Below the pieces are notes generated by a model that was not told where the DNA came from, ran no database searches, and saw only the letters and a program-made list of their open reading frames with translations. A stretch of 32,051 nucleotides of DNA. It comes from Saprospiraceae bacterium. GTDB lineage: Bacteria; Bacteroidota; Bacteroidia; Chitinophagales; Saprospiraceae. Below, piece after piece: positions 1 through 32,051 of the stretch. The stretch lies in NCBI GenBank assembly GCA_020631375.1, contig JAHDHJ010000013.1, positions 297 through 32,347 of the forward strand. Reading direction: 5' to 3'. How positions within the stretch are numbered: the stretch's first letter is position 1; every line of letters begins with the position of its first letter. Position numbers and translations under genes: made by a program.

Positions 1-24
1 CCCAAACCCCAAACCCCAAACCCC
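1..24. repeat. C-rich direct repeat (CCCAAAC)n, G-quadruplex-capable on the minus strand
   Basis: CCC AAA CCCC AAA CCCC AAA CCCC at the window edge; minus strand GGGGTTTGGGGTTTGGGGTTTGGG. May continue beyond the window. Confidence 0.85.
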
Positions 25-70
25 TGAAATTTCTATTTTATAAAATAAACATTCGGAATAGAAAATTAAT

Positions 71-1297
71 TTACTTCATTAGAAGATCCAAATATTCAAT
101 TATTTTATCTTCATTATTTTTTGCAAAATGATGATATTGTTCGTAAATATCCGGATGGAAACAAGTAATGAAAACATAACAATCCAAATATCCCAACTCT
201 TTCATTTCCTTAGCGAATTTGAATTTATTGGAATCGGTTTTGGAAAGCATTTTTTCCCAACTGAATACTTCTAAATACTTAGATTCCGTCAATTCATTTT
301 CTTTAGAAATTATTCCATTCTCATCACAAAATTCCTTAATTACTGACTTTGCAGATTTATAATAATTCCAGGGAGAATTTTTCTCTAATTTTAATTCGTT
401 CCAAAATTCATTATTCACCGTATTTGGGAAGCACCCTCTGGGAATCCATGTTTCTTTTAATTCTTTATTATTTAATGTGGCGGCATCCCTTAATTTACCG
501 TGCATCGATAAATCCGGATAAACTACAAAACTTTCTTGGGCTTCCTTTAGGCATGATTCATATAACCCTTCCTTATGGTATGCATCAACTAAATATTTTC
601 TTGGTTCTAATTTATCAGGATAATCTTTTTTTACTTCTTTTAATATTTCAATAGCTTCCGGATATAGTCCCAAAAAATAATACGCATCTCCTAAATAAAG
701 TTTGGCTTTATAATAATTAGGATAAGCATCGATAGCTCTTTTATATTTCAATGCAGCTTCCTCATATTTTTTCTGAAAAAATAATTTTTCTCCCTCATCA
801 TATAATGCTTTGGCTTCTTCATTTACATCAGAATCCTCTGTATCCTTAATTTTTTCTTTTCTTAAATTCATGGAACAGACAAATGCATTATTTGATTTTA
901 ATGCTCCCTCTCTCATTTTATCAATATACACATTATATGGTGTATTCGAAAGGGTGATGCCATTGAGTAGTGCTTCTAATTTCTTTGCATTCTCCAGTGC
1001 TTCCTCATCAGCACCACTTTCAACTTCTACTTTCACTCTCCCAGACATTAATGTCGGCGTTTCTCTGCCACTTTCCCATTGAAAGTATTTTATTCTTGAC
1101 ATTAAATCCCATCCTTGTCCATAACTAGGATTCTTATCAAGTAGTTTTGCTAATTTCTTATCGGCTTTTTCAACCTTATTTTCCTTTAATAATTTATTCA
1201 CTTTAGCCAACCCTTTTTCCAAAGATGAATTTTGGCATATGGAACCTTGAGGCAATAGGAAAATGGCAATAAAAAATAATAAAAAGAAATGTTTCAT
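71..1297 (-). CDS. Secreted TPR-repeat protein, function unknown
   Basis: 408-aa ORF, N-terminal signal peptide (MKHFFLLFFIAIFLLPQGSIC), TPR-like segments (ALYDEGEKLFFQKKYEEAALKYKRAIDAYPNYYKAKLYLGDAYYFLGLYPEAIEILKEV). Confidence 0.85.
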   Translation of the reverse strand: MKHFFLLFFIAIFLLPQGSICQNSSLEKGLAKVNKLLKENKVEKADKKLAKLLDKNPSYGQGWDLMSRIKYFQWESGRETPTLMSGRVKVEVESGADEEALENAKKLEALLNGITLSNTPYNVYIDKMREGALKSNNAFVCSMNLRKEKIKDTEDSDVNEEAKALYDEGEKLFFQKKYEEAALKYKRAIDAYPNYYKAKLYLGDAYYFLGLYPEAIEILKEVKKDYPDKLEPRKYLVDAYHKEGLYESCLKEAQESFVVYPDLSMHGKLRDAATLNNKELKETWIPRGCFPNTVNNEFWNELKLEKNSPWNYYKSAKSVIKEFCDENGIISKENELTESKYLEVFSWEKMLSKTDSNKFKFAKEMKELGYLDCYVFITCFHPDIYEQYHHFAKNNEDKIIEYLDLLMK

Positions 1298-1394
1298 GTC
1301 TGTTGAATTTTAGGAAAATCAATGAGTAGCAATTTGTTTACTTATACAATATAAATATATTATAAGAAACATGGTATAATTTTTAACTAAAATA

Positions 1395-1727
1395 AGAAGC
1401 TGTTTGAATTTAACACTTAGGAATGGCGAACAAATAAATATCCAATCTTGACTTGTTTTTTTTTTGCAATTAGCTGCGTTAAAAGCCTCGTCGATGCCCT
1501 GCATCGCCTACGTTTTTTGCTTCGTTATTCACAAAAAATCCTACGCTAATTTTTGTACATTTATTTATACATCATTCCTTAGAATTTATTATGCTCCTTT
1601 TTTTATCATTTCCCACGCACCTTTGGCGTGGAAAGCTGTTCTCAAAATCCTGATTACGCTAAGACCTAACTTCGGTTTTGGTACCTCAACTATAACAATT
1701 TTCAAAAGCCAAATTAAAACAGCTTCT
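1395..1727. repeat. Non-coding MITE-like or structured element with terminal inverted repeats and an internal imperfect palindrome
   Basis: 1395-1411 AGAAGCTGTTTGAATTT versus reverse complement of 1711-1727 AGAAGCTGTTTTAATTT (16/17). Internal palindrome 1416-1582 centred on 1499 (CGATGC CCT GCATCG). Additional hairpin CCACGC(acctttg... )GCGTGG at 1613-1631. Confidence 0.65.
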
Positions 1728-1774
1728 AATGGAATATTTTTTTAATTTTAAATTTCCAACATTCCCTATCTCTC

Positions 1775-2890
1775 CTAATCATCAAAACTCAATTCCACTT
1801 CCGCAGTAATCGGTTTTGCCTGGCAAGTCAAAATATAGCCATCTGCTATTTCATCATCATCCAAAGCATAACAGATTTCCATTTCCACTTTGCCTTTTGT
1901 TACTTTCGCCATGCAGGTGGAACATGAACCTGTGGTACAGGAATAAGGAGCTTCTTCCTTTATGTCCAATAAACCATCCAATATTGTTTTTCCTTCGGCT
2001 AGGTTTAATTCAATCGATTTCCCATCCAATATGACAGTGACTTTGGAGGCTCCGTTTCGTTTTTCAGAAGTATTTGCATCCTTACTCAAATCTCCGGGCA
2101 ATGTAGCATTGAATAATTCAAAATGGATTTTCTTTTTATTCACTCCCCTTGCGATCAAGACGTCTTCTATGGTTTGGGTCATGGTTCCCGGACCGCAAAT
2201 AAAATATTCGGTATCCGGATAAGGCGGAATATTTTTTTCCAGAAAATCCGCTGTGGTTCTTCTATCTATCCTTCCTTTTTGTCCCAACCATAATGTCTTT
2301 TTCTTTCCGAACATTCCCGCCAATCCACCAGCCTTTGCTTTCGCAGGATTGCTTAAGGTATGGACGACTTTCAATTGTCCGGCATATTTTTTTTCCAATG
2401 CATCCAGTTCATCCTTGAAGATGACCCCACTTTCTTCCCTACTTCCATAAAATAAGAAAATAGAGCTTTGTGGTTCTTCCTCTAATAAAGTTTTCGTGAT
2501 TGACATCAAGGGAGTAATACCACTACCCGCACCAAATAGATAATAAACCTTTCTATTTTCTTCATTTATTTTAGGTACGAACCGACCTTGGGGTGGCATA
2601 ACATCTACTTCATCCCCTACGCTTACTTTATCATGGATATGATTGGAAACCAAACCTTTCTCCACCTTCTTTATCGTCACTTTTATTCCTTCTTCCATCG
2701 GGCTACTGGACATGGAATATGCCCTTCTTGCTTCATTTTCACCAAATTGGAATTTTAGCGTAAGGTATTGTCCGGGAAGAAAATCAAAGGTTTCTTTCAA
2801 GTCTTCAGGTATATCAAAATTCAAAGAAACGGTATCATCCGTTTCCTGTATTTTCTCCTTTACTTTCAATCTAAAGAATTGTGTACTCAT
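1775..2890 (-). CDS. Ferredoxin-NAD(P)H reductase with C-terminal 2Fe-2S domain, PaaE/phenylacetyl-CoA epoxidase reductase-like
   Basis: 371-aa ORF; FAD/NAD-binding segments (GQYLTLKF, ARRAYSMSSSP, YLFGAGSGITPLMS, YFICGPGTM) and plant-type ferredoxin cysteines CTTGSCSTC...C. Confidence 0.9.
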   Translation of the reverse strand: MSTQFFRLKVKEKIQETDDTVSLNFDIPEDLKETFDFLPGQYLTLKFQFGENEARRAYSMSSSPMEEGIKVTIKKVEKGLVSNHIHDKVSVGDEVDVMPPQGRFVPKINEENRKVYYLFGAGSGITPLMSITKTLLEEEPQSSIFLFYGSREESGVIFKDELDALEKKYAGQLKVVHTLSNPAKAKAGGLAGMFGKKKTLWLGQKGRIDRRTTADFLEKNIPPYPDTEYFICGPGTMTQTIEDVLIARGVNKKKIHFELFNATLPGDLSKDANTSEKRNGASKVTVILDGKSIELNLAEGKTILDGLLDIKEEAPYSCTTGSCSTCMAKVTKGKVEMEICYALDDDEIADGYILTCQAKPITAEVELSFDD

Positions 2891-3063
2891 AGTCCTAAGT
2901 CAAATTTATATATTTATACCAAGTAGTATTTGTTTTACAAACTACAGCTAGTAGCAATTGTCTAATTCTTAGTCAACCGATTTTTTGACAATTCAAAAAC
3001 CACTTAATCTTTAGTTTACAGTGTATTTAGTATGGTAACCGTTCGGAATTAGCAAGAGCTAAT

Positions 3064-4266
3064 TTAGAATTCCAATCTATCAACCACAGCCTTACCAACA
3101 GCTTTCACTGCATTCACGGCTACTGAATTGCCAAATTGTTTGTATGCTTGTGCATCCGAAACGGGAATTTGGAATTTATCCGGGAAGCCTTGGAGCCTTG
3201 CCCATTCCCTTGGAGTCATTTTACGAATCCCCTCTCTGTTGACCTTACCTTTGATATTGGTTTTCGGTTCAAAATCTTTCAATCGCTTATCTACTACTAG
3301 ATTCCTTTCCCTTCCCATTCCACCTACCAAAACAGCATTGGCAATACTATCATTCGGAATGATTTGGAAGCCGAAACCATTGCCTTTGTTCGCATGTCTT
3401 TCCCTATGTTGTCTGAGGCTTTCCAAATAAGATGTGGAAAGATAATATTTAGAGGAAACTTCCTGTTCTTCCCTTATATCCTTAAAGACTTTTTTCTCTG
3501 ACCAAGAAGTAGGATATTCAAAATCCTTTACTCCCGTACTCTTATGGAATCCAACAATGAATACCCTTTCCCGATTTTGTGCCAAGCCAAAGTCCTTTGC
3601 ATTAAGCACTTTCGGCTCGGGAACATAATATCCTAATTTATTCCTAAGGGTGTCTATGATCGTTTTTACTGTTTCTCCCTTATTATGACTCAATAATCCC
3701 TTTACATTTTCCAAAACGATTGCTTTGGGCTTTTTCTTTTTAATGATTCTCGCCACCTCGAAGAAAAGTATGCCCCTTGTATCTTGAAAACCTGCCCTAC
3801 GTCCTGCTATCGAAAAAGCTTGACAGGGAAAACCTGCCAAAAGAATATCATGTTGGGGTACTTCGTCTTCCTTTACTTTCGAAATATCTCCAAAAGGTAC
3901 TTCCCCAAAATTGAATTCATAAGTTTGCTTGGCATAATAATCAATATCCGAAGAAAACATGCATCGCCCACCCAATGTTTGGAAAGCAGTTCTAAACCCA
4001 CCTATACCGCAAAACAAATCTATGAAACTGAACATAGGTCGTGCCGGAGGGGGAAAAGGAATATCCCAAGCCACTTGTCGGATTTTCCTAATGTCCTTAG
4101 GTTCCAATCCCATTTCTCCAAGGTGTTCAAAAGCTTGTTTGATGAAATACCTAGAATGCTCTGTTCCTTTACTTTGCAAATAATGTGTTAGATAGGCTTC
4201 TCTATCTCCATCACCCTTAGCTGGTAAGGTTCTCCATTTCCGTCTTAATTCTGTATAGGGAATCAT
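3064..4266 (-). CDS. DNA (cytosine-5-)-methyltransferase, solitary in this window
   Basis: C5-MTase motifs FIDLFCGIGGF (I), GFPCQAFSIAG (IV), ENVKGL (VI), QNRERVFIVGF (VIII), REWARLQGFP (IX), QAYKQFGNSV (X). Confidence 0.93.
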   Translation of the reverse strand: MIPYTELRRKWRTLPAKGDGDREAYLTHYLQSKGTEHSRYFIKQAFEHLGEMGLEPKDIRKIRQVAWDIPFPPPARPMFSFIDLFCGIGGFRTAFQTLGGRCMFSSDIDYYAKQTYEFNFGEVPFGDISKVKEDEVPQHDILLAGFPCQAFSIAGRRAGFQDTRGILFFEVARIIKKKKPKAIVLENVKGLLSHNKGETVKTIIDTLRNKLGYYVPEPKVLNAKDFGLAQNRERVFIVGFHKSTGVKDFEYPTSWSEKKVFKDIREEQEVSSKYYLSTSYLESLRQHRERHANKGNGFGFQIIPNDSIANAVLVGGMGRERNLVVDKRLKDFEPKTNIKGKVNREGIRKMTPREWARLQGFPDKFQIPVSDAQAYKQFGNSVAVNAVKAVGKAVVDRLEF

Positions 4267-4360
4267 AATTATATTGTAATCATAATATATGCTATTCCAT
4301 TTATTCCTCTAAAAAGGATAAATCCAATGCACATAATCTAATATTGGTATATCGTAATGT

Positions 4361-4479
4361 AATTCAAGTTGTAGAAATGGACCATAATAGCTATTATTCT
4401 AATTGCATAAAATCATGAATACAACGATCTATGGACTACCTAGACTATGGACTAATTTATATAAAACGCAACTTGAATT
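4361..4479. repeat. Inverted repeat pair enclosing two direct copies of CTATGGACTA
   Basis: AATTCAAGTTG (4361-4371) and CAACTTGAATT (4469-4479) are perfect 11-bp inverted repeats; CTATGGACTA at 4429-4438 and 4445-4454. Confidence 0.6.
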
Positions 4480-4494
4480 GCTTAGTAAAATCAA

Positions 4495-4525
4495 AGCGGC
4501 TGATGTATCATGTACATCAGCCGCT
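4495..4525 (-). terminator. Strong stem-loop downstream of porP/sprF-like gene
   Basis: AGCGGCTGATGTA / TACATCAGCCGCT, 13-bp perfect stem, 5-nt loop (tcatg), 27 nt beyond the minus-strand stop. Confidence 0.75.
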
Positions 4526-4551
4526 CAAATATATGAATATTATTTCTATTA

Positions 4552-5595
4552 TTAGAAATTAGGACAATAGACATTTCTTCTTTCCGGTCCACAAATCTTA
4601 TATTGGATAGCAAATTCAAACGCTCCATTAGCTTTACTTGCCGGTCTCAATGAAGAAGTATTCACATCATAACTGAATCCTAGTGTAAAGTTTTCATAAT
4701 CGAAACGAGTACTCAAGATAAATGCATCTCCTAAGATTCCTCCACTTTCTTTCTTCGACATACGCATCCAAGCACCTAACTGGAATGATTGGTTAGTATA
4801 TCTGGCATTACCTAAAATGAATTTCACAGTTGTTCCAGGCACAATTTCCATAGATGGTCCCTGCATTCTCATCAAAAATCCAGGAACAAGACCTAAACGG
4901 TTTGTCAACATGAATTCACCTCCTGCATGAATGGTAAACTTACTATACATGGGTGTTGATTCTCCATCAAAGAATGTAATATTTGCCCTATTCAAGTGGT
5001 GATAGGCACCTCCTATGAATATGTTTGTATTTTTATTCAATACAGAGAACCACATCAAGCCAGCAGAAACATCCGGATATAGAAAACTATTTCTATCCAA
5101 ATTGGTCTCACTGTTTCCTCGTCCGCCCCAATTTCCTTCTCCATCATGTTCTTCACCCCATTGTGCCCTCTCGAAATCCAACCTTCTTTGTCCGAACGCT
5201 GCTTCCATTCCGAAAACAATGTAATGTGATTCATCTCTATAACCTGCTACCCTTTTACTATAGGAAGCAGATACTTTTCCTTGGTATTGTCCGAAGTTCA
5301 AAGATCCTGCCTGGTCCCCCCAGAATGTAGCTCCTACACCAAAATAATCATACCGTCCTACAGCAATCCTTTGATCATATGCTATGTCATAGGTATTATA
5401 GGCATTTGCCCTCATGACGCTTGCCCACTGGTTTCTATAATTTGCGGAAACCCTAATATTACAATTCATCACACCTGTCAATGCAGGGTTCAGATTCATG
5501 GGTGCCATGTAGAACTGGGAAAAGTGGATATCTTGTGCTGTTAGTGAAGTACTTACAGCCAAAAAACAAATAAATAGTAATTTTACCAATCTCAT
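4552..5595 (-). CDS. PorP/SprF family type IX secretion system membrane protein
   Basis: MRLVKLLFICFLAVSTSLTAQDIHFSQFYMAPMNLNPALTGVMNCNIRVSANYRNQWASV is characteristic. The listed ORF to 5763 is extended; the signal-peptide start is at 5595. Confidence 0.9.
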   Translation of the reverse strand: MRLVKLLFICFLAVSTSLTAQDIHFSQFYMAPMNLNPALTGVMNCNIRVSANYRNQWASVMRANAYNTYDIAYDQRIAVGRYDYFGVGATFWGDQAGSLNFGQYQGKVSASYSKRVAGYRDESHYIVFGMEAAFGQRRLDFERAQWGEEHDGEGNWGGRGNSETNLDRNSFLYPDVSAGLMWFSVLNKNTNIFIGGAYHHLNRANITFFDGESTPMYSKFTIHAGGEFMLTNRLGLVPGFLMRMQGPSMEIVPGTTVKFILGNARYTNQSFQLGAWMRMSKKESGGILGDAFILSTRFDYENFTLGFSYDVNTSSLRPASKANGAFEFAIQYKICGPERRNVYCPNF

Positions 5596-5887
5596 ACGCT
5601 TCAAATTCTTAGCTCGTGTTAGAATAATTTTTTGCTTGACGCTATTGTCAAAGATAAAAATATAAATTGAAATTTCATCATTCTTGCATTCCTTTTTAAA
5701 TGTTAAACTTTTAGTTATAACAAGGATTTTTTTTGTTAAAATCCATAATGCAAGAATTTTCACTTTAGAAAAGTTGGTATGTCAAAATAAATAAATGATA
5801 ACCGTTATTCCAAAATATATAACGTATTTTTCTATAAAATCTTATAATTTAACGATTTAAACTAGGCTAAACATCTTTATTGGACAT

Positions 5888-5927
5888 GAAAGGGTAAGAT
5901 CTTTTGTTCCAAAGACCCTACCCTTTC
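5888..5927 (-). terminator. Stem-loop downstream of the WG-repeat gene
   Basis: GAAAGGGTA (5888-5896) / TACCCTTTC (5919-5927), 9 bp, with an inner TCTTT/AAAGA pairing; no clear U-tract. Confidence 0.5.
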
Positions 5928-5956
5928 TTTGGTCGTTTACCCCGCCAAGATTTAGA

Positions 5957-5999
5957 ATTTGTTATAGCCAATTTTCAAAAGCCAAGCCAAACAATTTCT
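5957..5999. repeat. Fragment related to the right end of the 1395-1727 element
   Basis: CAATTTTCAAAAGCCAA (17 nt exact) at 5969-5985 and 1696-1712, with similar flanks (TATA upstream; AAACA..TTCT downstream). Confidence 0.55.
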
Positions 6000-6015
6000 T
6001 AGACAAACTCTTAGC

Positions 6016-7287
6016 CTATTCCAAGCAACCCAGTACACATTCTCCCTTTTTATCAATAAAAAATTGGAATCCATCTACTTCGACTTTTGCCACACCTCCA
6101 GAAAACCCACCCTCATCCGGCTCATCATGAAAGGGAGCGACTTTATCATATTGGGGGTGGATAAGGGCTTTTCCCTCCGGATTGATGAATGCCCACTTTC
6201 CCTCTTTTTTTACCGCTGCCAATCCTTCTGAAAAATTATTGACCAAATCAAATAAATAATCAACTACCAAAACTCCGTCCTTATTAATAAATCCTCTTTT
6301 TCCCTCCGAATTCCTTACTTCCGCATATCCATTCCTAAAATTAGTGGCGAAATCATATTGCATTGGAATCCGTATTTCTCCTTTGGCATCTATGAAACCC
6401 CATTTTCCAAAATTGCCATTATCAACTGTCGTAAAAGGAGAAAGCCCTTCTGTAAAATCCGATGCATAACCAAATTGGGCAGGGATGATTTCTTCTCCTT
6501 TTGTATTGATGAAGCCCCATTGATCATTTTTTTCAAAGGCTGCCAATCCTTCTGAAAAATCTGTTGCATTGGAATACCACTCTGTTAATATTTTCCCTTG
6601 CTTATCCATATATGCCCTTTTTACGACATTAGGGTCTTCTGTTTTCTCTTCAACCCACCTGACTCCCTCTTCTTCTTTCCCAAAAATATTTACGGGAATG
6701 GACGTTAGTACTTTCTTATCAGGCAGACTTATATACTTCCATCCATCCGAATCCTTTAGCCAAGCCCTATCTTTTTTCACATCTGAGACAGCCTTATATT
6801 CAGGTTGTATAATATAATCACCCTTAGTATCTATGGCTCCCCAAACATTTCCTACTTTTACAATAGCAATGCCCTCCTTGAATTCTCCGGCATATTCATA
6901 CCATTTTCCAAATGGGTTATCACCTTTCCTATTGATATATCCCCATTTCACCCCTGTTTTATCTTTTTTCATTATGACAGATAAATCATCATGGAAATGG
7001 TCCATTGATGAAATTTTCCCGCCTACGGTTTCCAGGATATTTTCATAAGTCAACTCCTTTGGTACATTTCCATTCTTGTCCATAAAAAACTTCTTTCCCC
7101 TTTGGTTCATTATAGAATAGCCTCCCTCAAAATATTTGGAATTCCCAATCTCTATTATCTCTGCTTTTGGTGTTTTGATTTCAGGTTCGGCTTTGTTTTT
7201 TATTCCGGTCTCGGTATCTGTGCCACAAGAATAGATTGCAAGGAGAATAGTTAATAGAATGGTTTTTGTTAGCTCTCGTACTTTCAT
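6016..7287 (-). CDS. WG-repeat containing lipoprotein
   Basis: Repeated WGxIDxKGxxxIxPxY-type units (VGNVWGAIDTKGDYIIQPEYKAV, NDQWGFINTKGEEIIPAQFGYASDF, GKWGFIDAKGEIRIPMQYDFATNF); lipobox-like LLAIYSC from start 7287. Confidence 0.9.
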   Translation of the reverse strand: MKVRELTKTILLTILLAIYSCGTDTETGIKNKAEPEIKTPKAEIIEIGNSKYFEGGYSIMNQRGKKFFMDKNGNVPKELTYENILETVGGKISSMDHFHDDLSVIMKKDKTGVKWGYINRKGDNPFGKWYEYAGEFKEGIAIVKVGNVWGAIDTKGDYIIQPEYKAVSDVKKDRAWLKDSDGWKYISLPDKKVLTSIPVNIFGKEEEGVRWVEEKTEDPNVVKRAYMDKQGKILTEWYSNATDFSEGLAAFEKNDQWGFINTKGEEIIPAQFGYASDFTEGLSPFTTVDNGNFGKWGFIDAKGEIRIPMQYDFATNFRNGYAEVRNSEGKRGFINKDGVLVVDYLFDLVNNFSEGLAAVKKEGKWAFINPEGKALIHPQYDKVAPFHDEPDEGGFSGGVAKVEVDGFQFFIDKKGECVLGCLE

Positions 7288-7432
7288 ATTCTTTCTGATT
7301 TTACCCATTTTGAGCATTTTGTTTCTGTACCCAAATGTACAAATTTATTCATCCATGCAAAGCGGAAGCAAGTAATTTGAGGCATATTATGAGATTAGGA
7401 ACTTTAATAAAACAAAAACCGTTTTGTTTCTA

Positions 7433-7440
7433 TATTTTTG
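7433..7440 (+). promoter_or_regulatory. Bacteroidota-type -7 element (TAnnTTTG) for glnS
   Basis: TATTTTTG followed by C, 18 nt upstream of ATG 7459. Confidence 0.5.
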
Positions 7441-7458
7441 CAGAGAAATAATAAAAAT

Positions 7459-9198
7459 ATGAAACGTATTTGGAATTGGATTCAATCCCTTATCCTAGAT
7501 ACAACAGAAACAGAAGCCATGGAAGAACGTAAGGAATCACTGAATTTTATAGAACAAATCGTAGATGAGGATTTAAAAGTTGGCAAACATAAATCCATCA
7601 TTACCCGTTTTCCTCCAGAACCAAACGGTTATCTACATATCGGGCATACAAAGGCAATTTGTATCAATTTCGGAATAACGGAAAGGTTCGGTGGAATTAC
7701 GAATCTCCGTTTTGACGATACGAATCCAGAGAAAGAAAGTACAGAATATGTAAATGCCATAAAAAGGGATATCGAATGGCTAGGATTTGATTGGGGAGAA
7801 ACGGAATATTATACTTCGGATTATTTCGGGCAATTATATGATTTTGCTGTAAAGCTCATCAAGGATGGCTATGCTTATATAGATGATTCTACGAGTGAGG
7901 AAATGGCGGAGCAAAAAGGTAATGTTACCCAATTGGGGACCAACAGCCCTTATAGGAATAGAAGTGTGGAGGAAAATTTGGATTTGTTCCAAAGGATGAA
8001 AGATGGGGAATTCGAGAATGGCTCTAGGGTCTTAAGGGCTAAGATAGATATGTCCCATCCTAATTTATTGATGCGTGATCCTATTATTTATAGGGTCAAG
8101 AAAGCTGCCCATCACCGTACGGGTGATGCTTGGAATATTTATCCGATGTATGATTTTGCCCACGGGCAATCCGATTCCATTGAGCATATTACGCATTCGC
8201 TTTGTTCATTGGAATTCGAGAATCATAGACCGCTTTATAATTGGTTTATAGAAAAATTGGGCATTTTCCCATCTAGGCAAATTGAATTTTCTAGGATGAA
8301 TGTCACTTACATGATTACGAGTAAGCGTCGTTTATTAAAATTAGTGGAGGGAGGAATCGTAAAGGGATGGGACGATCCTAGGATGCCTACTATTTCGGGA
8401 TTGCGAAGAAAAGGATATTCTCCTGCTGCCATCCGTACTTTCTGCGATAAAGCGGGAGTGACGAAACGGGAACAAATGATTGACATTGGCTTGTTGGAGG
8501 AATGCTTACGTCAGGATTTGAACAAAACCACAGATCGGGTCATGGCAGTTCTTAAACCTTTGAAAGTCGTTATTAGCAATTATCCGACAGATAAGGTGGA
8601 ACAAATGGAAATTGTAAATAATCCGGAAGAGGAAACGCCTACATATAGGACTATCCCATTTTCTAGGGAAATTTATATTGAGCAGTCCGATTTTATGGAG
8701 GAAGCGCCTAATCGGAAATATCGCCGTTTGGCTCCGGGGAAAATCGTCAGATTGAAAAGTGCTTATATTATAGAATGCAATGACTTTGTAAAAGATGAAG
8801 AAACGGGTGAAATCAAGGAAGTACATTGCACTTATTTTGAAAATAGCCGTTCGGGAAGTGATGAAAGTGGATTAAAGCCCAAAGGAACTTTGGGTTGGGT
8901 TTCTGCGGAACATGCTGTGAAAGCCGAAGCAAGATTATATGATAGGCTATTTACTGACCCAACTCCTACCCAACATGGCGACAAGGATTTCATGGAGTTC
9001 GTTAATCCTAATTCCTTGGAAATTCTTCCGGAAATCCTATTAGAACCTAGTGTCTTAGAAAGGGAAATAGGTGATCGAGTCCAATTTATGAGAATCGGTT
9101 ATTTCTGTGTAGATCCGGATTCTACTAAAGATAAATTGATTTTCAATCGGGCTGTTACCCTGAAAGATACTTGGGCTAAGGTTCAGGCAAAATCATAA
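7459..9198 (+). CDS. glnS: Glutaminyl-tRNA synthetase
   Basis: RFPPEPNGYLHIGHTKAICINFGI, YMITSKRRLLKLVEGG (KMSKS-equivalent), WDDPRMPTISGLRRKGY. The ORF call at 7438 uses a TTG overlapping the promoter; ATG at 7459 or 7519 is more likely. Confidence 0.95.
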   Translation: MKRIWNWIQSLILDTTETEAMEERKESLNFIEQIVDEDLKVGKHKSIITRFPPEPNGYLHIGHTKAICINFGITERFGGITNLRFDDTNPEKESTEYVNAIKRDIEWLGFDWGETEYYTSDYFGQLYDFAVKLIKDGYAYIDDSTSEEMAEQKGNVTQLGTNSPYRNRSVEENLDLFQRMKDGEFENGSRVLRAKIDMSHPNLLMRDPIIYRVKKAAHHRTGDAWNIYPMYDFAHGQSDSIEHITHSLCSLEFENHRPLYNWFIEKLGIFPSRQIEFSRMNVTYMITSKRRLLKLVEGGIVKGWDDPRMPTISGLRRKGYSPAAIRTFCDKAGVTKREQMIDIGLLEECLRQDLNKTTDRVMAVLKPLKVVISNYPTDKVEQMEIVNNPEEETPTYRTIPFSREIYIEQSDFMEEAPNRKYRRLAPGKIVRLKSAYIIECNDFVKDEETGEIKEVHCTYFENSRSGSDESGLKPKGTLGWVSAEHAVKAEARLYDRLFTDPTPTQHGDKDFMEFVNPNSLEILPEILLEPSVLEREIGDRVQFMRIGYFCVDPDSTKDKLIFNRAVTLKDTWAKVQAKS

Positions 9199-9204
9199 AT
9201 TTAT

Positions 9205-9242
9205 AAATCCCCCATTATCCTTAATTGGATGGTGGGGGATTT
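9205..9242 (+). terminator. Rho-independent terminator of glnS
   Basis: AAATCCCCCA (9205-9214) / TGGGGGATTT (9233-9242) followed by a T-run. Confidence 0.85.
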
Positions 9243-9290
9243 TTTTATATAATTTGCGGATTAAAAACCCATCATAAATACCCTAAACTC

Positions 9291-10205
9291 ATGAAGAAAA
9301 ATTTCGCCATACCTGCAATAGTCAGTTTTGTTTTTATGGCTCTTGGTTTTTTATTACTTCACTATGGCTTATTCAATTACGGAATATCCTTTTTTGCTTT
9401 CTTGCCATTTATCTTAGGCTATATTTTAGGTAAATCCGCCTTTAAATTTATGGGGGTTCTTGGTTTGATATTTTCATTTTGTTTATTTTGTTTCATCATC
9501 ATAGAATTAGGTCAGGAGGGAATTGTTTGTATTTTAATGGCATCGCCTTTTATTATTTTTAGCTTCCTACTTGGATTTTTAGCTCGAGTAATGTATTTAC
9601 GAATGAAGAATAAAGAAAAAAAAGAAAGCGATGAAAATATTCTTGATGATGATGAAATTATGAAAAATTCTTTGCTGCCTTTATGTATTTTATTAATTGC
9701 GGGTATTGCAGAAAAACAATTGACCATAAATGATAATGAAATTGTAGAAATCGAATCCAAAATTATTCTTCCTTATTCTCCATTGGAAGTTTATGAAACA
9801 ATTAAATCAGTTGATACACTTGACGTTGAAAAACCATTCCTTATGAAATTGGATTTACCGGTTCCTCTGAAATGTGTTTTGGAGGAAGAAAGAATCGGAG
9901 GAAAAAGAGTTTGTTATTTTAAGGAGGGAAAAATCATTGAGGAAATCACTGCCTTGGAAAAAGGGAAACTATTACAAATGGATGTGATAGATTATGAACT
10001 CACCGGACGGACTTGGTTGGGATTCAAGGAAGCTATCTATACCTTTGAGGAATTAAAAACAGGGGAATGTAAAATGAAAAGAATTACTACTTATACCTCC
10101 GAACTTTATCCTAGATTTTATTGGCGACCATTGGAGCGAATGGGTATCGAACAAGAACATGGGTATGTGTTTAGTAATTTGGAAAAGGATTTAAAAAGTA
10201 AGTAG
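9291..10205 (+). CDS. Membrane protein with C-terminal SRPBCC-like domain
   Basis: Start at 9291 (MKKNFAIPAIVSF); several hydrophobic helices, then IILPYSPLEVYETI...TYTSELYPRFYWRPLERMGIEQEHGYVFSNLEKDL. The listed start 9225 lies inside the glnS terminator. Confidence 0.65.
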   Translation: MKKNFAIPAIVSFVFMALGFLLLHYGLFNYGISFFAFLPFILGYILGKSAFKFMGVLGLIFSFCLFCFIIIELGQEGIVCILMASPFIIFSFLLGFLARVMYLRMKNKEKKESDENILDDDEIMKNSLLPLCILLIAGIAEKQLTINDNEIVEIESKIILPYSPLEVYETIKSVDTLDVEKPFLMKLDLPVPLKCVLEEERIGGKRVCYFKEGKIIEEITALEKGKLLQMDVIDYELTGRTWLGFKEAIYTFEELKTGECKMKRITTYTSELYPRFYWRPLERMGIEQEHGYVFSNLEKDLKSK

Positions 10206-10235
10206 ATATTTAAATTTACACAGCAAATAATAAAA

Positions 10236-10922
10236 ATGAAAACAATAATAATAGACGATGAAAAACCAGCAATTAATATCTTGAGCAAATTTGTAAGTAA
10301 AATTCCTTTTATCCAACTCCAACTTGCGACAAGCAATGCATTCGAGGCACTCGAAATCCTCAATAAGGAAAAAATAGATTTATTGTTTTTGGATATTGAA
10401 ATGCCGGACATTACCGGTCTGGAATTATTAAAATCATTGGAACAAAAACCTATGATTATTTTTACAACGGCGTATGAAAATTATGCTTTGCAAGGCTACG
10501 AATTAGACATCGTAGATTATTTGGTCAAACCCATTCGTTTTGAACGATTTTTAAAAGGTGTAAATAAAGCACATAAATTATTCAATTTAAATTTGAATAT
10601 TATTGAAAAATCAAAAGCAGATTTTTTATTTCTTAAAGTTGAATATAAAACCGTAAAAATTGCTTTTGAAGATATATTATATATCGAGGGATTAAAAGAC
10701 TATGTAAAAGTCCACACAAAAAAGGGCATGATACTAAGCCGACTAAATCTAAAAGGAATCGAAGAAAAACTTCCATCCAATCTTTTTTTAAGAATACACC
10801 GTTCATTTATCGTTGCCATTTTAAAAATAACTTCCTATCAAAAAAGTATTGTTTATATTGACAATATAGAAATTCCTCTTGGAAATACTTATCGTGAAAA
10901 TGTTCTTCGGATTTTGAACTAA
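10236..10922 (+). CDS. LytTR-family response regulator
   Basis: REC domain (IIDDEKPA, DLLFLDIEMPDITGLELL, VDYLVKP) and LytTR domain (ILYIEGLKDYVKVHTKKGMILSRLNLKGIEEKLPSNLFLRIHRSFIV). Confidence 0.95.
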   Translation: MKTIIIDDEKPAINILSKFVSKIPFIQLQLATSNAFEALEILNKEKIDLLFLDIEMPDITGLELLKSLEQKPMIIFTTAYENYALQGYELDIVDYLVKPIRFERFLKGVNKAHKLFNLNLNIIEKSKADFLFLKVEYKTVKIAFEDILYIEGLKDYVKVHTKKGMILSRLNLKGIEEKLPSNLFLRIHRSFIVAILKITSYQKSIVYIDNIEIPLGNTYRENVLRILN

Positions 10923-10971
10923 GAGAATCTTTGAATCGAAAACAATTTCCTAAGATACGCTGAATTTTTCG

Positions 10972-10999
10972 TCTACACTTTTTTAGTTTCTATCTACAC
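10972..10999 (+). promoter_or_regulatory. Candidate LytTR-type direct-repeat operator
   Basis: TCTACAC at 10972-10978 and 10993-10999, start-to-start exactly 21 bp; between the LytTR gene and the next lipoprotein gene. Confidence 0.45.
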
Positions 11000-11046
11000 A
11001 TATTTACCTTAGGTCTCATTAGCCTATAATTCCTCCAGCATATAAA

Positions 11047-11054
11047 TACTTTTG
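11047..11054 (+). promoter_or_regulatory. TAnnTTTG -7 promoter element for the 11112 lipoprotein gene
   Basis: TACTTTTG followed by C; no matching -33 TTG seen. Confidence 0.4.
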
Positions 11055-11111
11055 CTTGTCTATAAAACGTATTTATTGTAATTAATTTAATTGCGTTTAA
11101 AAATAAAACTT

Positions 11112-11939
11112 ATGACTTGTATTAAAATGATTTCCATTTTTCTGATCACAATAGTATTGGCAGCTTGTGAAAAAGATAACACTTCCACTTCCGGACCAAT
11201 AGATGAAGGGAATGATCCCAATTTCAAAATAGTAGCACATACGGATTCCGGATTTACGGCAACGAACAGAAAGGTGGATGTATTCGGTATTCCGATTTAT
11301 GCCTATTCGAATGTAGAAGATGCAAAGCTGCTCCACGCTGCCAATTTAATGGCTCAATATCTGGATAATAATGAAGATGGACTTGTTGATAACCAAACAT
11401 TATTAAATACTTTGCTTGCGAATAATGCATCCCTTTTCATGTGGAAAACAGAATCACAAATTAATCTTAATGCACAGGATTTAGGTGCGGACGAAACTGT
11501 CCCTGCTTGGCATACTAATGGAAATACGGGGAGATTTGATGCTGCATTGGAAGAAGTCTTCCACGTGATAACACATTCCGGTTATGCCAAGGCTTACCCA
11601 AGTGTTTTTGGAGAAAATATCGGTACATCTTTAGCTAACGCTATGGACATTGCCCGTGGCGGACAATTCACTTCCATTCCTAACCCATATCCTGCCAGCG
11701 CTTGGTACACTTACGATGACAGTACTTGTGATTATGGCTGCATGGTTACAGAATATATTTATTGGGGAATGACTTCTATTCTTGGAGCACAGGCAAACCG
11801 TTTGGATGAAATCGAACAAGAATGGAAAGCCAATACTAATGCCTTGATGCAATCAACCGACCCTGCACTCTATCAATTATTGACTGATCCGCAATATGCA
11901 TTTCCTACCGTTTTACCGGATGGAACTTATAGGCATTAA
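11112..11939 (+). CDS. Uncharacterised lipoprotein with EF-hand-like loop and EEVFHVITH motif
   Basis: MTCIKMISIFLITIVLAAC lipobox; DNNEDGLVD calcium-loop-like motif; EEVFHVITHSGYAKAYPSVFG. The listed start 11091 is a TTG. Confidence 0.75.
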   Translation: MTCIKMISIFLITIVLAACEKDNTSTSGPIDEGNDPNFKIVAHTDSGFTATNRKVDVFGIPIYAYSNVEDAKLLHAANLMAQYLDNNEDGLVDNQTLLNTLLANNASLFMWKTESQINLNAQDLGADETVPAWHTNGNTGRFDAALEEVFHVITHSGYAKAYPSVFGENIGTSLANAMDIARGGQFTSIPNPYPASAWYTYDDSTCDYGCMVTEYIYWGMTSILGAQANRLDEIEQEWKANTNALMQSTDPALYQLLTDPQYAFPTVLPDGTYRH

Positions 11940-12065
11940 TGATGTAGATATAGTTCAACAAGCCAAGGTTTCTAAATTCAGTCTTGCTGGACTATCTTTA
12001 AATTTCTAAATAATTATCAATTATTTATTCAGCCAAATACATTCCCATTTTTCAAAAATCATATC

Positions 12066-12668
12066 ATGAAATATTTAATTCAAAATATCGCATTCCTTTT
12101 TTTATTAGGAAGTTTAACTTTTTCCAGTTGTAAAGACAAAAACAATGTCGCATCAACTGATTACGGAATATTCAGTTCACAAGATGCCAATACGGCTATC
12201 ATGAATGGAGTCATCCGTTCTAATACGCCCACGCATTGGGATAATTTTATTACAGCATACCCAAGCACCAATAATCTGATCATGAAAAATTGTCCGGGTT
12301 CGGAAGATGATGAAGCCAATCTAGTAGCATCCAGAAAAATAAGGAATAACAATATTAACATCCATTTGCCCAGCGATGCGGAAATTGCTTCAGGTGCGGT
12401 GGATATGTTTTTGGCAGGGGTACAAAGGACAAGAGATGCAGGAAGTAAAATCGGTGTACATTCTTGGTCGGATGGGAATAATGATGCTACTGCTTTTCCC
12501 GTCGGTCATGCCTACCATTTACCATATATAGAATACTATCAGGAAATGGGCTTTTCCCAAGCTGATGCGGAAGCATTTTATTATTTTACAATCAATGCCG
12601 CTACTGCTTCAGACATTCATTGGATGACAGATGAGGAAATTAGCCAGTATAAATTATTGACCCAATAA
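12066..12668 (+). CDS. Small lipoprotein, possibly ClpP/COG3904-like
   Basis: MKYLIQNIAFLFLLGSLTFSSC lipobox; IASGAVDMFLAGVQRTRDAGSKIGVHSW and DIHWMTDEEI resemble COG3904-type periplasmic ClpP-fold proteins from memory. Confidence 0.6.
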   Translation: MKYLIQNIAFLFLLGSLTFSSCKDKNNVASTDYGIFSSQDANTAIMNGVIRSNTPTHWDNFITAYPSTNNLIMKNCPGSEDDEANLVASRKIRNNNINIHLPSDAEIASGAVDMFLAGVQRTRDAGSKIGVHSWSDGNNDATAFPVGHAYHLPYIEYYQEMGFSQADAEAFYYFTINAATASDIHWMTDEEISQYKLLTQ

Positions 12669-12675
12669 AATCTCC

Positions 12676-12713
12676 AACATACGCTTAATTTTGTAAAAAA
12701 TTAAGCGTATGTT
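12676..12713 (+). terminator. 17-bp perfect hairpin between the lipoprotein stop and the kinase start codon
   Basis: AACATACGCTTAATTTT (12676-12692) / AAAATTAAGCGTATGTT (12697-12713), loop GTAA. Confidence 0.75.
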
Positions 12714-12719
12714 TTCATC

Positions 12720-13775
12720 ATGTCAAAAGCAAAAAAAATATCATCACATTATTTCCTTACGGTATTTATCCATATCGTAATCTGGTTGCTTGTCCTGCAC
12801 TTAGAGTTTAACCTCTTGGGTTTAGTAGAGTCATTTATGATGGTCTTTGTTGATGGCGTCAAATTCATAGATGAAGCATTTATTATTATTCCCACTTTGG
12901 TTTTATTATTTTATTTGAACAGCCATTTTTTAATCCCAAAATATTTGAATAAAAAATCATGGTGGAAATATTTACTGGCTTTATGCCTTTCTTTTTTAGC
13001 TCTATTTTATGCAGGTGTATTCATAGGTGAATTATCCTATGACAATGGATATGATTCCGAATTTGATGATGTAATTTATTTCTTCGACCACTCCTTAATT
13101 CTCCATCTTATTGTTGTTGGAATCAGTACAAGTTTGGGCATTTCTAAAATTGCAATGAAAAATGCGCAGCAAAAAGAATTGGCACAAGAAAAACAGAAAG
13201 CTGCCGAATTGAAGTATTTGAATGCACAATTCAATCCGCATTTTCTTCATAATACATTAAACGGAATTTATGCACAAGCCGTTGAGGAGGATGCACATAA
13301 AACAACGGAAGCGATTTTAAAACTTTCGGAAATCATGCGTTATCCGATTAATGAGGGATTGAAAAACAAAGTTTCTTTACATGATGAAATTTCATTCGTA
13401 GAAAATTATATTGCTTTACAAAAAATACGTTTAGGAAATGATTACCCAATCACTTTTGAGAAAAAAGGGAATTTAAAAAACATTGAAGTCATTCCATTCC
13501 TTTTAATGCCTTTTGTTGAAAATTCATTCAAATACGGAGTAAGTCAGCGAGATAAAACTGCTATCCATCTTGAAATAAATTCAAGCGAGAAACATCTCAT
13601 ATTCAAAATCGAAAATAATATTACAAAAACCGAAAACATACATTCCCATTTAATCGGAATTGAGAATGTAAAATTAAGATTGGATATTGTTTATGGAAAA
13701 AATTATTCCTTGGAATTAAAAGAAACGGATAATAAATATTTTGTTGAATTGAAAATAAATTTTCATCAAGGTTGA
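12720..13775 (+). CDS. LytS-like sensor histidine kinase (His_kinase family)
   Basis: N-terminal TM helices; QFNPHFLHNTLNGIYAQ H-box; PFLLMPFVENSFKYG N-box. Confidence 0.93.
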   Translation: MSKAKKISSHYFLTVFIHIVIWLLVLHLEFNLLGLVESFMMVFVDGVKFIDEAFIIIPTLVLLFYLNSHFLIPKYLNKKSWWKYLLALCLSFLALFYAGVFIGELSYDNGYDSEFDDVIYFFDHSLILHLIVVGISTSLGISKIAMKNAQQKELAQEKQKAAELKYLNAQFNPHFLHNTLNGIYAQAVEEDAHKTTEAILKLSEIMRYPINEGLKNKVSLHDEISFVENYIALQKIRLGNDYPITFEKKGNLKNIEVIPFLLMPFVENSFKYGVSQRDKTAIHLEINSSEKHLIFKIENNITKTENIHSHLIGIENVKLRLDIVYGKNYSLELKETDNKYFVELKINFHQG

Positions 13776-14878
13776 ACAACTCCTCCACCAATAATTTTCC
13801 CATTCCATTTTGCCCGCATCGCCTCTTTTATTTCAGACAAAGGAAAAACGCTGGAAACATAAGGTTTTATTTTTCCTTCTTCTATCCATCTGAAAATATC
13901 TTTAAGCCGTTTCGGACGAATACCAGGATCGTGTTGGGTAGCAATGACTGAGGGACAACCCAAAACTTTCAAGCCTTTCATCATAATTAAATTCGTTGGC
14001 AATCTATTGACATTGGGCGCACCTCTTTTTCCTTTTCCCTTCGCTACGAAGGGAGTGGATGCCCAGCCTACAATTAGAAATCTCGCTCCAAATTTCACAC
14101 AACGCAGACTTTCTTCCGAAATCTCACCCCCTACCCCATCGTAAACCACATCCACACCTTTCCCTCCGGTAAGTGCCTTGACTTCCGTCCTGAATCTGGC
14201 TACTTTCTCACCCTCATTCCTTGCTTTGGAATTGATGATATAATCCGCACCTTGTTCTTTTACAATCGCTAATTTTTCATCTGACCTCCCAGTGGCAATT
14301 ACTGTTGCTCCCAATAATTTGGCAAGGTGAACAGCCGCTAATCCGGTGGCCCCGGAAGCTCCGTGAATCAAAACGGTTTCTCCAGCTTGTAATTGTCCGC
14401 AAGTAATCAAACAGTGATAGGCCGTTTCATAACTTCCCAATAAATTACAAGCTTGATCAAAATCCAAGCCCTCCGGAATGGGCAAAATCGCTTCTATCGG
14501 AGCGACCGCATAAGTGGCGAAGCCTCCATATTGCTGATAATCCCCAGGAGAGCGGGGCCCACTTACAAAACCATCCACTAAAACCCTATCTCCAATTCTT
14601 AGCTGCTCCGCAGCAATATCTTTCCCCGTCCACAAAACCTCTCCACAATACTCCAGTCCGGGTGTATAAGGCAAAGGTGGTTGATGCTGATATTGTCCGC
14701 TGGTCATTAATAAATCCACCCAACCGATAGCAGAACTTTTCACGGCAATAAGTACATCCTTTGTTCCCAATTTCTCCCTATCAGGCATTTTTTGTTCCAC
14801 AATGCTTAGGTATTGCTCGACTCCCTCCAATGGTGTTTCCGCAAATTCCGATACTTGTACCTTTTTTCCTATTGCCAT
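13766..14878 (-). CDS. Zinc-type alcohol dehydrogenase-like / NADPH:quinone oxidoreductase (MDR family)
   Basis: PYTPGLEYCGEV, ETVLIHGASGATGLAAVHLAKLLGATVIATGRS, GVDVVYDGVGG. Confidence 0.9.
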   Translation of the reverse strand: MAIGKKVQVSEFAETPLEGVEQYLSIVEQKMPDREKLGTKDVLIAVKSSAIGWVDLLMTSGQYQHQPPLPYTPGLEYCGEVLWTGKDIAAEQLRIGDRVLVDGFVSGPRSPGDYQQYGGFATYAVAPIEAILPIPEGLDFDQACNLLGSYETAYHCLITCGQLQAGETVLIHGASGATGLAAVHLAKLLGATVIATGRSDEKLAIVKEQGADYIINSKARNEGEKVARFRTEVKALTGGKGVDVVYDGVGGEISEESLRCVKFGARFLIVGWASTPFVAKGKGKRGAPNVNRLPTNLIMMKGLKVLGCPSVIATQHDPGIRPKRLKDIFRWIEEGKIKPYVSSVFPLSEIKEAMRAKWNGKIIGGGVVQP

Positions 14879-15032
14879 TTGAATTCAATTTGGCTTGAAA
14901 TTAATGAAATATTCGTATAAAATTACTTCAATTTGCCCATTCCCATACAGAACCATCCTCAAAAGGATTACATTAAATCAACTTATCCACAAAATGTTGG
15001 TAAATCATGCGTTCAAAGATTCGGAATAGTTT

Positions 15033-15040
15033 TATATTTG
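15033..15040 (+). promoter_or_regulatory. TAnnTTTG -7 element of dnaN promoter
   Basis: TATATTTG followed by C, about 90 nt upstream of the ATG. Confidence 0.45.
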
Positions 15041-15128
15041 CGTGCTAATCCAATTTGGATTTTTTTTATTACAAGCAACATTCCTTTAGATTAACGATTC
15101 TTGTAATTATTACTCAATCACATATATA

Positions 15129-16247
15129 ATGAAATTCAGCGTATCATCTTCAGACTTGTTGAAGCAATTACAATTAGCCGCCGGAGCTATAGGAACGAAC
15201 CCTGTCCTTCCTATTTTGGAGGATTTCCTTTTTACCGTAACCGGCAATAAACTTAATATTTCCGCTACGGATTTGGAAACTTCCATTTCTACCAGCATAG
15301 ATGTACGTTCCGATAAGGATGGCATAATAGCAGTTCCTGCAAGAATCCTTTTGGATACCTTAAAACAATTGCCACAACAGCCTGTGACTTTCAATGTGAA
15401 CGATGAGAATTTCGGTATCGAAATCACTTCTTCCTTTGGAAAATACAAACTAGCTGGAGAGAACGGAACTGATTTCCCTAGAATTCCGGAACCGGATTCC
15501 GTAGATACGGTCACGATGTCCACGCAATCCTTGAACCAAGGTATTACCAAAACATTATTCGCCACTAGCGGAGATGAATTGCGTCCTGCCATGACAGGTG
15601 TGTATTTCCAAGTGGATTTCAATAAAATCACATTTGTGGCAACTGATGCACACAAATTGGTAAAATATACTTTTTCCGAAGATGTGAAAAGTGAGGTAAT
15701 GAGTAATTTCATCGTACCTAAGAAAGCTTTGAATCTGCTGAAGAATGCTTTGCCGTCAGGTGATGAAGTAACTATGCAGTTCAATAAGGCAAATGCTTTT
15801 TTCTCTTTTGGAGACACCCATATGGTTTGCCGATTAATCGATGCCAGATATCCGGATTATAATGCGGTGATTCCTACTGAAAACCCGAACAATCTTACGG
15901 TTAGCCGTCCGGATTTCCAGAGTTCATTGAAGCGTATTTCCATTTATGCCAATAAGACAACCAATCAGGTTATCCTAAGCATTAATGATGGAAGTCTGAC
16001 GATTTCCGCACAGGATTTGGATTTTTCCAATGAGGCTACCGAACAAATGACTTGTACTTATGTAGGTGACCCATTGACGATTGGTTTCAATGCAAAATTC
16101 CTTGTAGAAATGTTGGGTGTTTTAGAGGGTGATGAGATCAGATTGGAATTATCCACTCCTACCCGTGCAGGAATCATCATTCCCGATGATATGCCGGATG
16201 GAGAAGAAGTACTCATGTTGGTTATGCCAGTCATGCTAAGTAATTAA
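15129..16247 (+). CDS. dnaN: DNA polymerase III beta sliding clamp
   Basis: MKFSVSSSDLLKQLQLAAGAIGTNPVLPILEDFLF...FVATDAHKLVKYTF...RLIDARYPDYNAVIP...LVMPVMLSN. Confidence 0.97.
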   Translation: MKFSVSSSDLLKQLQLAAGAIGTNPVLPILEDFLFTVTGNKLNISATDLETSISTSIDVRSDKDGIIAVPARILLDTLKQLPQQPVTFNVNDENFGIEITSSFGKYKLAGENGTDFPRIPEPDSVDTVTMSTQSLNQGITKTLFATSGDELRPAMTGVYFQVDFNKITFVATDAHKLVKYTFSEDVKSEVMSNFIVPKKALNLLKNALPSGDEVTMQFNKANAFFSFGDTHMVCRLIDARYPDYNAVIPTENPNNLTVSRPDFQSSLKRISIYANKTTNQVILSINDGSLTISAQDLDFSNEATEQMTCTYVGDPLTIGFNAKFLVEMLGVLEGDEIRLELSTPTRAGIIIPDDMPDGEEVLMLVMPVMLSN

Positions 16248-16264
16248 ACGAATCATTTTCAATA

Positions 16265-16293
16265 AAAAGGCTAGGAAAAATTCCTAGCCTTTT
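16265..16293 (+). terminator. Rho-independent terminator of dnaN
   Basis: AAAAGGCTAGGAA / TTCCTAGCCTTTT, 13-bp perfect stem, 3-nt loop. Confidence 0.9.
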
Positions 16294-16317
16294 GTATTGG
16301 AATGAAATAAAAAGAAA

Positions 16318-16842
16318 ATGAAAATACATTTTGCACAAACAATCATTCTCTTCGCAATATTTCTTTTAATTTCTAGCTGTAGCACAAAGGAAATCCAAGG
16401 AACGAAAAGCAGAACTTACCGACTCAATATCATTCCGTCCAATTCTTCTGTCCATTTTATTTTTAATGGCAATGAGACAAAAAAAGGATTGACAAAAATC
16501 ACTTTGCCGAATTGGGTGGGCTGCGAAGATGTTTTAAAAAAGGGACCTTTCTCCAGATGTACAGCCAATAGTCTGAATAATTATTTCAATAGCAATTTAC
16601 AAATTCCACCGGAAGCTTTATCCAGTTCGTTGGAGGGAAAAACCAAGGTGAAATTCCAATTGAACAAAGAGGGCAATGTAGAAAATATTAAAATTCTCAA
16701 AGACCCCGGAGGAGGCATCGGTTTAGAAATCCAAAGATTGGTACAGTCACTTCCTCCTTGGGAATCCGCCCAAATTAATGAGGAGGAAAATGTAGCTACT
16801 GAAATAGAAATGGAAATATTTTTTGATTTGGTTTTGAGGTGA
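16318..16842 (+). CDS. Lipoprotein with TonB C-terminal-like domain
   Basis: Lipobox (FLLISSC); KVKFQLNKEGNVENIKILKDPGGGIGLEIQRLVQSLPPWESAQINEEENVATEIEMEIFF resembles TonB_C. Confidence 0.7.
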   Translation: MKIHFAQTIILFAIFLLISSCSTKEIQGTKSRTYRLNIIPSNSSVHFIFNGNETKKGLTKITLPNWVGCEDVLKKGPFSRCTANSLNNYFNSNLQIPPEALSSSLEGKTKVKFQLNKEGNVENIKILKDPGGGIGLEIQRLVQSLPPWESAQINEEENVATEIEMEIFFDLVLR

Positions 16843-16854
16843 AAAATAATTTAT

Positions 16855-16907
16855 AAGCTGTTTTAATTTGGCTTGTTTAAAATTGTTATAGTCAATTTTA
16901 AACAAGC
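16855..16907 (+). repeat. Partial copy of the 1395-1727 element end, remodelled into a perfect hairpin
   Basis: AAGCTGTTTTAATTTGGCTT is a 20-nt exact match to the reverse complement of the right end at 1706-1725; the hairpin GCTTGTTTAAAATTG (16871-16885) / CAATTTTAAACAAGC (16893-16907) is 15 bp perfect. Confidence 0.7.
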
Positions 16908-17047
16908 TCTAAAAAAATCAAGTTATTTTTATTCATTAGTTTCGCAATTTATGCCAACTATAAATTTCCTTTACCATTTAATTTTTCTACATTAGGTAAT
17001 TCCAAATTCTAAAAGGGAAAACTCCATCAGTAGCCTTTTTTACGAAT

Positions 17048-17602
17048 TTATGGATTATTGTCATTCACCACAATCATCTGCTTCAATTTCTTTCTGGCAA
17101 AGTGGATTCTGCTTTTAATTGTCCCTAGCGGAAGATCCAATTCATTTGCTATCTCATCATATTTATATCCTTCATAGCGCATAAGGAAAGGTATTCTGAA
17201 ATCATCGCTCAATGTTTCTACAGAATCCATGATTTCATCAAAAGCCATTTTGGTTTCACCCGAATTCGCTATACCTGATTGGTTTGTATTGATATAAAAA
17301 TCATTATCTGTACTATCTACCAAAAGATTACGACGTTTCTTCTTCCTATAATCATTAATAAAAATATTACGCATAATCGTATAACTCCATGCACGAAAAT
17401 TCGTCCCTACGTTATATTTATCTCCATTCTTAATAATCTTCAATGCCGTTTCTTGGAATAAATCTGCTGCATCATCCACATTTTTAGTCAAACTATATGC
17501 GAATGCATCCAAAGACGAACGGTATTCTATAAGCTGCTTACTAATATCCATTACCATAGCTAAGGCTATTTTAGGTTTGCTGGTCATCGCTGCTCCAGGC
17601 AT
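17048..17602 (-). CDS. ECF-type RNA polymerase sigma-70 factor
   Basis: Sigma2 (DAADLFQETALKIIKNGDKYNVGTNFRAWSYTIMRNIFINDYRKKKR) and sigma4 (IPFLMRYEGYKYDEIANELDLPLGTIKSRIHFARKKLKQ). Confidence 0.95.
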   Translation of the reverse strand: MPGAAMTSKPKIALAMVMDISKQLIEYRSSLDAFAYSLTKNVDDAADLFQETALKIIKNGDKYNVGTNFRAWSYTIMRNIFINDYRKKKRRNLLVDSTDNDFYINTNQSGIANSGETKMAFDEIMDSVETLSDDFRIPFLMRYEGYKYDEIANELDLPLGTIKSRIHFARKKLKQMIVVNDNNP

Positions 17603-18036
17603 TAAAAATATTATTGCAATTTGCGATGTTTTTATTATTCAAACAAAATTCCGGAAATGTTTTAATGTCCGCATGAGAACCTTTGTTAAACATTTATTTA
17701 AATTTAGTCTAAATAAGCTTTATGCAATATACAAGCCATTCCAATTAAAGAAAGTTCCCAAGAAACCCATCTAATATGGACTATTTATTTCCTTAAAACA
17801 ATCTTTACCAATTCTGATTCCTAGACTGAATTAGTATTACTCTTTAGACAATACTTCTTCAAATTTTATTCCCTTATTGAATTCATGCCAAACAGACATA
17901 AACCGAGGAAATAATGTCCGAATTCAAAAGAATAGATTCAAAAAAGAGTGACAATGTTGCATCTACAACCCTATTTTAAGTAATATTTTTAATTTCATTC
18001 CATATTTCAACCAAGACGACCATTCTCTACATTATA

Positions 18037-18058
18037 TTGTCTATACTTATAGAGACAA
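18037..18058. promoter_or_regulatory. Near-perfect 22-bp palindrome upstream of the amidohydrolase
   Basis: TTGTCTATACTTATAGAGACAA; 8 of the outer 9 pairs complementary. Confidence 0.3.
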
Positions 18059-18099
18059 ATAGCTACATATTGTTAATATTATAGCAAAACAAACTCAAT

Positions 18100-21000
18100 A
18101 TGAAAAAAATAATTCTTTCATTCATCATTGCCACTATTTTCCTAGTAGGACTAAATGCCCAAAAGACGTTCCCTCAGAACGGCGTTTTCGATTACAGAGA
18201 AGGCTTGTATGCCTTTGTGAATGCAACATTGCATAAAGCACCCGGTCAAACTATGGAAAATGCTACTCTGATTATAAAAGATGGCAAAATAATGAACGCA
18301 GGCACGGGCATTCCCGTTCCAAAAGATGCTGTTCTATATGATATGGATGGAAAACACATCTATCCATCCTTTATAGATATGTATTCCAATTATGGCATGC
18401 CCGAACCTGTTTCCGCAGGAAGCCGACCAGACAAACAACCGCAAATGCTCAGTAATAGACAAGGGGCATATATGTGGAACGAAGCCATTAAACCGGAATT
18501 CCAAGCCCATAAAGCTTTCAAAGCAAATGTGCAAGCAGCGGAAGAAATGAGGAACCTTGGTTTCGGAGCAGTTTTCACACATCAGCACGATGGTATTTCC
18601 AGAGGCTCTTCTTCCTTAGTCCACTTAGGAAACGGAAGAGAACATGAGGTAATCCTAAAAGACAGGGTTGCCCACCATATGGCTTTCAGCAAGGGTAAAT
18701 CTACTCAAAGTTATCCGAGTTCGCTTATGGGCTGTATCGCATTAATTAGACAAACTTATTATGATGCACAATGGTATGCAAAAGAAGGGAAAAATGAAGA
18801 AATGAATATTTCCCTTGAAGCATGGAATGATTTGAAAGCATTACCACATGTTTTTGATACTAGGGACAAACTAGAAATCCTAAGGGCAGCCAAAATAGCA
18901 AAGGAATTCAACAGCCAATATATTTTCAAAGGCTCGGGAGACGAATACATGAGATTGGATAAAATAAAAGCTACGAATTCCCCTTTGATTATTCCTATCA
19001 ATTTCCCTGCACCCTATGATGTTTCTGATGCATTCGATGCCATGCAAGTAAGTTTGAGTGATATGAAAAACTGGGAATTGGCACCGACGAATCCGGGAGC
19101 ATTGGCGAAAGCAGGTATTCCATTCGCCTTGACAACACACGGCTTGAAGAGCAAAGGGGATTTCATGAAAAATCTAAAGATTGCCATCGAACATGGCTTA
19201 TCTGAAAAAGATGCTTTGGCGGCATTGACTACCATTCCTGCAAAATTGATGAAAGTCGAAAATATCATCGGTTCATTGGACAAGGGAAAAATTGCCAATT
19301 TCATTGTTACGAATAAAGCGATTTTCGAGGATGGTGCTAAAATACATCAGAATTGGATAGCAGGACAAGGCTTCGTTTTGAAAGCTTTTCCTGAAGAAGC
19401 GGATTTAGGCGAAGGCGTTTATAGGCTTAAGGTCGGAAAAAAGAATTATGACATGCATGTAACTTGGGACGAGGACAGCCCAAAGTATATCATCAAGGAA
19501 AATGACAGTACGGATATCAAAGTGAAATATAATTTCAAGGATAAAATCATTTCACTTTCGTTCAATGATGAGGGAAATTTAATCCGCCTATCCGGAACAG
19601 CAGATAACACTTCTGCCAAAGGACAAGGTTATGATGCCGAAGGAAATTGGATCAGTTGGAAAGTTACTCCAACTCGGGCATTGGTGGATAAAAAAGAAAA
19701 GGAAGAAGAAAAGGAAAAAGAAAAAAGTGAAAAGGAATTAGGGGATATTGTTTATCCATTCCTCCCATACGGTGCAAAAGAATTGCCTAAGGCAAAAACG
19801 ACATTGATAAAAAATGCTACACTTTGGACAAACGAAAAAGAGGGGATTATCGAAGCAGATATTTTATTGAGCAATGGAAAAATCAGTCAAATTGGCAAAG
19901 GGCTTAATGCAAGTGCGGATATCGTTATTGATGCCAAAGGAAAACATGTAACCAGTGGAATCATAGACGAGCATTCCCATATTGCGATAAGCAAAGGAGT
20001 AAATGAGGGCACTCAATATTCTTCTGCCGAAGTCAGCATAGCCGATGTTGTAAATTCTGAAGATGTCAATATATATAGGAATCTTTCTGGCGGTGTGACC
20101 GCCGCCCAATTATTACATGGTTCGGCAAATCCTATCGGGGGGCAATCCGGTATTGTCAAATTCAAATGGGGATATACCCCGGATGAAATGTTGATAAAAG
20201 GAGCAGCTCCATTTATCAAATTCGCATTGGGAGAAAATGTAAAACAATCCAATTGGGGAGATGATTACACCATCCGTTTCCCTCAAACAAGAATGGGCGT
20301 AGAAGAAGTTTACGACGATCATTTCACAAGGGCGAAAGAATATGGCAAATTAAAAAGAAGTGGCAAACCTTATCGTAAGGATTTGGAAATGGAAACCTTA
20401 TTACAAATTCTGGAAAGCAAAAGATTCGTTACTTGCCACTCTTATGTACAAAGCGAAATCAATATGTTGATGAAAGTGGCAGAACGACACGGCTTTACTC
20501 TGAATACTTTCACACATATTTTGGAAGGTTATAAAATTGCTGACAAAATGAAAGCTCATGGAGCGGGTGGTTCTACGTTTTCGGATTGGTGGGCATACAA
20601 ATTCGAGGTGATAGATGCGATACCTTTCAATGCCGCTATCTTAGATAAAATGGGTGTGGTTGTCGCTTTGAATTCGGATGATGCGGAAATGTCCCGCCGC
20701 CTAAATCAGGAAGCTGCAAAAGGTGTCATGTATGGTGGAATGAGCGAAGAAGCCGCTTGGAAAATGGTAACTTTAAATCCTGCCATTTTATTACACCTTG
20801 ATGATAAAATGGGAAGTTTGAAAATTGGAAAAGATGCGGATGTAGTTATCTGGTCGGAAAATCCGCTTTCTATTTATGCACAAGCAGAAATGACTTTCGT
20901 GGATGGAATTAAATTCTTTGACAAGGAAGAAGATTTGAAAAAAAGGGAAGAAATCAAAATAGAACGAAACCGTTTAATTCAAAAAATGGTCGGTGAAAAA

Positions 21001-21132
21001 AAGGCGGGTGCCAAAACCCAAGCTCCATCCATGAAATATCAGACACATTACCACTGTGATCATATTGATGATGAAATGGGTGAGCAAGAACACAAACATG
21101 ACCACGATCACAATCATGACCATGAGGATTAA
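18100..21132 (+). CDS. Tandem-domain amidohydrolase (two amidohydrolase domains in one 1010-aa secreted protein)
   Basis: Signal peptide; N-terminal domain with GKHIYPSFIDMYSNYG and ALTTIPAKLMKVENIIGSLDKGKIANFIV; charged linker; C-terminal domain with GKHVTSGIIDEHSH, THILEG, ALNSDDAEMSRRL, VTLNPAILLHLDDKMGSLKIGKDADVVIW. Confidence 0.9.
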   Translation: MKKIILSFIIATIFLVGLNAQKTFPQNGVFDYREGLYAFVNATLHKAPGQTMENATLIIKDGKIMNAGTGIPVPKDAVLYDMDGKHIYPSFIDMYSNYGMPEPVSAGSRPDKQPQMLSNRQGAYMWNEAIKPEFQAHKAFKANVQAAEEMRNLGFGAVFTHQHDGISRGSSSLVHLGNGREHEVILKDRVAHHMAFSKGKSTQSYPSSLMGCIALIRQTYYDAQWYAKEGKNEEMNISLEAWNDLKALPHVFDTRDKLEILRAAKIAKEFNSQYIFKGSGDEYMRLDKIKATNSPLIIPINFPAPYDVSDAFDAMQVSLSDMKNWELAPTNPGALAKAGIPFALTTHGLKSKGDFMKNLKIAIEHGLSEKDALAALTTIPAKLMKVENIIGSLDKGKIANFIVTNKAIFEDGAKIHQNWIAGQGFVLKAFPEEADLGEGVYRLKVGKKNYDMHVTWDEDSPKYIIKENDSTDIKVKYNFKDKIISLSFNDEGNLIRLSGTADNTSAKGQGYDAEGNWISWKVTPTRALVDKKEKEEEKEKEKSEKELGDIVYPFLPYGAKELPKAKTTLIKNATLWTNEKEGIIEADILLSNGKISQIGKGLNASADIVIDAKGKHVTSGIIDEHSHIAISKGVNEGTQYSSAEVSIADVVNSEDVNIYRNLSGGVTAAQLLHGSANPIGGQSGIVKFKWGYTPDEMLIKGAAPFIKFALGENVKQSNWGDDYTIRFPQTRMGVEEVYDDHFTRAKEYGKLKRSGKPYRKDLEMETLLQILESKRFVTCHSYVQSEINMLMKVAERHGFTLNTFTHILEGYKIADKMKAHGAGGSTFSDWWAYKFEVIDAIPFNAAILDKMGVVVALNSDDAEMSRRLNQEAAKGVMYGGMSEEAAWKMVTLNPAILLHLDDKMGSLKIGKDADVVIWSENPLSIYAQAEMTFVDGIKFFDKEEDLKKREEIKIERNRLIQKMVGEKKAGAKTQAPSMKYQTHYHCDHIDDEMGEQEHKHDHDHNHDHED

Positions 21133-21189
21133 TTTTCTTTGGATGTTTATTTAAAGGAAAAGAATTTTTTGTAATTCAAAAAAAGAAAA

Positions 21190-22494
21190 ATGAGACATAC
21201 CATATTCATCATAATTAATTTGTTGGTTTGGAATATTTCCACAGCACAACAAACGCTTACTAAAAAGCAAAACGACCTTCCTATTATCATCATGAATGGA
21301 ACTGCCCATTTGGGTAATGGCGACAAAATAGAAAATTCCGTCATCACATTTGAAAATGGAAAAATAGGGATGATCGCTCCTGCCAATACTTTTAAATTAG
21401 ACCTTAGTAAATTCCAAGTTATTGATGCTAAAGGAAAGGATATTTATCCCGGTTTCATTGCCATGAATACCCAAATCGGTTTAGTGGAAGTAGATGCAGT
21501 ACGTTCTACCAGGGACTTCCGAGAAGTCGGAACTTTTAATCCTAGTGTCAGGGCATTGATTGCATATAATACAGATTCTAAAGTTACTCCGACCATTCGT
21601 TCCAATGGTGTCATGCTAACTCAAATCGTTCCGCAGGGCGGACGGATTTCCGGACAATCGAGTGTTATGAAAATGAGCGGATGGAACTGGGAAGATGCGC
21701 AATATAAAGCAGACGAAGGCATTCATCTGAATTGGCCGGCAGCATTTAGAAGAGGTGGCTGGTGGGCAGCCCCGGGTCCGATTACAAAAAATAAAGATTA
21801 TGATGAACAGGTCAAAGCAATAAAGGATTTCCTAGACGAAGCCCAAGCCTATAATGAAAAAACAAATGTAGAAAAGGTGAATTTGAAATTCGAAGCCATG
21901 AAAGGTTTATTCGATGGCACTAAGAAGTTATATATCGAAACCAATTTTGCAAAAACCATTATGGAGTCTGTTTTATTTACTAAGGAATATGGAATCACAC
22001 CTATTATTGTAGGCGGTAAGGATGCTTGGCAAATTACAGATTTCCTAAAAGAACATAAGGTCATGATTGTTTTGAAAAAAACACAAGATTTGCCCGTAAG
22101 GGAATATGACGACATCGACCAAACTTTTAAAACTCCTAAGATTCTAAAGGATGCGGGCATCGTTTTTTCCTTTAGTTTGGATGGTGCATGGGAACAAAGA
22201 AATTTGGTTTTCCAAGCAGGTCAAGCGGTTTCTTATGGCTTGGATTATGAAGCTGCCATTGAAGGATTGACATTGAGCCCTGCCAAGATTTTAGGGATAG
22301 AAAATACCGCAGGTTCTTTGGAAAAAGGAAAAGATGCAACCATCATTATTGCCAAAGGCGATATTCTAGACATGAGAACTTGTATCATTGAAAAAGCATT
22401 CATAGAAGGACAAGAAGTTGATCTGGATAATAAACAAAAAGCATTGTCCAGAAAATTCACCGACAAATACGGGGTGGATATTGATCATGATTAA
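21190..22494 (+). CDS. Amidohydrolase-family protein (metal motif degenerate)
   Basis: GKDIYPGFIAMNTQIGL, GLTLSPAKILGIENTAGSLEKGKDATIIIAKGD; follows the 18100 gene by 57 bp. Confidence 0.88.
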   Translation: MRHTIFIIINLLVWNISTAQQTLTKKQNDLPIIIMNGTAHLGNGDKIENSVITFENGKIGMIAPANTFKLDLSKFQVIDAKGKDIYPGFIAMNTQIGLVEVDAVRSTRDFREVGTFNPSVRALIAYNTDSKVTPTIRSNGVMLTQIVPQGGRISGQSSVMKMSGWNWEDAQYKADEGIHLNWPAAFRRGGWWAAPGPITKNKDYDEQVKAIKDFLDEAQAYNEKTNVEKVNLKFEAMKGLFDGTKKLYIETNFAKTIMESVLFTKEYGITPIIVGGKDAWQITDFLKEHKVMIVLKKTQDLPVREYDDIDQTFKTPKILKDAGIVFSFSLDGAWEQRNLVFQAGQAVSYGLDYEAAIEGLTLSPAKILGIENTAGSLEKGKDATIIIAKGDILDMRTCIIEKAFIEGQEVDLDNKQKALSRKFTDKYGVDIDHD

Positions 22495-22517
22495 AAAGTA
22501 AAAAAATCCATAGTTCC

Positions 22518-22563
22518 ATAGTCCATAGGTGATAGTAATTAAATGCTATAATCTATGGACTAT
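22518..22563 (+). terminator. Terminator of the amidohydrolase pair
   Basis: ATAGTCCATAG (22518-22528) / CTATGGACTAT (22553-22563), followed by a run of T. Confidence 0.8.
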
Positions 22564-22695
22564 TTTTTTTATAATTATACGGAACTGAATAATGCAATTC
22601 ATATAAAAAAAGTAAAGCTGGATTATTTTAAAACAAAACTATATCTTTATCGGACTACCAATATACTCCATTTTTAATAAATCAAATAGTCCAGC

Positions 22696-24177
22696 ATGTT
22701 GCCATATAAAACGATGTTCGAAATAGATAAGGAATCCAGAATGCCTATTTATATCCAAATTGCCAATGGATTTATTAAACAAATTTCCAGAGGAAGCATA
22801 CAATCAGGACTTAAACTACCCGGAACAAGGACATTGGCGAAAGAATTCAATCTACACCGGAAAACCGTAGTAGCAGCCTATGACGAACTCAATGCGCAAG
22901 GATGGATAGAAATCATTCCTGCCAAAGGCTGCTTCGTCAGTTCCAAAATCCCTATCCAAAAAGTCAAGAATTTTGGAGAAAAGAAAATCCCTTTTATTTC
23001 CCCACTTAAAAAAGCAAGTTTTGAAATGGCAGGAAAACAAGTCGATATTTTGGATTATGCATTGGTGAAAACCAATGAATACACCTATCAATTTGATGAT
23101 GGATGTCCGGATGTTCGGATGACACCCATCAAGGATTTTGCACGGCATTACAGAAGTTTGTTGAGTAGCCATTCCAAATGGAATTTAAATTATACTTGGG
23201 AATTAAAAGGGAATTTGCAGTTGCGGAATGAATTGGTAAAATACTTGGCAGAAACCCGTGGCATCAATGTGACCAAGGAAAACATATTGATGACGAGAGG
23301 AAGCATCATGGGTTTTTATCTTATTTTCCGCACCTTATTAAAAAAGGGCGATGCCGTTATTGTAGGAGAAACCAATTACCTTACGGCAAATAAAATGGTA
23401 AGGGAAATCGGTGGCAAAATCCTCACCGTTCCTGTAGATGATGATGGAATAAATGTCGATGAAGTCGAACGGATTTGTAAAAAAAGAAAGGTTCGGGCGA
23501 TTTATGTAGTACCGCATCACCATCACCCTACTACGGTTTCCTTGAGTTGTGAGAGGCGGGCGAAATTACTCATGCTCGCAGAAGAATACAAATTCGCCAT
23601 TATCGAGGACGACTACGATTATGATTTCCATTATGACAATAGCCCCATTCTCCCCTTGGCAAGTTCGGATAGGTCGGGTTCTGTTGCTTACGTGGGTTCT
23701 TTTAGTAAATCTGTGGCTCCGTCCATTCGGATAGGCTTCGTAGTCGCTGCGGAAAATGTGATTAATCAATTAACAGGACTGAGAAGAATCATAGATCGGC
23801 AAGGTGATATTTTCATGGAAAAGGCTATTGCCTTAATGATTGAAAATGGAGAATTGCGAAGACATTTAAGAAAAGCACATAAAGTCTATCATGAACGCAG
23901 GGATATTTTTTGTTCCCTGATGAAAAACGAATTAAAAGATGCTGTGGAATTTAAAGTTCCCGAAGGTGGTTTGGCAACTTGGGTTAAATTCGATGATGCC
24001 ATAGATTTGAATGTACTTAGAAAAAGAATAAAGAAAAAGAATTTATTTATGGTCGATCATAATATTTATAATCAAAACGGGAAAAACATAAATAGTGTCC
24101 GAATGGGTTTTGCTTCTATGAACAAGGAGGAATTGGAAATATCTGTTGACATTTTAAAAAATGAACTGTACAAATAA
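22696..24177 (+). CDS. MocR-type regulator: GntR wHTH fused to class-I aminotransferase domain
   Basis: PIYIQIANGFIKQISRGSIQSGLKLPGTRTLAKEFNLHRKTVVAAYDEL; PLP domain with IIEDDYDYDFHYD and SVAYVGSFSKSVAPSIRIGFVV. Confidence 0.93.
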   Translation: MLPYKTMFEIDKESRMPIYIQIANGFIKQISRGSIQSGLKLPGTRTLAKEFNLHRKTVVAAYDELNAQGWIEIIPAKGCFVSSKIPIQKVKNFGEKKIPFISPLKKASFEMAGKQVDILDYALVKTNEYTYQFDDGCPDVRMTPIKDFARHYRSLLSSHSKWNLNYTWELKGNLQLRNELVKYLAETRGINVTKENILMTRGSIMGFYLIFRTLLKKGDAVIVGETNYLTANKMVREIGGKILTVPVDDDGINVDEVERICKKRKVRAIYVVPHHHHPTTVSLSCERRAKLLMLAEEYKFAIIEDDYDYDFHYDNSPILPLASSDRSGSVAYVGSFSKSVAPSIRIGFVVAAENVINQLTGLRRIIDRQGDIFMEKAIALMIENGELRRHLRKAHKVYHERRDIFCSLMKNELKDAVEFKVPEGGLATWVKFDDAIDLNVLRKRIKKKNLFMVDHNIYNQNGKNINSVRMGFASMNKEELEISVDILKNELYK

Positions 24178-24199
24178 GACACAAAATCGAGAGCATATT

Positions 24200-26029
24200 T
24201 TATTCCACCAATTCTTTTCCAAGATAAACAAACAACAACCCTTCTGTATATTCAAAACCTTCCAAATCAGAAGGAATAACTTCCAACTTATTCCCCGATT
24301 TCAGGAACAATGGAATGCTAGAAAACTTAGAATTCGCCAAATTATTAAAAGAAATCAATTCCTCCTTACTTCCTATTTCTTTTTCGAATATTTCCGGATA
24401 ATCGCTCGCAACCTTATTAATATTCAAATAATCATCATGATAGGAAAAAATACCACTTGGTGGTTTCCCCGCTCCTTTCTCCCCTTTCAATTCTGCCGTA
24501 GATAAAAGTCGGTAAGTGCCATTCTCCCCATAATCTGAACCATATTTTTCACAAGCCTTTTTATTTACATCCACACTGCCCGTCATTGCGAATAAAGTCC
24601 CTACATCCAACAACTCAAAAGAATCCTTAATCTCATCCGAATAAACATCCGCTGCAATGGCGGCAATCCCCATTATCTTTGCCATTTCCACATTCCGCTC
24701 ATTCCTATCCACCAAAACTACATTCCTTTCTGTACCCAAAAGATATTTACCAATAAGCCTCGAAGCCTCACTCGCTCCGATAATCATAATACCATCGGAT
24801 TTTTCTTTTGTAACATTCAGCAATCTCGCTACGAGCCTAGCCGTAGTCGCATTCAACAAAACCGTTCCCAAAACAATCATAAAAACCAAAGGTGTAATCA
24901 ATTCCGCACCCGGCACACCATCAGAAGTCAGCTTCAATCCGAATAAAGAAGCAATACCCGCAGCTACAATCCCTCTCGGACCAACCCAAGAAATAAATAA
25001 TTTCTCATTAAAACTAAGATTAGAATTATAGGTACTCAGGAAAACACCCAAGGGGCGGATGACCAAAACGACTATCACAAATAATATAATGGCATTCCCA
25101 TTTATCATTTGCAATTGACTGATATCCATATTAGCCGAAAGCAAAATAAACAGTATCGAAATCAACAGAACACTCAGCGATTCCTTAAAGTCCAATATTT
25201 CTTTCAGATTCTTAACATCCAAATTCCCCAGTACCATTCCCATCACCACCACTGTCAACAGACCCGATTCATGAGCGATCAAATCCGACCCTACAAAAAC
25301 CAAGAGAACCAGAGCCAAGGTAAATACATTCAGAAGATAATGTGGTATCCACTCCTTTTTTATCATATATGCCAATCCATAGGCCCCAACAACCCCATAA
25401 GTAAATCCGACTGCAACAATTTTCGCAAACTCTATCAAGGCATGGGTAGTAAACTCCCCACCGGCTCCCGAATGAATGAATTCAAAAACCAATACCGCAA
25501 CTAATGCCCCTATCGGATCTATGAGAATCCCCTCCCATTTCAAAACCGTAGCCACATTCTTCGTCAAGGGAATATTCCTAAGAATCGGAGCAATTACAGT
25601 TGGTCCTGTAACAATGATTAGTGATGAGAATAACATACTGATTTTCCAACTCGTTCCCATTAGTCCGAAAGCAGCAAAACCTGCTCCCAAAAACGTAACA
25701 AGGGAACCTATAATCAACAATCGGGTAATCGCATGCCCCACATCTTTTAATTCTGACCGCTTGAGTGTCAATCCCCCCTCAAAAAGAATGATACCTATCG
25801 CCAAGGAAACGAAATAAAAAAGACCTCCTCCCGGAAACAAGCCAAACTTCCCCTCCTCCACAGAGTAAATCGGTTCTATGAGTTTACTCCCATCCGCTGT
25901 CCACAATGTAGCCAAAGGTCCCACAAGCAAACCGACAAGAATCAAAGGTAGTATAGCAGGGACGCGGGTTCGCCAAGCTATCCATTGTGCGAATATTCCA
26001 AGTATGATTATACTAGCAAGTTCAAGCAT
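24200..26029 (-). CDS. Cation:proton antiporter (CPA family) with C-terminal TrkA-N/RCK-like domain
   Basis: Multiple TM helices, FEGGLTLKRSEL, GPTVIAPILRNIP, SWVGPRGIVAAGIASLFGLKL; IMIIGASEASRLIGKYLLGTERNVVLVDRNERNVEMAKIMGIAAIAAD. Confidence 0.93.
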   Translation of the reverse strand: MLELASIIILGIFAQWIAWRTRVPAILPLILVGLLVGPLATLWTADGSKLIEPIYSVEEGKFGLFPGGGLFYFVSLAIGIILFEGGLTLKRSELKDVGHAITRLLIIGSLVTFLGAGFAAFGLMGTSWKISMLFSSLIIVTGPTVIAPILRNIPLTKNVATVLKWEGILIDPIGALVAVLVFEFIHSGAGGEFTTHALIEFAKIVAVGFTYGVVGAYGLAYMIKKEWIPHYLLNVFTLALVLLVFVGSDLIAHESGLLTVVVMGMVLGNLDVKNLKEILDFKESLSVLLISILFILLSANMDISQLQMINGNAIILFVIVVLVIRPLGVFLSTYNSNLSFNEKLFISWVGPRGIVAAGIASLFGLKLTSDGVPGAELITPLVFMIVLGTVLLNATTARLVARLLNVTKEKSDGIMIIGASEASRLIGKYLLGTERNVVLVDRNERNVEMAKIMGIAAIAADVYSDEIKDSFELLDVGTLFAMTGSVDVNKKACEKYGSDYGENGTYRLLSTAELKGEKGAGKPPSGIFSYHDDYLNINKVASDYPEIFEKEIGSKEELISFNNLANSKFSSIPLFLKSGNKLEVIPSDLEGFEYTEGLLFVYLGKELVE

Positions 26030-26254
26030 GGATTTTTATGTTTTTCAAAAACAAAATTAGAGAATCCTAAGTTGTGAGTAATCAAAGAAAAAAAGAAAGC
26101 TCCCTGAAATATTGGAAGTTTCACAAGAAAAGATAACGCTTTTTCTTTGCTCAATAATTGCCGCAACCCGAATTTGGCAGTGGTTTCTAGCTGCATTATA
26201 GAAAACTATTTTGATATAAACAAAATCAAATAGCTCAAATACTTATTAAAAATT

Positions 26255-26262
26255 TACCTTTG
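26255..26262 (+). promoter_or_regulatory. TAnnTTTG -7 element of prfC
   Basis: TACCTTTG followed by C, 25 nt upstream of the ATG. Confidence 0.5.
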
Positions 26263-26287
26263 CGGCAAAATACAAGGTATTAACAAG

Positions 26288-27862
26288 ATGGGATTCTTAG
26301 AAGAAATTGATAAAAGAAGGACATTCGGCATTGTTAGCCACCCGGATGCAGGTAAGACAACATTAACTGAAAAATTACTGTTGTTCGGTGGAGCAATCCA
26401 AGTAGCAGGTGCCGTAAAATCAAATAAAATAAAAAAATCGGCAACTTCCGATTTCATGGATATTGAAAGGCAAAGAGGAATCTCCGTTGCCACTTCCGTA
26501 ATGGGCTTCCTATATAAGGGTAAACAAATCAATATCCTCGACACACCCGGTCACAAGGATTTCCAAGAAGATACTTATAGGACATTGACCGCAGTCGATA
26601 GTGCCATAGTCGTCATCGACGTTGCCAAAGGTGTCGAACCACAGACGGAAAAACTCGTAGAAGTCTGTCGGATGAGAAAAACCCCCATGATTGTTTTTAT
26701 CAATAAATTGGATAGGGAAGGAAAAGATGCTTTTGACCTATTAGATGAAGTCGAGCAAAAGATAAATCTTACCGCTTGCCCTTTAAGTTGGCCTATAGGA
26801 ATGGGACAGCGATTCAAAGGCGTTTATAATATCTATGAAAAAAAACTTGTCCTTTTCAATCCTCATGGCAAGCAAGAAGACACCATAGAATTCAATGACT
26901 TGGACGATCCCGGATTGGAAAATCACATAGGAGAAAGTGCCGCCGCCGAATTGAGGGAAGAAGTCAATATGGTTAATGAAGTTTATCCTCCTTTTGACAA
27001 AGAAGCGTATCTGAATGGAGAATTGAATCCAGTATTTTTTGGTTCCGCTATCAATAATTTTGGAGTAAAGGAACTTTTGGATTGCTTCGTTGAAATTGCT
27101 CCCCAACCATTGGCAAGGGAAACAGAAGAAAGAATCGTAAAACCGGATGAGAAAAAATTCTCAGGTTTTGTCTTTAAAATCCATGCCAATATGGACCCCA
27201 AACATAGGGATAGGATTGCATTCCTAAGAATCTGTTCGGGAGAATTCAGGCGGAATACGAATTACATCCATGTAAGGAATGCCAAAAAAATGAAATTCTC
27301 CAATCCCACAACTTTCATGGCATCCAAAAAAGAAATCATAGAGAGTGCATTTCCCGGAGATATTGTAGGTCTTTACGATTCGGGCAATTTCAAAATAGGT
27401 GACGCCCTCACAGAAGGAGAAAAACTTACGTTCAAAGGCATACCCAGTTTCTCTCCCGAAATGTTCAGGATAGTGCATAATGCCGACCCTATGAAATCAA
27501 AACAGCTCGCAAAAGGACTTTCCCAACTGATGGATGAAGGTGTCGCCCAAATGTTTGTCAAAGAATTTGGTGGGACAAAAATAATAGGAACAGTAGGGGC
27601 CCTACAATTCGATGTGATACAATACCGCCTAGAACACGAATACGGAGCTAAATGCGAATACGAATCCCTCCATTTACACAAGGCATGTTGGCTGACACAT
27701 AATGATGGGAATCAATTCAAGGAATTTCTACAGAGGAGAAAAAGGGATATCGCCAAAGACAAAGCAGGAAATGATGTTTTCATGGCAGAATCCGCATGGC
27801 AATTAAAAACCATGCAAGAAACCTACCCTAACATAACATTCCATTTCACTTCCGACTTTTAA
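26288..27862 (+). CDS. prfC: Peptide chain release factor 3
   Basis: [80 protein letters not shown]. Confidence 0.97.
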
Positions 27863-28148
27863 CTTAATATGTTAAAATTGAACCTGTTCTTTGGTAACTA
27901 GATTACCTAATACTTCCTTTTTGATAAAAGTATTACGAAAATTCATAATTTCATACTTTAATTCTATGGATGAACTTGGATTTAAGTAATTCGACAAAAG
28001 TAATCCAATAGTAGTGTTATCATAATATTATGGTAAGCAATGTTTTATCTAAAAATCTCTATATCTAAATATCTAGTCATCTACTTAAATTCATATCCTC
28101 TATTCATAATTTAACAATAATTAATTTTTATAAATCAAAATCATAATC

Positions 28149-30293
28149 ATGAAAAAAATTCTATTCTTTTTATTGACTTGTTTTATGTTATTGAATGTAA
28201 ACCAAGCTTTTTCACAATGTACACCGGTTAATTGTGCGGCAGACCTCCCTCCTTATGGTGGTTTATGCGATACGGTAATTTTAACCGGATTAGTCAATAC
28301 ACCTTATAGTGATTTCGAATCATTTGTAATAACGGATAATTGTTTCAGTGCTCAAATCATAGATCCTAGTCAACCAGCTATTGACATTAAGATTACCAAT
28401 ATTGATAATTTCACATTCAGTAATTTGCCTAACGGTATAACTGCTGCCACTAACGCATCTTCTTATTCCCCACCCTCAGGAGGAACCGTAGCAGGTTGTG
28501 CCAGCTATTCGGGAACACCTACTGAAGCAGGAATCTTCCCTACCCAGATAGATTTCTTAGCAGATGTAACGTTATGTGGAGCATTCCCTTTTCCTCAACC
28601 AGATAATCCTGCAAACTACGTTATCCAATTAACCATTTTACCAGACGCGGGTTTTTCAGGTCTATCATCTTCATATTGTACTTCGGATGCTCCCGCTACA
28701 TTGGCTGTAACAGGAACAGCAGGCGGAGTATTCTCTGGTCCCGGAGTAACAGGCACTACATTTGACCCTGCCGCTGCAGGCATCGGAACACATACGATTA
28801 TGTACACGGTTTCTGCGATGGAAGGCGCAGCTATCGCTCCGGCTACTAATTCATCTACAATGACAGTAACAGTAGATGCCGCTATGACTTATTATGCAGA
28901 TACAGACATGGATGGTTATGGAGACAATGCCAACTCTATAACTGCATGTGGAGCTCCTAATGGATATGTAACAGATAACACAGATTGTGATGATACAAAT
29001 TCTGGAATAAATCCCGGTGCTACTGATATTCTTGACAATGGAATAGATGAAGACTGTGTTGGTGGTGATGCCACTTCAGTACCTGTAGATAACGACATGG
29101 ATGGTTCGTTCAATGATGTAGATTGCGATGATACTAATAATACAATATATCCCGGAGCTCCAGAACTTTGCGATGGCTTGGATAATGACTGTGATGGAGA
29201 TATAGATGAAGGAATTATGAGTACCTATTACGCTGACGCTGATATGGATGGCTATGGCGATGCTGCCGTTTCTGTTATGGATTGTGCTGCACCTACCGGA
29301 TATGTAACAGACAATACCGATTGTGATGACACTAATGCAGCATTGAATCCGGGTGCAACAGAAGTTTGTGATGGCATAGACAACAATTGCGATGGAAATA
29401 TTGACGAAGGTCTTACTATAAATACCTATTACGCTGACGCTGATATGGATGGTTATGGAGATGCTAATGCTTTTGTTTTAGACTGTGCAACTACTCCCCC
29501 TACTGGATATGTAACAGATAACACAGATTGCGATGACACTAATGCAGCATTGAATCCGGGTGCAACAGAAGTTTGTGATGGCATAGACAACAATTGCGAT
29601 GGAAATATTGACGAAGGTCTTACTATAAATACCTATTACGCTGACGCTGACATGGATGGCTATGGTGATGCTGCCGTTTCTGTTATGGATTGCGCTGCCC
29701 CTACCGGATATGTAACAGATAACACAGATTGCGATGATACCAATGCGGCATTGAATCCGGGTGCAACGGAAATCTGTGATGGTATTGACAACAACTGTGA
29801 TGGAGATATTGACGAAGGTCTTACTTTGAACACTTATTATGCTGATATGGATGCTGACGGTTATGGTGATCCAAACGCTTCTATAATGGACTGTGCAACT
29901 ACTGCGCCTACAGGTTACGTAACTGACAATACGGATTGTGACGATGGCAATGCTGGCATCAATCCCGGAGCTACGGATATTCCCGACAATGGAACTGATG
30001 AAGATTGCGATGGGATGGACACAACAGCTACGAATGACATCTTTGAGGCATTCGGATTGAAAGCTTCCCCTAATCCTGCTCATTCCTACCTAAACCTAGA
30101 AGGTAACTTGGATCAAGTAGTGGATATACAAGTTTATGACATCTTAGGAAAAGAAATGATTTCTGTTTCAGGAACAATTAATCCAAGCTTTACACTTGAT
30201 ATTTCAAGTTTGGGCCAAGGCACATACATTTTGAAGATAATTGATGCAGAACAAAAAACAGGGGTTTCAAAATTCCTTGTTTCAAAACATTAA
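28149..30293 (+). CDS. Secreted MopE-repeat (putative metal-binding) protein with T9SS type A sorting domain
   Basis: Signal peptide; repeated TYYADxDxDGYGD...GYVTDNTDCDDTNAxxNPGATEVCDGIDNNCDGxIDEG units; C-terminal LKASPNPAHSYLNLEG...DISSLGQGTYILKIIDAEQKTGVSKFLVSKH. Confidence 0.93.
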   Translation: MKKILFFLLTCFMLLNVNQAFSQCTPVNCAADLPPYGGLCDTVILTGLVNTPYSDFESFVITDNCFSAQIIDPSQPAIDIKITNIDNFTFSNLPNGITAATNASSYSPPSGGTVAGCASYSGTPTEAGIFPTQIDFLADVTLCGAFPFPQPDNPANYVIQLTILPDAGFSGLSSSYCTSDAPATLAVTGTAGGVFSGPGVTGTTFDPAAAGIGTHTIMYTVSAMEGAAIAPATNSSTMTVTVDAAMTYYADTDMDGYGDNANSITACGAPNGYVTDNTDCDDTNSGINPGATDILDNGIDEDCVGGDATSVPVDNDMDGSFNDVDCDDTNNTIYPGAPELCDGLDNDCDGDIDEGIMSTYYADADMDGYGDAAVSVMDCAAPTGYVTDNTDCDDTNAALNPGATEVCDGIDNNCDGNIDEGLTINTYYADADMDGYGDANAFVLDCATTPPTGYVTDNTDCDDTNAALNPGATEVCDGIDNNCDGNIDEGLTINTYYADADMDGYGDAAVSVMDCAAPTGYVTDNTDCDDTNAALNPGATEICDGIDNNCDGDIDEGLTLNTYYADMDADGYGDPNASIMDCATTAPTGYVTDNTDCDDGNAGINPGATDIPDNGTDEDCDGMDTTATNDIFEAFGLKASPNPAHSYLNLEGNLDQVVDIQVYDILGKEMISVSGTINPSFTLDISSLGQGTYILKIIDAEQKTGVSKFLVSKH
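29223..30010 (+). repeat. Tandem coding repeats of 201/207/201 bp (MopE units)
   Basis: Repeat starts (AC[C/T]TATTA) at 29223, 29424, 29631 and 29832; 119-bp exact identity between 29325-29443 and 29532-29650. Confidence 0.85.
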
Positions 30294-30313
30294 TAATCAA
30301 ATAGCTATGATTC

Positions 30314-30346
30314 CCAAAGGCTACTCTTGTTCAGAGTAGCCTTTGG
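30314..30346 (+). terminator. Terminator of the MopE-repeat gene
   Basis: CCAAAGGCTACTCT / AGAGTAGCCTTTGG, 14-bp perfect stem, 5-nt loop, followed by CTTTT. Confidence 0.85.
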
Positions 30347-30453
30347 CTTTTAGAGATTTGAATATAAAATCCCATTAGCCAAATCGCCCCCCCTTAACCA
30401 GACTTTAACCCATATTCTTCCCTAAATTATATCTTCTCTTTAATAAAGTTCCT

Positions 30454-30461
30454 TACCTTTG
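30454..30461 (+). promoter_or_regulatory. TAnnTTTG -7 element of pckA
   Basis: TACCTTTG followed by C, 75 nt upstream of the ATG. Confidence 0.5.
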
Positions 30462-30536
30462 CACCTAATTATCAAAACTATCTAATTAAAGAAAACGTTT
30501 TGTTATTAACCATTTTTATTAAAAAGCAAGCATACC

Positions 30537-32051
30537 ATGGATAATGTATCTGGCATCAAAAACCCAAGCGCATCCTTAAAGGATCTTGGCATCAATGATG
30601 AAAAACATCAATATTGGAACCTTACTCCAGAAGAGTTAATCGAACACACCATAAAAAAAGGAATGGGTGTCCTCGCTGATTCAGGAGCATTGAAAATTGA
30701 TACTGGGAAATTCACAGGAAGATCTCCTATGGACAGATTCATTGTAAAGGACAATATAACTGAAAACAAAGTTGACTGGGGTGATATTAATTTCCCATTC
30801 GATTCAGATAAATTCGATTCACTCTACAATAAGGTAGCGGATTATTTTTCAGGAAAGGACATTTATGTCAAAGATGGCTATGCATGTGCGGATGCCGATT
30901 ACAGACTGAATGCTAGGCTAGTTGCAGAATACCCTTGGAGCAGCCAATTCCTACATAATATGTTCTTGAGACCCAATCAAGAAGAATTATTATCTGCCAG
31001 CCCCGATTGGACAATTCTTTGTGCTCCCGGTTTCTTAGCCGACCCTGCTATTGATGGAACACGCCAAGAGAATTTTGCCATTATCAATTTCACTAGAAAA
31101 ACGATAATCATAGGAGGAACAGGATACACCGGTGAAATCAAGAAAGGAATTTTCTCCGTCTTGAATTTTATTTTGCCGACAGAAAGAAATGTATTGAGTA
31201 TGCATTGTTCATCCAATGTTGGAGAAAAAGAAGATACTGCCGTTTTCTTTGGTTTGTCCGGTACTGGAAAAACAACCTTATCTGCAGACCCTAACCGCCC
31301 ACTAATAGGCGATGACGAGCATGGTTGGTCAGACAAAGGAGTATTCAATTTTGAGGGAGGATGTTACGCAAAAACAATAGACCTATCTGCTGAGAAAGAA
31401 CCTGAGATTTGGGAGGCTATCAAGCATGGAGCTATTCTGGAAAATGTGGTTTTCAAAGAAGGTACTCGTGAAGTGGATTTCGAAGACACAAGCATTACTC
31501 AAAACACAAGGGTTTCCTACCCAATCCATCACATAGAAAATGCACTTCCTACCTCTAAGGCAGGAATTCCGCAAAATATCTTCTTCCTTACTTGTGATGC
31601 TTTCGGAGTATTACCTCCAATATCCAAGTTGACAAAGGAACAGGCAATGTATCATTTCATTTCCGGCTATACAGCAAAAGTAGCTGGTACAGAAGTGGGA
31701 ATTAAAGAACCCAAAACAGCATTCTCTGCTTGTTTCGGAGCACCTTTCCTACCTTTGCATCCTACTAAATATGCAGAAATGCTAGGAGAAAAAATGACAA
31801 AGTATGACACCAATGTTTGGTTAGTCAATACAGGATGGACTGGTGGAGAATATGGCATAGGTAGCCGTATGAAATTAAGATATACCCGTGCTATGATTAC
31901 TTCGGCACTCAATGGAGAATTGGAAAATGTGAACTATATCGAACACCCGATTTTTGGTGTATTGATTCCCACTTCTTGTCCGAATGTTCCGGATACAGTT
32001 CTCAATCCGAAAGATACTTGGAAAGATAAAGTTGCATATGATGCTAAAGCA
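30537..32051 (+). CDS. pckA: Phosphoenolpyruvate carboxykinase (ATP), 3' end outside the window
   Basis: Open frame of 505 codons without stop, hence absent from the ORF track; MDNVSGIKNPSASLKDLGINDEKHQYWNLTPEELIEHT...FFGLSGTGKTTLSADPNRPLIGDDEHGW. Confidence 0.95.
   Translation, partial: MDNVSGIKNPSASLKDLGINDEKHQYWNLTPEELIEHTIKKGMGVLADSGALKIDTGKFTGRSPMDRFIVKDNITENKVDWGDINFPFDSDKFDSLYNKVADYFSGKDIYVKDGYACADADYRLNARLVAEYPWSSQFLHNMFLRPNQEELLSASPDWTILCAPGFLADPAIDGTRQENFAIINFTRKTIIIGGTGYTGEIKKGIFSVLNFILPTERNVLSMHCSSNVGEKEDTAVFFGLSGTGKTTLSADPNRPLIGDDEHGWSDKGVFNFEGGCYAKTIDLSAEKEPEIWEAIKHGAILENVVFKEGTREVDFEDTSITQNTRVSYPIHHIENALPTSKAGIPQNIFFLTCDAFGVLPPISKLTKEQAMYHFISGYTAKVAGTEVGIKEPKTAFSACFGAPFLPLHPTKYAEMLGEKMTKYDTNVWLVNTGWTGGEYGIGSRMKLRYTRAMITSALNGELENVNYIEHPIFGVLIPTSCPNVPDTVLNPKDTWKDKVAYDAKA

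Follow-up and report, generated by a model that had tools for sequence, protein, structure and literature searches.

Two nested miniature elements in a Saprospiraceae genome share a conserved hairpin core with an apparently undescribed superfamily

The window analysed here, a stretch of 32,051 nucleotides from a Saprospiraceae bacterium (assembly GCA_020631375.1), contains at positions 1395–1727 two nested non-autonomous elements (MITEs). The explanation that we favour, and regard as likely, is that both are MITEs of one superfamily, moved in trans by DDE transposases of the IS5 superfamily, with a fold that has been selected for their own spread. The outer element, probably the older, sits at a TAA, and the inner one entered a TTA within it, duplicating that TTA. 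Under the favoured scheme both would have been cut out and pasted in by IS5-superfamily enzymes supplied in trans, which are expected to recognise the terminal repeats and to favour TNA (CTWAG-like) targets. Superfamily members maintain a nearly constant size, close to 160 bp, and a single long hairpin with an asymmetric-loop core, which compensatory changes preserve mainly on one of the two strands; this would be accounted for if the structured strand folds in a single-stranded form, most likely transcribed RNA and possibly single-stranded DNA, and if this fold serves the spread of the element rather than a job in neighbouring genes.

Results

The initial annotation described the stretch as one 333-bp element with terminal repeats wrapped around a palindrome. 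Both parts of that description were recovered: the terminal repeats 1395–1411 and 1711–1727 are complementary at 16/17 positions, and when 1416–1582 is folded back about position 1499, Watson-Crick pairs occupy 50 of the 83 opposed positions (mean 21.9 and maximum 39 in 20,000 shuffles), with the predicted centre CGATGC-CCT-GCATCG at 1492–1506. What did not stand was the single element, as the borders read from the sequence delimit two, at 1396–1726 and 1420–1578. The features are as follows.

1393–1395, no strand: TAA, left target-site duplication of the outer element (sequence and homologous copies)
1396–1419, minus: left part of the outer MITE, terminus GAAGCTGTTTGAATTTAA, ending in the target TTA (sequence, aligned copies, model R1 on homologues)
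1417–1419, no strand: TTA, left target-site duplication of the inner element (sequence; empty site CACTTAGAATTT in L062 and L072)
1420–1578, minus: inner MITE, GGAATG...CATTCC, 159-bp imperfect palindrome whose structured strand is the minus strand (copies, target-site duplications, fold, model R1)
1459–1540, minus: conserved hairpin core with internal loop AACGAAGC / AACGCAGC and apical CGATGC-AGG-GCATCG in the minus-strand reading (model R3)
1579–1581, no strand: TTA, right target-site duplication of the inner element (sequence)
1582–1726, minus: right part of the outer MITE, terminus ...AAATTAAAACAGCTTC (sequence, aligned copies)
1613–1631, no strand: CCACGC...GCGTGG hairpin, private to the outer copy of the window (sequence; absent from aligned homologues)
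1727–1729, no strand: TAA, right target-site duplication of the outer element (sequence and homologous copies)

The outer element, an interrupted MITE with ends GAAGCTGTTT.../...AAACAGCTTC and a TAA target duplication, reads GAAGCTGTTTGAATTTAACAC from 1396 and would measure about 168 bp without its insert; the inner one, of 159 bp, sits in its internal TTA, and both are thus short elements (<500 bp) with terminal inverted repeats. When the inner element and one TTA are removed, the remaining outer sequence aligns with uninterrupted outer copies from the host genome and relatives, and L062, L072 and L082–L084 run through sequence of the CACTTAGAATTT type without an insert. Because outer copies lacking the insert carry this empty site, it was the inner MITE that invaded the outer one, with duplication of TTA. 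Identity between the outer copy and the closest of its full paralogues is 67%, and the inner is up to 95% identical to many copies; the outer insertion therefore probably predates the inner. The flanks of homologous outer copies are likewise duplicated (TTA/TTA in L062 and L083, TAA/TAA in L086, L087 and L089), and GAAGCTGTTT ends recur on their own, about 165–170 bp apart in G001, G007 and G000:C101 and about 165–220 bp apart in G022. The CCACGC/GCGTGG hairpin that had been pointed out is present, but only in the outer copy of the window and not in its aligned homologues. The earlier statement that no credible gene lies here is borne out, as ORF 1464–1745 runs across the element borders, and no transposase gene is found inside the element.

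Relatives of the outer family of about 41–89 bp, with the interior deleted and both GAAGCTGTTT-like ends kept, were seen at L064 (about 2000–2061), L065 (about 2001–2089) and L066 (about 2001–2041). Tandem hairpin elements with a single TWA between them occur at L424 82–436 and at G000:C273:17186–17506 (L309); a lone TWA between side-by-side elements means that elements insert at each other's target duplications.

The suggestion of a miniature mobile element is supported by copy number, target-site duplications and the empty site. The search of the host genome found at least 40 places matching the part 1416–1582, though not the whole stretch, so that the inner type is not single copy, and another 23 full-length copies at about 85–95% identity. 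Target duplications were scored in 97 distinct GGAATG-type copies from the host and other genomes, among which the flanking 3-mers were identical in 71 and inverted-identical in 10; TWA stood on both sides of 78 copies, and in 69 of these the two sides agreed (42 TTA/TTA and 27 TAA/TAA), giving a reconstructed target logo of (C/A)TWA(G/A). Copy length was 155–161 bp in 71/97. Among the loci examined, no end pairs more than 400 bp apart, that is, no autonomous version, were found. Thus, all the features of a MITE that we examined are present: short length with terminal repeats, multiple copies, target duplication with an empty site, and no transposase. Collections of plasmids, phages and viruses, queried with the element of the window or with patterns drawn from it, gave no match.

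Covariance models place the inner and outer elements in one structural superfamily. In the host genome, model R1 marks about 74 separate places (106 matches less both-strand duplicates), including the outer-element copy G000:C101:1038–1201; it scores the inner MITE at 136.8 bits on the minus strand vs 66.2 on the plus, and other outer homologues match as well, L062, L083, L084 and L088 on the strand equivalent to the minus strand of the window. Model R3 scores the core at 1459–1540 with 61 bits (E 1.5e-13), this sequence being itself among those from which R3 was built. At least ten terminus families can be read from the R1 places in the host genome, the families being GGAATG, GGGATGA, GGAGTAGG, TACGCAATTG, GACTTGTTC, GTGAAACG, GTAGTTAGTC, GAGTATGTT, GAGCATGTTT, GACTTTATTACG and GAAGCTGTTT. 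Members are mainly single hairpins, mostly of 155–166 bp and in most cases with TNA/TWA on both sides, and the asymmetric internal-loop motif ACnAGGC//AACGnAGT is common to the terminus families. Three copies of one family (L289–L291) are identical at unrelated sites and have therefore moved recently.

A structured RNA had also been proposed for this stretch, and strong covariation of the stems speaks for structure. Nearly all of twelve clusters formed at 75% identity fold as one long hairpin. When 18 divergent members are aligned, standard pairs fill 93% of pair cells vs 75.3 +/- 1.0% after shuffling and 39–49% when the alignment is slid, the slid control being somewhat flattering since the structure was taken from the same alignment. 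Double changes were found in 32/50 pairs of this alignment and in 42/44 pairs among 37 members with diverse termini, both counts being made in a manner that is not tree-aware. The oriented strand, which corresponds to the minus strand of the window, has a consensus (alifold) energy of -25.1 vs -8.1 kcal for the complement and is the more stable in 35 of the 37 members. At the 16 pairs that were predicted whichever strand was folded, there are 27 G-U vs 8 A-C, orientation having been assigned from the core motif, independently of G-U content. According to these predictions folding is chiefly on one strand, an asymmetry which fits RNA or single-stranded DNA alike.

Palindromes can become homogenised through template switching. 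The elements might therefore be ordinary terminal-repeat MITEs whose arms stay complementary through quasi-palindrome correction, their structure not being under selection. Some of the arm covariation could have this origin; however, mismatches in the internal loop are retained across families while the flanking stems change, which argues against correction as the sole cause, and the nearly fixed length and the excess of G-U over A-C on one strand also speak against this reading. We consider this explanation quite improbable.

Hairpin folding specific to one strand would also suit an element of the IS200/IS605 or REP/TnpA-REP type, which a Y1 HUH enzyme processes as single-stranded DNA, and such enzymes with atypical flanking secondary structures do occur in Bacteroidetes (PMC6006769). 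However, 3-bp target duplications and an empty site are unexpected for Y1 elements, and copies show no replication-strand bias: in the complete genome G255, where sampled GC skew puts the origin near 1.5 Mb, 18 copies lie with the replication fork and 20 against it, and in the complete genome G161, where GC skew is weak, the numbers are 9 vs 7, all counted by hand from the listed strands. Lagging-strand, Y1-type transposition is therefore disfavoured. As neither the absence of target duplication nor the lagging-strand insertion bias that mark REP and Y1 (IS200/IS605) elements was found, we regard a Y1 origin as highly improbable.

It can be asked, too, whether the hairpins form a family of host regulatory RNAs, such as 3'-UTR stability elements or sRNAs, that merely resemble mobile DNA. 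Strong RNA-like covariation on one strand is compatible with it, as is the location of the sampled copies, intergenic in 44/44 cases by crude ORF calling. Yet the orientation of these 44 copies to genes is near random (17 sense, 12 antisense, 9 convergent, 6 divergent), and for lack of a clear bias a 3'-UTR function was considered and dropped. Insertion with target duplications, even inside another element, and the identical copies L289–L291 at unrelated sites likewise oppose a regulatory role, and Rfam gave no match at the gathering threshold. Such a role is improbable in our estimation.

Returning to trans mobilisation of MITEs, candidate movers were sought by collecting PF01609 transposase loci from the searched genomes and reading their ends. 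Transposases at loci with matching ends are IS5-family or related DDE enzymes (NF033580, NF033581 below its cut-off, PF13340, PF13359). The outer terminus GAAGCTGTTTGAATTT agrees at 13/18 positions with the IS ends GAAGGTGTTTAAAAAT and GAAGTTGTTTAAAAAT (L441, L129), where IS5_3 transposases are encoded. Further termini paired with IS5-family ends are GAGCATGTTTAAAATT with GAGCATGTCTAAAATT and GAACTCGTTTAAATTTTTT with GAACTCATTTAAACTTTTT, the latter at 16/18 within one genome, G161; the GACTTGTTCT and GACTTTATTACGA families have such matches too. In all, the outer and four other families have such ends, the remaining identities by family being 15/18 for GAGCATGTTT, 12/18 for GACTTGTTC and 13/18 for GACTTTATTACG. 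These matches span 18 bases, mostly between different genomes, and no more than 0.2% of 3,000 shuffled ends did as well as each of them, as the best of 14 candidate ends and uncorrected. The insertion sequences carry TAA on both sides in L129 and TTA on both sides in L325, and the two DDE_Tnp_4 elements have imperfect flanking repeats.

The outer element thus combines an IS5-family end match with a TNA-type duplication, as in an IS5-derived MITE. The inner GGAATG ends reach at best 10–11/18 with IS5-family ends, which is near chance and leaves them outside this class, and neither the PF01609 loci from the genomes searched nor end pairs more than 400 bp apart revealed a GGAATG-ended transposase or autonomous element; in the draft genome of the host itself, which is 88% complete, PF01609 matched nothing. 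The best-supported movers would be transposases of the IS5 type that act in trans, and for the inner family we infer an IS5-type mover from the TWA duplication alone. The possibility that the hairpin core is part of IS5 elements was rejected, for R2 matches in transposase loci adjoin an IS or, in one case (L131), are inserted inside it, and do not lie at IS ends.

GGAATG-type ends are present in several uncultured Saprospiraceae and a Microscilla. With strict filters, model R2 matched 14 of 396 genomes of the phylum, including seven of family f25, one of f59 and one of f49. Outside Bacteroidota, the core was found on plasmid records of Martelella, Mitsuaria, Diaphorobacter and Cupriavidus, with full-length matches of 160–161 bp on those of Diaphorobacter and Cupriavidus. 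The Martelella plasmid matches R2 at E 1e-14, with TTA/TTA flanks and two cores in opposite orientation, and Comamonas and Ensifer, which were left out when R3 was built, match it at E 7e-10 and 2e-8. Judged from these model matches, the hairpin core is conserved across phyla, in Bacteroidota and on alpha- and betaproteobacterial plasmids, with differing ends. In the Martelella plasmid pMM593 (L454 1447–1712) the two cores lie in an element of about 266 bp, TTA|TACCAAGGATCAG...CTGATCCTTGGTA|TTA; Ensifer L455 likewise has two oppositely oriented core matches.

Discussion

Such a distribution raises the question of what the core itself contributes. We put forward, tentatively and as possible rather than probable, a superfamily of mobile hairpins, spread across phyla, whose conserved structured core (ACnAGGC//AACGnAGT) rides with many different IS5-type ends, as a portable parasite module under selection for its structure and aided in its own mobility by its RNA or single-stranded DNA form. 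A further alternative would have a mobilising enzyme or host factor recognise the core, leaving the paired termini free to change and the IS5-like ends secondary. It would explain why motif and fold stay constant while termini vary over more than ten families, why the core is common to several phyla, and why there is covariation with folding on one strand. Against it, the terminal 20 bp of the GGAATG group are conserved in sequence, beyond pairing alone, several termini match IS5 ends, and elements in G333 join ends of the GGAATG...AATAAAT type to a different interior, as expected if ends are recognised. We therefore hold recognition of the core to be unlikely, and retain movement by IS5-superfamily transposases in trans as the favoured account.

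The G333 elements (L260, L266, L270) share the GGAATG...AATAAATG ends and are flanked by TWA, but enclose another interior, a CAGACATTCCTGTCTGTG palindrome, which suggests that ends alone may suffice for their mover. Their R1 matches were rejected as superfamily cores, since the interior differs and only the GGAATG ends are in common.

The nearest known analogue is ERIC, a 127-bp, intergenic, multi-copy imperfect palindrome of fixed size, which resembles the elements described here in its terminal repeats, short target duplication, one long stem-loop and lack of its own transposase (PMC2229807, PMC10969869, PMC2267715). ERIC differs in being a single family, which belongs to enterobacteria and vibrios and has TA at its termini, whereas here at least ten terminus families in one genome, TWA duplications and a length of about 160 bp are seen. 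Membership of ERIC in the superfamily is not supported, as R2 and R3 with filters off gave no match at the E. coli ERIC of L459. In that sequence (L459 260–385), AAGGC precedes and AACGCAG follows the inner stem, at places comparable to the internal loop of the superfamily; a distant kinship is possible, but this is a post-hoc likeness and only a lead, the R3 result not being significant.

MITEPsy1 of Pseudomonas syringae, which has IS5-like ends and CTAG or YTAA duplications and whose transposition has been demonstrated (PMC3189936), and the Porphyromonas gingivalis MITEs BrickBuilt and MITE239, whose ends are common to IS5-family ISPg elements (PMC4596501), are like the superfamily in their IS5-like ends, but a structured core common to families of different ends does not figure in the portions of these descriptions available to us. 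YPAL/RU-2 of Yersinia (~168 bp) is palindromic, intergenic and of near length (PMC2229807), and differs in its target duplications of 3 to 26 bp, termini without TA and single family. PIF/Harbinger elements share the TWA target duplication, and their PHIS transposases have a bacterial relative in IS5 (PMC4482050), but these elements are eukaryotic and, in the accessible part of that account, are described without such a core. In the literature searched, mostly open-access papers with preprints excluded, no account of the superfamily was found, and this large group is apparently undescribed.

Bacterial MITEs are usually viewed as internally deleted insertion sequences with an irrelevant interior, whereas here the ends vary and the interior fold is conserved. 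The core model provides a search tool for a widespread repeat class, and the old question about ERIC-like palindromes, namely whether their fold serves mobility or gene control, becomes testable.

Several minor observations concern the assembly and the rest of the window. Many host contigs terminate inside elements of the inner-family kind. The contig starts, at G000:C191:2–46, with the right end of a further copy of the inner family. Ten consecutive N immediately precede the window, which opens at 1–24 with CCCAAACCCC repeats, and a scaffold gap is probable there. On the minus strand at 3064–4266, a 400-aa ORF may encode a DNA cytosine methyltransferase, as judged by eye.
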